A DNA stretch of 64,000 bases, taken from the NCBI GenBank assembly GCA_014377705.1, contig JACMPC010000204.1:1-64000 (forward strand). The letters are read 5' to 3'. The notes beneath the pieces were generated by a model. That model worked only from the letters and a program-made list of their open reading frames with translations, was not told the DNA's origin and did no database searches. Below, in pieces: positions 1-64,000 of the stretch. The DNA is from Dermatophilaceae bacterium. GTDB lineage: Bacteria > Actinomycetota > Actinomycetes > Actinomycetales > Dermatophilaceae. Made by a program: the position numbers and the translations under genes. Position 1 is the stretch's first letter. Each line of letters begins with the position of its first letter.

Positions 1-207
1 GAGAACCGGCTGCACTGGGTACGTGACGTGGTCTACGACGAAGACAGGAGCCAAGTTCGAACCGGCGCCGGGCCACACGTCATGGCCAGCCTGCGCAACC
101 TCGCCATCAGCGCCCTACGCCTGAACGGTCACACCAACATCGCCGCAGGCATCCGCTGGACCGCCCGCGAACCATCACGATCATTGGGAATCCTCGGCAT
201 CACCTGA
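1..207 (+). mobile_element. ISAs1-family transposase, C-terminal part (5' truncated by window edge)
   Basis: Frame 1 reads ENRLHWVRDVVYDEDRSQVRTGAGPHVMASLRNLAISALRLNGHTNIAAGIRWTAREPSRSLGILGIT*, matching the ISAs1/DDE_Tnp_ISAS1 C-terminal ENRLHWVLDV..ED.SRVRTG..P motif. Confidence 0.85.
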
Positions 208-214
208 CTTTGCC

Positions 215-417
215 GGGGCCCTGCCTCCGTATGATCCACCAACCGATCCCACTCGACCGGCAGCAGACAGGTGTTCGGGCGCTCCAGACACGTGAAAGCG
301 TGAGACGTAGGAAGCCCCTGGCATGCCGGCGATGATGGCCTTGACTTGGGCGGAGGCCGACTCGAAGGCGGCCTCCTCGCCGGGCTTGACTGGCACCAGA
401 GCGTGTTCAAGGATCAC
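215..417 (-). pseudogene. Antibiotic biosynthesis monooxygenase (ABM) domain protein, frameshifted and 3'-truncated remnant
   Basis: Minus strand reads VILEHALVPVKPGEEAAFESASAQVKAIIAGMPG in one frame, then CLERPNTCLLPVEWDRLVDHTE in another; both are consecutive parts of the ABM family consensus. Confidence 0.6.
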
Positions 418-875
418 GGGACAGCATGCCGGAGAATCAACCACATTCCACACGCCGACGCGATGACCCGCGGCCGCAAACAGATCGGGCTGCGGACATA
501 AACACGCGTCGGCCGTCCACCTGGCAGCCGACGCCCACCGTGACCACCGTGGTTAGCCGAGCTTCCTATCACCGGGCCGGCGGGTGATGGCGTGCTTTGT
601 CGACCTGTCCTCGGTCAGCCGCAACCGCCAGAGTCTGCCCACGCCTCAGGTTGGTGCTTCTGCGGGCGTCAGCAATGCTCGATGGTCAGGTCCTCCTGCC
701 AAGCCCCTGGTATACCCGCCTGCCCGTCGCATCCAACAGGAGAACCGGTGGAAGCTCACCCTTGGCCGCAGAACAAGATGGTCACCCAAGGAACACGGGC
801 GGCTGTTCGGCATACAATCGTGGTGCGGGTCTCTAGCTTTTTCCAGGGTGGCCATGGACAGTTCTGAGGGGAACG

Positions 876-1970
876 ATGTCTTCGACTGCGATGAGGTTCG
901 AGAAGCTGCTTGAGGCTGTGCCGGATGCTTTGGTGGGGATGGACCAGAAGGGCGTCATACGGTTCGTCAACCGCCAGACCGAAATGCTGTTTGGCTACCA
1001 GCGCGACCAGCTGATAGGGGAGCGCATCGACAACCTTGTGCCCCAGACCCTCTGGCAGATCTATGCCCAGCACCAGCAGGAGTACTTCGCCGACCCACGG
1101 ACTCGCTCCAGCGGACTGGACGTGGAGCTGAGCGGACGGCACCACAGTGGTGCTGAGTTCCTGATCAACGTCAGCATGTCCCACATCGACACCGGGGACG
1201 TCCTGCTGGTGATCACGGCGGTTGACGACGTGACCCGGCGGGAGGACGCAGTAAGGAACGCCGGGCTCTTGGAGGCGATCGTGAAAAACTCGGACGACGC
1301 CATCATCTCCTGCACGCTCAAAGGCACGATCACCAGCTGGAACCCGACAGCCGAGAGGATGTACGGCTACACGAGCGAGGAGATTATCGGCAGGGCCGCC
1401 AGCCTCCTGACCCCCGAGGAAAGAGCAGACGAGACCAAGGATGCCTTCGCCAAGATCGGTGCCGGACAGCACGTCGAGCACCTGGAGACCAGCCGGCTGA
1501 GAAAGGATGGGACGGCTGTCCCGGTCTCGATCACCATGGCGCCCATCCGGGGCGAAGGCGGCGCGGTCGTCGGGGTCTCCGAGACCGCCCGCGACGTGAC
1601 CGAGCAGAGGAAGGCATTTGTGGCAGCCCAGCGCATGGCCGCGATCGTGGAGAACTGCCAAGATGCCATCGTCGGCAGGGATCTGGACGGCATCATCACG
1701 AGCTGGAACCCGGCCGCTGAACACATGTACGGCTACACCAGCAAGGAGATCGTCGGCAAGCGCATCGACCTCTTCGTCCCAGAAGACCAGGCAGGCGAGG
1801 CAGCCACCATCCTCGACAGGATCAAGGCCGGCAAACGCGTCGACAGTCTCGAGACCCAGCGTGTCCGGAAGGACGGGACGGTGGTCCTGGTCTCGCTCAC
1901 CGTCTCACCGATTCGCGATGCTCGCGGCGAGCTCGTAGGCTCCTCGGTCATCCACCGTGACGTGACCTGA
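876..1970 (+). CDS. Triple PAS domain protein without a recognisable output domain
   Basis: Three PAS/PAC units (FEKLLEAVPDALVGMDQKG; ITSWNPTAERMYGYTSEEIIGR; ITSWNPAAEHMYGYTSKEIVGK); ORF ends directly after the third PAC (VIHRDVT*). Confidence 0.85.
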   Translation: MSSTAMRFEKLLEAVPDALVGMDQKGVIRFVNRQTEMLFGYQRDQLIGERIDNLVPQTLWQIYAQHQQEYFADPRTRSSGLDVELSGRHHSGAEFLINVSMSHIDTGDVLLVITAVDDVTRREDAVRNAGLLEAIVKNSDDAIISCTLKGTITSWNPTAERMYGYTSEEIIGRAASLLTPEERADETKDAFAKIGAGQHVEHLETSRLRKDGTAVPVSITMAPIRGEGGAVVGVSETARDVTEQRKAFVAAQRMAAIVENCQDAIVGRDLDGIITSWNPAAEHMYGYTSKEIVGKRIDLFVPEDQAGEAATILDRIKAGKRVDSLETQRVRKDGTVVLVSLTVSPIRDARGELVGSSVIHRDVT

Positions 1971-2153
1971 CCGCGTCCAGACTCGGGGAGGGGGTCCCCG
2001 CGACCTGTGGGCGATGAGCGGGCGGGAGCTGATCGGACCGCCTGCCCTGCAGGTCTTCGTTGCGAATGGACCGAGGGTGCTTGACAGCTGGCCAGCTGCC
2101 ACTTGGTGTTGGGGTCGAGGGCGCCGGCACCGGTGCGCCCCGGCCGGGCAGGC

Positions 2154-3056
2154 TCAGGTGGAGGTATGGGGGCTCAGGGGCCACACCACGCCCGTCAGCT
2201 GCTCGGACAGCTCCCACAGGCGTCGGGCCGCCTTGGTGTCGAGGGCCTGCGAGGCAGGGGTGTCGACGGCCGGGTGGCCCCGCAGATGCCCGAACGCGTC
2301 CGGGCCGATGTAGGTGCCGCCGGGGATGTCCGCCGTAGCGGCGTACAGGGTCGGGAGCGCCCCCATGGTGTCGCTCTGTGCGACGAGCCGGTTGGCGACG
2401 GCCATGAAGAAGTTGGAGATCGGGCTGGCCGTGCGTCCCGCCAGGTTCGTGGCAGCGAAGCCGGGATGGGCGGCGACAGCCCGGACCGTCGATCCCGCTT
2501 CGGTGAGGCGCCGCTGGAGTTCGAGAACGAAGAGCAGGTTGGCCAGCTTGGACTGCGAGTAGGCGTCCCATGCCTTGTAGGGACGGTGCTGCCAGTTGAG
2601 GTCCTCGAGGTCGATCCGCCCGTTGCGGTGCGCAACCGACCACACCACCACCACCCGGTCGGTGATCCGCGGAAGGAGCAGGTTCGTCAGAGCGAAATGG
2701 CCTAGATGGTTGGTCCCGATCTGCATCTCGAACCCGTCGACGGTGCGTTGCTCGGGGGTCGCCATGACGCCGGCGTTGTCCACCAGGAGGTTGATCGGGC
2801 CTTCGATGGCGCCGGCGAAGGACCGCACCGAAGCCAGGTCGGCGAGGTCGAGATGCCGGACGGTCACGTCGCCCGACATACCGGCGGCGGCGGTCTTCCC
2901 CTTGGTCGTGCCGCGCACGGCGAGGGTGACCGTGGCGCCCGCACGCGCTAGCGCGAGGGCCGCCATGCGCCCGATACCGCTGTTGGCCCCCGTGACCATG
3001 GCGGTGTGCCCGCGCAGGTCGGGCAGGTCGAAGGCGGACCAGCGGGAGAGGCTCAT
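2154..3056 (-). CDS. SDR-family oxidoreductase (retinol dehydrogenase/protochlorophyllide reductase-like)
   Basis: TGANSGIG cofactor motif, NNAG-like VDNAGVM, YSQSKLAN active site; start at MSLSRWSAF. Confidence 0.85.
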   Translation of the reverse strand: MSLSRWSAFDLPDLRGHTAMVTGANSGIGRMAALALARAGATVTLAVRGTTKGKTAAAGMSGDVTVRHLDLADLASVRSFAGAIEGPINLLVDNAGVMATPEQRTVDGFEMQIGTNHLGHFALTNLLLPRITDRVVVVWSVAHRNGRIDLEDLNWQHRPYKAWDAYSQSKLANLLFVLELQRRLTEAGSTVRAVAAHPGFAATNLAGRTASPISNFFMAVANRLVAQSDTMGALPTLYAATADIPGGTYIGPDAFGHLRGHPAVDTPASQALDTKAARRLWELSEQLTGVVWPLSPHTST

Positions 3057-3313
3057 GGATGAAATGTAGACGCTGCCAATACAGATGTCGCCCCTGGTGG
3101 CGGGTACTGCTCGCTCGTCACACCCATCGCGAAGGCACCTGCGCAAGGCCACAATGAGGGGTTGCCCGTGCGGCGATACGTCTGCCAACAACGACAAGAC
3201 GCGCCTCCGGAACATTCACTCTGACGTCGAGTGAAACGCCACAGCGGTATGCCGTCGTGACGGCTCCCGGCACTGTGCGCACCCAGGTGTCCGGTCGCCA
3301 AGAGATGGCATCC

Positions 3314-3874
3314 TCATTCGTTCACGAGGACCGGGACGGCGATCGTGACCGAGACGGCCCGATGCGCGAGAGCGGCGGGCAACGGAATCCTGAACTGCTC
3401 GCGTTCCTCGGGTGGACCGGTGTGAGCGTGGCTCTCCCCGAGGTGGTGGACGAAACGACCAGTGCCGATCAGGTGTCCCTGCTCGTCGAAGAACCCCGCC
3501 AGAACCTGCAGCTCGAGCACGTCTGAGACGTCACTGGTCACCCGCACGGCACCCGCAACGGCCGAACCGTCGAAGGTGGTGCCCTCGAGCACGAAGCGGT
3601 CATCGAAGGGCCCTTTGGCCTGAAGGATCTGCCCCCTGCGCGGGTGGCTCGCCCCGATGCTGGTCAGTTCGGGCTCCCCTCTGGCTGCGGCGAGTCCGGG
3701 GAACGACGTCCGGGCTGCCTGAGCGGGGAGAGCCTTTCCCACGGGCTCGACCCCAGCGGTACCGACGAGGGTGAAAGTGGCTACTGCCGCTACTGCCGTC
3801 ATCGCTGCCACCGCCGCCACTGCTCCAACGGCGAGCCAACCCCTGCTGAGGCTGGTGCGGGATCTGAGCTTCAT
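3314..3874 (-). CDS. Hypothetical secreted/membrane-anchored protein
   Basis: N-terminal signal/TM segment MKLRSRTSLSRGWLAVGAVAAVAAMTAVAAVATFTLVG; strong SD AGGAGG upstream. Confidence 0.6.
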   Translation of the reverse strand: MKLRSRTSLSRGWLAVGAVAAVAAMTAVAAVATFTLVGTAGVEPVGKALPAQAARTSFPGLAAARGEPELTSIGASHPRRGQILQAKGPFDDRFVLEGTTFDGSAVAGAVRVTSDVSDVLELQVLAGFFDEQGHLIGTGRFVHHLGESHAHTGPPEEREQFRIPLPAALAHRAVSVTIAVPVLVNE

Positions 3875-3954
3875 GACACACCTCCTGACGTGGATCGGGT
3901 CGGGAGCGGTTGGCTCCCGGACCCGACCCGGCTGCTTGACTGCATGACTTCGCG

Positions 3955-5454
3955 TCAGCGGACCACGCGCAGGGCGCGCCCGACGATGGTGAACAGGGCA
4001 GTGTTGTCAACGCTGCCCTGCAGCTGCCCAGAGCCCGGGCCGTAGGCGTAGATCGGCACGTCCGCGCCGGTGTGGTTACCCGAAAGGTAGCTCAGCCAGA
4101 GGCTGGCCTCGGGCGAGCCGTCAGTGACGTCGGAGGCGTCGTCGGGGGTACGGAAGGTGGCAGGGGCGAAGTTCCCAGCGTCGGCGGACCCTGAGCCGTT
4201 GATGATGCCGGAAGACCTGGTGGCGTCACGTGCGTTTCGGGGCCGGGTCGGCGAGGAGCTGTTGGCTGTGTTGCCGCCGTCGACGTTGCCCGGCGGAGTG
4301 GCGGCTTCGGCGTTGGTGAAGGTGCCCTTCTCAACGATGTTGAACCCCGCACACTCATGGTCAGCTGTGACGACGACCAGGGTGTTGCCGTCGCGCTTGG
4401 CGAAGGCGAGGGCAACGGCAACGGAGTCGTCGAACGCCTTGATCTCTGCAAGGGTCTGGGCCGCGTCGTTCGCGTGGGAGCGCTTGTCGATGAGAGCCCC
4501 CTCGACCTGGAGGTAGAACCCCTTGCCCTTCGTGCTGTTGTGGCCGAGCAGGCTGATGGCCTTTCGGGTCATCTCGGGCAGCGAGGGTTCCTGCGCCTGC
4601 GGGGCCGCGGGGTTGTCCTGCTTCGTCTTCTCGACGGTGAGGTTTCCCTTGTTGAAGAGGCCAAAGACCTTCTCTCCGCGGGCTGCCGCGAGGTCGGCCT
4701 TGGTGGCCGGTCTCTGGTCGGCGACCGAACCGAGTACCGAGTACCCCTGCTGCTTCAAAGCGGTCTCATCGGAGGTATCGAAGCGGCTGAGCCCCCCGCC
4801 GAGGATGACATCTGCTGTGCCGTTGCGGGCGATCTGGTCGGCGATCGGGGTGACCCGGACGTCGTTGGTCGGCAGTTTCTCGCCGGTGATCTCCAGGTCC
4901 TGGCAGGCGCTCTCGGAATAGAGCGGCCCCTGACAGCCGCGGGCCAGGGCGTGGCTCATCTGGCCCGCCGGGGTGGCGTCGGTGATCTCCGCGGTGGAGA
5001 CGTTGCCGGTTCGGAAGCCGTCTTGCCTGGCCAGTTCCATCAGGGTCGGCACGACTGTCCCCTTGGCGTCGACGCCGAGGGCCGCGTTGTAGGTCTTGAC
5101 GCCGGAGGACCAGGCCGTCGCGGCCGAGGCGGAGTCTGTGACGAGGTTGGGGCGGAAGCCAGCTTTGCCAGGCTGTCCGGAGTTCCTCTCCACCGCATAG
5201 GTGCTCACGTGGCCCTGTGCGGGCAAGGTCTCCATGACCATCTTTGCGCCGGCTCCGTAGAAGCGCTGACGGCCGGCTGTGACGTGGGTACGACCCATGC
5301 CGTCACCGAGCAGATAGATGACGTTCTTGGCAGCGTCCTTGTTGGCCGTCGACGGGGCGGCGGAGGCCGCGCCGGCCAGGCCGGTAACTGCGGCGGTGGC
5401 CACGAGGGCCGCGACCAGGGTCGTTGACGTGAAGACCGGGGAACTGCGTCGCAT
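3955..5454 (-). CDS. Alkaline phosphatase (PhoA family), secreted
   Basis: NVIYLLGDGMG, VTDSASAATAWSSGVKT and VVVTADHECAG motifs; N-terminal signal peptide from MRRSSPVF. Confidence 0.9.
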   Translation of the reverse strand: MRRSSPVFTSTTLVAALVATAAVTGLAGAASAAPSTANKDAAKNVIYLLGDGMGRTHVTAGRQRFYGAGAKMVMETLPAQGHVSTYAVERNSGQPGKAGFRPNLVTDSASAATAWSSGVKTYNAALGVDAKGTVVPTLMELARQDGFRTGNVSTAEITDATPAGQMSHALARGCQGPLYSESACQDLEITGEKLPTNDVRVTPIADQIARNGTADVILGGGLSRFDTSDETALKQQGYSVLGSVADQRPATKADLAAARGEKVFGLFNKGNLTVEKTKQDNPAAPQAQEPSLPEMTRKAISLLGHNSTKGKGFYLQVEGALIDKRSHANDAAQTLAEIKAFDDSVAVALAFAKRDGNTLVVVTADHECAGFNIVEKGTFTNAEAATPPGNVDGGNTANSSSPTRPRNARDATRSSGIINGSGSADAGNFAPATFRTPDDASDVTDGSPEASLWLSYLSGNHTGADVPIYAYGPGSGQLQGSVDNTALFTIVGRALRVVR

Positions 5455-5480
5455 CTGAAGTCTCCCAAGGGATGGTGAAG

Positions 5481-5550
5481 CCAATGAATGGCAATGAATG
5501 GCAATGAATGGCACTGAATGGCACTAGAGAGCAGTAGATGGCACTGGAGG
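5481..5550. repeat. Array of seven degenerating 10-bp direct repeats (consensus GCAATGAATG) upstream of the alkaline phosphatase
   Basis: ccaatgaatg gcaatgaatg gcaatgaatg gcactgaatg gcactagaga gcagtagatg gcactggagg. Confidence 0.9.
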
Positions 5551-5762
5551 GGGACAGCTGCTGACGCTAGAGGCGCCTCGCACCCGGTGCACAACAACTG
5601 GATGGCCGCCACATGGACGTTGGCAGACAACTGGGCGTCGCGAGCGCTGCAAGATGCCAGTGGAGAGGTTCTTCAGCCCTGGTCCGCCGCCATGATTCAT
5701 GACCAGTTTGTGCTGTTCTGTTCACCACTGGTTGTCTCTGCCTTGGCGGCGGGTTTGTGATG

Positions 5763-5776
5763 CGAACCTAGGTTCG
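5763..5776. promoter_or_regulatory. Perfect 14-bp palindrome CGAACCTAGGTTCG just upstream of the GTG start at 5782; possible operator
   Basis: Sequence is its own reverse complement. Confidence 0.5.
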
Positions 5777-5781
5777 GGCTC

Positions 5782-8250
5782 GTGAACAAACACAGAGCCC
5801 TTATGTCAGGCGGTCTCGCTCTCCTGCTCGTCGGGGGCGGCGGCGGCGCCTTCGCCGCCCTCAGCAACAGGACCGCTGGTCCGAAAGCCGGCGGCACCGC
5901 CATCACGCCCATCGGACACAGAGTCACCCCCGCCGGTGACCAGACCCGTCTGGGGGGCCTGCCCCTCAACGCAGTGCTCCACCCGGATGGTCGGCACCTT
6001 CTGGTCACCAACAACGGCCAGGGGGTGCAGAGCCTTCAGCTGGTCGACACCGACACGAACAAGGTTGTCCAGACACTGCCCTTCGCGTCACCGGAGTCCT
6101 TGTACATCGGCCTGGCGTGGAGCCCTGACGGCAAGACGGCCTATGCGAGCGCAGCAGCCAACTCCAAGATCCGGGTGCTGTCCTTCGCCAACGGCAAGCT
6201 CGGCGAGGCCGAGCCCATCATGTTGCCCACGAAGACGCCCGAGGGCGTGAAGGTGACGCTCTTTCCGGCCGGCCTGGACGTCACCCCCGACGGTAAGAAG
6301 CTTGTTGTTGCCGACCAGCTCGGCAATGCCGTCACCGTCGCGGACACGGCCACCGGCCTGAGCCGGACAGTCGCGGCCGGACACCGGCCGGTATGGGTCA
6401 CGCTCAGCAAGGACGGGCGGACGGCATACGTCTCCAACCAGGGGGGTGACAGCGTGGATGTGGTCGACGTCAGCGCACCCGCACCCGTGGTGACCGGACA
6501 GATCAAGGTGGGCCTGCATCCCAACAAGTCGGTGCTCTCACCGGACGGAAAGACGCTGTATGTCGCCAACGGTGACGCGGACTCGGTCAGCCAGATCGAC
6601 CTGGCCGCCGCGAAGGTGGCCCGAACCCTCTCCTTACGCCCCTACAGGAACGCCCCGGTCGGCAGCAACCCCACCGGCCTCGCCCTGGATGGGGAAGGCA
6701 AACACCTGTTCGTGACGAACTCCGGCAACAACGACGTCTCGGTGATCGACCTCGAGAAGGGCAAGACCGACGGCCTCATCCCGACCGCGTGGTATCCCAG
6801 CGCGGTGGTCTGGGACGAAGGGCGTCTCCACGTCCTCAATGCCAAGGGTCTGGGAGCTGGCCCGAACAACGGGCCGGGACACCCCAACCCCGAAGGAACC
6901 ACTCCGAGATCTCCCGACCAGTACAGCGGCTCGATGATCGTCGGCACCCTGAGCAGCCTCGACGTCCCTGCGAAAGGTGACCTTGAGAAGTACACCCAGC
7001 AGGTCGGGTTCAACAACGACCCGGTCAAGGCCCGCGGCACGATCGTGCCACGTCATCCCGGCGACAAGACCCCGATCAAGCACGTGATCTACGTGGTCAA
7101 GGAGAACCGCACCTACGACCAGGTCCTCGGCAGCGTGGGCAAGGGCAACGGTGATCCTAGCCTCAACCTCTTCGGGGACGAGTCAGCGCCCAACACCCGC
7201 GAGCTGGCGAGGCGCTTCACCACCATCGACAACTTCTATGCCGACGCCGAGGTCAGCGCCAACGGCTGGAACTGGGTTGCCCAGGCCAACTCCAACCCCT
7301 TCGCCGAGCAGATGTGGCCGGCCAACTACTCCGGCCGCAAAGCGCCTTACCCCAGCGAGAACAACGACCCCGAGAACGCCGCCCAGGATCCGAAGAACTC
7401 CTACCTGTGGCAGCACCTCGACAAGGCTGGCGTGAGCTTCGCGAACTTCGGCTTCTACGTGTCACGTACCGGGGACAAGTACGGCGCCGCTGACCCGGTC
7501 CTCGATGCCCAGACCGACCGCGACTTCCAGGGCTATGACCTGGCCTGCCCCGACTCGACGGGCACTTTCGCACCGAAGAAGACCACGTGCCTGACCCCGC
7601 GCACCGACCAGTGGCTGAAGAGCTTCCGCTCGTACGAGGCCAAGGGTGAGATGCCGACCGTTCAGTTCCTGCGCCTGCCCAACGACCACACCTCGGGCAC
7701 CAAGGTCGGACAGCCGACACCCAAGGCGATGGTGGCTGACAACGACTACGCCCTCGGACGAGTCGTGGACGCGGTGTCGACCTCGAAGTACTGGAAGGAC
7801 ACCGTCATCCTCGTCACCGAGGACGACGCGCAGAACGGGCCCGACCACGTCGACGCCCACCGTACGCTCGCACTGGCCATCAGCCCCTACACCCAGACCG
7901 GCAAGGTCGACTCGACCTTCTACAGCACCGCCTCCATGGTCCGGACGATCGGTCTGTTCGCCGGGATCGGCCCGCTCACCCAGTTCGACGACTACTCCAC
8001 CCCGATGAGTGCCTCGTTCACCGAAAAGCCCAACCTTGCGCCCTACTCGGTGATCCGACCGACCTATCCGATGGAAACAGTCAACCAGGCGAGTGCACCG
8101 ATGGCCAAGATCTCGGCCAAACAGGACCTCACCAAGGAAGACCAGATCGACGAGGAGACCTTCAACAAGGCGATCTGGAAGTCGATCCGCGGCGCGGCCT
8201 CGGTCATGCCCACCCCCAAGCACGATCTTATGGGTGGCCCCTCGAAGTAG
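5782..8250 (+). CDS. Bifunctional YVTN beta-propeller / phosphoesterase (alkaline phosphatase superfamily) protein
   Basis: YncE-like repeats (VLHPDGRHLLVTNNGQ, AWSPDGKTAYASAA, LSPDGKTLYVANGD) followed by phosphoesterase HVIYVVKENRTYDQVLGSVGKGNGDPSLNLFG and VILVTEDDAQNGPDHVDAHRT. Confidence 0.85.
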   Translation: MNKHRALMSGGLALLLVGGGGGAFAALSNRTAGPKAGGTAITPIGHRVTPAGDQTRLGGLPLNAVLHPDGRHLLVTNNGQGVQSLQLVDTDTNKVVQTLPFASPESLYIGLAWSPDGKTAYASAAANSKIRVLSFANGKLGEAEPIMLPTKTPEGVKVTLFPAGLDVTPDGKKLVVADQLGNAVTVADTATGLSRTVAAGHRPVWVTLSKDGRTAYVSNQGGDSVDVVDVSAPAPVVTGQIKVGLHPNKSVLSPDGKTLYVANGDADSVSQIDLAAAKVARTLSLRPYRNAPVGSNPTGLALDGEGKHLFVTNSGNNDVSVIDLEKGKTDGLIPTAWYPSAVVWDEGRLHVLNAKGLGAGPNNGPGHPNPEGTTPRSPDQYSGSMIVGTLSSLDVPAKGDLEKYTQQVGFNNDPVKARGTIVPRHPGDKTPIKHVIYVVKENRTYDQVLGSVGKGNGDPSLNLFGDESAPNTRELARRFTTIDNFYADAEVSANGWNWVAQANSNPFAEQMWPANYSGRKAPYPSENNDPENAAQDPKNSYLWQHLDKAGVSFANFGFYVSRTGDKYGAADPVLDAQTDRDFQGYDLACPDSTGTFAPKKTTCLTPRTDQWLKSFRSYEAKGEMPTVQFLRLPNDHTSGTKVGQPTPKAMVADNDYALGRVVDAVSTSKYWKDTVILVTEDDAQNGPDHVDAHRTLALAISPYTQTGKVDSTFYSTASMVRTIGLFAGIGPLTQFDDYSTPMSASFTEKPNLAPYSVIRPTYPMETVNQASAPMAKISAKQDLTKEDQIDEETFNKAIWKSIRGAASVMPTPKHDLMGGPSK

Positions 8251-8809
8251 GACCGGCCCTGTCGGGTCAACGGCAACTCGGACTCGCCTCCCGTCGGCGG
8301 CATAGTGAGCAGTGGCAAAGCCCGGACCTGCTCGGGCGCCAGTCAGAGTGTGCCCAACACCCAGCGGCCCATGAAGGCCCACACGTCAGGCCGGCCACTA
8401 TCCCGGCCTGGCGTGGTGGCCTGTGCGGTCTTGCTGGGGACCGTTGATGGCTGGTCAGCCCGTCGCCCCCCGTCGGGCCGAAGTCCCGCTCGGCGTCTCG
8501 GATCCAGCTGTCCCGACCTGGCTGCCGGCATCCGTGCCCAGCGGTATGGCGGGCCGAAAGCCTGCGGGGCATGCGGAACGGGATCAGCCCGACGTAGCTT
8601 CGGCGCTCGGCGGTGTCGGGGTGTGCCCCCGGCGGCATGAAGGTGGACGAGACCGATGGCGTGGACCTCTCGCCCGGTCCTAGTCCTCCAGCAGCCCGAG
8701 GTCGTGGGCTCGGCGCCCGCCTCATGCGTCTGGTGGGAAGGTGGGCCGGGTGGTCCGTGTCACCGTAGGGTTGAGACCGCTTGCTCAGGTCCTGCAACAG
8801 AGAGACGAC

Positions 8810-10786
8810 ATGGACGCTTCTGACCGCTTGGTGATGCCCGCCCGGGTGCCGAGTCCTGCCACCCCGATTGAGCCGAGCAGGCCATTGACGCGGTGGCTGA
8901 CGGAGCATCGGGTGCAGCCGGTAGGCCCGGAGTCGGAGGAGGAGCACGCGACGCGGCAGGCATGGTGGAAGGTGATGTGCCTGACCGGGGTCGACTACTT
9001 CTCCACCTTGGCCTACCTGCCAGGTATCGCCGCTCTCGCCGCCGGCGTGCTGTCCCCGCTAGCGACCCTGCTCATCGTCGCCCTGACCCTGCTGGGCGTG
9101 CTGCCCATGTACAGTCGCGTCGCGCGGGAGAGCCCACACGGGCAGGGGTCCGTGGCCATGCTGGAGGACCTGCTGCCGTTCTGGCGAGGCAAGGTCTTCG
9201 TCCTGGTGCTGCTCGGCTTCGTGGCCACCTCGTGGATCATCACCATCACCTTGTCCGCTGCGGACGCCTCCGTGCACATCCTGGAAAGCCCGTTCTTTCC
9301 TGATGGGCTGCAGGGCCACGCGGTCGTCATCACCATTGCCCTGCTGCTCGTGCTTGGGGGCGTGTTCCTGCTCGGCTTCCGGGAGGCCGTGGTCGTTGCC
9401 ATCCCCCTCGTAGCGGCCTTCCTCGTCCTGAACGCGGTCGTCGTGGTGAAGGGCCTGGTCGAGGTTTTTACCACGGACGGTGCCTTGTCCACATGGACGT
9501 CAGGGCTGTCCGACATCGGCGGTCTGGGCGGGGCAATCGGTCCGGCTGTGATCGCCTTCCCTCTACTCGTGCTCGGCCTGTCCGGGTTCGAGACCGGCGT
9601 GAGCATGATGCCGCTGGTTGAGGCGAAGGGCAAGACCGCCAACGACACCCTTCGCGCTCGCATCCGGAACACCCGCAAGCTGCTTGCAGGCGCGGCAATC
9701 ATCATGTCCGTCTACCTGCTGAGCACGAGCTTCGTGACCACTGTCCTCATCCCCGCGGAGGAGTTCAGGGCCGGTGGTGAGGCGAACGGTCGCGCGCTGG
9801 CGTACCTGGCGCACGAGCAGTTCGGCGACGTCTTCGGCACCGTGTACGACATCAGCACCATCCTCATCCTGTGGTTCGCCGGTGCCTCAGCCATGGCCGG
9901 GCTTATCAACATCGTGCCCCGCTACCTCCCCTCGTACGGGATGGCGCCGGACTGGGGCCGCGCGGTGCGCCCTGTCGTGCTCGTGTACACGCTGATCAGC
10001 ATCGTCATCACGGTCGCCTTCGGCGCTGACGTCAACGCCCAGGCCGGGGCGTACGCGACCGGCATCCTGGCCATGATGGTCTCCGGCGCGGTCGCGGTGA
10101 CCATCTCCGCGTATCGGTACCGGCAGAAGCGCGCCGCCGTGGGGTTCGCGGTCCTGACCCTCATCTTGGTGTATGCGCTGGCGGAGAACATCAGGCAGAA
10201 ACCAGACGGCATCGCCATTTCGGGCCTGTTCATCCTCGGCATCATCGTGGTTTCTCTGGTCTCGCGCATCTCGCGTAGCACCGAGCTGCGGGTGGAGCAC
10301 ATCGAGTTCGACCACGCCGCGCGCAGGTTCATCGAGACGTCTGTTACCAACGACGGCGCTCTGAACATCATCGCCAACAAGCGCCAGGCCGGGGACGAGC
10401 AGGAGTACGCCGCGAAGGAAGCGCAGCAGCGGTCAATGAACCCGGTTCCCGGGCGTGCAGACGTGCTCTTCTTCGAGGTCGACATTCACGACCCGTCCGA
10501 CTTCAGCGAAGTGCTGCGCGTGCGCGGCATGACCATCGGCGACCACCGCATCCTGCGCGTGACCAGCCCGGCAGCGCCGAACGCCATCGCTGCCGTCCTG
10601 CTCGCGCTGCGCGACGCGACCGGGGTGCGCCCCCACTGCTTCTTCGAATGGTCCGAAGGTTCGCCGGTGGCACACCTGGCGCGCTACCTGCTCCTCGGCC
10701 GCGGTGACACGCCGCCGGTAGTCCGGGAGATCATCCGCAAGGTTGAACCTGACCCGCAACGCCGGCCGGGCATCCACGTCAGCTGA
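8810..10786 (+). CDS. APC-superfamily permease with about 170-aa C-terminal soluble domain
   Basis: [20 protein letters not shown] and about 12 hydrophobic segments, then a hydrophilic C-terminus ([18 protein letters not shown]...). Confidence 0.8.
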
Positions 10787-10875
10787 AGCGCTCTTGTTCA
10801 GTGCGGGATCGGTGACCGGTGATCGTCCACACCTCGCCGAACGCCGCCGATCATCGAGCTGCCGAGTCAATGGAT

Positions 10876-10905
10876 CATCCCGCAGGACGATCGCCCTGCG
10901 GGATG
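10876..10905. terminator. Hairpin between convergent genes (11-bp perfect stem, 8-nt loop)
   Basis: CATCCCGCAGG-ACGATCGC-CCTGCGGGATG. Confidence 0.7.
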
Positions 10906-11031
10906 AATAGGTGGTCGTTCGTCTGCCGGGACTGCCTCTCAGCGAACTGACAACATTCAGAATCCCGCGGCTCGGCGGCACCCTACCAATCTGCCCGGGT
11001 GGGTAGTCCTGCTGCTTGGTCGACCACAGGC

Positions 11032-12321
11032 TCACTTATCCGTGCTGTCGTCGTCCAGCCCGTCGAGCTCTTGGTAGTTGCCGGGTAGCTCGACCACGTC
11101 CGTGAGGGGTCGGTAGCCGGGGTCAAGACGGACGAGATCCCATTCATTGATCCACGCCCGCACGTATTGGCGCATCCTCGTCGCGCCGAGCTGCTCGAGA
11201 CCCGGGACGTCCGGCGGCTCCCACCCATAGGCGCCCCCGTGCAGCTGGCGCAGGGTGAGGTAGGCGCGGTCCAACTCCGCCTGGTCGGGTGGCACCAGCC
11301 GCAGGAGGTCGCGTTCGATGTGCCGCATCCCCACGTCTGCCAGGGCGGCCATCTCGGCATACTCCTCGGTCTGCTTGTCCCGTAGCCGCCCGGGCAGGCT
11401 CTCGCGGTCGTTCTTGCCGGACAGGACAGCAGTCTCGAAGTCGTCAGTGATCGCCGCGACGGCGATGAGGGGCTCCCCTTCGTCGCCGTCGGTCCCGTCA
11501 AGCCAGCGCGCCAGCTCGGCGTACGACCGGCCCCGTTGCAGCAGCGAGTAGCGGCCGATCAGCTCGACCTCGTCGAAGAGCACAACCCAGCCGATGTGCC
11601 CTCCGGCGCGCAGCAACCGCGGCAGGAACCGAAGCCGCTGTCGAGCCAGGTCCCGGGCCTTGACCGGGGAGAAGGTGAACGACCTGGCCTCGCCGACGGC
11701 CTTGAGCTGGCGGCGCAGGTCGGGCATCCGCAGCGGGTCGCCGGACCAGAAACGGACGATGGAGTCGAGGAACTCCTCGTCGGCGCCGGGAGCGTCGCCG
11801 CTGAGTCTCTGGTGGAGCAGGAGGGTCGCGTCGAACCGTTCGTTCATGTCCCGGCCTGGTCCCCGCAGCCACCGCAGCAGCTCGGCGTAGCCGGGGCTGT
11901 CTGGGTCCAGAGCCGCCGCTGCCTCGGCGACGACGTCGCGGGCGCCGTCGGGGGCGACCGCCGACTCCATCGCAGCCCGCAGCACCTTCGCGGGGTCGTG
12001 CAGGGGGGTCTCCTTGCTGATCACCACGGTGCTGACCACGAAGCCGGCGGATGTCGCGAGCTGGCCCAGGTGGGTGAGCAGGTGGCTCTTGCCCTCCCCG
12101 AACCCGGCTCCGAGCAGCATCGAGGCGCGACCGGGCCGGGCGCCGGAAGCGTTGCGGGGCCCGCCGAGGTCCCCGAGCAGCCGGGTGAACCGGTCCTCGA
12201 TGTCGCCCTGGCCTGAGCCGAGCGCGACGACGGCGTCGGCGTTGGGCACTCCGCTGCGCAGCGCCTCGACCGCGCGCCGCCGGGCCAGGCGTTCCTCGTC
12301 CCACTGGTGCTCTCGGCTCAT
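11032..12321 (-). CDS. BREX BrxC/BrxD-like ATPase (former DUF2791)
   Basis: ARRRAVEALRSGVPNADAVVALGSGQGDIEDRF N-terminus, Walker A GAGFGEGKSH, Walker B WVVLFDEVELI. Confidence 0.75.
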   Translation of the reverse strand: MSREHQWDEERLARRRAVEALRSGVPNADAVVALGSGQGDIEDRFTRLLGDLGGPRNASGARPGRASMLLGAGFGEGKSHLLTHLGQLATSAGFVVSTVVISKETPLHDPAKVLRAAMESAVAPDGARDVVAEAAAALDPDSPGYAELLRWLRGPGRDMNERFDATLLLHQRLSGDAPGADEEFLDSIVRFWSGDPLRMPDLRRQLKAVGEARSFTFSPVKARDLARQRLRFLPRLLRAGGHIGWVVLFDEVELIGRYSLLQRGRSYAELARWLDGTDGDEGEPLIAVAAITDDFETAVLSGKNDRESLPGRLRDKQTEEYAEMAALADVGMRHIERDLLRLVPPDQAELDRAYLTLRQLHGGAYGWEPPDVPGLEQLGATRMRQYVRAWINEWDLVRLDPGYRPLTDVVELPGNYQELDGLDDDSTDK

Positions 12322-13328
12322 CGCACGGCCTCCAGCCGGACGTCGAGGCGCACCAGGGAGGCGTACGGGTTGGCGCGTCGCCGATCCCGCACCTCGTCGG
12401 CAACTCTGAGCTGGAGTGCGGCATACGCGGGCAGCCCACGCTTCTCGTCGCTGACCAGCTCTGGCGGCACGACGGCGAGGACCAGCATCCCGGTCAGGTC
12501 GTCTGTCGCGTCGATCAGCTGGCGCAGCAGCTCGTACGCGTCGAGCACCGCGGCTTTGCTGTAGTAGATGCCGGTGCGCTCGGGAACCGGCGGACGTCGG
12601 GCCTCGGCCAGCCGGGTCAGGTCGCAGTGCAGCACCAGTCCTCCATATCCGGCCCGCAGCAGGAGCCGCCCCACTGAGGTGAGCATTGTCCTGGCGTTGT
12701 GCCGGCCGATCCGCGCGTAGATCATCGCGTCCCGGAGCTCACGCAGCCCGACTCGTTCGCCGGTGAGCCAGCCGTGGATCACGAGGGCCTCGGCGGTGTT
12801 GACGTCGCCGCTGCCCAGGTGCGCCTGAGCCAGCCGCAACAGGGCCCGGCGCAGCTCCCGGGGAAAGCTGGTATCGGTGAGCAAAAGATGTTCGAGGGCT
12901 CGCCGCACGCTGCGGTAGAGCTCGCGCGGGTCGAGGTCGTGGTCGGCAGCCACCTCGGCCACGGTGAGGCGGCCGGGGGCGGCGGGGACCGCGATGTTGT
13001 CGTAGGCGGTGTTCACGATGGCCACCGCGACCTGGTCCCAGTCGATCTGCCTGGCTACGGCGAAGAACACCTGGTCGATCATGTGCACCTTGGTCGTCTC
13101 CGCGGACAGCGACACCATCAGGGCGTGCTCGCGGACCGCCACGGCGTGCAGAGATCGCTCAAACCGGTCGGCGACATCGGCGTCGCCGGTCACCACGAGC
13201 TTCACCGACCCTCCGCCGGCCGGCAGGTACGAGGCCAGGTACTCCTGCCCGAGAAAGTCTGCGTAAGAGCCGGCGCTCATCGACCCGCCTCCAAGCACCG
13301 CCGCCCGCGGTCCGGCAGCTGCCGTCAT
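12318..13328 (-). CDS. Putative degenerate ATPase-like partner of the BrxC/D-like ATPase
   Basis: ATGA overlaps with both neighbours; EYLASYLPAGGGSVKLVVTGD lacks a canonical GKT/GKS Walker A; HMIDQVFFAVARQIDWDQVA segment. Confidence 0.55.
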   Translation of the reverse strand: MTAAAGPRAAVLGGGSMSAGSYADFLGQEYLASYLPAGGGSVKLVVTGDADVADRFERSLHAVAVREHALMVSLSAETTKVHMIDQVFFAVARQIDWDQVAVAIVNTAYDNIAVPAAPGRLTVAEVAADHDLDPRELYRSVRRALEHLLLTDTSFPRELRRALLRLAQAHLGSGDVNTAEALVIHGWLTGERVGLRELRDAMIYARIGRHNARTMLTSVGRLLLRAGYGGLVLHCDLTRLAEARRPPVPERTGIYYSKAAVLDAYELLRQLIDATDDLTGMLVLAVVPPELVSDEKRGLPAYAALQLRVADEVRDRRRANPYASLVRLDVRLEAVR

Positions 13329-14140
13329 GAGCGTTCGGTGAAGGAGATTCCCCAGTACAGCTGGTGCTGCCCCGTCTGTGCCACCGTCGCCAGGGTGCCT
13401 GAGCCTCGGGTTCCCGAGCTGGCATGCCAACGCAGGACGCGACCGGACTTCGCTGTCGCGACTCCACTGGAGTCCAGCAGATACAGGTCGCGGGCGAACT
13501 CCGCGCGGGTGTAGTCGCGCTGCTGACCGGGCAGCAACGTCAACACGCCCCACACGTCGACCAGGCGCACCACCGCAGCATCTCGCTGCCTCCCCTGAGA
13601 TCTCACCAGGTCGTAGCCCGACTCGAGGCTCTCCAGGAACGGCTTGGGCCGGAACCGCGGTGGCTTCGCCTGCGAGCTAGCCAGCAGGCCGACCAGTACC
13701 GACGGGCGCAGCCGCCTCTCCCGGCGTCTGTCGATCTCGACGGCGGCCTCCCCGGGCAGCACCTTGATCAGCGATGGATAGCACAGGAGCCGCTCGTCTG
13801 CCTCGAACATCGCCACGTCCTGCGCGGTTGCCGTGTCCAACAGCTCCTGGGCATAGGAACCGGACTCGAGGTGCTCCTGCTCGTCAAAGCCGAAGGACCC
13901 CCCGGCGTCCGATGCGGCCCGGGCTGCGTCCCCGGCCAGAGTCGTCGCCGCGCTCAGAGCGCGCCGCAGGTCACGCAACTGTCCGCGTCCGGCGCCGGCC
14001 TTGGCCTTCTTCAGCTCCCGTGTCACAGCCGCATTGGCCTTGAGCGCGGCGTCAACCCGCTCTCCCGTCGCCGCAAGTGCCGCTTCGAGCCCGCCCATCT
14101 CAGCTACCACCAATCCTTCGTCCATCGCCTGATTGCGCAC
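13325..14140 (-). CDS. Hypothetical protein, coiled-coil N-terminus; first gene of the ATPase operon
   Basis: Ala/Lys/Glu-rich N-terminus (LKANAAVTRELKKAKAGAGRGQLRDLRRALSAATTLAGDAARAA); TGA overlaps ATG of the next gene. Confidence 0.6.
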   Translation of the reverse strand: MRNQAMDEGLVVAEMGGLEAALAATGERVDAALKANAAVTRELKKAKAGAGRGQLRDLRRALSAATTLAGDAARAASDAGGSFGFDEQEHLESGSYAQELLDTATAQDVAMFEADERLLCYPSLIKVLPGEAAVEIDRRRERRLRPSVLVGLLASSQAKPPRFRPKPFLESLESGYDLVRSQGRQRDAAVVRLVDVWGVLTLLPGQQRDYTRAEFARDLYLLDSSGVATAKSGRVLRWHASSGTRGSGTLATVAQTGQHQLYWGISFTERS

Positions 14141-14358
14141 TGGTGAAGGAGGCTACCTGAAGCTGGGTCGAAGGCCGATGGTGCTCGTCTTCGTGTTGGA
14201 CGCAACACGGTTCATCTTCCGCGCCGGGGTGCGTTGAGGTTCCGCACGGCACGTCGTACGCTCACAGAGAAACGACTACTGACGAGCCCGGTTCATGCAA
14301 GACCGCGACTGGTGGGCCATCAAGCGCGGCGATCACCACAGCCGAAGAGGAGAGCTCA

Positions 14359-15360
14359 ATGAAGAAGCTCATCAACAAGACCGAGAACGTGGTTTCTGAG
14401 GCGCTGCTGGGTATGGACGCGGCGCACCCCGACCTCAGGGTCGACCACGAGCACAAGATCATCTACCGCGGCGATGACCGTCGGCCGGGCAAGGTCGGCC
14501 TGATCTCCGGCGGAGGGTCCGGGCACGATCCGCTGCACGGGGGGTTCGTCGGGCTCGGCATGCTGGATGCCGCGTGCGCCGGTGAGGTCTTCACCTCTCC
14601 GGTGCCGGGCCAGATCATGGAAGCCACCAAGACCGTCGACGACGGAGCCGGCGTCCTGCACATCGTGAAGAACTACACCGGCGACGTGATGAACTTCGAG
14701 ATGGCTGCCGAGATGGCCGCCGAGGAGACCGGCGTGAACGTCTTGTCTGTCATCACCAACGACGACGTCGCCGTCCAGGACAGCCTCTACACGGCGGGTA
14801 GACGTGGCGTCGGAGTCACGGTCCTGCTGGAGAAGATCGCCGGCGCTGCAGCCGAAGAGGGCCGCAGCCTGGCGCAGGTGGCTGAGATCGCACACCGGGT
14901 CAACGCCAACGGCCGCAGCATGGGCGTCGCGCTCACCTCGTGCACCGTCCCCGCGGCGGGCAAGCCGACGTTCGACCTGCCCGGGGGGGAGATCGAGATG
15001 GGCGTCGGGATCCATGGTGAGCCCGGCCGCAAGAGGCTCCCCATCGCCTCTGCGAAGGAGATCGCCGCGCTGCTCGTCGAGCCCATCGTCGGGGATCTTG
15101 ACTTCACCGGCGGGGACGGTGTCATCGCCTTCGTCAACGGCCTGGGCGGAACCCCCTTGATGGAGCTCTACCTGATGTACAACGAGGTTGCCCAGATCCT
15201 GAAGAAGTCCGGGATCCACGTGGCCAGGTCTTTGGTGGGCCCCTACATCACGGCCCTTGACATGGCCGGGTGCTCGGTCACCCTCCTCAAGATCGGCCCC
15301 GAGATGCTCAGCTTGTGGGACGCGCCGGTTCGGACGCCAGGTCTTCGGTGGGGAGTCTGA
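14359..15360 (+). CDS. dhaK: Dihydroxyacetone kinase subunit DhaK
   Basis: MKKLINKTENVVSEALLGM, GLISGGGSGHDPLHGGFVG, GIHGEPG active-site His. Confidence 0.95.
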   Translation: MKKLINKTENVVSEALLGMDAAHPDLRVDHEHKIIYRGDDRRPGKVGLISGGGSGHDPLHGGFVGLGMLDAACAGEVFTSPVPGQIMEATKTVDDGAGVLHIVKNYTGDVMNFEMAAEMAAEETGVNVLSVITNDDVAVQDSLYTAGRRGVGVTVLLEKIAGAAAEEGRSLAQVAEIAHRVNANGRSMGVALTSCTVPAAGKPTFDLPGGEIEMGVGIHGEPGRKRLPIASAKEIAALLVEPIVGDLDFTGGDGVIAFVNGLGGTPLMELYLMYNEVAQILKKSGIHVARSLVGPYITALDMAGCSVTLLKIGPEMLSLWDAPVRTPGLRWGV

Positions 15361-15362
15361 GC

Positions 15363-16025
15363 ATGACGGACACGTCCGTCGACGTTGAGGCGCTCGATCG
15401 CTGGATCCGAAGGTTTGCCGAGGAGGTGAGCAAGAACAAGGATCTGCTCACCGATCTCGACTCGGCCATCGGCGATGCCGACCATGGCTCAAACATGGAC
15501 CGGGGTATGTCGGCCACGGTCGCTGCGCTCGACGAGGCAAGCTCGCAGGGGCGCCCCCTCACGACGGCCGGCGCGCTGCTGAAGACCGTTGGTATGACTG
15601 TTGTCAGCTCTATCGGCGGCGCCAGCGGTCCCCTGTACGGGACCCTCTTCCTTCGGATGGGGACCTCAGCCGGGGATGTCGAGGCTCTCGACGACGCTGG
15701 TTTCTCCGCGGCGCTCACAGCGGGTTTGGCGGGTGTGGTCGCCCGGGGCAAGGCCGAGCTGGGTGACAAGACGATGTGCGATGCTCTCGCCCCCGCGTGC
15801 GCCGCTCTTGACGCCTCGCTCGCTGGGGGGGCCGGCCTCAGCGAGGCATTGGCGGTTGCCGCGACCTCCGCCGACACGGGCCGGGACGCCACCATCCCGA
15901 TGCTCGCACGCAAGGGCCGGGCAAGCTACCTCGGTGAACGCAGCATCGGGCACCAGGACCCAGGGGCGACGTCTGTCGCCTTGCTGGTGAACGCGGCCGC
16001 AGCCACCCTGGGCAGCCGCCCGTGA
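15363..16025 (+). CDS. dhaL: Dihydroxyacetone kinase subunit DhaL
   Basis: LTDLDSAIGDADHGSNMDRGM, GGASGPLYGTLFLRM, DPGATSVALL. Confidence 0.95.
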   Translation: MTDTSVDVEALDRWIRRFAEEVSKNKDLLTDLDSAIGDADHGSNMDRGMSATVAALDEASSQGRPLTTAGALLKTVGMTVVSSIGGASGPLYGTLFLRMGTSAGDVEALDDAGFSAALTAGLAGVVARGKAELGDKTMCDALAPACAALDASLAGGAGLSEALAVAATSADTGRDATIPMLARKGRASYLGERSIGHQDPGATSVALLVNAAAATLGSRP

Positions 16026-18655
16026 GCGAAGCGCGGCCCGTGAGCGCAGCGCCACTGGTCGGGATCGTTCTCGTCTCCCACAGTGCAGCGCTGGCGAAAG
16101 CCGCTCTCGCGCTGGCGGGGGAGATGCTCCACAGCAAGCCGGTCCGGATCGAGCTTGCTGCCGGGCTCGACGAGCGGACATTCGGAACCGATGCCGTTCA
16201 GATTCTGGAGGCCATCCAGGCGGCTGACGACGGTGCTGGGGTCGTGGTGCTGATGGACCTCGGGAGCGCGGTCCTCTCCGCCGAGCTCGCCCTCGAGCTT
16301 CTGGACGACGAGGCGGCCCGCGAACGCGTGCTCCTGTGCCCGGCACCCATGGTCGAGGGTCTGGTCGTGGCGGCGGTCGCGGCGGCGGGGGGAGCCACCC
16401 GAAACGAGGTCTGCGCAGGGGCGGTGGGCGCCCTGGAGGGCAAACGGTCGCAGCTGGGTGTCGCCGAGATTGAACCCCTGCGGGAGTCCGGGCAGCTTGT
16501 TGCCGCTGAGCCCGGACCCTCGCGAGAGTCCGGGCAGTCCGTTGCCGCTGAGCCCGGACCCTCGCTGGAGGGCACCTTCGTCGTGTCCAACGAGCACGGG
16601 CTGCACGCGCGCCCGGCCGCCAAGCTCGTCCAGGAGGTCAGGTCACTGGACGCGGTCGTCATGCTGCGCAATCTCAGTACGGGGGCGGGTCCGGTCCCGG
16701 CGTCGAGCCTTTCGCGGGTGGCGACGCTCGGCGCCCTGCGCGATCACGAGATCCAGGTGTCTGTGACGGGAAGCCATGCGCGTGAAGCCCTGGATCACGT
16801 CCTGGCACTGGCTGGCCGCGCGTTCGACGAGGATGCCGACAGCCCTGGAACGCCTGCTCGGGGCGGACGCATGGCTGCCGGAGGTCACGAGCCCGAGGCG
16901 GACGACAGTGACAGGACCGAGGCGGACGACAGCGAAGGGACGACGCCACCGGACGGCCCTGACTGGGGCACCAAGCCCACTTCAGCGCGACCGGCCGCCC
17001 CGGGAATCGGGATAGGTCCCGTCTGGAAGGCCGGGCCACTGGCGGCTCTGGCCGTGCCCGATGCAACCACCGAGAACGCCGCCGCGGACTGGCGTCGGGT
17101 CCGCCGGGCGATCGCCGATGTCCGGCGCGAGATCCGGCGTTCCCAGGCACTCGCCGTACGGGATGTAGGAGAGGGGGACGCAGCGATCTTCGACGCGCAC
17201 CTGCTCCTGCTCGACGATGGCGACGTGCTGGACGATGTGCACAGCCGGATCGACTCCGGTCAGGCAGCCGCCCCGGCGTGGGCCACCACCATCGCGCGGG
17301 TTGAAGGGGACTTCTCAGCACTGAGCGATCCCTATCTGCGGGCACGCGCAGGCGACGTCAGAGCCGTGGGGGACCAGGTCCTTCGGGTTCTGCTCGGCAT
17401 CCCCGATGTGACCGCCGCGGTCAGCGGGGTCTTTGTGGCATCGGACCTCACCCCGGCGCAGGTGGCAGGGTTCGACGCAGAGAAGGTCAAAGCGGTGATC
17501 CTTGCCCACGGCACCCCGACGTCGCACGGCGCGATCCTCGCCCGGGGCAAAGGGATTCCCGTCGTGGTCGGAGCGGGCACGAGCGTCCTGGACATTCCCG
17601 ACGGTACCCTCGTGGCCGTCGACGGGGCCAGCGGCGAGGTGGCAGTAGCGCCGGATGATGAGCTGCTGGAGCGCTTCCGGGCTCGAGGGCGGGAGCTGGC
17701 GCTCGCCCGGATCACCGCCCTGGCACGTTCCTCGACGCCGGCCGTGACAAAAGACGGCACACACGTGGTCGTCGGAGCCAACCTGGGCTCCCAGGAGGAC
17801 GCGACACTCGCCGCGAAGTCCGGTGCCGACCTCGCCGGACTGGTACGCACCGAGTTTCTTTTCCTCGGCCGTTCGCAGGCGCCGGATGTGGACGAACAGG
17901 AGGCGGTCTATCTCGCCCTGGCCGAGACCCTCGGGGGTCGTCGACTGACCTTGCGCACCTTGGACGTCGGGGGAGACAAACCACTGGACTACCTGCCCAT
18001 GCCTCTCGAGGCCAACCCGTTCCTCGGGCTTCGTGGCTTACGTCTCTCCCTTGCCAACCCCGGCCTGCTGGCCGACCAGCTGCTCGCCTGTGTCAGGACT
18101 GCCCATGCGACCCCGGTGAGCCTCATGTTCCCGATGGTCAGCACCGTTGCCGAGCTCGCCGAGGCACGCCGGCTCCTGGCCGATGCCGTTGTCCTCGAGG
18201 GGCGCGGCACACCCCCGGGGCTGCTCGTGGGGATCATGGTCGAAGTACCCGCAACGGCGTTGAAGACGGAAGCCTTCGCGCGCCATGTCGACTTCTTCTC
18301 GATCGGCACCAACGACCTGACGCAGTACACGCTGGCCGCCGAGCGAGGCAACGACGCTGTCGCGGAGGTGGCGGATCCATACGACCCGGGGGTCCTGCGT
18401 CTCATCCAGACCGTGTGTGATGGCGCGGGGACGGCTTTGGTCGCCGTCTGCGGGGAGCTGGCCGCCGACACCCGGGCCACGTCGCTCCTGGTCGGGCTGG
18501 GTGTTCGGGAGCTCTCGATGACTTCCTCGGCGATACCCGAGGTCAAGGAAGCCATCCGGACGACCGACCTCAGCGAGGCTCGCCACCTTGCCGCCCAGGC
18601 CGTCACGGCTGTCGGGCCGGAGGCCGTCAAGGCTCTGCTCACGGGCCACTCCTGA
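16022..18655 (+). CDS. dhaM: DhaM-HPr-EI multiphosphoryl transfer protein
   Basis: DhaM IVLVSHSAALAKA; HPr NEHGLHARPAAKLV; EI TSHGAILARGKGIP, FFSIGTNDLTQYTLAAER; GTG start overlaps dhaL stop. Confidence 0.93.
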   Translation: MSEARPVSAAPLVGIVLVSHSAALAKAALALAGEMLHSKPVRIELAAGLDERTFGTDAVQILEAIQAADDGAGVVVLMDLGSAVLSAELALELLDDEAARERVLLCPAPMVEGLVVAAVAAAGGATRNEVCAGAVGALEGKRSQLGVAEIEPLRESGQLVAAEPGPSRESGQSVAAEPGPSLEGTFVVSNEHGLHARPAAKLVQEVRSLDAVVMLRNLSTGAGPVPASSLSRVATLGALRDHEIQVSVTGSHAREALDHVLALAGRAFDEDADSPGTPARGGRMAAGGHEPEADDSDRTEADDSEGTTPPDGPDWGTKPTSARPAAPGIGIGPVWKAGPLAALAVPDATTENAAADWRRVRRAIADVRREIRRSQALAVRDVGEGDAAIFDAHLLLLDDGDVLDDVHSRIDSGQAAAPAWATTIARVEGDFSALSDPYLRARAGDVRAVGDQVLRVLLGIPDVTAAVSGVFVASDLTPAQVAGFDAEKVKAVILAHGTPTSHGAILARGKGIPVVVGAGTSVLDIPDGTLVAVDGASGEVAVAPDDELLERFRARGRELALARITALARSSTPAVTKDGTHVVVGANLGSQEDATLAAKSGADLAGLVRTEFLFLGRSQAPDVDEQEAVYLALAETLGGRRLTLRTLDVGGDKPLDYLPMPLEANPFLGLRGLRLSLANPGLLADQLLACVRTAHATPVSLMFPMVSTVAELAEARRLLADAVVLEGRGTPPGLLVGIMVEVPATALKTEAFARHVDFFSIGTNDLTQYTLAAERGNDAVAEVADPYDPGVLRLIQTVCDGAGTALVAVCGELAADTRATSLLVGLGVRELSMTSSAIPEVKEAIRTTDLSEARHLAAQAVTAVGPEAVKALLTGHS

Positions 18656-18938
18656 CAGGCAAAGCAGGGGAAGGCGTCAGGAGATCGTGGGTTAGGAGTG
18701 TGATGGATCCCGCGCCGTGCCCGCCCGGCCCGGTGGAAACCCTCGCTGCGACGTCCTGGGTGGCGGGTCTGGCCGATCTGGTGTGCGTGGCCAGGCACGA
18801 CCTGCGGGAGTCCCCTTGCCCTGGCTAGCTCTGTCCCGTCCCAGCCCGCGCCAGCCCCGCGCCAGTCCGCGTGGGCGAAGCCGTGCAAGCCGCTCACATT
18901 CAGAGATTCGCATCCGTCGCCACCCAGATCACGACAGC

Positions 18939-20774
18939 ATGTATCCCATGTCCTGGAAGGTTGAAGATCCTGAGATGGCCGAGCGGCCGCTCGCTGTCGT
19001 GGTCGGCAACATCGAGGTGGCCCGTCGGACGTGCTCCGAGCTGGTCTCGCACGGGTTTGAGGTCACCCACCTGTTGCATCCGACGGACTCAGAGATGCAT
19101 GCGGCGCTGACCCCGGGGGTCAGCGCGGTGGCCATCCTGGTACGCGGCGACGTCACCGCCCTGCGGTACGCGCTCCTGGTCGAGCATCTGCTGCCCGAGG
19201 TGCGCCTGGTGGTGACGTTGTTCGACCAGACCGTTGCCGAGCAGCTGGTGCGGGTGGTCCCGCACTGCCAGGTCACCTCGCCGGCCAACGTCGCGGTGCC
19301 CTCGATCATCGGCGCCTGCGTCGGCCCCGACGTCCTGGCCGTCGCCGCACTGGACGGAGAGCCGACGCTGGTCCACGCAGCGGGCGAGGGTATCGAGATG
19401 CGGCGATGGGTGCGACGCGGATGGCTGCAGAGGCTGCCCGGCGCGTTGTCGGGCCGGCTGCGTCCCCACGACGAAGCCACCCGCATCCTCTTCATCGGGC
19501 TCTCGGGGCTGGCGGGCATCCTGGTAGCGGACTGGCTCCTGGCCGTGACTGCCCTGCATGAGAGCGGAGTTCGGGCGTTGTACATCGCAACCCGCGTGGT
19601 CGCCACCGTCGGCCCCGGCGATGTCGACCTGCATGCGCCGGGGTGGTATCAGGCGTTCGCCTCCATCTCCATGCTGCTGACGATCGGCTTCACCGCCGTC
19701 TTCACCGCCGGGATCATCAACCGTCTGCTGTCCAGCAGCAGCATCGGCATCATCGGATCCCGGACCGTCCCCACCCGTGATCACGTGGTGGTCATCGGAC
19801 TGGGACAGGTGGGGCTGACCCTCTGCATCGAGCTGCGAAAGCTGGGGGTCAGCGTGGTGGCCGTTGAGCGCGACCCGAGAGCAGTCAACCTGCGTCTGGC
19901 CAAGGCCGCCAAGGTCCCCGTCCTGATCGCGCACGCCGAGGACATCGCGGTCCTGAAGAAGCTCTCCCTGCACCGTGCCCGGGCGCTTGCTGCCATGGGG
20001 GCCAAGGACCTCGACAACGTCGCGGTGGCCATCGCCGCTCTCGCTGTGGCTCCCGGCCTTCGGGTGGCCCTGAGGTCCGGCGATGACGACATGATCACCG
20101 AGACACGGTCGTTGATGAGGATCGGTGAGGTGTGCAACGTCTCTGCCCTGACGGCCTACGCGGTGACCCTGGGCCTGATCGGACAGCCGCCCAGCGTGGT
20201 CTATGCCCGAGGTATTCAGCTGGGCGCGGTTCCCTTTGCCGCTCCCGGTGCGGACACCACTGCCTTGGCCGGGCTGCACACCCCAAGACCCCTTGCGACT
20301 GTGGTGCGACGCCCGGCAGATGAGGCCGGCGCGACCCCAATCCTTCGCAGCGACGCGTTTGAACCGAAGCTCGCCCGTCCGTCGTCGGAACAATGGGAGG
20401 ATCGAGCGATGAGACCCCGCCTCGCCGCGATTGCGCTGGCCGCCGCCCTTCCGCTCTCGCTCGGAGCCTGCAGTCAGATACAGGACACCGCGACCTCTGC
20501 CGCGAGCAGCGCCGCCTCGCAGGCCCAGTCCAAGGTGACAAGTGCGGCCAAGGACGTACTGCGCAGGCAGATCTGCCAGCGGGTCGCCGACGGACAGGTC
20601 AGCGCTCAGGACAAGCAGGTGCTCTCGGGCCTCGTCTCCGGTGCCGAGAGCGCGGGGATGCCCGCCGAGATCACGACACCGCTGCGCCAGATCGCCGACT
20701 CTGGCGACCAGGTGCCCGTCAAGGCCGCCGGCCAGCTCAAGAAGGCCTGCAGCGAGGCCATCCCGCCCGGCTGA
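18939..20774 (+). CDS. RCK/TrkA-N potassium-channel-like protein, reading in frame into a lipoprotein
   Basis: TM segments flank filter-like TVGPGD; HVVVIGLGQVGLTLCIELRKLGVSVVAVERD Rossmann RCK domain; no stop before an internal lipoprotein start. Confidence 0.75.
   Translation: MYPMSWKVEDPEMAERPLAVVVGNIEVARRTCSELVSHGFEVTHLLHPTDSEMHAALTPGVSAVAILVRGDVTALRYALLVEHLLPEVRLVVTLFDQTVAEQLVRVVPHCQVTSPANVAVPSIIGACVGPDVLAVAALDGEPTLVHAAGEGIEMRRWVRRGWLQRLPGALSGRLRPHDEATRILFIGLSGLAGILVADWLLAVTALHESGVRALYIATRVVATVGPGDVDLHAPGWYQAFASISMLLTIGFTAVFTAGIINRLLSSSSIGIIGSRTVPTRDHVVVIGLGQVGLTLCIELRKLGVSVVAVERDPRAVNLRLAKAAKVPVLIAHAEDIAVLKKLSLHRARALAAMGAKDLDNVAVAIAALAVAPGLRVALRSGDDDMITETRSLMRIGEVCNVSALTAYAVTLGLIGQPPSVVYARGIQLGAVPFAAPGADTTALAGLHTPRPLATVVRRPADEAGATPILRSDAFEPKLARPSSEQWEDRAMRPRLAAIALAAALPLSLGACSQIQDTATSAASSAASQAQSKVTSAAKDVLRRQICQRVADGQVSAQDKQVLSGLVSGAESAGMPAEITTPLRQIADSGDQVPVKAAGQLKKACSEAIPPG
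20409..20774 (+). CDS. Putative lipoprotein (alternative internal start within the ORF above)
   Basis: GGGAGG SD before ATG at 20409; MRPRLAAIALAAALPLSLGAC lipobox. Confidence 0.55.
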   Translation: MRPRLAAIALAAALPLSLGACSQIQDTATSAASSAASQAQSKVTSAAKDVLRRQICQRVADGQVSAQDKQVLSGLVSGAESAGMPAEITTPLRQIADSGDQVPVKAAGQLKKACSEAIPPG

Positions 20775-20876
20775 GTCAGCACGTCGGCTGGTTTGAGTTG
20801 ACCTGGCGGACCCGTGATGTCGACCTGCCGGACTGTCGGTGAAAGCTTCTCCCGCCGGATGCTGGCATCCCACGCC

Positions 20877-21881
20877 TCAGCTCAAAATGTCCTTTTCCTG
20901 GAAGCGCCACCAGGCGAGGGCGAAGAACACTGCCGAGTAGACCAGGATCAGTCCGGTTCCGCGCATCATGTCGTCCCAGATGATGTTCTGCCCGAGGGCG
21001 TCCAGCCAGGAGTACTGGAAGTGGGTGGGCAGGAATCGCCGGTAGGGGTCCAGCGCGGTGATCGAGTCCAGGATGTTGGACACGACGACCAGCATCGTCG
21101 CGCCGCCCACCGCCCCCAGCGGGGCATCGGTCAGGACGCTGAGCAGGAAGGCGAGTGCGGCCACCAGGAGGGACTGGACGCAGGTGTAGGCGACGACGAT
21201 GAGCAGCCTCTGCAGCGCGGCGCCCGTGGTGAACGTCCCGCCCAGCGGGGACTGACCAGGTGCCCAGCCGAAGAACGCGCCACCGACGAGATAGGCCCAC
21301 GCGGGCAGCAGCAGGTTCGCACCGAAGCTGAGGCTGAGCGCCACGATGAGCTTCTGGCGCAGGAGCCGGGCGCGGGGGACCGGTATCGCGAGCAGGTATC
21401 GCAGGGAGGCCCAGCTGGCCTCGCTGGCCACGGTGTCGCCGCAGAACAGGGCGACGATGACCACCAGCAGGAATCCGACGGCGGCGAACTCGGTGAAGAG
21501 CGCGAAGTTGGTAGCACCCGTCGTCGCCAGGTTGACCAGCGCCGGGCCGCCCGGGCGCCCGGGGCCACCACCTCCGCCGCCGGAGGAGTCGGTCTCCGAG
21601 CTGACCTTGAACGCCAGCGCGATGATCACCGGCAGGACGAGCAGCACGAGCGCGGCCAGCTGGGTGCGTCGCCGCCGAAGCTGCCGGACGAACTCGACCC
21701 GCACGCGCAGGGTCCGCTCGGGCCGGAAGCGGTTGTCCTGCACCTCGGCCAGCTGCATCAGCCTGCCGTGGACACCCCGATGGGTCGGTGCCGGGTGGTC
21801 CCTCGCGGGGTGTTCGGGTGCGGGGTGTTCGGGTGCGGGGTGTTCGGGTGCGGGGTGTTCCGAAGCGGGTTGTTCAGTCAT
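20877..21881 (-). CDS. ABC-2-type transporter permease
   Basis: Six hydrophobic segments; overlaps the upstream ATPase gene; N-terminal EHPAP repeats. Confidence 0.8.
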   Translation of the reverse strand: MTEQPASEHPAPEHPAPEHPAPEHPARDHPAPTHRGVHGRLMQLAEVQDNRFRPERTLRVRVEFVRQLRRRRTQLAALVLLVLPVIIALAFKVSSETDSSGGGGGGPGRPGGPALVNLATTGATNFALFTEFAAVGFLLVVIVALFCGDTVASEASWASLRYLLAIPVPRARLLRQKLIVALSLSFGANLLLPAWAYLVGGAFFGWAPGQSPLGGTFTTGAALQRLLIVVAYTCVQSLLVAALAFLLSVLTDAPLGAVGGATMLVVVSNILDSITALDPYRRFLPTHFQYSWLDALGQNIIWDDMMRGTGLILVYSAVFFALAWWRFQEKDILS

Positions 21882-24447
21882 GGTCTGCCCCCACCATCTC
21901 GATGAAGATGTCCTCCAGGGAACGACGGGCCGGAACTGTCTGCGAGTCCACGCCCGCGGCGGCCAGGATCTCCTGTGCCTGCCGTGGATCCTTCACCACC
22001 AGCTGTATTCCGCCCGCGCCGGCGATGTCGGCCACCGACCCGACTGCGACGAGCCTGCCGTTGTGCATCACGACGACGTGGCTGCAGGTCTGCTCGACCT
22101 CGGCCAGCAGGTGGCTGGAGATCACCACGGTGCGCCCCGTGGCGGCATACCGGCGCAGCACCTCACGCATCTCGGCGATCTGCAGCGGGTCCAGGCCGTT
22201 GGTGGGCTCGTCCAGCACCAGCAGCTCGGGCAGCCCGAGCATCGCCTGGGCGATGGCCAGGCGCTGGCGCATGCCCTGGCTGAAGGTCTTGACCTTGCGG
22301 TCGACCGACTCGCCCAGGCCGGAGATCTCCAGGGCGGTGTCGAACTGCGCGTCGCGGGCCGGGCGGCCGGTCGCGGCCCAGAAGAGTCGCAGGTTGTCCC
22401 GTCCGGTCAGGTGAGGGAGCAGGCCCGGCCCCTCGATGAACGACCCGATCCGCGACAGCACCGGGGCGCCTGCCTCGATCAGCTCACCGAACACGTGCAC
22501 CGTTCCGGAGGTCGGGCGGATCAGCCCCATCAGCACCCGCAGCGTGGTGGTCTTGCCGGCGCCGTTCGGGCCGAGCAGCCCGACGACCTGTCCGCGCTCG
22601 ACGCGGAAGGTGACGTCGTCCACGGCCCGGTAGCCGTCGCCGTACTCCTTGACGAGGTTCTCGACGGCCACGGGGACCTGCGACAGCTCGGGGTGCACGG
22701 TCCGGCGGCGGCGCCGGCGGTGCCGCATCCCCGCCACCAGGGCACCGAGGATCAGGAGGCCGATCGCGGCCAGTCCCGCCACCAGCCAGAGCCACGGCGC
22801 CCCGGTGCGCACGATGCGTCCGTCGACGGTGGCGACCGCCACGGTGGGTGCGGCCAGAGCGACCGTGTAGCTGTTCGGCGCATTCTGAAGCCGGTACGCC
22901 AGGTCGGTGGTGGAGACCTGGAGCACCAGCCGATCCCCGGCGGGCACGTTCCGCACCACGGCGGGCAAGCTGACCGTCACGGTCCGGGGGACGCCCGGCG
23001 TGAGCCCGGTGAGCCGGATAGGAGCCACCAGCCCGGCAGGCAGGGTGTCGGTCCCGTCAGCGGCGAGGTGATGCACCGAGGCGAACAGCGTTGCGTCGGT
23101 GGCCGCACGCGCCGTCACGCTGAGTCTGACCGTGGAGGTTCCCGCGACCAGCAGCCTGCCCGGAAGGGGTTGGCTGGCGAACCTCGCCACCTGTCCGGGG
23201 ATCGCGGCCAGGCCCGGGGAACCAGTGAGGGAGGCGGCCGTGTTGAGCAGGCTGCCCAGGCCCGGGACGGAGGTGACCGCGGCCGGGCTCCCGCCAGCCG
23301 GGGCGTAGATGGTCTGGGCAGGACCGCCGACGGCCACGGGCCGGGTTCGGCCCTGGGTGTATCCGCGATCGACTCGCAGGGTCTGCGAGACGGCTCGCCC
23401 GGTGGCGGACGAGATGCCGGAGCCGGGCACCGTGACGTCGAAGGCGAGGTCTGCCCGTCCCTGTTTGAGCAGCACCGGGTCGAACCAGTCCTGCAGGTAC
23501 TGGACCACCTCGGAGGTTGACGTCCCGCCGTCATGGCCTCCGGAGCGCCAGATCACCTTGACCGGCGTGCCGTTGGCGGCGATTCCCGTGGCGTTCGCAG
23601 CCACCTGGTCCAGCGGGAAGAGCGAGTCCTGCTCCCCCTGGCTCAGCAGGGTCGGCGCGGTGATCCTGTTCAGCACCCCGGCCGGGCTGGAGGCCATCAG
23701 CAGCGCGAGAAGCGCAGTGTTGGGCTCGCCCGTGCTGGCAGCCCGCTGATAGGCGGCGCAGACGTTCGGCGCGAACCGCCCGCAGGCCCCGCCCTGGTCG
23801 GAGGCTCGAGGCTGTCCCGCAGCCGAGGCGAACAGCTGACCTGCCCAGAGCTTCTTGAACACCCCGGGCTGGCCACCGGCGGCGTTGGGGAACAGGGCCT
23901 GGGTCAGGTCGTTCCAGGTGATGTCCGCGCCCACCGCGTCAACGCGCTGGTCATAGGCGCTCAGCAGCAGCGAAAGCCCGCCGCCATAAGAGGAACCGGC
24001 CACCCCGACGCGTGGGTTGCCGGGGGAGTCCTGTCGAACCTGGGGCATCGTCGCCAGATAGCTGACCAGCCTGCTGGCATCCGCCACCTCGTATGACGGA
24101 GCGTCCAGGTGGATGAGCCCGCCTGACCGGCCGAAACCCCTTGCCGTGTAGGCCAGCACGACGTATCCATGCCGGGCCAGCGAGCGCGCCTGCGAGTCAA
24201 GATCGGCCTTCGACCCGCCGAACCCGTGAGCCAGCAGGACCGCCGGCGCTGGTGTCTTCGCCGGAAGGTAGACGGTGGTGTCCAGGCGGACCGGCGCGCC
24301 AGCCTCAGGGGTGCCCGCAACGAACTGCGCCCGGGTGACAGCCGCGGGGCGCGAACCCCGCACCGACGCGGCGAAGACGCCCGCGGTGACCACCAGAACC
24401 GCCGCGGCGCCCATCCAGCGAGCTGCCTTCCGGCCAGGACGCCTCAC
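21874..24447 (-). CDS. Fusion: alpha/beta hydrolase (peptidase S15/CocE-like) - TM - ABC transporter ATPase
   Basis: Hydrolase LLAHGFGGSKADLDSQAR and GVAGSSYGGGLSLL; TM APWLWLVAGLAAIGLLILGALVAGM; ABC GLLGPNGAGKTTTLRVLMG, FSQGMRQRLAIAQAML, LLVLDEPTNGLDP. Confidence 0.9.
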   Translation of the reverse strand: MRRPGRKAARWMGAAAVLVVTAGVFAASVRGSRPAAVTRAQFVAGTPEAGAPVRLDTTVYLPAKTPAPAVLLAHGFGGSKADLDSQARSLARHGYVVLAYTARGFGRSGGLIHLDAPSYEVADASRLVSYLATMPQVRQDSPGNPRVGVAGSSYGGGLSLLLSAYDQRVDAVGADITWNDLTQALFPNAAGGQPGVFKKLWAGQLFASAAGQPRASDQGGACGRFAPNVCAAYQRAASTGEPNTALLALLMASSPAGVLNRITAPTLLSQGEQDSLFPLDQVAANATGIAANGTPVKVIWRSGGHDGGTSTSEVVQYLQDWFDPVLLKQGRADLAFDVTVPGSGISSATGRAVSQTLRVDRGYTQGRTRPVAVGGPAQTIYAPAGGSPAAVTSVPGLGSLLNTAASLTGSPGLAAIPGQVARFASQPLPGRLLVAGTSTVRLSVTARAATDATLFASVHHLAADGTDTLPAGLVAPIRLTGLTPGVPRTVTVSLPAVVRNVPAGDRLVLQVSTTDLAYRLQNAPNSYTVALAAPTVAVATVDGRIVRTGAPWLWLVAGLAAIGLLILGALVAGMRHRRRRRRTVHPELSQVPVAVENLVKEYGDGYRAVDDVTFRVERGQVVGLLGPNGAGKTTTLRVLMGLIRPTSGTVHVFGELIEAGAPVLSRIGSFIEGPGLLPHLTGRDNLRLFWAATGRPARDAQFDTALEISGLGESVDRKVKTFSQGMRQRLAIAQAMLGLPELLVLDEPTNGLDPLQIAEMREVLRRYAATGRTVVISSHLLAEVEQTCSHVVVMHNGRLVAVGSVADIAGAGGIQLVVKDPRQAQEILAAAGVDSQTVPARRSLEDIFIEMVGADHD

Positions 24448-24502
24448 GTCGACGTGATCGGCGACGATCTCATGCCGTGACTATATCGATCGGAACGGGA
24501 AC

Positions 24503-24874
24503 TCAGCTGATATCGCTCGACTCCGGCGTTGCGCAGGCAGGGGACAGGGTGACGAAATGAAGGTTGTCACCAGCGGCAAGGGAGAAGTCCTCGGGCTCGC
24601 CCTCGGCGACATCCAGCAGGAAGACGTCCTGGTGCCACGCCTCGTCCAGACGCTTGTCGATGTAGAACGGGCTGCCGTCGATGTCGCCCAGCAGCACGTC
24701 GACGTCGCCGAGGATGAACTCCCCCATGGGGAAGCACATCGGTGTGCTGCCGGCGCAGCAGCCGCCGGACTGCACGAACATCACCGGGCCGCCCCGGGCG
24801 GCGTGCAGGGCAGTGATCGCCCTGCGCGCCGCCGGGGTGGCCGTGATGCGTGCCGGAATGACCGGCTCGGACAT
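24503..24874 (-). CDS. DUF779 family protein (aldehyde dehydrogenase-associated)
   Basis: ALHAARGGPVMFVQSGGCCAGSTPMCFPMGEF; directly downstream of ALDH. Confidence 0.85.
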   Translation of the reverse strand: MSEPVIPARITATPAARRAITALHAARGGPVMFVQSGGCCAGSTPMCFPMGEFILGDVDVLLGDIDGSPFYIDKRLDEAWHQDVFLLDVAEGEPEDFSLAAGDNLHFVTLSPACATPESSDIS

Positions 24875-24900
24875 CAGATTGCCTTGAGGGGACATGGCCT

Positions 24901-26421
24901 TCAGAAGAAGCCGAGCGGCTTGGTGCTGTAGCTGACCAGCAGGTTCTTCGTCTGGCTGTAGTGGTCGAGCATCATCGCGTGGTTCTCCCGCCCGACGCCG
25001 GAGATCTTGTAGCCACCGAAGGCAGCACCGGCCGGATAGGCGTGGTAGCAGTTCGTCCACACCCTGCCCGCCTTGATCTTGCGGCCCATCTTGTAGGCCC
25101 GGTTCCCGTCGCGGGTCCACACGCCCGCGCCCAGGCCGTAGAGGGTGTCGTTGGCGATGGCCAGCGCCTCCTCGTCGTCCTTGAACGTGGTGACCGCCAG
25201 CACCGGGCCGAAGATCTCCTCCTGGAACACCCGCATCTTGTTGTCGCCCTTGAGGACTGTCGGCTGGTAGAAGTAGCCGGTGGCGAACTCGCCCTCCATG
25301 GTGGAGCGGTTGCCCCCGATGAGGACCTCGGCGCCCTCGGCGCGGCCGATGTCGACATACGAGGAGATCTTGTCGATCTGCTGCTTGGAGACCTGCGGCC
25401 CGATCATGGTCTCGGTGTCCAGCGGGTCGCCCTGGATGATGGCGGCGATCCGGACCAGGCAGCGGGCCATGAACTCGTCGTAGATGTCCTCATGGATCAG
25501 CGCCCGGGAGGGGGCGGTGCAGACCTCGCCCTTGTTGAAGGCGTAGAGCACCAGACCCTCGATGGCCTTGTCCAGGAACTCGTCGTCGTGGTCCATCACG
25601 TCGGCGAAGAAGATGTTCGGCGACTTGCCGCCCAGCTCGGTGGTCGACGGGATCAGGTTCTGCGCGGCGTACTGCATGATCAGCCGGCCGGTCACCGTCT
25701 CACCGGTGAACGCGATCTTGGCGATCCGCGGGTTCGCGGCCAGCGCCTTGCCGATCTCGGCGCCGGGACCGGTCACCACGTTGATCACCCCTGGCGGGCA
25801 GACGTCCTCGATGACCTCCATCAGCTTCAGGATCGACCACGGGGTCGGCGACGCCGGCTTGAGCACGACGCAGTTGCCCGCGGCAAGTGCCGGGGCCAGT
25901 TTCCAGGCGGCCATCAGCAACGGGAAGTTGAACGGGATGATCTGCCCGACAACACCGAGCGGCTCACGGAAGTGGTAGGCGACGGTGTCCTTGTCGATCT
26001 CGGTGCAGGAGCCCTCCTCCGAACGGGCCGCCGCCGCGAAGTACCGGAAGTGGTCGACCACCAGGGGGATGTCGGCGCCCAGGGTCTCCCGGACCGGTTT
26101 GCCGTTCTCCCAGCTTTCGGCGACCGCCAGCATCTCCTGGTTGGCCTCGATCGCGTCGGCGATGGCGTTGAGCACCGCGGCGCGAGCTGTCGCTGTTGCC
26201 TCGCCCCAGGCGTCCTTGGCCGCATGGGCCGCATCCAGCGCGAGCTCCACGTCCTCTGGCGTGGACTCGGCCACCTCGGCAATGGGTTTGGCTGTCGCCG
26301 GGGTCAGGTCAGCTCGGTACTTGCCGTGCGTCGGAGCCAGCCACTTGCCCCCGATGAAGTTCTCATACCTTGGCGCCACCGAAACGATGCTCCCGGCCTG
26401 ACCGGGGTGGACGTACTTCAT
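24901..26421 (-). CDS. NAD-dependent aldehyde dehydrogenase (acetaldehyde dehydrogenase/ExaC-like)
   Basis: [50 protein letters not shown]. Confidence 0.93.
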
Positions 26422-26652
26422 GTCGTGTGCTCCTTCAGGGGGGTCGAGAATTGCGGCAGTGAGGGCTGAGAATTCAGGTTGCCGGCACCGTGTGTCTGCC
26501 ATCACAGGAACTAGCGTCGACTGAACACCCACTGGTGCCATACGTCAATGGGGGGTCTGACGATAAAGACCTCTCGCCGGTGCCCCGGTCCGGTGGAAAA
26601 CCACTTCGGCAATACTGGGGCGGCGAGCGCGCACATCATTATTGGAGGTTCG

Positions 26653-27906
26653 GTGGCACACGAGGGGCAGACGGCTCAACCTGGAACCCTGCATGTCGAC
26701 TCAGAGGTCGGCAGGCTGCGGCGGGTGATCGTTCACCGGCCCGACTTCGAGCTCAAGCGGCTGACTCCGAGCAACAAGGACGAGCTGCTCTTCGACGAGG
26801 TTCTGTGGGTCGAGCGGGCGAAGCAGGAGCACGACAGGTTCACCCAGACGTTGCGCGACCTGGACGTCGACGTCATCCACTTCGACGACCTGCTGCGCGA
26901 GACGGTCGAGGTGCCCGAGGCGCGCGACTACGTTCTCGACCACATCTTCGACAAACGGGTCTACGGACCGATCGCGCTCGACCCGGTCCGGGCGGCACTC
27001 GCCTCGCTGGACTCGCGCACCCTGACCGAGACTCTCGTCGGGGGGCTGACCAAGCGTGAGGTGCTTGAGTGGATCGACGAGCCGCCATCGCTGTACTTCC
27101 ACGCGATGACGGACGACAGCTTCCTGCTCCAGCCGCTGACCAACCACCTGTTCACCCGCGATACGTCCTGCTGGGTCTATGACGGCGTGGCGATCAACGC
27201 GATGCGCAAGGACGCCCGGATGCTCGAGTCGCTGCACTACGAGGCGATCTACAAGTGGCACCCGATGTTCGCCGGCGCCGGCTACCGCACCTGGTCAGAG
27301 GGAACCGCAGGTGGCAAGGCCACCATGGAGGGGGGCGACGTCCTGGTCATCGGCAATGGCGCCGTGCTGGTCGGGATGAGCGAGCGCACCACCCCGCAGG
27401 CGGTGGAGCGGCTCGCGATCCGGCTCTTCGCGGAAGGCTCCGCCCGCTGCATCGTGGCCGTGACGCTGCCCAAGCATCGGGCGTTCATGCACCTGGACAC
27501 GGTCATGACGATGGTCGACGCTGAGACCTTCACCAAGTACGAGGGCCTGAGCATGCTGGCCTCGTTCACGGTCGAGCCGGGGGACACCGAGCTGGAGCTG
27601 CGGGTCACCGCGCACCCGCCCGAGGACATGCACAAGGTCATCGCCACGGCGCTGGGCCTGGACTCCATCCGGGTGCTCACCCCGGTCCAGGACGTCCACT
27701 CCGCGGAGCGCGAGCAGTGGGATGACGGCTGCAACGTGCTCGCGATCAGCCCCGGGCTGGTCATTGCCTACGAGCGCAACGTCACCAGCAACACGCACCT
27801 GCGCAAGAACGGGGTCGAGGTGGTCACCGTGTCCGGCAGCGAGCTCGGCCGGGGCCGCGGCGGCCCGCGCTGTATGAGCTGTCCAATCGAGCGGGAGGCT
27901 GTCTAG
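26653..27906 (+). CDS. arcA: Arginine deiminase
   Basis: [66 protein letters not shown] start with GGAGG. Confidence 0.95.
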
Positions 27907-27907
27907 C

Positions 27908-28909
27908 ATGAAGTACAACCTGAGTGGTCGGAACTTCCTCAAGGAGCTCGACTTCACGCCCGACGAGTGGCGCCATCTGCTGACCCTCTCGGCGTCGCTG
28001 AAGGCGGACAAGGCCGCCGGGCGCGAGCTGAAGCACCTGACCGGCAAGAACATCGCCCTTATCTTCGAGAAGACGTCGACCCGGACCCGCTGCGCGTTCG
28101 AGGTCGCTGCGTTCGACCAAGGAGCCCATGTCACCTACCTGGACCCCAGCGGCAGCCAGATCGGACACAAGGAGTCGATGAAGGACACCGCGCGGGTGCT
28201 GGGCCGGATGTACGACGGCATCCAGTATCGCGGGTCGCGCCAGGAGCTGGTGGAGACCCTCGGAGAGTTCGCCGGGGTTCCGGTGTGGAACGGTCTGACC
28301 GATCAATGGCACCCGACCCAGTCGTTGTGCGACATTCTCACCATGCGCGAGGCCTGTCCCAAACCGGATGCCGAGATCGCCCTCGCGTTCTGCGGCGACG
28401 CGCACAGCAACGTGGGCAACTCGCTGCTGCTGGGCGCCGCTCTGCTGGGGATGGACGTCCGGATGGTGGCGCCCCGCTCGCTGTGGAACCCCGACGAGGT
28501 GATCGCCGCAGCCACGGCCATCGCCGAGACCACGGGTGCACGGATCACCCACACCGAGGACGTCGACGAGGGTGTGGACGGGGTCGACTTCGTGCACACC
28601 GACGTGTGGGTCTCGATGGGCGAGCCCCAGGAGAAATGGGCTGAACGGATCGAGCTGCTGCGGCCATACCAGGTCAATGCAGACCTGATGAGGCGCACAG
28701 GCAACCCTCGAGTCCGCTTCATGCACTGCCTGCCCGCCTTCCACGACCGGAACACCACGGTGGGCGAGCAGCTATTCCAGGCGACCGGTCTTGACGCCCT
28801 CGAGGTCACCGACGAGGTCTTCGAGTCCGGCGCGTCCATCGTGTTCGACCAGGCGGAGAACCGGATGCATAGCATCAAGGCCATTCTCGTCGCGACCCTC
28901 GGCGGCTGA
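27908..28909 (+). CDS. arcB: Ornithine carbamoyltransferase
   Basis: [38 protein letters not shown]. Confidence 0.95.
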
Positions 28910-28913
28910 GGTC

Positions 28914-28979
28914 ATGCGCCGCAGCACCGCGGGCTGCCTGGCCATCACCATCACCCTCACCATCTGCGTCGGGACCTGA
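28914..28979 (+). CDS. Possible 21-aa hydrophobic micro-ORF between arcB and arcC
   Basis: MRRSTAGCLAITITLTICVGT*, ends one base before the arcC GTG. Confidence 0.25.
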   Translation: MRRSTAGCLAITITLTICVGT

Positions 28980-28980
28980 C

Positions 28981-29922
28981 GTGCGCATCGTCGTCGCTCT
29001 GGGAGGCAACGCACTCCTCAAGCGTGGAGAGAAGCCGGACGCGGCCAACCAGATTGCCAATGTGACCACGGCGGTCGAGGCGCTGGCCCCCCTGGCTCGC
29101 GAGCACGAGCTGGTGGTCACCCACGGCAACGGCCCCCAGATCGGCGTGCTGGCGGTGCAGAGCGCGTCGGACCCGAGGCTGTCGGAGCCTTATCCGCTGG
29201 ACGTGCTCGGGGCGCAGACGCAGGGGATGATCGGCTACTGGCTGCTTCAGGCCTTCCAGAACGCGCTTCCGGGGCGTCAGGTCGCGAGCATGCTGAACCA
29301 GACCCTCGTGCTCGCCCACGATCCGGCCCTGGAGAACCCGACGAAGTTCGTCGGCGAGGTCTACGAGGAGGAAGAGGCCCACCGGCTGGCCGGGGAGCGG
29401 GGCTGGACCGTCCATCAGGACGGGAACGGCTGGCGCCGGGTCGTCGGGTCGCCCAGGCCTCAGCGCGTCGTCGAGACCAGGATGATCCGGTTGCTGCTTC
29501 GCAGCGGCGCGGTGGTCGTCTGCGCGGGCGGTGGGGGTGTGCCGGTCGTCCGGAACGAGCGTGGCAAGCTGCGCGGCCTTGAGGCTGTCATCGACAAGGA
29601 CCTCACTGCAGCCGTGCTGGCCGAGGCCCTGGACGCGGACGTGCTGATGGTGCTGACGGACGTGCCGAACGTGGTGCGCAACTACGGGACGCCGCAGGCG
29701 GAGGCCATCTCGCGGATCACACCGGGGGCCCTGCGCCGGGAGCAGTTCCCGGCCGGCTCGATGGGCCCCAAGGTCGACGCTGTGTGCCGGTTCGTCGAGC
29801 TGACCGGTGACATGGCCGCCATCGGCCGGCTGCAGGACGCGCAGGCCATCATGGCCGGGGATGCCGGGACCATCATCACCCCGGGCGGCAACTACGGCGG
29901 GCCCGACGACCTGGTGAACTGA
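28981..29922 (+). CDS. arcC: Carbamate kinase
   Basis: RIVVALGGNALLKRGEKP, VVTHGNGPQIGVLAVQS, FPAGSMGPKVDAVCRF. Confidence 0.95.
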   Translation: MRIVVALGGNALLKRGEKPDAANQIANVTTAVEALAPLAREHELVVTHGNGPQIGVLAVQSASDPRLSEPYPLDVLGAQTQGMIGYWLLQAFQNALPGRQVASMLNQTLVLAHDPALENPTKFVGEVYEEEEAHRLAGERGWTVHQDGNGWRRVVGSPRPQRVVETRMIRLLLRSGAVVVCAGGGGVPVVRNERGKLRGLEAVIDKDLTAAVLAEALDADVLMVLTDVPNVVRNYGTPQAEAISRITPGALRREQFPAGSMGPKVDAVCRFVELTGDMAAIGRLQDAQAIMAGDAGTIITPGGNYGGPDDLVN

Positions 29923-29923
29923 G

Positions 29924-30694
29924 ATGATGGCGCAGCGGCCGGCGGGTGGGGCGGGATCGGGCGGATCTGGGTCGGCCCGACGCATCGAGGTCGACCCAGA
30001 ACGAATCGGCAGGTGGGTCAACGGTTTCGCCGAGCGTCATGGGGAGGTCCACGCTTCACCCGGTTCCTTGGCATGGTCGGCGGCGCAGAGATCGGTGACC
30101 TTGACGGCCGCAGACGGTGCCACGGCTGTTCTGGAGCCCTGTGTGCCGGCGGATGCCAGTGTGCCGGCGGACGGCAGCGACGCAGGTGGGCCACGCGAGC
30201 TCGCCGGACTCGAGGGGCTGGCGGACTGGGTGGCGCCGCCGACCGTTTTGGCGCTGATACTGATCCGGCGCGGTGGTTATGCGGTCGGCCTGGGGCGGGG
30301 TGCCGAGCTCATCTCCCACAAGGTCGGGACCCGCTACGTCCAGTCGCGGACGGCCGCCGGCGGCTGGTCGCAGCATCGTTTCGCGCGACGCCGCGACAAC
30401 CAGGCGGACGCGCTGGTGGTCTCCGTCATCGACCACGCCCGCCGAGTCGTGCTCGCCTCTCGCGACGGCGAGGATGTGCGCACCCCCGCAGGCGCCCTGG
30501 TGGTCGGGGGCGACAGGTCCCTTGTCCGGGACGTCCTGGCTGACCCGCGTCTGGCCAGACTCGCGAAGCTCCCGCGCAGGGAGCTCTTCGACCTGCCTGA
30601 CCCGAAGTTCGTGGTCCTGAAGCAGGCCCTGCGTCGGGGCAGGGCCGTGCGCATCACGCTCTCAGAGCCGGAGGCTACGCCAGGAGCGGTTTGA
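29924..30694 (+). CDS. acVLRF1 (actinobacterial Vms1-associated release factor 1)-family peptidyl-tRNA hydrolase-like protein
   Basis: VGLGRGAELISHKVGTRYVQSRTAAGGWSQHRFARRRDNQ signature. Confidence 0.8.
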   Translation: MMAQRPAGGAGSGGSGSARRIEVDPERIGRWVNGFAERHGEVHASPGSLAWSAAQRSVTLTAADGATAVLEPCVPADASVPADGSDAGGPRELAGLEGLADWVAPPTVLALILIRRGGYAVGLGRGAELISHKVGTRYVQSRTAAGGWSQHRFARRRDNQADALVVSVIDHARRVVLASRDGEDVRTPAGALVVGGDRSLVRDVLADPRLARLAKLPRRELFDLPDPKFVVLKQALRRGRAVRITLSEPEATPGAV

Positions 30695-31988
30695 GCGCGT
30701 CGAGCAGGCTCGGCGAGTCCGGCAGGACCTCCAGGTCGTAACGGACGCGGACTGCGGGCTTGCGGATATCTATGACGGCGCGGAGGTCGATGGGGGTGCC
30801 GATGATTACGACGTCGACGTCCGCCGTGTCGATGATCTGCTCCATCTCGGCGAGCTGGCCCTCCGAGTAGCCCATGGCCGGAAGCACCGGCCCGACGTCA
30901 TACTTCAGGAACGTCGCCGCGATCGTGCCGATCGCCCAGGGCCTCGGGTCGACGATCTCGCTCGCTCCATGTGCCCTGGCCGCGACGACCCCGGCGCCGA
31001 ACTTCATCTCGCCATGGGTCAGGGTCGGACCGTCCTCGACCACCAGGACGCGTTTGCCCCTGATCGCATCGGGATCGTCAACGCTCACCTGGCTGTTCGC
31101 CCTGATGACCGTCGCCCCCTGGTTCGTCTGGTGGATCGTGTCCATCAGTGCGCTGACCTGTTCGGCGGAGGCCGAGTCCATCTTGTTGATCACGATCACG
31201 TCGGCCATCCGGAGGTTGACCTCCCCCGGGTAGTAGCTCGTCTCGTGACCGGCGCGAAGCGGGTCGGCGACCACGATGTTGAGGTCCGGCTTGTAGAAGG
31301 GCAGGTCGTTGTTCCCGCCGTCCCACAGCAGCACGTCGCACTCCGCCTGCGCCTGCTCGAGGATGTCTCCGTAGTCGACTCCCGCATAGATGATCGTGCC
31401 CGAGGTGATGTGGGGCTCGTACTCCTCGCGCTCCTCGATCGTGGTGTCGTACCGGTCCAGGTCAGCCAGGGTCGCGTAGCGCTGCACCCGCTGAGCCTCG
31501 AGATTCCCGTACGGCATCGGGTGTCGCACCGCCACGACGCGCTTACCGGCTTCCTTCAGCAGGCCGGCGATCGCCCGGGTCGTCTGGCTCTTGCCCGAGC
31601 CCGTGCGGACGGCGCAGACGGAGACCACCGGGACGGTCGAGGTCAACATCGTCGCGCGCGCCCCGAGCAGAACGAAGCTGGCTCCATCGGCCAGCACCTG
31701 GCTGGCCTTGTGCATCACGTTCGCGTGGCTGATGTCCGAGTAGCTGAAGACGACGTCGTCGATCTCCTGCTCCGTGATCAGCTGGCTGAGCATGCTTTCG
31801 TCGTGGATCGGGATGCCCTCCGGATAGTGCTGGCCGGCCAGGCTCGCCGGGTACGTCCGGTCGTCGATGAACGGGATCTGAGTCGCGGTGAAGGCGACGA
31901 CCTCGACCTTGGGATCGTTCCGGTAGGTGACGTTGAAGTTGTGGAAGTCGCGCCCTGCGGCGCCCATGATGAGAAGTCGACGCCGCAT
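30675..31988 (-). CDS. Cyclic 2,3-diphosphoglycerate synthetase-like P-loop GTPase
   Basis: MRRRLLIMGAAGRDFHNFN, CAVRTGSGKSQTTRAIAG (Walker A), VIVINKMDSA (NKxD). Confidence 0.8.
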   Translation of the reverse strand: MRRRLLIMGAAGRDFHNFNVTYRNDPKVEVVAFTATQIPFIDDRTYPASLAGQHYPEGIPIHDESMLSQLITEQEIDDVVFSYSDISHANVMHKASQVLADGASFVLLGARATMLTSTVPVVSVCAVRTGSGKSQTTRAIAGLLKEAGKRVVAVRHPMPYGNLEAQRVQRYATLADLDRYDTTIEEREEYEPHITSGTIIYAGVDYGDILEQAQAECDVLLWDGGNNDLPFYKPDLNIVVADPLRAGHETSYYPGEVNLRMADVIVINKMDSASAEQVSALMDTIHQTNQGATVIRANSQVSVDDPDAIRGKRVLVVEDGPTLTHGEMKFGAGVVAARAHGASEIVDPRPWAIGTIAATFLKYDVGPVLPAMGYSEGQLAEMEQIIDTADVDVVIIGTPIDLRAVIDIRKPAVRVRYDLEVLPDSPSLLDALKPLLA

Positions 31989-32118
31989 TTCTGGTTCCTC
32001 TCCGAGGTTCGATGTGAGGCACACAGCTAGCGATGCCGCTAGAGCCGAACCTACTCAGTGCCTGCTCGCAAGGGAACCCCACGGGATTCCGTGGCCGCCT
32101 ATGGGATCCTGTGGATGT

Positions 32119-32269
32119 GGCGGAATCTCGTGGACCGGGTGGCGTCTTGTTGCTTGAGACCTTCGAGGAGATGCCCGGCGCGGAGTACGTCTACCGGGTG
32201 CTCATGGGGATGGAGGAGCGCGGCCTGCTCGAGCAGCTCGCCGCCGTCGCGGTGACAATGGCGGGTTGA
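32119..32269 (+). pseudogene. Peptidase S66 (LD-carboxypeptidase/MccF-like) C-terminal remnant
   Basis: GGVLLLETFEEMPGAEYVYRVLMGMEERGLLEQLAAVAV matches the family C-terminus; no upstream domain present. Confidence 0.55.
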
Positions 32270-32344
32270 TGACGGTGACGGCATCAGCCGCACCGTCACG
32301 GTGACCTACCGAGGGCATCGACTACGTGAGGCGAGGGCAGATGC

Positions 32345-33067
32345 CTATGCAGGCAGACACCGGAAGGCAACGTGTTCCATCTGGCTCGCGGGAGTGAGAC
32401 CGGGGTAGTGCTGGGTTAGAGCGGCAAGCTGTGCCTCGCCGGTGCCTGCCTGGTCGTTGGCGTCGTCCTCGTCCATCAGCTGCCGCATCAGAGCGGGCCG
32501 GATCATGGTCACCTCGCCGTTCAGGGCTCTTGGCCCATCGTCAAACTCAAACACCAAGGTGGCCGGTCCGAGGTGAGCCGGATCGTCGAAGCGGATGGTG
32601 CTGGTCTTGCGGCCTTGCGCGACATCGTCAATGTACCGTGCGGAAAAATAGACGACGCGAGGTCGGGGTCTAGGCTCAGGACGCAGATAGGTGCCGGGCA
32701 ACAGGCTGCTCACGCGGACCCTTGTCGGGCCTTCCTCGTCTGGCCAGGCTGGCATGATGACGCCGATGTCCGGGAAGTAGTCGCTCAGCACCTGTCGACA
32801 GCGCCCGCACGGAGGCAAAATCCCCCTTCCGTCATTTCCCACGGGCACCATGGTGATGAGTGGAGCGGCTGCTGCCGCGGCGGCAACCCCGAGCACCACC
32901 ACCTCGGCGCACGGCCCGCCGGTGAAGTGGTCAACGTTGACCCCGATGAAGATGGGTTCCCTGGCGTCCATGGCTGCCGCTGCGACTGTGTGCTCATCGG
33001 TGTCAGGCAGGGAGGCAACCAGTTTCAGTGCGGCGTCCAAGACCCTGGATTCCACTGTGAATAGCAT
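32345..33067 (-). CDS. Cytidine deaminase-ASCH domain fusion protein
   Basis: GGPCAEVVVLG and PPCGRCRQVL zinc motifs; C-terminal VVYFSARYIDDVAQGRKTSTIRFDD ASCH-like segment. Confidence 0.8.
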   Translation of the reverse strand: MLFTVESRVLDAALKLVASLPDTDEHTVAAAAMDAREPIFIGVNVDHFTGGPCAEVVVLGVAAAAAAAPLITMVPVGNDGRGILPPCGRCRQVLSDYFPDIGVIMPAWPDEEGPTRVRVSSLLPGTYLRPEPRPRPRVVYFSARYIDDVAQGRKTSTIRFDDPAHLGPATLVFEFDDGPRALNGEVTMIRPALMRQLMDEDDANDQAGTGEAQLAALTQHYPGLTPASQMEHVAFRCLPA

Positions 33068-33084
33068 CTCTCCTGCTTTCAGTG

Positions 33085-35090
<2,006 letters not shown>

Positions 35091-35094
<4 letters not shown>

Positions 35095-35756
35095 GCCCAG
35101 AGCCTAAGGGCCGGGCCTGACATCCCGACGTGGGCGGGCAGCCAGGCGGTGAACGCGTCGAGGTCGGCCACGGTCAGGTCGGCTCCGGCCGCGAGCAGCG
35201 CGGCCTCGTCGTTGGCCCCGGTGGTGACGCCCACGGCATAGGCGCCTGCTGCGTGGGCGGCCGCCATGTCGCCCGGGTGGTCCCCGACGTAGATGGTGGT
35301 GCCCTCGGAGAGCAGGGCGGTGGCCTTGTCCCGGGCGAACAGCTCGCCGTAGGCGGCATCCACCAGGTCGGTCAGGCCTGCCTCGGCCAGGGCCTTGTGC
35401 ACCGCCGGGGTGAACTTCGCCGATACCACCACGGTGCGACCGCCGGCTGCCCGCACGCAGCGCAGCGCCTCCAGCGCGCCGGGCATCTCGAGGGTCCTAG
35501 GCGCATCCGGCTCGTCGTAGTAGTGGCGGTATCGCAGCACCAGCGCATCCGCGTCGACTGCCGCGCCGACGGCAACGGCGGTGTCCGACAAGGGCATCCC
35601 CAGATGCGGTGTGAGCTCCTCTGCGCTGACCTGCACGCCAAGATCGCCGAGGGCGCGGATGTAGGCGCTGATGATGCGCTCGTGCGAGTCGACCAGGGTC
35701 AGGTCGAGGTCGAAGCCGACGACGAGAGGGACAGTCACGTTCAGGGGGGCGGTCAC
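35091..35756 (-). CDS. HAD-family hydrolase (phosphoglycolate phosphatase-like)
   Basis: [50 protein letters not shown]. Confidence 0.85.
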
Positions 35757-35974
35757 TCAGACGACCCTAACGATGACCCTGACAACGGGCCAGATCCCGG
35801 CCGTCGGACAGTCCGGCGGCCGGAGGGCGTCGTCTGCCGTCACCGCCCGTCGTCACCGCCTTTGGTCTTCTCCACGTAGACTGAGGCGAAACCCCGTCGT
35901 GCACGTCCGCCATCCGGCGTGAGTTCGCGTGCCGTTTTCCCGTCCCCGTCCGCAACTCAGAACAGGAGCCTGTC

Positions 35975-37573
35975 GTGCTCGCAGCCACCGGTATCGAGAT
36001 CCGTGGAGGGTCACGCCTGTTGCTCGAGGGTGCGACCTTCCGGATCGCCCCCGGCGACCGGATCGGCCTGGTCGGGCGCAACGGCTCAGGGAAGACCACC
36101 CTGGCCAAGGTCCTGGCGGGTGTGGGCACCGCCAGCGCAGGTCAGGTGACCTCCTCCGGCGACATCGGCTACCTGCCCCAGGATCCGCGAACGGGTGATC
36201 TCGAGATGGTCGGCCGCGACCGCATCCTGTCTGCGCGCGGCCTGGACACCATCATCCGTGAGATGCGTGACACCGAGGGGGCGATGGCCAGCGCGGACGA
36301 GAAGACCCGTGACAAGGCGATGCGCCGATACACCCGGCTCGAGGAGACGTTCACCGACCGGGGTGGCTATGCGGCCGAGTCCGAGGCCGCCGCGATCGCC
36401 TCGGCGCTGGGCCTGGACGACCACATTCTGATGCAGTCCATCGCGACCCTGTCCGGTGGGCAGCGCCGCCGGGTCGAGCTCTCCCGGATCCTGTTCTCCG
36501 GTGCCACGACCCTGCTCCTGGACGAGCCGACCAACCACCTGGACGCCGACTCGGTCGTCTGGCTGCGCGACTACCTGCGGGCGTACAAGGGCGGGCTGCT
36601 GATCATCAGCCACGACGTCGAGATGCTCGACACCGTTGTCAACCGGGTGTTTCACCTCGACGCCAACCGGGCCGAGATGGACATGTACAACATCGGCTGG
36701 AAGCCCTACCTGCTGCAGCGTGAGACCGACGAGCGTCGGCGCAAGCGGGAGCGGCTCAACGCCGAGAAGAAGGCCACCACGCTGATGATCCAGGCCAACA
36801 AGATGCGGGCCAAGGCCACCAAGGCGGTGGCCGCCCAGAACATGGCCAAGCGCGCCGAGCGACTCCTGGCCGGCATCGAGGGCGAGCGGGTCAACGACAA
36901 GGTCGCCAAGCTGCGCTTCCCGGACCCGGCACACTGCGGCAAGACGCCACTGAGCGCCTCCGGCCTGTCCCGGTCGTACGGCTCGCTGGAGATCTTCACC
37001 GACGTCGACCTGGCCATCGGCCGGGGCTCGCGGGTCGTCGTCCTGGGCCTCAACGGTGCCGGCAAGACCACGCTGCTGCGGATCCTGGCCGGCGTGGACC
37101 AGCCCGACACCGGTCAGGTCGAGCCGGGTGTGGGGCTCAAGATGGGCTACTACGCCCAGGAGCACGAGAACCTCGATGTCACCCGGAGCGTCCTTCAGAA
37201 CATGAAGTCGGCGGCGCCCGATCTCGGCGACGCCGACACCCGCAAGACCCTGGGCTCCTTCCTGTTCAGCGGGGATGACGTGCACAAGTCCGCCAATGTG
37301 CTTTCCGGTGGCGAGAAGACCCGGCTGTCCCTGGCAATGCTGGTGGTCTCGGCGGCGAACGTGCTGCTGCTCGACGAGCCGACGAACAACCTCGACCCTG
37401 CTTCTCGCGAGGAGATCCTTGGTGCCCTGCGTACCTACAAGGGCGCCGTGGTTCTGGTCAGCCACGACGAGGGCGCGGTCGAGGCCCTGGAGCCCGAGCG
37501 GGTCCTGGTGCTGCCCGATGGTGTCGAGGACCACTGGGGTCCGGACTATCTGGATCTCGTCACGCTCGCCTAG
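35975..37573 (+). CDS. ABC-F family ATPase
   Basis: Two ABC domains (GLVGRNGSGKTTLAKVLAG; VLGLNGAGKTTLLRILAG), LLLDEPTNHLD, LLLDEPTNNLD, no TM. Confidence 0.92.
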   Translation: MLAATGIEIRGGSRLLLEGATFRIAPGDRIGLVGRNGSGKTTLAKVLAGVGTASAGQVTSSGDIGYLPQDPRTGDLEMVGRDRILSARGLDTIIREMRDTEGAMASADEKTRDKAMRRYTRLEETFTDRGGYAAESEAAAIASALGLDDHILMQSIATLSGGQRRRVELSRILFSGATTLLLDEPTNHLDADSVVWLRDYLRAYKGGLLIISHDVEMLDTVVNRVFHLDANRAEMDMYNIGWKPYLLQRETDERRRKRERLNAEKKATTLMIQANKMRAKATKAVAAQNMAKRAERLLAGIEGERVNDKVAKLRFPDPAHCGKTPLSASGLSRSYGSLEIFTDVDLAIGRGSRVVVLGLNGAGKTTLLRILAGVDQPDTGQVEPGVGLKMGYYAQEHENLDVTRSVLQNMKSAAPDLGDADTRKTLGSFLFSGDDVHKSANVLSGGEKTRLSLAMLVVSAANVLLLDEPTNNLDPASREEILGALRTYKGAVVLVSHDEGAVEALEPERVLVLPDGVEDHWGPDYLDLVTLA

Positions 37574-37583
37574 AATTCCGCGC

Positions 37584-38483
37584 GTGGCGAATCCTGAGCT
37601 GTCGAGCCCTGAGCAGTCGAACCCCGAGCAGTCGAACCCCGAGCAGCCGGACACCAGGCAGTCGGGCGCGGACCAGCCGGATACCGATTCGTCGAAGGTC
37701 CAGCATTCGCAACCCCACCCGATGCTCGGCGTGCAGCGGTCGGGTCCGGTGGTGGTGATCACCCTGGATGCCCCGCAGCGCCGCAACTGCCAGGTTCCGA
37801 GCCTGTGGGCCGCGCTCGCCGAGGTCGGGGAGGCCCTGGACCCGTCCGTGCGGGTGGTCCTCGTCCGGGCTGAGGGCCCGTCCTTCTCGGCAGGGCTGGA
37901 CCGGGCCATGCTGACCCCTCAGGGCGCGTCGGGCGAGCCGTCGATCCTGGCCCTGGCCGCAGGGGCTGCGGGCGGGCTGGAGGATGCCATCGAGCAGTTC
38001 CAGCGGGGCTTCTCCATCTGGGCGCAGGTGCCCGCGATCACGATCGCCGTCGTGCAGGGTCACGCCATCGGCGCCGGGTTCCAGCTGGCTCTGGCCTGTG
38101 ACCTGCGGGTCGTCGCCGACGACGTCGCGTTCGCCATGCGGGAGACCAGCCTTGGCCTGGTCCCCGACCTCGCCGGGACCTCACCGCTGGTGCGGGCCGT
38201 CGGGTATGCGCGGGCGCTCGAGATCTGTGCGACCGGCCGGTTCGTCGGTGCCCAGGAGGCAGTGGCGATCGGCCTCGCGACCGTGACCGTTCCGGGGGAA
38301 CAGCTGGACGCCACCGCGCGCGAGCTGGCGGACGCCATACTGAATGCGCCGCAGGCGGCGGTGCGCGAGCTGAAGCCGCTGCTGCGCAGCGCTTTCGGCG
38401 CTTCTGTGGCCGACCAGCTCAGGGCCGAGCGAGAGGCGCAGGCACGACTGCTCACCGCGATGGTGGCGGGTCCGGGGAAGTAA
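37584..38483 (+). CDS. Enoyl-CoA hydratase/isomerase family protein with low-complexity N-terminus
   Basis: AVQGHAIGAGFQLALACDLRVVADDVAFAMRETSLGLVPDLAGT; GTG start. Confidence 0.88.
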   Translation: MANPELSSPEQSNPEQSNPEQPDTRQSGADQPDTDSSKVQHSQPHPMLGVQRSGPVVVITLDAPQRRNCQVPSLWAALAEVGEALDPSVRVVLVRAEGPSFSAGLDRAMLTPQGASGEPSILALAAGAAGGLEDAIEQFQRGFSIWAQVPAITIAVVQGHAIGAGFQLALACDLRVVADDVAFAMRETSLGLVPDLAGTSPLVRAVGYARALEICATGRFVGAQEAVAIGLATVTVPGEQLDATARELADAILNAPQAAVRELKPLLRSAFGASVADQLRAEREAQARLLTAMVAGPGK

Positions 38484-38595
38484 GAAGCCCCCTGGCGCGT
38501 TGTGCAGACGGACGACTACCAGGGTCGACGGTGAGATGATGAAGGGCGCACCTGCGCGCGTGACGCGGGGGGCTGGGTCCTAGAGCGGAGGCCGC

Positions 38596-40509
38596 ATGTC
38601 GATGAACGCAGGTTGGGGCATGATGCGTTCCCTCACCCGTGACTCGTCGGTGGCGCAGCGCAAGCTGGCCCCGGGCACTGCCAAACGGGTGATCTCCTAC
38701 GCCGGCCCGTACAAGTCCCAGATCATCGTCTTCCTCATCCTGGTGATCCTCGACTCCGCCCTGGTGGTGGCCACTCCGCTCCTGCTCGGACGGATCATCG
38801 ACAAGGGCGTCATCCCCAAACAAGCCGATGTGGTCGTCGAGCTCTCCCTGATCATTGCCGTGATCGCCATGCTCGACGGCATTCTGACGCTGGTTCAGCG
38901 CTGGTACTCCTCGCGCATCGGCGAGGGGCTCATCTTCGACCTGCGCACCCAGGTGTTCAGTCACGTCCTCAAGCAGCCGATCGCCTTCTTCACCAGGGCA
39001 CAGACCGGGGCCCTGGTGAGCCGGCTGAACAACGACGTCATCGGCGCTCAGCAGGCCTTCACCTCAACGCTCTCCGGTGTGGTCAGCAATGTCGTCTCGC
39101 TGTTGTTCATCCTCACGGCAATGGCCGCGATCTCCTGGGAGCTGACTCTCGCTGCACTGCTGCTGCTGCCCGTCTTCCTGATCCCGGCGCGATACATGGG
39201 TCGCCGCCTCGCCGGGCTCAGCCACGAGGCGATGGGGCTGAACGCGGAGCTCGGCACCCGGATGACGGAGCGGTTCAACGTCGCCGGGGCCCTGCTGGTC
39301 AAGCTGTTCGGCCAGCCCCGGATCGAGGACGACCAGTACGGCGAGCGAGCCGGCCGGGTCCGAGACATCGGCATCAAGATCGCCCTGACCCGTTCTCTCT
39401 TCCTGATCTCGCTGACCCTGGTCGCCTCGCTGGCCACGGCTCTGGTGTACGGCGCGGGCGGCGTGATGACTGTCAACAACACCCTTGAGCTGGGCCAGCT
39501 GGTGGCGCTGGCCGCCCTGCTGGGCCGGCTCTACGGACCGCTGACGGCGCTGTCCAACGTGCGCGTCGACGTGATGACCGCCCTGGTCTCCTTCGAGCGG
39601 GTCTTTGAGGTGCTGGATCTTCAGCCGCTGGTCAGGGAAGCCGTCAATCCTGCTGTCCTGCAACAGCGTTCGGTCTCCGTGGAGTTTGAGGGCGTCGGGT
39701 TCGGATATCCCTCCGCAGATGAGGTATCACTGGTCTCGCTGGAGACGGTGGCCTCGGGTGACCGCCGTGGTGGTGGTGCGGTGCTGCACGACGTGACCTT
39801 CTCGGTCAAGCCCGGTGAGATGGTTGCCCTGGTGGGTCCGAGCGGCGCCGGCAAGACCACCATCACCAGTCTGGTCGCCAGGCTGTACGACCCCACGCAG
39901 GGCCGGATCCTGCTGGGCGGCACCGATCTGCGCGACGCCTCGATGGAGTCATTGCACGACGTGGTCGGCGTGGTGACCCAGGATGCGCACCTGTTCCACG
40001 ACACCATCGGGGCCAACCTGGCCTATGCCAAGCCCGGGGCGACCCGGAAGGAGATGATCTCCGCCCTGAAGTCGGCGCAGGTGTGGGATCTGGTCTCGAG
40101 CCTGCCCGAGGGCCTGGACACCGTGGTCGGCGATCGCGGGCACCGGCTCTCCGGCGGAGAGAAACAGCGCTTCGCCATCGCCAGGCTGCTGCTCAAGGGG
40201 CCGGGCCTGGTGGTTCTTGACGAGGCCACAGCCCACCTCGACAGCGAGTCCGAGCTTGCCGTCCAGCGGGCCCTGGACACCGCGCTGACCGGCCGCACCG
40301 CCCTGGTGATCGCACACCGGTTGTCAACGATTCGTGGCGCCGACCAGATCCTGGTGGTCGTCGACGGCCGGATCGTGCAACGGGGCAAGCACCACGAGCT
40401 GTTGGCCGAGGGGGGCGTCTACGCGGACCTGTACAACACCCAGTTCCGCTCAGCAGGGCATGCAGATGAGACGGTCGACGTACAGGATGTACCCGCCGGT
40501 CGGCTGTAG
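38596..40509 (+). CDS. ABC transporter permease/ATP-binding protein (exporter type)
   Basis: N-terminal TM domain; VALVGPSGAGKTTITSLVARLYDPTQG; RLSGGEKQRFAIARLLL. Confidence 0.92.
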   Translation: MSMNAGWGMMRSLTRDSSVAQRKLAPGTAKRVISYAGPYKSQIIVFLILVILDSALVVATPLLLGRIIDKGVIPKQADVVVELSLIIAVIAMLDGILTLVQRWYSSRIGEGLIFDLRTQVFSHVLKQPIAFFTRAQTGALVSRLNNDVIGAQQAFTSTLSGVVSNVVSLLFILTAMAAISWELTLAALLLLPVFLIPARYMGRRLAGLSHEAMGLNAELGTRMTERFNVAGALLVKLFGQPRIEDDQYGERAGRVRDIGIKIALTRSLFLISLTLVASLATALVYGAGGVMTVNNTLELGQLVALAALLGRLYGPLTALSNVRVDVMTALVSFERVFEVLDLQPLVREAVNPAVLQQRSVSVEFEGVGFGYPSADEVSLVSLETVASGDRRGGGAVLHDVTFSVKPGEMVALVGPSGAGKTTITSLVARLYDPTQGRILLGGTDLRDASMESLHDVVGVVTQDAHLFHDTIGANLAYAKPGATRKEMISALKSAQVWDLVSSLPEGLDTVVGDRGHRLSGGEKQRFAIARLLLKGPGLVVLDEATAHLDSESELAVQRALDTALTGRTALVIAHRLSTIRGADQILVVVDGRIVQRGKHHELLAEGGVYADLYNTQFRSAGHADETVDVQDVPAGRL

Positions 40510-40596
40510 CATCCGGAGTCCGCGTCGACGGCCAGGCGTGTTCTTGAACTTGCTCCGAGGCTGCGTCCGCCTGAGACTGTCCGTGAGGTGAAGATC

Positions 40597-40779
40597 ATGG
40601 TTGAGGCAACCAGTACCGCGAACCAGAAGGAGGCGGCGTCGTCCGCCCGCTTCCGGAAGCTGCCCGAGCGCATCCGACCAGAAGACATGATCGCCACCCA
40701 GGAGACGGAACCGCCCCCGGACCCGACGATGGGACGCGACAGCGAGCGCGACTTCATGTTACGGAACGCAGGCTTCTGA
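40597..40779 (+). CDS. Hypothetical small protein
   Basis: MVEATSTANQKEAASSARFRKLPERIRPEDMIATQETEPPPDPTMGRDSERDFMLRNAGF; intergenic, good length. Confidence 0.4.
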   Translation: MVEATSTANQKEAASSARFRKLPERIRPEDMIATQETEPPPDPTMGRDSERDFMLRNAGF

Positions 40780-40850
40780 CAATTGACGTCATCGGCGGCC
40801 CGAGGGCACCACATGCGGAGGTGCGGTTCGAATTGCCGAGGCGCCGGGGG

Positions 40851-41285
40851 TCAGTCGAGGCAGAACTCGTTGCCCTCGATGTCCTGCATCACCAGGCACG
40901 ACTCGTTCTCGCCATCGGCAGCCAGTAGTCGCACGCGTGCCGCGCCGAGCGGGACCAGTCGTGCGCATTCGGCCTCAAGCGCGGCCAGACGCTCTTCACC
41001 CACGAGCCCGGTGCCGACCCGCACGTCAAGATGCAGCCGATTCTTGACGACTTTGCCTTCGGGAACGCGGTGAAAGAACAGTCGCGCGCCCACACCGAAG
41101 GGGTCGATGCATGCGAACGTTGAACCCTGATGCTCAGGCGGCTGCGCGCGATCGAAATCGTCCCACGTAGCAAACCCCTCCGGCGGCGGCGGTACGACGT
41201 AACCCAACACCTTGCACCAGAAACGAGCTACGCGCTCAGGTTCTGCACAGTCGAAGGTGACTTGGATCTGCTTGACCGATGGCAT
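40851..41285 (-). CDS. VOC (glyoxalase-like) family protein
   Basis: VTFDCAEPERVARFWCKVLGY, KVVKNRLHLDVRVG, MQDIEGNEFCLD. Confidence 0.9.
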   Translation of the reverse strand: MPSVKQIQVTFDCAEPERVARFWCKVLGYVVPPPPEGFATWDDFDRAQPPEHQGSTFACIDPFGVGARLFFHRVPEGKVVKNRLHLDVRVGTGLVGEERLAALEAECARLVPLGAARVRLLAADGENESCLVMQDIEGNEFCLD

Positions 41286-41380
41286 CGGTCCACCATAAAG
41301 GAGCAACCCAGCCAGCGCCGCTCGGGTCGCGGTATCGCGCGACATGGGTTGGTGACCCGCTCGGGGCGGTGCGGGTTTGG

Positions 41381-41680
41381 TCAGTCGAGGTCGAACGCGG
41401 CCCGGATCGCCTTCATGAGAGCGGCTTCCTGTTCTGTCAGCAAGAAACCCAGCTGACGCCTGAGCGCGCTGACGGGCACGGTGACGATGTTGTCGCAGCT
41501 CACAACGTTGGCGCGATCGAGTCCGTTGGCCGGGCCGACCGGCATCTCCGTCGACAGGCCACGGCTGGTGCTGGTGATCGGCGCTACGGTCACCCGGCTG
41601 AGGTGGGGGCGCACGACCTCACGCGTGAGGATCAGCACCGGACGTGTCTTGTCCAGGCGCGCGGCATAGATCGGTCGCAT
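41381..41680 (-). CDS. MazF/PemK-family mRNA interferase toxin
   Basis: MRPIYAARLDKTRPVLILTREVVRPHLSRVTVAPITSTSRGLSTEMPVG. Confidence 0.88.
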   Translation of the reverse strand: MRPIYAARLDKTRPVLILTREVVRPHLSRVTVAPITSTSRGLSTEMPVGPANGLDRANVVSCDNIVTVPVSALRRQLGFLLTEQEAALMKAIRAAFDLD

Positions 41681-41916
41681 CAGTCGAGGTCGTCCATCGA
41701 CGTGGCGGCTGCGAACTCGGCGAGCGTGTCCAGATCCCAGTCCGTGCCCGCGCCGGCGAGGATAACGGCGTCTCGCTCCGCGACCTTGCGACGACGCTCC
41801 CGTTCGAGGGCTTGAGACACCACGGCCGCACGGCTCGCGGCATCGCCATGACTGACGAGGTCGTCAACGAAGGCGACCAGGTCATCGGGGAGGCGGACGG
41901 CGATCTGTCTGCTCAT
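41680..41916 (-). CDS. Ribbon-helix-helix antitoxin (MazE-like)
   Basis: MSRQIAVRLPDDLVAFVDDLVSHGDAASRAAVVSQALERE; stop overlaps toxin start (TGATG). Confidence 0.85.
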   Translation of the reverse strand: MSRQIAVRLPDDLVAFVDDLVSHGDAASRAAVVSQALERERRRKVAERDAVILAGAGTDWDLDTLAEFAAATSMDDLD

Positions 41917-42100
41917 ACCAAAACGGTCCAATATGGGATGCACCCGAACGCGGCAGCACGAGCGGCCATGAGCCGAAGCGCGGCTACGAGCCAACATTTC
42001 CGCGAGGGGTTGCCTTGGTGACCGGGGGTGCGCTGAGACAGACTGGGAACAACGCCGGCTGGCTGCGGCGCCCCCGAGCGGAACCGACAGTGAGGACGCT

Positions 42101-43030
42101 ATGAGCTCGCACGTTCACATCGAGCACCTCCCGTTCGACGTCGAGGACAACCTGCGGGAGTACGTCGACCGCCTGATCGCCGAGGGATACTCGGTGGCTG
42201 GCGGCCAGGGCGCTGATCCGTTGCTCATCGACCCGGGCGGCAAGGCGGTGGAGACCTGGCGGGAGGACTACCCGTACGACGAGCCGCTTGATCGGGACGT
42301 CTACGAGGAGCAGAAGTACCTCCTGCAGATCGAGCTGCTGAAGCTCCAGTACTGGGCGGAGGACCTCGGCGAACGCCATATCCTCCTGTTTGAGGGGCGC
42401 GACGCCGCCGGCAAGGGCGGCACGATCAAGCGGTTCATGGAGCACCTCAACCCCCGGGCCGCGCGCGTGGTCGCGCTGACCAAGCCGACCACGACCGAGG
42501 CCGGTCAGTGGTACTTCCAGCGATACGTGCAGAACTTCCCCACCTCCGGGGAGGTCGTGCTGTTCGACCGGTCCTGGTACAACCGGGCCGGGGTGGAGCG
42601 CGTGATGGGCTTCTGCACCGACCAGGAGTACGAGGTCTTCATGAAGCAGGCGCCGGAGTTCGAGCGGATGATCGTCGACGCCGGCATCCACCTGACGAAG
42701 TTCTGGTTCTCCGTCACTGGCCGTGAGCAGCGCACCCGGTTCGCCATCCGCCAGATCGACCCCGTGCGCCGCTGGAAGCTGTCCCCGATGGATCTGGAGT
42801 CGCTGGGCCGGTGGGACGCCTACACCGACGCGAAGACGGCGATGATCGCCGGCACCGACACCGATTACGCCCCGTGGATCACGATCCGCAGCAACGACAA
42901 GAAACGGGCGCGGCTCGAGGCGATGCGCTACTTCCTCAGCCAGTTCGACTACGAGGGCAAGGACCACGCGACCGTCGCCGTGCCGGACCCGCTGATCGTG
43001 ATGCGCGCCCGCGACGCCGTCGGCGACTGA
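42101..43030 (+). CDS. ppk2: Polyphosphate kinase 2
   Basis: LLFEGRDAAGKGGTIKRFMEHLNPRAARVVAL, FDRSWYNRAGVERVMGF. Confidence 0.95.
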   Translation: MSSHVHIEHLPFDVEDNLREYVDRLIAEGYSVAGGQGADPLLIDPGGKAVETWREDYPYDEPLDRDVYEEQKYLLQIELLKLQYWAEDLGERHILLFEGRDAAGKGGTIKRFMEHLNPRAARVVALTKPTTTEAGQWYFQRYVQNFPTSGEVVLFDRSWYNRAGVERVMGFCTDQEYEVFMKQAPEFERMIVDAGIHLTKFWFSVTGREQRTRFAIRQIDPVRRWKLSPMDLESLGRWDAYTDAKTAMIAGTDTDYAPWITIRSNDKKRARLEAMRYFLSQFDYEGKDHATVAVPDPLIVMRARDAVGD

Positions 43031-43147
43031 CCGCCACCTGGACTCCCGTCCGGCGCGACCGGAGGCCAGGTCCTATGGGCCCTGCCACGGATCCGAACGC
43101 CCACTGGTCGGCAGGATCGAGCGCCCCACCAGCGGCAGATGAGTGCG

Positions 43148-43578
43148 CTAGACCACAGGGGTCTCGACGATGCTGAAAGACTTGGGGCGCGCGTCGAAGT
43201 AGCGCAACCACGTCGGAACCATCTTGACCAGCGTGAAGTTCTCGCGCAACGCGCGGGACTTCGCGACCTGTTCCTGGTGGATGCGGCCATACTTCTCCCG
43301 CTCGGCACCCGAGAGCACCTCGGCGTCGCCCCTTGGCCTGCACCGACACCTTCTCGTCCCATCCGACGACGAGTGCGACCCGCTGGTTGCCGCCGATGTC
43401 GATGACCTTGCGTGCGGCGGCCATGGTGTCGAAGAGCACCTCGCCGTGGTCGGTCACCGCGAGGTCGACCAGCGCGGCCTCGGGGTGCCCCTCGGCGTCG
43501 ACGGTGGCCAGGATCAGGTCTTCGTCAATCTCGAACTGGTCGAGATCGTTCCGAATCGTGAGCAGGGGCGCGGGTCGG
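43148..43578 (-). pseudogene. PPOX-class (pyridoxamine 5'-phosphate oxidase-like) protein with a frameshift and no start codon
   Basis: RNDLDQFEIDEDLILATVDAEGHPEAALVDLAVTDHGEVLFDTMAAARKVIDIGGNQRVALVVGW in one frame, GDAEVLSGAEREKYGRIHQEQVAKSRALRENFTLVKMVPTWLRYFDARPKSFSIVETPVV* in the next; junction at a C4/G4 run near 43329. Confidence 0.7.
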
Positions 43579-43586
43579 TCTGAGGC

Positions 43587-44384
43587 TCAGCGTCTCGCCA
43601 GGGCAAGGAGATGGGCGCTGGTGGCGATCATGGCGCGGTCGCGTTCCAGTGCTCGCGCGCACGCAAGCGCGCTGGGCAGAAGGTCATCCAGATGCTCCAC
43701 TCCCAGCGCGTCCAGGGCAATCCACATCGGTCCCTCTACGCCGTACACCTCGACGTCGGAGAAGCCGGCGGAACGGAACTCGTCGCCGAGCTCCTCGGGG
43801 TGGTGGAAGTACGCCGTGGTGAACCCCAGGCGCGGGTCATGCAGTCCGGTGTCCAGAACGTCCTGCAGCAGGGGGATCGTGGGGTCATCGAGCTGACCGC
43901 GCGTTGCGGTGTCGAGCATTCCGAGGTAGCGGCACACTCCGGCGGCGGCAACCAGCCCACCGGGCCGCGCCACCCGGTGAGCCTCCCGCAGTGCGGTGAG
44001 CCGGTCCTCGCCGTCGATCAGGTGATAGAGCGGCCCGAGCAGGAGAACGACGTCCGCCGTGGCGTCCGGCTCCTCAAGGCTTCGTGCGTCTCCGACCGCA
44101 GCGGTGATGCCTCCACCGAGGGTCGCGGCCTGCTGCACATGCTCGGGCACGAGGTCCACGACATGCACTGTGTAGCCGTCTTCGGCGAGCCAGCTGGCGT
44201 GCACCCCTGTCGCACCGCCCACGTCGAGAACCCGCGCGGGAGGCTCGGGCAGATAACGGCGCAGCAGTTCCTGGGTACGCAGGAACTCCAGCCGTCCGTG
44301 CGGGCTCACCCGAAGCCGGTCGTCCTCGAGGTAACGGGTCTGGTAGAAGGTGACGATGTCGGGTTCGGTGAAGAGTTCGTCCAC
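43587..44384 (-). CDS. SAM-dependent methyltransferase
   Basis: RVLDVGGATGVHASWLAEDGYTVHVVDLVPEHVQQA, ADVVLLLGPLYHL. Confidence 0.88.
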   Translation of the reverse strand: MDELFTEPDIVTFYQTRYLEDDRLRVSPHGRLEFLRTQELLRRYLPEPPARVLDVGGATGVHASWLAEDGYTVHVVDLVPEHVQQAATLGGGITAAVGDARSLEEPDATADVVLLLGPLYHLIDGEDRLTALREAHRVARPGGLVAAAGVCRYLGMLDTATRGQLDDPTIPLLQDVLDTGLHDPRLGFTTAYFHHPEELGDEFRSAGFSDVEVYGVEGPMWIALDALGVEHLDDLLPSALACARALERDRAMIATSAHLLALARR

Positions 44385-44654
44385 GTCGCCATCTTCCCAG
44401 GCCCTCGCCCGACGACCGGTGGGGCCCACAGCAACGCGTCCAGAAGGACGTGGCTGGATCGCCACTCACCAGTGCGTCCCGCTCCTCGGTCTTCACGGTC
44501 AGTACTCCGGACATCGTTCTCTGTGTCCTACTGGATAGCCGGCGCATCGAAGCACGGCAAGCAGGCCGGGCTTGTTGAGCTCGCAACCACCCTCGGGCGG
44601 GTCCTGGTCTGGCTGAGCTGCCGGCGGCCTTCCGGGATCGCGGGCGCGGCCTGC

Positions 44655-45497
44655 CTACTCGTCTTCCTCGTCCCAGATCCGGGCCTTCTTCACCTTGACC
44701 GGCCTGGCGGGTTGGGAGGGTCTGAGTGGTGGTGCTGAACCGCCTCGCGCTGGTGCGGCTTCGAGCTCATCGAGATGCTCACGGCGGGCGCCGACCAGGA
44801 CCAGCACGATGCCGACGGGTGCGGCCAGCCACCACTGCAGCGCGTAGGCCAGATGCGGTCCCTTGCCGGTGTCGGGCCTAGCCAGAGCCTGCGGGTGCTC
44901 GATCCGCTCACCCGACGGCCCGACCTCGGCCCGCCGGATCAGGTAGGCGCCATACAGCGGGCTGCTCGTCTGCGCCCCGGCCTCGGCGAGGTTGATCGAG
45001 GCCAGCTGACCGTTCGACATCGTGCGTCCCAGACTCGGCTCGCCCGGTCGCAGCCAGCCGGTGACCGTGATCTCTCCGGCGGGGGTGGCTGGCGTTTTGG
45101 ATGGCCCGGCTGCCGTACGCCCGTTGGGGATCCAGCCGCGGTCGACCAGCAGGGACCTGCCGTCTGCCAGTTGCAGCGGAACCACGACCTCGTAGCCGTA
45201 GACCCCGTTGTTCGGGCGGTTGCGGACCAGCATGAGCTGCCCGGCGACATACCGTCCCGTCGCGGTGACCGGCGTCCACTCCAGCGGAAGGGGCAGCCTG
45301 GCGGCGGGCCTGGGCATCGCCGCGGACAGCGGGACCGGCCTGGCCAGGTAGTGGTTGTCGATCCGCTCCGCCCGGGCAGTCTTGGCCTCATGGCGATGCC
45401 ACTGCCACCGGCCGAGGAACAGGCAGGCGACGGCGAAGACCAGGGCGATCGTCAGCATGGTGAGCCAACGCCGCGAGATCAGCACCCTGAGCACCAT
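44655..45497 (-). CDS. SURF1 family protein
   Basis: LGRWQWHRHEAKTARAERIDNHY, YGYEVVVPLQLADGRSLLVDRGWIP, C-terminal TM. Confidence 0.9.
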   Translation of the reverse strand: MVLRVLISRRWLTMLTIALVFAVACLFLGRWQWHRHEAKTARAERIDNHYLARPVPLSAAMPRPAARLPLPLEWTPVTATGRYVAGQLMLVRNRPNNGVYGYEVVVPLQLADGRSLLVDRGWIPNGRTAAGPSKTPATPAGEITVTGWLRPGEPSLGRTMSNGQLASINLAEAGAQTSSPLYGAYLIRRAEVGPSGERIEHPQALARPDTGKGPHLAYALQWWLAAPVGIVLVLVGARREHLDELEAAPARGGSAPPLRPSQPARPVKVKKARIWDEEDE

Positions 45498-45587
45498 ACG
45501 ACCGTACAGCCCGGCGCCCCTCTCGTGCCCTGCGGCCTGAGGGTCCCGCGATTGCCGGGGATGGCACGTGCCGGTGAAAGCCGGGGG

Positions 45588-45824
45588 TCAGCCCATCTCG
45601 TCGGTGAGCTCGGACACGGGCAAGGCGTCCTTCAGGAAGCCCCTCTTCGACAGGAAGTCCGAGAGCGGGTCGGCGTGACCCTCGCACGCCAGCCAGACCT
45701 TGCGGCGCTCGGGCTTGTGCAGCTTCGGGTTGTTCCACAGCAGTCCGTATGCCGCCCCGACCCGGCAGCCCTTGGCGCTGCAGATCACTGCGTGGTTCTG
45801 CCTGCGGGACGTGTCCGTGCTCAT
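45588..45824 (-). CDS. Conserved hypothetical protein
   Basis: AVICSAKGCRVGAAYGLLWNNPKLHKPERRKVWLACEGHADPLSDFLSKRGFLKDALPV; overlaps the upstream gene. Confidence 0.8.
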   Translation of the reverse strand: MSTDTSRRQNHAVICSAKGCRVGAAYGLLWNNPKLHKPERRKVWLACEGHADPLSDFLSKRGFLKDALPVSELTDEMG

Positions 45825-46162
45825 CGGGGTGGCTCCTCATCGGGACGACGAGGGGCAATCTGTCGAGCCGCGGCGTCGGGCGGTGTCACCGGTCCGAGGT
45901 CCGTGCCCCCTCGTGGTCTGGTGGCATTGGCGACCACGACGGCGACATACGGGAGGATCACTGCGGCGATGACAAGGGCCCAACCTACCACCGTCCAGTG
46001 GAGCACCCCGAGGGCGATGACCGCCAGGACGAAGCATGCGGTGCGGATACCCATGGACAGCAGATAGCGGCGCATCCGCCCATGCCTGTCGTCATGGAGG
46101 GACTCCGGCAGGCCGGTTACTGCGTACACCTGCTCGTGGTCACGGGAAACGCGTTTCCTCAC
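45821..46162 (-). CDS. DUF3099 family membrane protein
   Basis: VYAVTGLPESLHDDRHGRMRRYLLSMGIRTACFVLAV, two TM segments. Confidence 0.85.
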   Translation of the reverse strand: MRKRVSRDHEQVYAVTGLPESLHDDRHGRMRRYLLSMGIRTACFVLAVIALGVLHWTVVGWALVIAAVILPYVAVVVANATRPRGGTDLGPVTPPDAAARQIAPRRPDEEPPR

Positions 46163-46293
46163 ACCATGACAGTATGCCGGGGGGCGCGTGAAGTCACCCC
46201 GGGCGGTCGGCTAGCGTCTTGCACTTCCCGCCCGATGGAGCGCGCCCATTCATCGAGCATGTGCTCGGTTTCGGACCCTTACTGGAGGAAATG

Positions 46294-47007
46294 ATGGCTG
46301 ACCCTCGCAACGTGCTTATCACCGGAGGCTACCGTGGCATCGGTCTTTCGGTCGCTCAGGCTTTCGTGCGGGCTGGAGACAACGTCATCGTGGTCGACCG
46401 TGCGGGTGAGCCTCCGGCGGGAATGCTGGGCGTGAGCTGCGACGTGACTGACACTGCGTCGGTGGATGCCGCGTTCAGCGAAGCGGAGGAGAAGCTTGGC
46501 GGGCCGATCGAGGTGCTCGTGGCCAACGCCGGCATCACCCGCGACGCACTGATGATGCGGATGAGCGACGAGGACTTCGACACCGTGATCGACGTCAACC
46601 TCGGTGGAGCCTTCCGGTGCGCGCGTCGGGCCAGCAAGGGGATGATCAAGCTTCGCAAAGGAAGGATCGTGTTCATCTCCAGCGTGGTCGGGCTCTATGG
46701 CTCGGCAGGACAGACGAACTACGCAGCCAGCAAGTCCGCACTGGTCGGGCTGGCCCGGTCGATCTCGCGCGAGCTTGGTGGCCGGGGGATCACCGCCAAC
46801 CTCGTCGCCCCGGGCTTCATCGAGACTGCCATGACCGCTGAGCTGCCCGCCGATGTCAAGAAGACCTACCTCGCGGGCATCCCCGCGGGCCGCTTCGCCT
46901 CCCCGGATGAGGTGGCTGCGGTCGTAAGGTGGATCGCGTCCCCTGAGGCGTCGTACATCACCGGCGCTGTCTTCCCCGTAGACGGCGGCCTCGGAATGGG
47001 GCACTGA
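46294..47007 (+). CDS. fabG: 3-oxoacyl-ACP reductase
   Basis: VLITGGYRGIGLSVAQAF, VANAGITRDALMMRM, YAASKSALVGLARSI. Confidence 0.93.
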   Translation: MADPRNVLITGGYRGIGLSVAQAFVRAGDNVIVVDRAGEPPAGMLGVSCDVTDTASVDAAFSEAEEKLGGPIEVLVANAGITRDALMMRMSDEDFDTVIDVNLGGAFRCARRASKGMIKLRKGRIVFISSVVGLYGSAGQTNYAASKSALVGLARSISRELGGRGITANLVAPGFIETAMTAELPADVKKTYLAGIPAGRFASPDEVAAVVRWIASPEASYITGAVFPVDGGLGMGH

Positions 47008-47013
47008 GCTCTT

Positions 47014-47811
47014 ATGACCCAGAAGGGACCACGTATGTTGTTGCACGGCAAAAGACTGCTGCACGGCAAGAAGCTGCTGATCACGGGTGTCCTGACGAAC
47101 TCTTCAATCGCCTTTCACGTGGCCAAGCTGGCCCAGGAGGAGGGCGCCGAGGTCGTGCTGACGTCGTTCGGTCGCGCGATGAAGATCACCAAGACGATCG
47201 CCAAGCGACTGCCGTCGACACCGCCGGTCATCGAGCTGGACGTGACCAACAAGGAGCATGTCGAGTCCCTCGCGGAGCGGCTGGGCGAGCATGTCGACCA
47301 CATCGACGGCGTGCTGCACTCGATCGGTTTCGCACCTCAAGGCGCGTTCAACTTCCTTGAGGGCAGCTGGGAGGACGTCGCAACCGCGGTGCACACCTCT
47401 GCCTACTCTTTGAAGGCACTGTCGGTTGCCGCGCTTCCGTTGATGTCGCCCGGTGGCAGTGTGGTCGGACTGACCTTTGACGCCCAGTACGCGTGGCCGC
47501 TATATGACTGGATGGGCGTGGCCAAGGCGGCGTTCGAGTCCACTAGCCGCTACTGCGCCCGCGACCTGGGTCCCAAGGGTGTACGGGTGAACCTCGTGGC
47601 CGCCGGCCCCATCCGCACGACAGCCGCCAAGTCGATTCCCGGGTTCCTTGAGTTCGAACGGATCTGGAGTGACCGTTCTCCACTGAACTGGGATGTCGAT
47701 GACCCGACTCCGGCGGCGAAGGCCTGCGTGGCGCTGTTCTCCGACTGGTTCCCGGCGACCACCGGCGAGATCATCCACGTCGATGGTGGCTTCCACGCGA
47801 TGGGCCAGTAG
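47014..47811 (+). CDS. fabI: Enoyl-ACP reductase (FabI/InhA type)
   Basis: LLITGVLTNSSIAFHVAKLAQEEGAEVVLTSF, YDWMGVAKAAFESTSRYCARDLGPKGVRVNLVAAGPIRT. Confidence 0.94.
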   Translation: MTQKGPRMLLHGKRLLHGKKLLITGVLTNSSIAFHVAKLAQEEGAEVVLTSFGRAMKITKTIAKRLPSTPPVIELDVTNKEHVESLAERLGEHVDHIDGVLHSIGFAPQGAFNFLEGSWEDVATAVHTSAYSLKALSVAALPLMSPGGSVVGLTFDAQYAWPLYDWMGVAKAAFESTSRYCARDLGPKGVRVNLVAAGPIRTTAAKSIPGFLEFERIWSDRSPLNWDVDDPTPAAKACVALFSDWFPATTGEIIHVDGGFHAMGQ

Positions 47812-47817
47812 CGGGCC

Positions 47818-50016
47818 ATGAGCACCGCACCTCGCGTGACGGTCACTGAGGTCAGAGTGCTGGAGGGGCCCAACCTGTACTTCTCGCGTCCCGCGATCAA
47901 GATCATCGTGGTTTGTCCGGGGTATCTGAGCGTCGACGAGGGCACCCTGCGCGCCATCGGCGAACGGCTGGGGATGCGCGTCCTGCGTCCGGGGGCTCCG
48001 GAGTCGGAGCAGCGTCAGCGAGCCGTCATGCGGCTGGTGGCGCAGGTGGTGCACCGGATCGCCGCCGGGTCTGGCACGACGAGGCTGGGCGTTCGCGTTC
48101 GCACCGGGGCGTCGCGTGATGAGGTGGTCGCGGCGTTTCCATGGCGCTGGCAGGGTCGCGGCCTGGCGCTCGGTAAGTCCCTGGGGCCGGCTCTGACGGA
48201 CCTGCTCGACGCGGACGAATCGGTGCGGGAGGGCGCGCTCGGCGCGGCGGCCACCGCAGTCACCGGCGCCGCACCGGGCGTGCACTACACCATGACGAAG
48301 CCGAAGATCCCCGTCGCGTCAGTGACGGGGACCAACGGCAAGACGACGACGACGCGCCTGCTCGGACACATGGGTATGACGGCCGGCCTGGTCACGGCGT
48401 GGAGCGCCACCGACGGTGTGGTCGTCCAGGCGGAGCTGGTCACGCAGGGTGACTACTCGGGGCCGGCTGGTGGCCGCCGGGTGCTGGCCACGCCGGGGGT
48501 CCAGCTCGGCATTCTCGAGACGGCTCGTGGTGGCCTGCTACGCACGGGCATGGGCATCTCGGTGAACGACGTCAGCGTGGTCACCAACGTCTCCGCAGAC
48601 CACCTCGGGGAACACGGCATCGAGACCGTCGACCAGCTGGCCGAGGTCAAGGCGATAGTCACGAAGATCACCAGGCCGACCGGGTGGGTGGTCCTCAACG
48701 GCGACGACCCCCGCGTGTGGGCCATGCGTCTTGGCATCAAGGCCCGGCCGTGGGTGTTCAGTCTCGACCCTGACTCACCGGCCCTGAGGGAGTCTCTCGG
48801 CCTCGGCGGCCGCGGTGCCACGGTCCTGGACGGTGACGTTGTCGTCCTGGCGCCCCACGCCGAACCCGACCATCTCACGCCGATCCTGGACGTGCCGATG
48901 ACCCTGTCCGGCCTGTCCGAGCACAACATCGCCAACGCCCTCGCCGCGACCGCCGCAGCTCTTGGGCTGGGCCTGCCGAGAGAGGCGGTCGTGCAGGGTC
49001 TGCGCACCTTCGCGCCGGACCCGCGACACAACCCGGGACGGATGAACGCCTACACACTGCCCCTGCCCGGTGGTGGTGGTGGTGCGACGGTGATCATCGA
49101 CTTCGCCCACAACGAGGCCGGTCTGGAGGGTTTGCTGCGGGTCGCCGAGGGTCTGCGGCCGCCGGGGTCCGCTGTGCATCTCGGACTTGGCTCCGGGGGT
49201 GACCGCACCGACGAGATCCTGCACCGTCTCGGCGAGCTCGCCGGCCGCCGCGCAGACCGGGTGTCGGTGGTGCACAAGGCGAGCTATCTGCGCGGTCGTG
49301 AGATGGCGGACCTGGAGGCCCAGCTGGTGATCGGCCTTGCCCGGGTGGGTTTCGCGGAGGTCGACTCCTATCCCACCGAGCTCGAGGGGTTGCAGGCTCT
49401 GGTCGCCCAGGCTGGCGAGGGCGACGTGCTGGCGGTCATGGTGCATGCCGACCGGGTGCTGCTCGACGGGTGGCTCAGGGCCAACGGAGCCAGCGTCGAT
49501 TCCCCGGCGGACATCCGCAGGAAGGTCATCGCGTCCCGTGGTGAGCATGAGGCCGAGGCGGCGATTGCCCGGCTATGGGCTGAGCCCGACGCCCAGGACC
49601 GCGTCGCGGCGGCCCAGCTGCTGCTCGACCTCGGCCCGGATGATCCGCGGCTCATCTTCGAGCTGGCCAGCGCGCACGATGGCGCTGGCGATCAGCAGCA
49701 GGCGATCGCGTTGTACGACAAAGCTCTTGGCGGGGGACTCCGTGAGCCGCACCGTCACCGCGCCCTGCTCCAGCAGGCTGCAGGCTATCGGAAGACCGGC
49801 GATCTCACCTCGGCCCGCGACATCCTGGATGCGCTGGGCGGCGAACGTCCCGGCAGCGCCGCCGTCGCCGCGTTCCGGGCGCTGACCATGCTCGACCAGG
49901 GTGAGGCCCCGGCCGCGGTGGCAGACCTGATCACCGTTCTGCTCTCGCGCTCCGGCGACGCCGATGACGAGGCCTACCGGGCAGTCCTGCACGGCCAGGT
50001 GGCGGAGCTTGGATGA
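47818..50016 (+). CDS. Mur ligase family protein (cyanophycin synthetase-like) with C-terminal TPR domain
   Basis: PVASVTGTNGKTTTTRLLGHM, ARGGLLRTGMG, VTNVSADHLGEHGIETVDQLAEVKAIV; C-terminal DDPRLIFELASAHDGAGDQQQAIALYDKALGGG. Confidence 0.88.
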   Translation: MSTAPRVTVTEVRVLEGPNLYFSRPAIKIIVVCPGYLSVDEGTLRAIGERLGMRVLRPGAPESEQRQRAVMRLVAQVVHRIAAGSGTTRLGVRVRTGASRDEVVAAFPWRWQGRGLALGKSLGPALTDLLDADESVREGALGAAATAVTGAAPGVHYTMTKPKIPVASVTGTNGKTTTTRLLGHMGMTAGLVTAWSATDGVVVQAELVTQGDYSGPAGGRRVLATPGVQLGILETARGGLLRTGMGISVNDVSVVTNVSADHLGEHGIETVDQLAEVKAIVTKITRPTGWVVLNGDDPRVWAMRLGIKARPWVFSLDPDSPALRESLGLGGRGATVLDGDVVVLAPHAEPDHLTPILDVPMTLSGLSEHNIANALAATAAALGLGLPREAVVQGLRTFAPDPRHNPGRMNAYTLPLPGGGGGATVIIDFAHNEAGLEGLLRVAEGLRPPGSAVHLGLGSGGDRTDEILHRLGELAGRRADRVSVVHKASYLRGREMADLEAQLVIGLARVGFAEVDSYPTELEGLQALVAQAGEGDVLAVMVHADRVLLDGWLRANGASVDSPADIRRKVIASRGEHEAEAAIARLWAEPDAQDRVAAAQLLLDLGPDDPRLIFELASAHDGAGDQQQAIALYDKALGGGLREPHRHRALLQQAAGYRKTGDLTSARDILDALGGERPGSAAVAAFRALTMLDQGEAPAAVADLITVLLSRSGDADDEAYRAVLHGQVAELG

Positions 50017-50420
50017 TGGCGCGCTGACTGTTCGCTGGGCCACCCCCGGCGACGCTGCCCGGATGGCCGAGATCTTCCTCACGTCGCGACAGGCTGCCAT
50101 GCCCTGTCCGGGCCTGCGGACCAGCGACCAGCGTCGGGCCGACGCGCTGGCTGAGATCTACCGGCGAGCAGTGGCCGCCGGCCCCGGGGTTGTCCCACTC
50201 CCGGCTGCACAGCGCCTCCCTTCTAGGCCGACGCGGAACTCATCATCCACTGGGTCGACGGCGGCCAGACGAGCGTGCTCAACGCGGCGCTGCTCTGCGG
50301 CCGCCACCAGATGATCGCCCACCAGCGAGGCTGGGCCGCAACCGCCACCGGACGATCGCCCACCAGACAAGGCTGGACCGCAACCGCCACCACCGGCGAA
50401 GTCACCTCTCACCTGCGACC
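50008..50420 (+). pseudogene. Mosaic remnant: GNAT N-terminal piece joined to DUF222/HNH endonuclease pieces
   Basis: LTVRWATPGDAARMAEIFLTSRQAAMP (GNAT-like), RTSDQRRADALAEIYRRAVAAG (DUF222-like), then CPTPGCTAPPF*ADAELIIHWVDGGQTSVLNAALLCGRHHQMIAHQRGW (HNH, in-frame stop). Confidence 0.6.
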
Positions 50421-50493
50421 GCCCAGCCCCACAAGCCCACCGCGCCCGGCGGGCACCAAGACATGCAGCGGCCGGATCACAACTGGCCAAGCC

Positions 50494-50541
50494 GTCAGTC
50501 ATCGGCAGTCGGTCATCGGCAGTCAGTAATCGGCGGTCAGC
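50494..50541. repeat. About 3.4 copies of a 14-bp tandem repeat GTCAGTCATCGGCA
   Basis: gtcagtcatcggca gtcggtcatcggca gtcagtaatcggcg gtcagc. Confidence 0.85.
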
Positions 50542-53500
50542 TAAACGACGGGGACAATATCACCCGCGGGCTCATGTGGCAGTTCTGGATCATGAGGAAG
50601 CTCGGTCTTGTGAACAAGCTCGGTCGTGTGAGGAAGCCCAGGCGTGTGGAAAGGCTCGGTCTTGTGAGGGGGCTGAGTCTTATGAGGAGGCTGAGTCTTG
50701 TGAGGAGGCTCAGCCGACGCTGCCGCCACGTCGCCGGAGACGGCGGTGGCCTCATCGCCAGAGACCTGCGCGGCGTCCTGCATCTGCTGGGGGTGCATGT
50801 CCGGATCACCTGCCGCATCACCGCTGTGGGCGCCGGCCTGGGCCTGGTTGGCGATGATCTCGAGCTCACCGATAACGGTCGGGTGTCTGTCGACGCACAG
50901 CACGACGAGATCGCCGGGGTTGGCCCGGGCCATGCAGTGGCGCACCGCGGTCAGCTCCTCCAGGACGATCTCCACCTGCCGGCAACGGGCAGTGCCATCG
51001 GCCATCCGGGCTCGCGCCCCCTGCGCCACGAGCTCGGCGGTGGCGCCCGGCGTACGCCCGCGAAGCCGGTCGTCCTCGCGAACAACCAGGACGTCGAAGT
51101 GCTCTGCCGCGATCGCTCCCAGCTCGCGGATATCCTCGTCGCGCCGATCACCCGCGGCGCCGATCATCCCAATCCTCGAGGCCTTCCCCAGGTCGGACTG
51201 GCCGGCACGCTGCGCGGAGTACGACTCGACGAAGTCGCCGAGCATGCGCATGCCGGGTGGGTTGTGGCAGTAGTCGACCACGACCTCGATGTGATTGATG
51301 TCGAGCAGGTTCATCCGGCCGGGGGAGAGGTAGTAGGAGGTCGTGAAGGTCCGCAGACCCTGACGGATGTCGTGCAGGGGCGCGCCGGCGGCGAAAGCGG
51401 CACCCGCCGCAGCCATGGCGTTGGCGACGTTCATCTTGGCCGCGCCGCCGAAGGTCGAGGGCAGCAGGTGGGTCCAGGCAAGCTGCATGCTGCGCCGGCC
51501 GTGCCGGATCACGATCATGTCGCCCTTGTCGGTGGGTTCGAGCACGACGGCGCGGCCTCCCCGGCGGCAGCGCTCGTCGATGAAGTCGCGCACCTTGCTG
51601 CCGGGCGGGAGCATCGAGAACCAGACGACTTCCCCCGAGCAGCGACGGCGCATCGCCCGGACCAGCTCGTCGTCGGCGTTCAGCACCGCGAACCCGTCGC
51701 GAGGAACGGCTTCGACGACAACGGCCTTGACGTCGGCCAGCTGTTCGAGGGTGTGCACCCCGTGCATCCCGAGGTGATCTGGCGACACGTTGGTCACCAC
51801 GGCAACGTCGTTGCGGTCGTATCCCAGGCCCTCACGCAGGATGCCGCCACGGGCAACCTCCATCACCGCGAAGTCGACGCGCGGGTTCTGCAGCACCATC
51901 CGGGCCGACTTGGGACCGGAGGCGTCGGCCTTGATGACGAGGCGCTCGTCGATGACGACCCCGTCGGTGGAGGTCATCCCCACCTTGCGGCCCAGACCCT
52001 TGAAGATGTGGGCGATCATCCGGGCTGTCGTGGTCTTGCCGTTGGTCCCGGTCACCGCGATGATCGGCACCCGTGACGGAGCTCCCGGCGGGAAGAGCAG
52101 GTCGACCACCGGCTTGGCGATGAACTGTGGCTCACCGACCGTCGGGTGGGTGTGCATCCGGAACCCGGGGGCGGCGTTGACCTCGCAGATGGCGCCGCCG
52201 GTCTCACGGACGGGATGAGCGATGTCCGGACAGATGAAGTCGATCCCGGCAACATCCAGGCCGATCATCCGGGCCGCTTCCTCGGCGATCTCCACATTGT
52301 CGGGGTGGGCGTCGAACGTCCGGTCCACCGAGATGCCGCCGGTGGACATGTTGCCGGTCAGGGCCAGCTTGACCATGGTGCCGGCGGCAGGGACGGACTC
52401 AAGCCCGAGCCCATGGGCCGTCAGCAGATCAAGCGCCGCGCCGTCCACGGTGATCTTGGTCAGAACCTTCTCGTGACCAACTCCCCGGCGTGGGTCGGCG
52501 TTGGTCGTCTCCACCAGCTGCGCGACCGTATGTCGTCCGTCCCCGATCACATGAGCGGGCACCCGCTCGGCGATGGCCGCCATCTTGCCTCCGACGATGA
52601 GGCACCGGTAGTCGCGTCCGATCAGCAGCGACTCCACCACGCAGACCCCCCGTCGCGACTCGGGCTCGGCCACCAGCCAGGCGGCACTCACCGCCTCGGC
52701 ATCCGGCAGGTTCAGGCAGACGCCCCTGCCGTGGTTGCCGTCCAGGGGCTTGACCACGCACGGATAGCCGATCCGGTCCGCCGCCGCCACCGCAGCCTCG
52801 ACACTGCGTACCGGCTCGCTACGGGGGACCGGCAGGCCGGCAGAGGCCAGCAACTTGGCGGTCAGGTCCTTGTCGCCGGCGATGTCGACGGCCAGCGCGC
52901 CGGTCCTGGACGTCATGGTGGCGCGGATCCGCTGGGCGTGGACGCCCTGGCCCAGCTGGATCAGCGAGTGCTCGTTGAGGCGAATCCACGGGATGTCACG
53001 CGAGACCGCCTCCTCCAGGATGGCTGAGGTCGACGGGCCGAACGCGATCCTCTGGGCGCTGGTCAGGAAAGCCTCCAGCTCGGTCTGGAAGCCGAACCCC
53101 GGCTCCGGCCGGACCAGGTGGTTGACCAGCCTGACGGCCAGCTGCCCGGCCGCCAGACCCACCCGCTCGTCAACGTAGCCGTAGATGACGTTGTAGACCC
53201 CCGGCTTGCCCCTGACCTGACGGGTCTTGCCCCGGCTCAGCTCATGGCCTGCCTCCTTCTGCACCTGCAGCGCGACATGCTCGGCCACGTGCCCCATCCA
53301 GGTGCCCTCGCGCAGTCGCTGCACGAAGCCGCCGGCGACTCCGCGGGAGCAGGTGTGTTCGGACAGCCCCGGCAGGAGCCTGAGGAGCTCGTCGGTGAAG
53401 CCATCGACGGCGTTCGTCGGGTGGTCCTCGAGGCTGCCCAGGTCGACGACCAGATGGATGGCCGGCTCGTAGGACCAGATGTTCGGCCCGCGATAGACGC

Positions 53501-53576
53501 GGGACCAGACGATGGTCAGGTCCGGCGCGGGGGCGCCTGTGTCGGCATGGTCTGTTTCGGGGCGTTCTGTCGAGAT
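50541..53576 (-). CDS. cphA: Cyanophycin synthetase (apparent ATC start; the ORF track begins at an internal GTG, 53324)
   Basis: ATP-grasp GYPCVVKPLDGNHGRGVCLNL; Mur ligase IIAVTGTNGKTTTARMIAHIF; upstream in-frame sequence VYRGPNIWSYEPAIHLVVDLGSLEDHPTNAVDGFTDELLRLLPGLSEHTCSRGVAGGF matches the CphA N-terminus. Confidence 0.92.
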   Translation of the reverse strand: MSTERPETDHADTGAPAPDLTIVWSRVYRGPNIWSYEPAIHLVVDLGSLEDHPTNAVDGFTDELLRLLPGLSEHTCSRGVAGGFVQRLREGTWMGHVAEHVALQVQKEAGHELSRGKTRQVRGKPGVYNVIYGYVDERVGLAAGQLAVRLVNHLVRPEPGFGFQTELEAFLTSAQRIAFGPSTSAILEEAVSRDIPWIRLNEHSLIQLGQGVHAQRIRATMTSRTGALAVDIAGDKDLTAKLLASAGLPVPRSEPVRSVEAAVAAADRIGYPCVVKPLDGNHGRGVCLNLPDAEAVSAAWLVAEPESRRGVCVVESLLIGRDYRCLIVGGKMAAIAERVPAHVIGDGRHTVAQLVETTNADPRRGVGHEKVLTKITVDGAALDLLTAHGLGLESVPAAGTMVKLALTGNMSTGGISVDRTFDAHPDNVEIAEEAARMIGLDVAGIDFICPDIAHPVRETGGAICEVNAAPGFRMHTHPTVGEPQFIAKPVVDLLFPPGAPSRVPIIAVTGTNGKTTTARMIAHIFKGLGRKVGMTSTDGVVIDERLVIKADASGPKSARMVLQNPRVDFAVMEVARGGILREGLGYDRNDVAVVTNVSPDHLGMHGVHTLEQLADVKAVVVEAVPRDGFAVLNADDELVRAMRRRCSGEVVWFSMLPPGSKVRDFIDERCRRGGRAVVLEPTDKGDMIVIRHGRRSMQLAWTHLLPSTFGGAAKMNVANAMAAAGAAFAAGAPLHDIRQGLRTFTTSYYLSPGRMNLLDINHIEVVVDYCHNPPGMRMLGDFVESYSAQRAGQSDLGKASRIGMIGAAGDRRDEDIRELGAIAAEHFDVLVVREDDRLRGRTPGATAELVAQGARARMADGTARCRQVEIVLEELTAVRHCMARANPGDLVVLCVDRHPTVIGELEIIANQAQAGAHSGDAAGDPDMHPQQMQDAAQVSGDEATAVSGDVAAASAEPPHKTQPPHKTQPPHKTEPFHTPGLPHTTELVHKTELPHDPELPHEPAGDIVPVV
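50565..50708 (-). repeat. Eight 18-bp repeats encoding the C-terminal xPHKTx hexapeptides of CphA
   Basis: PPHKTQ PPHKTQ PPHKTE PFHTPG LPHTTE LVHKTE LPHDPE LPHEPA. Confidence 0.92.
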
Positions 53577-53637
53577 GGGAGCTCCTCAGTTCGTACGCCG
53601 TGGTTCGGCAACGGGCTGCCAGCCGGCGCGACCAGAG

Positions 53638-54495
53638 TCAATCTGGGGCTTTGGCGGAGGCCCTGACGGTGACGTCAGGGTGCTTCTCGACGAACCCGAT
53701 CAACTGTGCCGTGTGTAGGTCGAACGTAGCGCCGCCGGGAAGTGAGTGAACCACCGCACCGGAAATCAGCAGGGGAGCGTGCCTGCGGGCCTCGGGAACA
53801 TCGCTGACCGCCGCCCGGGCATCGACGACGAAGACCGCTCCCGAACCCACCACCATGAGCCTGCGCCCGTCGCGGACCTCGGCGGCGGTGTCCTCGTCGA
53901 TGCCCACGCCGAGCAGGTCCGGGGAGCCGGCCACCAATGACATCAGCCGGCCGTACCGGGCCCGCTGGTCAAAGTGCTGGTCGATGATGACCCCCGGAAG
54001 CAGGCCCAGCCCGGAGGTCAGCTGGCTGCTGCGCTGCCGGGGGGTCACCCCGTCCGCACCGAGGGAGATCATGAAGCTGCTCATGATGGAGGCGCCCGCT
54101 GACGTGCCGGCCACGACCGCGCCGCGTTCGTGCGCCCGCGAGATGGCGGCCGCCAGCGGGGTGCCGACGAACAGCTGGCTGAGCTTCAGCTGGTTGCCGC
54201 CGGTCATGAAGACGCCGGTCGCGTTGTCCATCTCGCCCACCAGCGCGCTGTCGGCGGCAGCCTGACGAGAGCGCGGGTTGACGACGACGACCTGCGGCGC
54301 CCCGAGCCGGCCGAAGGCGACGTTGTAGGTCTCGACGGCCTCATCCGGGAAGGCGGACGCGCTGGGGATGACCACGATGCGGGCCTTGCGCCCGCCGGCA
54401 AGACGCACGAAGCGGCGAAGGACCGTCGCCCTGCCCACCTTGTCCTCGGCGCCGCCGATGATGAGCAGGCACGTGTGAGCTGTTCTGACCATCAC
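53638..54495 (-). CDS. cphB: Cyanophycinase
   Basis: LLIIGGAEDK, FMTGGNQLKLSQ, VVAGTSAGASIMSSFMI, GLGLLPGVIIDQHFDQRARYGRL. Confidence 0.94.
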   Translation of the reverse strand: MMVRTAHTCLLIIGGAEDKVGRATVLRRFVRLAGGRKARIVVIPSASAFPDEAVETYNVAFGRLGAPQVVVVNPRSRQAAADSALVGEMDNATGVFMTGGNQLKLSQLFVGTPLAAAISRAHERGAVVAGTSAGASIMSSFMISLGADGVTPRQRSSQLTSGLGLLPGVIIDQHFDQRARYGRLMSLVAGSPDLLGVGIDEDTAAEVRDGRRLMVVGSGAVFVVDARAAVSDVPEARRHAPLLISGAVVHSLPGGATFDLHTAQLIGFVEKHPDVTVRASAKAPD

Positions 54496-54565
54496 GACAG
54501 CCTAATTACCGAGGACGGCCTCTTGTCGGACGGTCTGGCGTCAGGCGGGCTCGGTGTCCGCCGGC

Positions 54566-55789
54566 TCAGCGGGGCGGCAGGTGTGGGGCGGGGGTCGGCG
54601 TGCCGTCAGCCTCGTCGGCGTCCTCGATCTCCTCGCGGGTGATCCCGAGCAGATAGAGGACGGCATCCAGGTAGGGGACACTGACGGCCGCATCAGCCTG
54701 CTCACGCACGATCGGCTTGGCGTTGAACGCGATCCCGAGCCCGGCGGCGGCCAGCATGTCCAGGTCGTTGGCCCCGTCGCCGATCGCCACGGTGCGCGAC
54801 ATCGGCACGTGCTCGGCAGCGGCGAACCGGCGCAGCGCCGCGGCCTTGCCCTGGCGGTCGACGATCTCGCCGACCAGGTCCCCGGTGAGGAAGCCATCCC
54901 TGATGTCGAGCCGGTTGGCGTGCGCGTGGTCGATCCCCAGGTCCGCCGCGAGCGGTCCGACGACCTCGATGAAACCGCCGGAGACGACGGCGACAGTGAA
55001 GCCGAGACGCTTCAGGGTGCGGACCAGGGTCCGGGCGCCTGCCGTCAGCCGGATGCCGTCCCGGACCTCGTCAAGGGCGCTCCCGGGAAGCCCGGCGAGC
55101 AGCGCCACCCGGGCCCGCAGGCTCTCCGCGAAGTCGAGGTCGCCGTTCATGGCGGCCGCGGTCACCGCAGCGACCTCGGCCTCCTTGCCGGCGCGGGCGG
55201 CCAGCAGGTCGATCACCTCATCCTGGATCAGCGTGGAGTCCACGTCCATCACGATCAGCCGCTGCCCACGGCGGGCCAGGCCGGCGGGGGACACCGCGAT
55301 GTCGACGCCGCTCGCTGCCGCCTCGAGCGAGAGCTCCAGGCGCAGGGCGGTGATGTCGGCCCCGGAGATGTCGAGCTCCACGGTGGTGACCGGATATCGG
55401 GACAGCCGCCGGATCCGGTCGATGTTGGCTCCGTGCGCCGCGATGCGGGCGCTGATCGCGGCGACGGCGCTGGCCTGCAGCGGCGCCCCGATCACGACCA
55501 CGGCGGCGCGGCCACCGCGGCGGGCCGGGTTGTCGCCCCGGCCGGACTCGACAGTGACGTGCATCCCGAGCGAGGAGCCAACATTCACGACGACCTCGCG
55601 CAGGCGCTCGTCCCTGGTCCCTGCCGAGAGCAGCAGGGCGAGGGTCAGATGCCCGCGCACGACGACCTGCTCGAGGTCCAGGACCTCGGCGCCGACCTCG
55701 GCGATGGCGTCGAAGAGCGAGCTGGTGACGCCGGGGCGGTCGTCGCCCGAGACGGTGACCAGCAGGGTGTGGGTTACGGGATCAGGCAC
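54566..55789 (-). CDS. serB: Phosphoserine phosphatase with N-terminal ACT domain
   Basis: LIVMDVDSTLIQDEVIDLLA, VAVVSGGFIEVVGPLA, AIGDGANDLDMLAAAGLGIAFNAKP. Confidence 0.94.
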   Translation of the reverse strand: MPDPVTHTLLVTVSGDDRPGVTSSLFDAIAEVGAEVLDLEQVVVRGHLTLALLLSAGTRDERLREVVVNVGSSLGMHVTVESGRGDNPARRGGRAAVVVIGAPLQASAVAAISARIAAHGANIDRIRRLSRYPVTTVELDISGADITALRLELSLEAAASGVDIAVSPAGLARRGQRLIVMDVDSTLIQDEVIDLLAARAGKEAEVAAVTAAAMNGDLDFAESLRARVALLAGLPGSALDEVRDGIRLTAGARTLVRTLKRLGFTVAVVSGGFIEVVGPLAADLGIDHAHANRLDIRDGFLTGDLVGEIVDRQGKAAALRRFAAAEHVPMSRTVAIGDGANDLDMLAAAGLGIAFNAKPIVREQADAAVSVPYLDAVLYLLGITREEIEDADEADGTPTPAPHLPPR

Positions 55790-55809
55790 CGGGCAAGGCT
55801 AACGCCGCG

Positions 55810-56688
55810 TCACCCCCGGCGGTGTTCGTCCCGCCAGGCGAGCAGGTCCCGCAGCGGCGCGAGGTCGTAGGCCGGGCCACCCAGCCCGACCGTGAACAGC
55901 CGGGTGCCCACGGCATACAGGGAATCGGCGTTGCCATCCGGGTCCGTGGGCGACACACCGGCGGAGCGCTCGATCTCCAGCGGGTCCCGGCCTGCCTTGG
56001 CGCACCACTGGTCGAGCACCCGGTGCTTGTGGGCGACCGTCTCGGCATCGCCGAAACCGTGCCAGATGTCGGCGTGCTCGGCCACGATCCGCAGGGTCTT
56101 GCGCTCGCCGCCCCCGCCGATCAGCACGGGGATGGGGCGCGTGGGCGGGGGGATCAGCCGCGCCAGGCGGTTTGTGATCAGGGGCAGGTCGCGGTCGAGG
56201 GCGTCGAGGCGCCCGCCCGGCGTGCCGAACTCGTAGCCATACTCGTCGTAGTCCTTCTCGAACCAGCCAGACCCGATGCCCAGGATCAGCCGGCCCTCGC
56301 TGATGTGGTCGACGGTGCGAGCCATATCGGCGAGCAGCTGCGGGTTGCGGTAGGAGTTGCAGGTGACCAGGGCGCCGATCTCGACCCGCTCGGTCGCCTC
56401 CGCGAAGGCCCCCAGCATCGTCCAGCACTCGAAGTGCAGGCCCTCGGGCTCGCCATACAAGGGATAGAAATGGTCCCAGTTGAACAGGACGTCCGCGCCC
56501 AGCTCCTCGGCCTGCGCGCAGGCGCGCCGGATCTCCCGGTAGCTCGCGTGCTGCTGTTGCAGCTGCACTCCCACTCGGGCCGGGCGGGGGTCGTGCGCGC
56601 TCTGCGGTGCGGCCTGGGCTGCGGTCTGGGCTGCGGTCTGGGCGGTGGTCTCTGCGGTGGTCTGGGTCGCGGCTTCGGACGTGCTCAT
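55810..56688 (-). CDS. LLM class F420-dependent oxidoreductase
   Basis: [60 protein letters not shown]. Confidence 0.9.
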
Positions 56689-57935
56689 GGGCGGACCTTC
56701 TGGCCCTTGCCGATCACGGTGATACCGGAGTCGGTCACGGTGAAGCCGCGGTCCAGGTCGTGCTCGCGGTCCATGCCGATACTGACGTTGGGGGGCACCA
56801 CGACGTTCTTGTCGATGATCGCCCGGTGGATCGTGGCGTGGCGGCCGACCTCGACGAAGTCGAGCAGCACGCTGTCGGTGATCGACGCATAGCTGTGCAC
56901 CTGGACACCCGGGGAGAGCACCGAGTGGGCCACGTGACCCCCGCTGATCACGACGCCGGGCGAGACCGCGGAGTCGAGCGCCAGGCCGACCCGGCCCGCC
57001 GAGTCGAAGACGAACTTGGCCGGCGGGTAGTTGCCGTGGTCGGTGTAGATCGGCCATTCGTAGTTGTAGAGGTTGAACACCGGGTGGACGGCGATGAGAT
57101 CCATCTGGGCGTCGTAGTAGGAGTCGATCGTGCCGACGTCACGCCAGTACCCGTGGTCGCGATCGGTGGAGCCGGGGATCGGGTTGTCCTTGACGTCGTA
57201 GACGTTGGCCTCGCCCCGGCGGACGAAGTCGGGGACGATGTCCCCGCCCATGTCCCGTTTGCTCCCCTCGCGTTCCGCATCGCGGGTGACGGCGTCGATG
57301 AGGACATCGGCGGTGAACACGTAGATACCCATCGAGGCAAGGATCTCGCCGGGGGAGTCCGGAAGGCCCTTTGCATCCTTGGGCTTCTCCAGGAAGGCCC
57401 GGATCCGGTTGCTGCTGGCGGCCACCTGGATGATCCCGAACTGGTCGGCCAGCTCGATGGGCTGGCGGATCGCCGCCACCGTCACGCCGGCGCCACTGGC
57501 GATGTGTTCGGCGATCATGTGGCTGAAGTCCATCCGGTAGACGTGGTCCGCGCCGACCACGACGACGATGTCGGGCTTCTCGTCGTACACGAGGTTCAGG
57601 CTCTGGTAGATCGCGTCGGCACTGCCCCGGAACCAGCTCTTGTCGATGCGCTGCTGGGCCGGCACCGGCGTCACGTAGTTACCGAGCATCGTCGACATCC
57701 GCCAGGTCTTGCTGATGTGACGGTCCAGGCTGTGCGACTTGTACTGGGTCAGCACGACGACCTTGGTGCAGCCCGAGTTCACCACGTTGCTTAGCGCGAA
57801 GTCGATCAACCGGTAGATCCCGCCGAAGGGCACCGCGGGTTTGGCCCGGTCGGCCGTCAGCGGCATCAGCCGCTTGCCTTCCCCGCCTGCGAGAACGATT
57901 GCCAGAACCTTCGGGGACCCAGTGCGCATTGCCAT
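56685..57935 (-). CDS. glgC: Glucose-1-phosphate adenylyltransferase
   Basis: [57 protein letters not shown]. Confidence 0.95.
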
Positions 57936-57999
57936 GAGGCAGACCCTAACCCGGGACACTCTCGCGCGGGACCCCCCCTACGGGACTACCGTTCACCAG

Positions 58000-59199
58000 A
58001 TGAGAGTCGACATTCTGAGCAAGGAGTACCCGCCGCTGGTCTACGGTGGCGCCGGGGTCCACGTCGCCGAGCTGGTGCGCGCGTTGCGAGGCAGGGGTGA
58101 CATCGATGCCCGGGTCCGCTGTTTCGGCGGACCGCGCGACGAGGCAGGCACGACAGGGTATGCCGACCTGCCGCAGCTCGCGTGCGCGAACGCGGCCATC
58201 TCGACCCTGGGCGTCGACCTGGCCATGGTCGACGACTGTGTGGGCGCGGACCTGGTTCACTCGCACACCTGGTACGCCAACATGGCCGGTCACCTGGCGT
58301 CCCTGCTGGCCGGCGTGCCCCACGTGGTGTCCGCGCACAGCCTGGAGCCGATGCGCCCCTGGAAGGCCGAGCAGCTCGGTGGCGGCTTCGCGGTGTCCTC
58401 CTGGGCCGAGCGGACGGCCTACCAGGCGGCCGCGGCGGTCATCGCGGTGAGCGCGGGGATGCGTGCGGATGTGCTGAACAGCTATCCGACCATCGACCCG
58501 GCCAACGTCCACGTGGTCCACAACGGCATCGACTCCCAGCTCTGGCAGCCGGATTCGAGCGCCAAGGCGATGGAGGTGCTGCACCGGCACGGGGTGGACC
58601 CGCAGAGGCCCTCCGTCGTCTTCGTGGGCCGGATCACCCGCCAGAAGGGGCTGCCCTACCTGTTGCGCGCGGCTGCCGAGCTGCCGCCAGAGGTCCAGCT
58701 CGTCCTGTGTGCGGGTGCTCCGGACACACCCCAGCTGCTGGCCGAGGTGGAGGCGCTGATCGCCGGCCTGCGCCAGACTCGCGCGGGCCTGGTGTGGATC
58801 ACCGAGATGCTGCCGAGGGACGAGGTGATCGCCCTGCTCAGCGCCGCGACGGTTTTCGCGTGCCCGTCGGTGTACGAGCCGCTCGGCATCGTCAACCTCG
58901 AGGCGATGGCGTGTGAGCTCGCGGTGGTGGCCACGGCGACCGGCGGGATCCCGGAGGTGGTCGTGGACGGTGAGACCGGCTGGCTCGTGCCGATCGAGCA
59001 GGTGACTGACGGGAGCGGGGCACCGGTGGACCCTGATCGTTTCGTCGCCGATCTCGCCGGCGCCCTGAACGAGGCTGTCAGCGACCCGCAGCGAGCGCGT
59101 CGACTCGGTGAGGCAGGGCGCCGGCGCGCGGTGGAGAGCTTCTCATGGTCGTCGATCGGCGACCAGACCCTGGTGGTCTACGAGTCCGTGCTGCGTTGA
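58000..59199 (+). CDS. glgA: Glycogen synthase (actinobacterial GlgA/GlgM type)
   Basis: MRVDILSKEYPPLVYGGAGVHVAELVRALR, FVGRITRQKGLPYLLRAA, VYEPLGIVNLEAMACELAVVATATGGIPEVV. Confidence 0.93.
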   Translation: MRVDILSKEYPPLVYGGAGVHVAELVRALRGRGDIDARVRCFGGPRDEAGTTGYADLPQLACANAAISTLGVDLAMVDDCVGADLVHSHTWYANMAGHLASLLAGVPHVVSAHSLEPMRPWKAEQLGGGFAVSSWAERTAYQAAAAVIAVSAGMRADVLNSYPTIDPANVHVVHNGIDSQLWQPDSSAKAMEVLHRHGVDPQRPSVVFVGRITRQKGLPYLLRAAAELPPEVQLVLCAGAPDTPQLLAEVEALIAGLRQTRAGLVWITEMLPRDEVIALLSAATVFACPSVYEPLGIVNLEAMACELAVVATATGGIPEVVVDGETGWLVPIEQVTDGSGAPVDPDRFVADLAGALNEAVSDPQRARRLGEAGRRRAVESFSWSSIGDQTLVVYESVLR

Positions 59200-59220
59200 C
59201 CAGCGACCGACCTGCTGTGG

Positions 59221-60259
59221 TCAGCCCGCAGTCGCAACGCCGGGGCGGGGCGATCCCGCCATGGCGCTACTTCCCCACAGTCCGACACCTGCCCGCAGCA
59301 GCTGTTCCATCGCGGGCGCCGGCAGCGGCCGGCTGAAGTAGTAGCCCTGCGTCTGGTCGCGCTTGTGACGTCGCAGGAACGCCAGCTGGGACGCCGTCTC
59401 AACGCCTTCGGCGATGACCTCCAGGTTGAGGCTGTGACCCATTCGGATGATCGCCAGGGCGATGGCGGCGTCATCCGCGCTGCGGGTGATCTCCTGGGTG
59501 AAGCTGTAGTCGATCTTGAGCGCCCTGGGGCATTATCAGGACGACCGCGAACTGGTCTCCCCCGAGTCGTCCGACGGCGTCGCGGACGCGCACGCACCGG
59601 ATCAACCCGTGGCCGGGTCCGCCTTCAGCACTTCCACCACCTGCTGCCCGCTCAGACCGGGCATCATGTCGTCCAGCAGGATCAGGTCCGGCGGGTCGTC
59701 TGCGATAGAGGCCGGCGCTGCGCTGCCGCAGTCGGCAGTGCGGGTGACATAGCCCTTCGGCTCTAGCAGCGCCTCGAGGAGCCGGCGGTTCGGACCGTCG
59801 TCGTCGACGACGAGGACGGTCTCCGGGATTGCGGGAGCGGGCGACCCCCTTCGGTGGCAACGGTGGCTTCGGTGCCCTCGGTGGTGGACGGCGCGGCTCT
59901 TGCAGGAGCTCTTCCATCACCGTGTAGAGCTCGTCGTACCGCAGCGGCTTGACGATATAGGCGTCGCTGCCGGCCTCCTGACCCCGTTCCAGATCGGACT
60001 TCAGCGACAGAGCGCTCAGGGTGATGATGGGCTTGGATGCCGTGGCAGGGTCTTCTTTCAAAATGGCGGTGGCGGCATTGCCGTCGATCCCCGGCAGCTG
60101 AATGTCCATGAGGATCAGGTCAGGGTGCTCGCTCCGCGCGATCTCTAGCCCCGCCTCCGCGTCTACGGCGCGCAGCACGCTGTGACCGGCGCTGCGCAGC
60201 AGCAGCGTTGTCAGCTTCATGTTCGCCGGGTTGTCCTCGACGACAGGTACTTTCGCCAT
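59221..60259 (-). pseudogene. Collapsed REC-REC-GGDEF-EAL signalling protein (internal deletions and frameshifts)
   Basis: Intact REC (VVEDNPANMKLTTLLLRSAGH...LILMDIQLPGIDG...), second REC in another frame (TVLVVDDDGPNRRLLEALLEPKGY...LILLDDMMPGLSG), GGDEF piece RVRDAVGRLGGDQFAVVL, EAL C-terminus LKIDYSFTQEITRSADDAAIALAIIRMGHSLNLEVIAEGVETASQLAFLRRHKRDQTQGYYFSRPL. Confidence 0.85.
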
Positions 60260-60556
60260 CTTCTGTTCCTTCTGGCGTCGGGGCACCTGGGCGGCGCAAG
60301 GACGACTTCGCACCTGTTTGTCCCCTGCTCATCAACTCGACCAGGGTGCGAACGGCACGACACCATTCCGGCCAGGCGTTGGAGCGCACGGCCAGCAGCG
60401 GCTTCGCTGGCCCAGCCTGGAACGCCTACCTAGCCCCTTCGCAGTACGGCGACGCACCCCGCAGTGTGGGTGGTTTGACCCAAGACGGGGGCGGTGTGGT
60501 GCCACGTCGCGGGCTGTCGCTCCCAAAACCGGCGGCGGCGGGGGAGCAAATGTCGG

Positions 60557-61330
60557 CTAGGGGTCGTGGTGGCCGGGGCGCAGCCCGGCCGGGGACAGGG
60601 CGCCAATGGTCGCGGCGGCCGCCATGGCCGTGTCCGCGCAGCAGTCAAGCGTGGTGAGCGCCACCCGGCGCTTCTCGGCGACCGCGCCGGTCAGGACCTG
60701 TGACTGGGCCTCGTCGCTAAGACCGATCCTGGTGGCCACGCTGACCAGGGCAGCCATCGTGATGATGGTGGTCGCCCGCGACGGCAGTCCGTCCGGGAGG
60801 CCCCACTGGCCGAGGCTGAGTCCGTCGGCCATGGCGCGGAACGGGCTGCCGGACCAGGGCCTGGCGTCGAGCGACTCGATCGCCGAGGTGTGCTCCGCCA
60901 GATCGCGGCGGAACCCCCGTTCGATCTCGCTCAGGGATAGCGCCTCCAGGGCATGTGCCGGGACCGGGTCGCAGTCGTATGCCGTCCAGCTCACGCTGGT
61001 TCCCTGGTCGTCAGCCGGGCCGAAGCGGCCGATCGTCGGAACCAGGGCCCCCCCGATGCCGGGCACGTAGACGCACTCGCCCGCGTCGGTGGCGGCTGCG
61101 ACGAGATCGGCGGACCCGCGCGGCACACCTAAGAGGTTCCCCGGCCGGGGAAGAGCCACCAGGACCGCCCGCTCGCCCAGCCCGAGCCAGAGGGCGAGGT
61201 GGCCGAGATCGCCGGCGACGTGGTCCAGATCGGGGTGCGCAGCGGTGATGGCCTCCTGAACGGTCAGGCGGCCGGAATACGCTGCCGTCGCCCAGAGGCA
61301 GAGCCGGACGCTCACGGGAAGAACGGACAT
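60557..61330 (-). CDS. Conserved hypothetical protein
   Basis: 258-aa ORF MSVLPVSVRLCLWATAAYSGRLTVQEAITAAHPDLDHVAGDLGHLALWLGLGERAVLVALPRPG. Confidence 0.75.
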   Translation of the reverse strand: MSVLPVSVRLCLWATAAYSGRLTVQEAITAAHPDLDHVAGDLGHLALWLGLGERAVLVALPRPGNLLGVPRGSADLVAAATDAGECVYVPGIGGALVPTIGRFGPADDQGTSVSWTAYDCDPVPAHALEALSLSEIERGFRRDLAEHTSAIESLDARPWSGSPFRAMADGLSLGQWGLPDGLPSRATTIITMAALVSVATRIGLSDEAQSQVLTGAVAEKRRVALTTLDCCADTAMAAAATIGALSPAGLRPGHHDP

Positions 61331-61389
61331 CTGCTCAGCGTAGGTGCCGCGAACCACGCTCGTCAGGGTGTGGCCTAGGGTCAGGGATC

Positions 61390-62214
61390 ATGAGCGACGT
61401 CCTCGAATTCGCCAGCGTGAGCGTGGTCCGCGGTGACAACACCCTGCTGGATGACATCACCTGGGAGGTGGAGGAGGGCCAGCGCTGGGTCATCCTCGGA
61501 CCGAACGGGGCCGGCAAGACCACCCTGCTGCAGCTTGCGGCCGGCCGGATCCATCCCACCACGGGGGTCGCCGGCATCCTCGGCGAGGTTCTGGGCGCGG
61601 TCGACGTGTTCGAGCTTCGCCCCCGGATCGGCCTGTCCAGTGCTGCGATGGCCGAGCGGCTGCCGCCGGACGAGCTGGTCAGGGATGTCGTGGTCACGGC
61701 GTCCTACGGCATCGTGGGTCGCTGGCGCGAGAGCTACGACGCGCTCGACCATGACCGTGCCGCCGACCTGCTCAAGGCCCTCGGGGTGTCCCACCTAGGC
61801 GACCGGACCTTCGGCACCCTGAGCGAGGGCGAACGCAAACGGGTGCAGATCGCGCGGGCGCTGATGACGGACCCCGAGCTGATGCTGCTCGACGAGCCGG
61901 CCGCAGGCCTCGATCTGGGCGGCCGTGAGGACCTGGTGGCCAGGCTCGCCGCGCTGGCCGCGGATATCGAGGCCCCGGCCCTGGTCCTGGTGACGCATCA
62001 TGTCGAGGAGATCCCCCCGTCTTTCACGGACGTGCTGCTGATGCGCGAGGGTCGTATCGTCGCCGCCGGGCCGGTCGAGCTGGTGCTGACAGCCGCGAAC
62101 CTGTCCGAGACGTTCGGCCTCCCGCTGGTGGTCGAGCGGCACGGGAATCGCTGGTCCGCACGGGCCGCACAAGTGCCTCCGGCGCAGTACGGTATTGGTT
62201 CACCGAGCACCTGA
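61390..62214 (+). CDS. ABC transporter ATP-binding protein (stand-alone)
   Basis: VILGPNGAGKTTLLQLAAG, LSEGERKRVQIARALMTDPELMLLDEPAAGLD. Confidence 0.92.
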   Translation: MSDVLEFASVSVVRGDNTLLDDITWEVEEGQRWVILGPNGAGKTTLLQLAAGRIHPTTGVAGILGEVLGAVDVFELRPRIGLSSAAMAERLPPDELVRDVVVTASYGIVGRWRESYDALDHDRAADLLKALGVSHLGDRTFGTLSEGERKRVQIARALMTDPELMLLDEPAAGLDLGGREDLVARLAALAADIEAPALVLVTHHVEEIPPSFTDVLLMREGRIVAAGPVELVLTAANLSETFGLPLVVERHGNRWSARAAQVPPAQYGIGSPST

Positions 62215-62224
62215 CGGGAGCCGC

Positions 62225-62692
62225 ATGTCCTTCTTCAGCGATAACGCATGGCTGGTGTGGCTGGGCCTGGCCCTGGTGCTGGCCGCGGTCGAGGCGGCCA
62301 GCGTGGACTTCGTCTTCTCGATGCTGGCCGGCGGAGCCGCGGCGGCGGCCATCGCGGCCGCGCTCGGGGCCCCCTTCGCGGTGCAGGTGATTATCGCGTG
62401 CCTGGTGGCCGGCGCGTTGCTGGCGTTGGTCCGTCCCCTTGCCAAGCGCTACTTCGCTGTGCCCGAGGGCACCGGCGGCATCGGTGCGGGCGCTCAGGTC
62501 GGTCGCCTGGCGCAGGTGCTGGAGACAGTCACCGACCATGACGGACGTGTCAAGCTTGGCGGCGAGACCTGGTCGGCCCGCACTGTCCCGGACGCCGACG
62601 TATGCCTGCCCGGACATGAGGTCCGGGTAGTGTCCATCGAGGGGGCCACCGTGATCGTGAGCAACGTCGCGGCTGGCCGGGAATCGGAGTAG
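62225..62692 (+). CDS. NfeD family protein
   Basis: TM-rich N-terminus with C-terminal OB-like domain (GRVKLGGETWSARTVPDADVCLPGHEVRVVSIEGATVIV). Confidence 0.88.
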   Translation: MSFFSDNAWLVWLGLALVLAAVEAASVDFVFSMLAGGAAAAAIAAALGAPFAVQVIIACLVAGALLALVRPLAKRYFAVPEGTGGIGAGAQVGRLAQVLETVTDHDGRVKLGGETWSARTVPDADVCLPGHEVRVVSIEGATVIVSNVAAGRESE

Positions 62693-62695
62693 GTC

Positions 62696-63847
62696 GTGGG
62701 TTCAGTAAACGCAGCGCTTGTCGTACTGCTGCTGCTCGTCATCTTTGCCGTCATCGTCATTGTCCGGACCGTCAAGATCGTGCCTCAGCAGGTCTCGCTC
62801 ATCATCGAGAGGCTCGGTAAGTTCTCGCGGACCCTCGAGGGCGGCCTGCACTTCCTGGTACCTTTCGTCGACAAGGTTCGGGCCAGCGTCGACCTGCGAG
62901 AGCAGGTCGTGTCGTTCACGCCGCAGCCGGTGATCACCTCGGACAACCTCGTGGTCAACATCGACACGGTCATCTACTACTCGGTCATCGACTCCAAGTC
63001 GGCGGTGTACGAGATCGCCAACTTCATCCAGGGCATCGAGCAGCTGACAGTCACCACGTTGCGCAACGTCATCGGCTCTCTCGACCTGGAGCAGACCCTG
63101 ACCAGCCGCGACAACATCAACGCCCAGCTGCGCGGGGTTCTGGACGAGGCCACCGGCAAATGGGGCATACGGGTGAACCGGGTCGAGCTCAAGGCCATCG
63201 ACCCGCCGCGCTCGGTGCAGGACTCGATGGAGAAGCAGATGCGCGCCGAGCGTGACCGTCGCGCGACCATCCTCACCGCGGAAGGTATCAAGCAGTCGGC
63301 CATCCTGACCGCCGAAGGCGACAAGCAGAGCCAGATCCTTCGTGCGGAGGGCTCAGCCCAGGCACGCATCCTCGAAGCCCAGGGTCAGTCCAGGGCGATC
63401 ACCCAGGTGTTCGAGGCCATCCACCGCGGGAAGCCGGATCAGAAGCTCCTCGCCTACCAGTACCTCCAGATCCTGCCGCAGCTCGCCCGCGGGGACTCCA
63501 ACAAGATGTGGATCATCCCCAGCGAGCTCACGGATGCCCTGAAGGGGATCGGCAGTGCCCTCGGTGGCCGGGACCTTGAGGACCCGGGCGACAAGTGGGT
63601 GGACACCGGCGAGGTCATGCCCAATGCCTTTGACGAGACCACCCTGGAGGACCCGGTCAAGGCCCTGGCCGAAGCGCGTGGTCAGGCAGCCGGCGCGACA
63701 GCGGAGGCCGAGAGCCACGCGACCGCGAGCGAGCGCCGGGCCCGGCCGTACGGCCGCCCGGCAGCGGACTCCCTGGAGGACCAGGCAAACGCCCTGCACG
63801 ACTCCGAGCTCGACGAGGAACAGGGCCCGCCGGCGCAGGGTCGCTAG
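62696..63847 (+). CDS. SPFH/band-7 family protein (stomatin/QmcA-like)
   Basis: VKIVPQQVSLIIERLGKFSRTLEGGLHFLVPFVDKVRASVDLREQVVSF; LRNVIGSLDLEQTLTSRDNINAQLRGVLDEATGKWGIRVNRVELKAI. Confidence 0.93.
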   Translation: MGSVNAALVVLLLLVIFAVIVIVRTVKIVPQQVSLIIERLGKFSRTLEGGLHFLVPFVDKVRASVDLREQVVSFTPQPVITSDNLVVNIDTVIYYSVIDSKSAVYEIANFIQGIEQLTVTTLRNVIGSLDLEQTLTSRDNINAQLRGVLDEATGKWGIRVNRVELKAIDPPRSVQDSMEKQMRAERDRRATILTAEGIKQSAILTAEGDKQSQILRAEGSAQARILEAQGQSRAITQVFEAIHRGKPDQKLLAYQYLQILPQLARGDSNKMWIIPSELTDALKGIGSALGGRDLEDPGDKWVDTGEVMPNAFDETTLEDPVKALAEARGQAAGATAEAESHATASERRARPYGRPAADSLEDQANALHDSELDEEQGPPAQGR

Positions 63848-63941
63848 CTGTTCGCAGCCCTGCGGTTCCCGAACCTCTGTGGCTCCGGCCATCGGGTACC
63901 CGCACCATCGGGCACCCGGTCACCCTCGCTAGGGTGGCCGG

Positions 63942-64000
63942 GTGCCCTGGTATGAAGTCCTTGCGTTGCTGGCGGCGGGAATGGCTGCGGGGACCATCAA
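63942..64000 (+). CDS. Start of a possible TauE/SafE-type membrane protein, truncated by window edge
   Basis: MPWYEVLALLAAGMAAGTI from GTG; hydrophobic start resembling TauE/SafE N-termini. Confidence 0.4.
   Translation, partial: MPWYEVLALLAAGMAAGTI

What the first reader, a model, noticed from the sequence alone, without database searches (positions are those of the whole stretch)
11032..14140. Three-gene, doubly ATGA-coupled operon with a BrxC/D-like ATPase but no BREX or Shango partners
Seen: a 271-aa coiled-coil protein, a 336-aa protein and a 429-aa P-loop ATPase are joined by exact ATGA overlaps at 13325-13328 and 12318-12321. A hairpin terminator lies downstream. Known: the ATPase N-terminus (EALRSGVPNADAVVALGSGQGDIEDRF) and Walker motifs match the DUF2791/BrxC-BrxD family, found in BREX and in Shango-like defence. 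No methylase, PglZ, helicase or TerB gene is nearby. Inference: the middle protein may be a P-loop-less partner (GGGSVKLVVTGD), making a compact ATPase-pseudoATPase-adaptor module for defence or DNA-end/chromosome handling.
Basis: partly seen in the sequence, partly recalled or inferred. Interest (0 to 1): 0.78.

Follow-up and report, generated by a model that had tools for sequence, protein, structure and literature searches.

The report
ATPase–pseudoATPase trio, likely phage-defence module
Three tightly coupled genes encode a DNA-defence-type ATPase, a sister protein that has lost its ATP-binding site, and an unknown coiled-coil protein; relatives of the same trio sit next to helicase–nuclease genes and known phage-defence genes, so this is probably a stripped-down form of an undescribed bacterial defence system.

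Summary
Three genes on the minus strand (11032-14140) are joined by two exact ATGA overlaps. Pfam BrxC_BrxD (PF10923) matches the 429-aa ATPase. It also matches the 336-aa middle protein, which lacks Walker A in 20 of 20 homologues, so the middle protein is a degenerate BrxC/D paralogue. The 271-aa protein belongs to an undescribed family (helical hairpin plus alpha/beta part, no fold match).

The trio is rare and patchy but conserved in fixed order in 20 actinobacterial genomes, under purifying selection (dN/dS 0.20-0.29). The decisive new evidence is from relatives. In a sister lineage the trio is followed by a conserved ~190-aa protein and a SNF2 helicase carrying an Mrr nuclease. In others a lone SNF2 or SF2 helicase follows. 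Several loci adjoin known defence genes: DISARM DrmA/DrmB, a type IV PLD-helicase restriction enzyme, methylases, ZacC. The window's lineage has the trio alone, beside metabolic genes.

It is not BREX, Shango, DISARM or PbeABCD by tested features. Best reading: an ORC/Cdc6-like hetero-AAA+ loader/sensor of an undescribed helicase-coupled defence family, here in helicase-less form. No phage test exists, and the effector of the window form is unknown.

The parts
11032..12321 (-). P1: 429-aa BrxC/D-family AAA+ ATPase (stop included)
   Evidence: PF10923 E=5.1e-15, 55.7 bits over 22.2 cut-off; Walker A and B intact in 20/20 homologues
12085..12108 (-). Walker A AGFGEGKS of P1 (residues 72-79)
   Evidence: PROSITE-type [AG]x4GK[ST] match
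11560..11586 (-). Walker B VVLFDEVEL of P1 (residues 246-254)
   Evidence: D250, E251 and E253 invariant in 20/20
12318..13328 (-). P2: 336-aa BrxC/D-family pseudo-ATPase (stop included)
   Evidence: PF10923 E=1.1e-10, 13/13 homologues match PF10923; no [AG]x4GK[ST] in 20/20; AF2 pLDDT 86
13173..13223 (-). Degenerated Walker A region of P2 (PAGGGSVKLVVTGDADV)
   Evidence: alignment of 20 homologues
12591..12647 (-). Degenerated Walker B region of P2 (D236 kept, catalytic Glu lost)
   Evidence: alignment of 20 homologues
13325..14140 (-). P3: 271-aa protein of an undescribed family (stop included; start codon uncertain)
   Evidence: no Pfam, NCBIfam or PADLOC family; conserved in fixed order in 20 loci, truncated by contig ends in L017 and L060; AF2 pLDDT 87, no PDB or viral fold match
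13901..14089 (-). Predicted helical hairpin / coiled coil of P3 (residues 18-80)
   Evidence: AF2 helices 18-52 and 55-80; profile resembles designed antiparallel coiled coils
13325..13328 (-). ATGA overlap P3/P2
   Evidence: sequence; conserved in 9/17 loci
12318..12321 (-). ATGA overlap P2/P1
   Evidence: sequence; conserved in 16/20 loci
10875..10906 (.). Perfect 14-bp inverted repeat between the trio and the convergent permease gene; possible bidirectional terminator without U-tract
   Evidence: fold -42 kcal/mol, z -3.6; not called by terminator scan

Best explanation
The trio is the ATP-driven core of an undescribed actinobacterial defence family against phages or other foreign DNA. P1 is an ORC/Cdc6-type AAA+ ATPase of the BrxC/D family. 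P2 is its catalytically dead paralogue and most likely alternates with P1 in a hetero-oligomer, giving structure and perhaps arginine fingers but no ATP hydrolysis. P3 is a coiled-coil adaptor. By analogy with the BrxD-BrxHI dyad, the complex loads, activates or licenses a SF2/SNF2 helicase on foreign DNA. In the sister lineage that helicase is encoded next door and carries an Mrr nuclease, which would be the effector. In the window's lineage helicase and nuclease are not encoded at the locus, so it must use an unlinked helicase or act by ATPase-dependent binding alone. Shown: gene content, families, loss of Walker motifs in P2, conservation, purifying selection, and helicase and nuclease coupling in relatives. 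Inferred: complex formation, helicase loading, defence function.
For: PF10923 on both P1 and P2, on 13/13 P2s. Fixed order P3-P2-P1 in 20 genomes. Walker A/B kept in 20/20 P1, Walker A lost in 20/20 P2. dN/dS 0.20-0.29 in all three genes. Sister lineage: trio + ~190-aa P4 + SNF2 helicase in L056, L057, L059, L060, L061 and, with a frame break in the helicase, L058. The helicase has Mrr_cat E=3.6e-23, QxK kept in L058-L061, and resembles ZorD/DpdE. L047: trio + SNF2; L017: trio + SF2 helicase. Defence neighbours: DrmA, DrmB, DruE/DruM-like and TmtA-like at L031/L034; type IV PLD-helicase REase at L047 and L088; DrmMI-like MTase and Dsr1-like at L061, ZacC at L057. Rare, patchy distribution, not found in three same-genus genomes. 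BrxD is an ORC/Cdc6 AAA+ forming a dyad with BrxHI helicase, proposed loader (PMC12839542).
Against: In the window lineage (window, L012-L016, L029, L046 and others) the neighbours are mostly ordinary metabolic genes, not a defence island. No effector is encoded there, and the own genome's nearest SNF2 (C118) lacks the Mrr region and looks like a generic actinobacterial SNF2. Not found on plasmids, phages or viral contigs. The enrichment of defence neighbours was not tested against a background. No experiment exists.
Confidence: 0.6

Rival explanations
1. A housekeeping or stress DNA-maintenance module: the hetero-AAA+ complex loads or remodels a host helicase (for example the generic SNF2 on C118) during repair or chromosome handling, and the helicase-nuclease coupling in the sister lineage is a derived use for defence.
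For: Window-lineage loci lie among metabolic genes with no nuclease; strong purifying selection; an unlinked SNF2 helicase exists in the genome.
Against: About 1% or less of sampled genomes in the same order or class carry it, and it was not found in three same-genus genomes (only 68-87% complete); housekeeping modules are not that patchy. Several relatives are in defence islands.
Confidence: 0.2
2. A decaying remnant of the five-gene helicase-nuclease system: the effector is gone and the trio is functionless.
For: P4 and the SNF2-Mrr helicase are missing at the window-type loci and no trio-specific helicase was found elsewhere in those genomes.
Against: dN/dS 0.20-0.29 for all three genes over 64-85% identity; intact Walker motifs and overlaps; trio-only loci are spread over several families.
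Confidence: 0.05
3. A targeting ATPase of a mobile element, in the way TnsC or TniB serve transposons.
For: Weak Foldseek similarity of P2 to TnsC; ORC-like ATPases serve transposons.
Against: No transposase adjacent in the loci read, except an IS607-like gene ~5 kb away at L029 (judged by eye); no plasmid, phage or viral-contig copies.
Confidence: 0.05
4. A known system in divergent form (BREX type 2, Shango or PbeABCD).
For: BrxD and SngB HMMs match weakly; the L017 helicase matches PbeA.
Against: Defining partners absent; score 47 against a BrxD cut-off of 350 bits; PbeC is a CxC ABC ATPase, not BrxC/D (PMC10853773).
Confidence: 0.06

Closest known systems
BREX type 2 BrxD-BrxHI dyad
   Same: PF10923 ORC/Cdc6-type standalone ATPase of about 430 aa, with a helicase next to it in relatives of the trio
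   Different: No BrxC, PglX, PglZ or PglW; far below the BrxD equivalog cut-off (47 against 350 bits); has a dedicated pseudo-ATPase and coiled-coil partner; linked helicase is SNF2(-Mrr) or XPB-like, not the Lhr-like BrxHI
Shango (SngABC)
   Same: Compact three-gene defence system with a BrxC/D-like ATPase, and a helicase partner in some relatives of the trio
   Different: No TerB gene; SngB HMM E=0.02 for P1; the two smaller genes are pseudo-ATPase and coiled-coil protein
BrxC plus BrxB/BrxF (active plus inactive STAND/ORC ATPase) of BREX types 1 and 3
   Same: Pairing of an active AAA+ ATPase with a Walker-less relative (PMC12839542)
   Different: P2 matches PF10923/BrxD models, not BrxB models in PADLOC; the rest of BREX is absent
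Zorya type I ZorD
   Same: SNF2 helicase plus Mrr-like nuclease, as in the sister-lineage five-gene operons
   Different: No ZorA/ZorB motor seen in the operon; helicase absent in the window
PbeABCD
   Same: The L017 helicase resembles PbeA (E=1e-56)
   Different: PbeC is a CxC-type ABC ATPase and PbeD a DndE relative; no homology to P1-P3

Membership tests
PF10923 BrxC_BrxD protein family | Score above Pfam gathering cut-off (22.2 bits) | tested here: met
   P1 55.7 bits, P2 41.4 bits; 13/13 P2 homologues match
PF10923 BrxC_BrxD protein family | Intact Walker A and B | tested here: met
   Met by P1 in 20/20; not met by P2 in 20/20, so P2 is a pseudo-ATPase member
BREX (type 2 BrxD) | BrxD equivalog cut-off | tested here: not met
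   NF033438 47 bits (P1) and 36.8 bits (P2) against 350
BREX (type 2 BrxD) | PglZ, PglX, BrxC and helicase at the locus | tested here: not met
   Neighbours are metabolic genes; the only BrxC/D matches in the whole genome are these two genes
Shango | TerB-domain SngA and helicase SngC next to SngB | tested here: not met
   No such genes adjacent in the window; SngB HMM E=0.02
DISARM | DrmA, DrmB, DrmC and a methylase | tested here: not met
   None near the window trio; DrmA/DrmB adjoin the divergent trio only at L031/L034
PbeABCD | PbeC CxC ABC ATPase plus PbeD DndE | tested here: not met
   P1 and P2 are PF10923; no Pbe hit to P1-P3; PbeC identity from PMC10853773
Zorya type I | ZorA/ZorB motor with ZorD | tested here: not met
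   Window: absent. Sister lineage has a ZorD-like SNF2-Mrr helicase but no ZorA/ZorB seen in the operons read
Anti-phage defence system (function) | Reduces phage plating or foreign-DNA uptake | not testable with these tools
   Needs bench assay
ORC-like hetero-AAA+ complex | P1 and P2 assemble with P2 contributing in trans | not testable with these tools
   Only monomer models available; P2 keeps invariant R160, R209, R213, R269, R297, R308

The most novel reading that the evidence does not exclude
A previously undescribed defence family whose core is a hetero-AAA+ machine of an active and a dead BrxC/D ATPase plus a new coiled-coil protein. It exists as a five-gene form with a SNF2-Mrr helicase-nuclease effector, a four-gene form with a plain helicase, and a minimal three-gene form (the window) that borrows a host helicase or blocks foreign DNA without a nuclease.
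Probability: 0.45. Interest if true: 0.75.

Novelty: new variant of a known kind. Interest (0 to 1): 0.6.

Why it matters
BrxC/D-type ATPases recur in defence (BREX, Shango), but what they do is unsettled; loading a helicase is only proposed. A minimal ATPase/pseudo-ATPase/adaptor trio of about 1,030 residues, with natural variants that add a helicase or a helicase-nuclease, offers a small system for testing that loader idea directly. It also adds two protein families without known fold or name (P3 and P4).

Tried and rejected
(1) PbeABCD: raised by the PbeA match of the L017 helicase; rejected because PbeC is a CxC ABC ATPase and PbeD a DndE relative. (2) Two genomes with weak P2 hits: G025 is a chance match in an unrelated suf-type locus and G066 was not pursued. 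(3) G352, G017 and G821 matched only through the shared family; the first two loci have the Shango-like layout (about 800-aa protein, BrxC/D ATPase, about 1,100-aa helicase), judged by eye and not by HMM. (4) A split system with P4 and helicase elsewhere in trio-only genomes: only generic SNF2 helicases and no P4 nearby. (5) Fold matches for P3: none significant in PDB or viral models; for P2 only weak P-loop/AAA+ hits (RdrA ring, BrxC, TnsC). (6) Copies on plasmids, phages, viral contigs: none. (7) An empty-site comparison failed: the flanking permease was not found in five relatives. (9) Rfam families and tRNA genes at the locus: none.

Full report
OBSERVATION. The three minus-strand ORFs exist exactly as described. 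I call them P1 (429 aa, 11032-12321), P2 (336 aa, 12318-13328) and P3 (271 aa, 13325-14140); transcription order is P3-P2-P1. Both junctions are ATGA overlaps. GC3 is 0.81-0.89, in line with neighbouring genes. A perfect 14-bp inverted repeat (10875-10906) lies between the trio and the convergent permease gene; it folds well (z -3.6) but has no U-tract and was not called by the terminator scan. Neighbours are an alkaline phosphatase, a beta-propeller phosphoesterase, a permease and the dihydroxyacetone-kinase genes dhaK-dhaL-dhaM/PTS EI, none a defence gene.

WHAT THE PROTEINS ARE. Pfam PF10923 (BrxC_BrxD) matches P1 at 5.1e-15 and, independently, P2 at 1.1e-10, both above the curated cut-off. 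PADLOC and NCBIfam BrxD models agree but far below the BrxD equivalog cut-off. So both are members of the broad family but neither is BrxD proper. P1 keeps Walker A ([AG]xFGxGKSH, AGFGEGKS in the window) and Walker B (DE[VLT]EL) in 20 of 20 homologues; P2 has no P-loop in 20 of 20 and has lost the Walker B glutamate. All 13 P2 homologues scanned hit PF10923, and profile comparison aligns P1 and P2 through the ATPase core (E=2.3e-4, probability 44%). The P2 model (pLDDT 86) finds only P-loop NTPases and AAA+ proteins, weakly (RdrA ring probability 0.92, E=0.02; BrxC; TnsC). P3 has no Pfam, NCBIfam or PADLOC family; its confident model (pLDDT 87) shows a helical hairpin (18-80) followed by an alpha/beta part, with no match in PDB or viral models. 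The C-terminal helices and strands could be a winged helix, but that is only my reading of the secondary structure.

CONSERVATION. A scan of 84,980 species genomes gave six loci; with the window and the whole-genome searches the total is 20 genomes. In all 20, P3-P2-P1 occur together in that order (P3 is cut by contig ends in L017 and L060). The 4-nt overlap P2/P1 is kept in 16 of 20. dN/dS against five close relatives is 0.20-0.29 for every gene, so the P-loop-less P2 is maintained as a functional protein. Distribution is patchy: counting only true trios, 2 of 297 genomes of the order, 4 of 395 of the class, 3 of 397 of the phylum sample, 7 of 249 of another class and 2 of 201 of another family, G000 included where sampled; none in three same-genus genomes, which are only 68-87% complete. 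The own genome holds no other BrxC/D protein.

THE DECISIVE CONTEXT. In a sister lineage, L056, L057, L059, L060 and L061 show trio + P4 (185-194 aa, a second undescribed family) + a SNF2 helicase of about 720-740 aa (in L057 cut by the contig end); L058 has the same with a frame break in the helicase. The L059 helicase has a C-terminal Mrr_cat nuclease domain (3.6e-23); the QxK motif is kept in L058-L061 and degenerate in L056. The best PADLOC matches of these helicases are ZorD and DpdE. L047 has trio + shorter SNF2 helicase without the nuclease motif, and L017 trio + XPB/PbeA-like SF2 helicase. Defence neighbours recur: DrmA, DrmB, DruE/DruM-like and a TmtA-like HSP90-helicase at the divergent L031/L034 trio; a type IV PLD-helicase-DUF3427 enzyme at L047 and at L088; a DrmMI-like methylase and a Dsr1-like protein at L061 and ZacC at L057; a C5 methylase about 2.2 kb from the trio at L013. 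The P2 tree separates a helicase-coupled clade (90/81) from the trio-only lineages that include the window.

THE WINDOW FORM. Window-type loci have neither P4 nor a helicase adjacent, and mostly ordinary neighbours. Searching 13 genomes (12 of trio carriers without the five-gene operon, plus G1051 as positive control) with the coupled helicase found only generic actinobacterial SNF2 helicases in the former, without the nuclease and without P4 nearby. So the effector, if there is one, is in trans and unknown.

MECHANISM. In BREX type 2, BrxD is an ORC/Cdc6-type AAA+ ATPase tightly linked to the BrxHI helicase and proposed to load or activate it; BREX also pairs BrxC with the Walker-less BrxB/BrxF (PMC12839542). 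The trio fits this scheme with dedicated parts: P1 hydrolyses ATP, P2 is a dead subunit that could donate conserved arginines (R160, R209, R213, R269, R297, R308 invariant), P3 is an adaptor, and the helicase (-nuclease) is the output. Assembly, loading and defence are inferred; no experiment exists. Confidence in a defence role for the family is about 0.6; a housekeeping role about 0.2.

NOVELTY. No paper found names this trio or the five-gene operon, and PADLOC-DB 2023 lacks P3 and P4. The library misses most subscription papers, and later defence databases could not be searched, so a description elsewhere is possible. I rate it a new variant of a known kind: BrxC/D-ATPase-centred defence with a new composition.

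Noticed in passing
L056:6724-7287, L057:11352-11915, L059:11676-12230, L060:6125-6679, L061:11866-12447: P4, a conserved 185-194-aa family (IPFR...GEPVEF...ETP...LW) seen between the trio ATPase and the SNF2-Mrr helicase; no Pfam or PADLOC match.
   Followed up: partly
L031 and L034 (G561): Large defence island with DrmA, DrmB, DruE-like, DruM-like C5 methylase, a methyl-directed type II REase, a TmtA-like HSP90-helicase of 1,567 aa and a divergent trio.
   Followed up: partly
L047:11434-12920: Two small genes upstream of the trio (266 aa and a 201-aa protein with a Cys-rich start, possibly a zinc ribbon) with no Pfam match, possibly further components.
   Followed up: no
L077 (G000:C118:3-3077): SNF2 helicase of at least 1,024 aa in the window's own genome, 38% identical to the trio-linked helicase core but without the Mrr domain; possible trans partner.
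   Followed up: partly
window 16022-18652: DhaM fused to HPr and PTS enzyme I in one 877-aa protein, downstream of dhaK and dhaL.
   Followed up: no
window 14191-14210: Terminator-like hairpin on the plus strand between the start of P3 and dhaK, in the divergent intergenic region.
   Followed up: no
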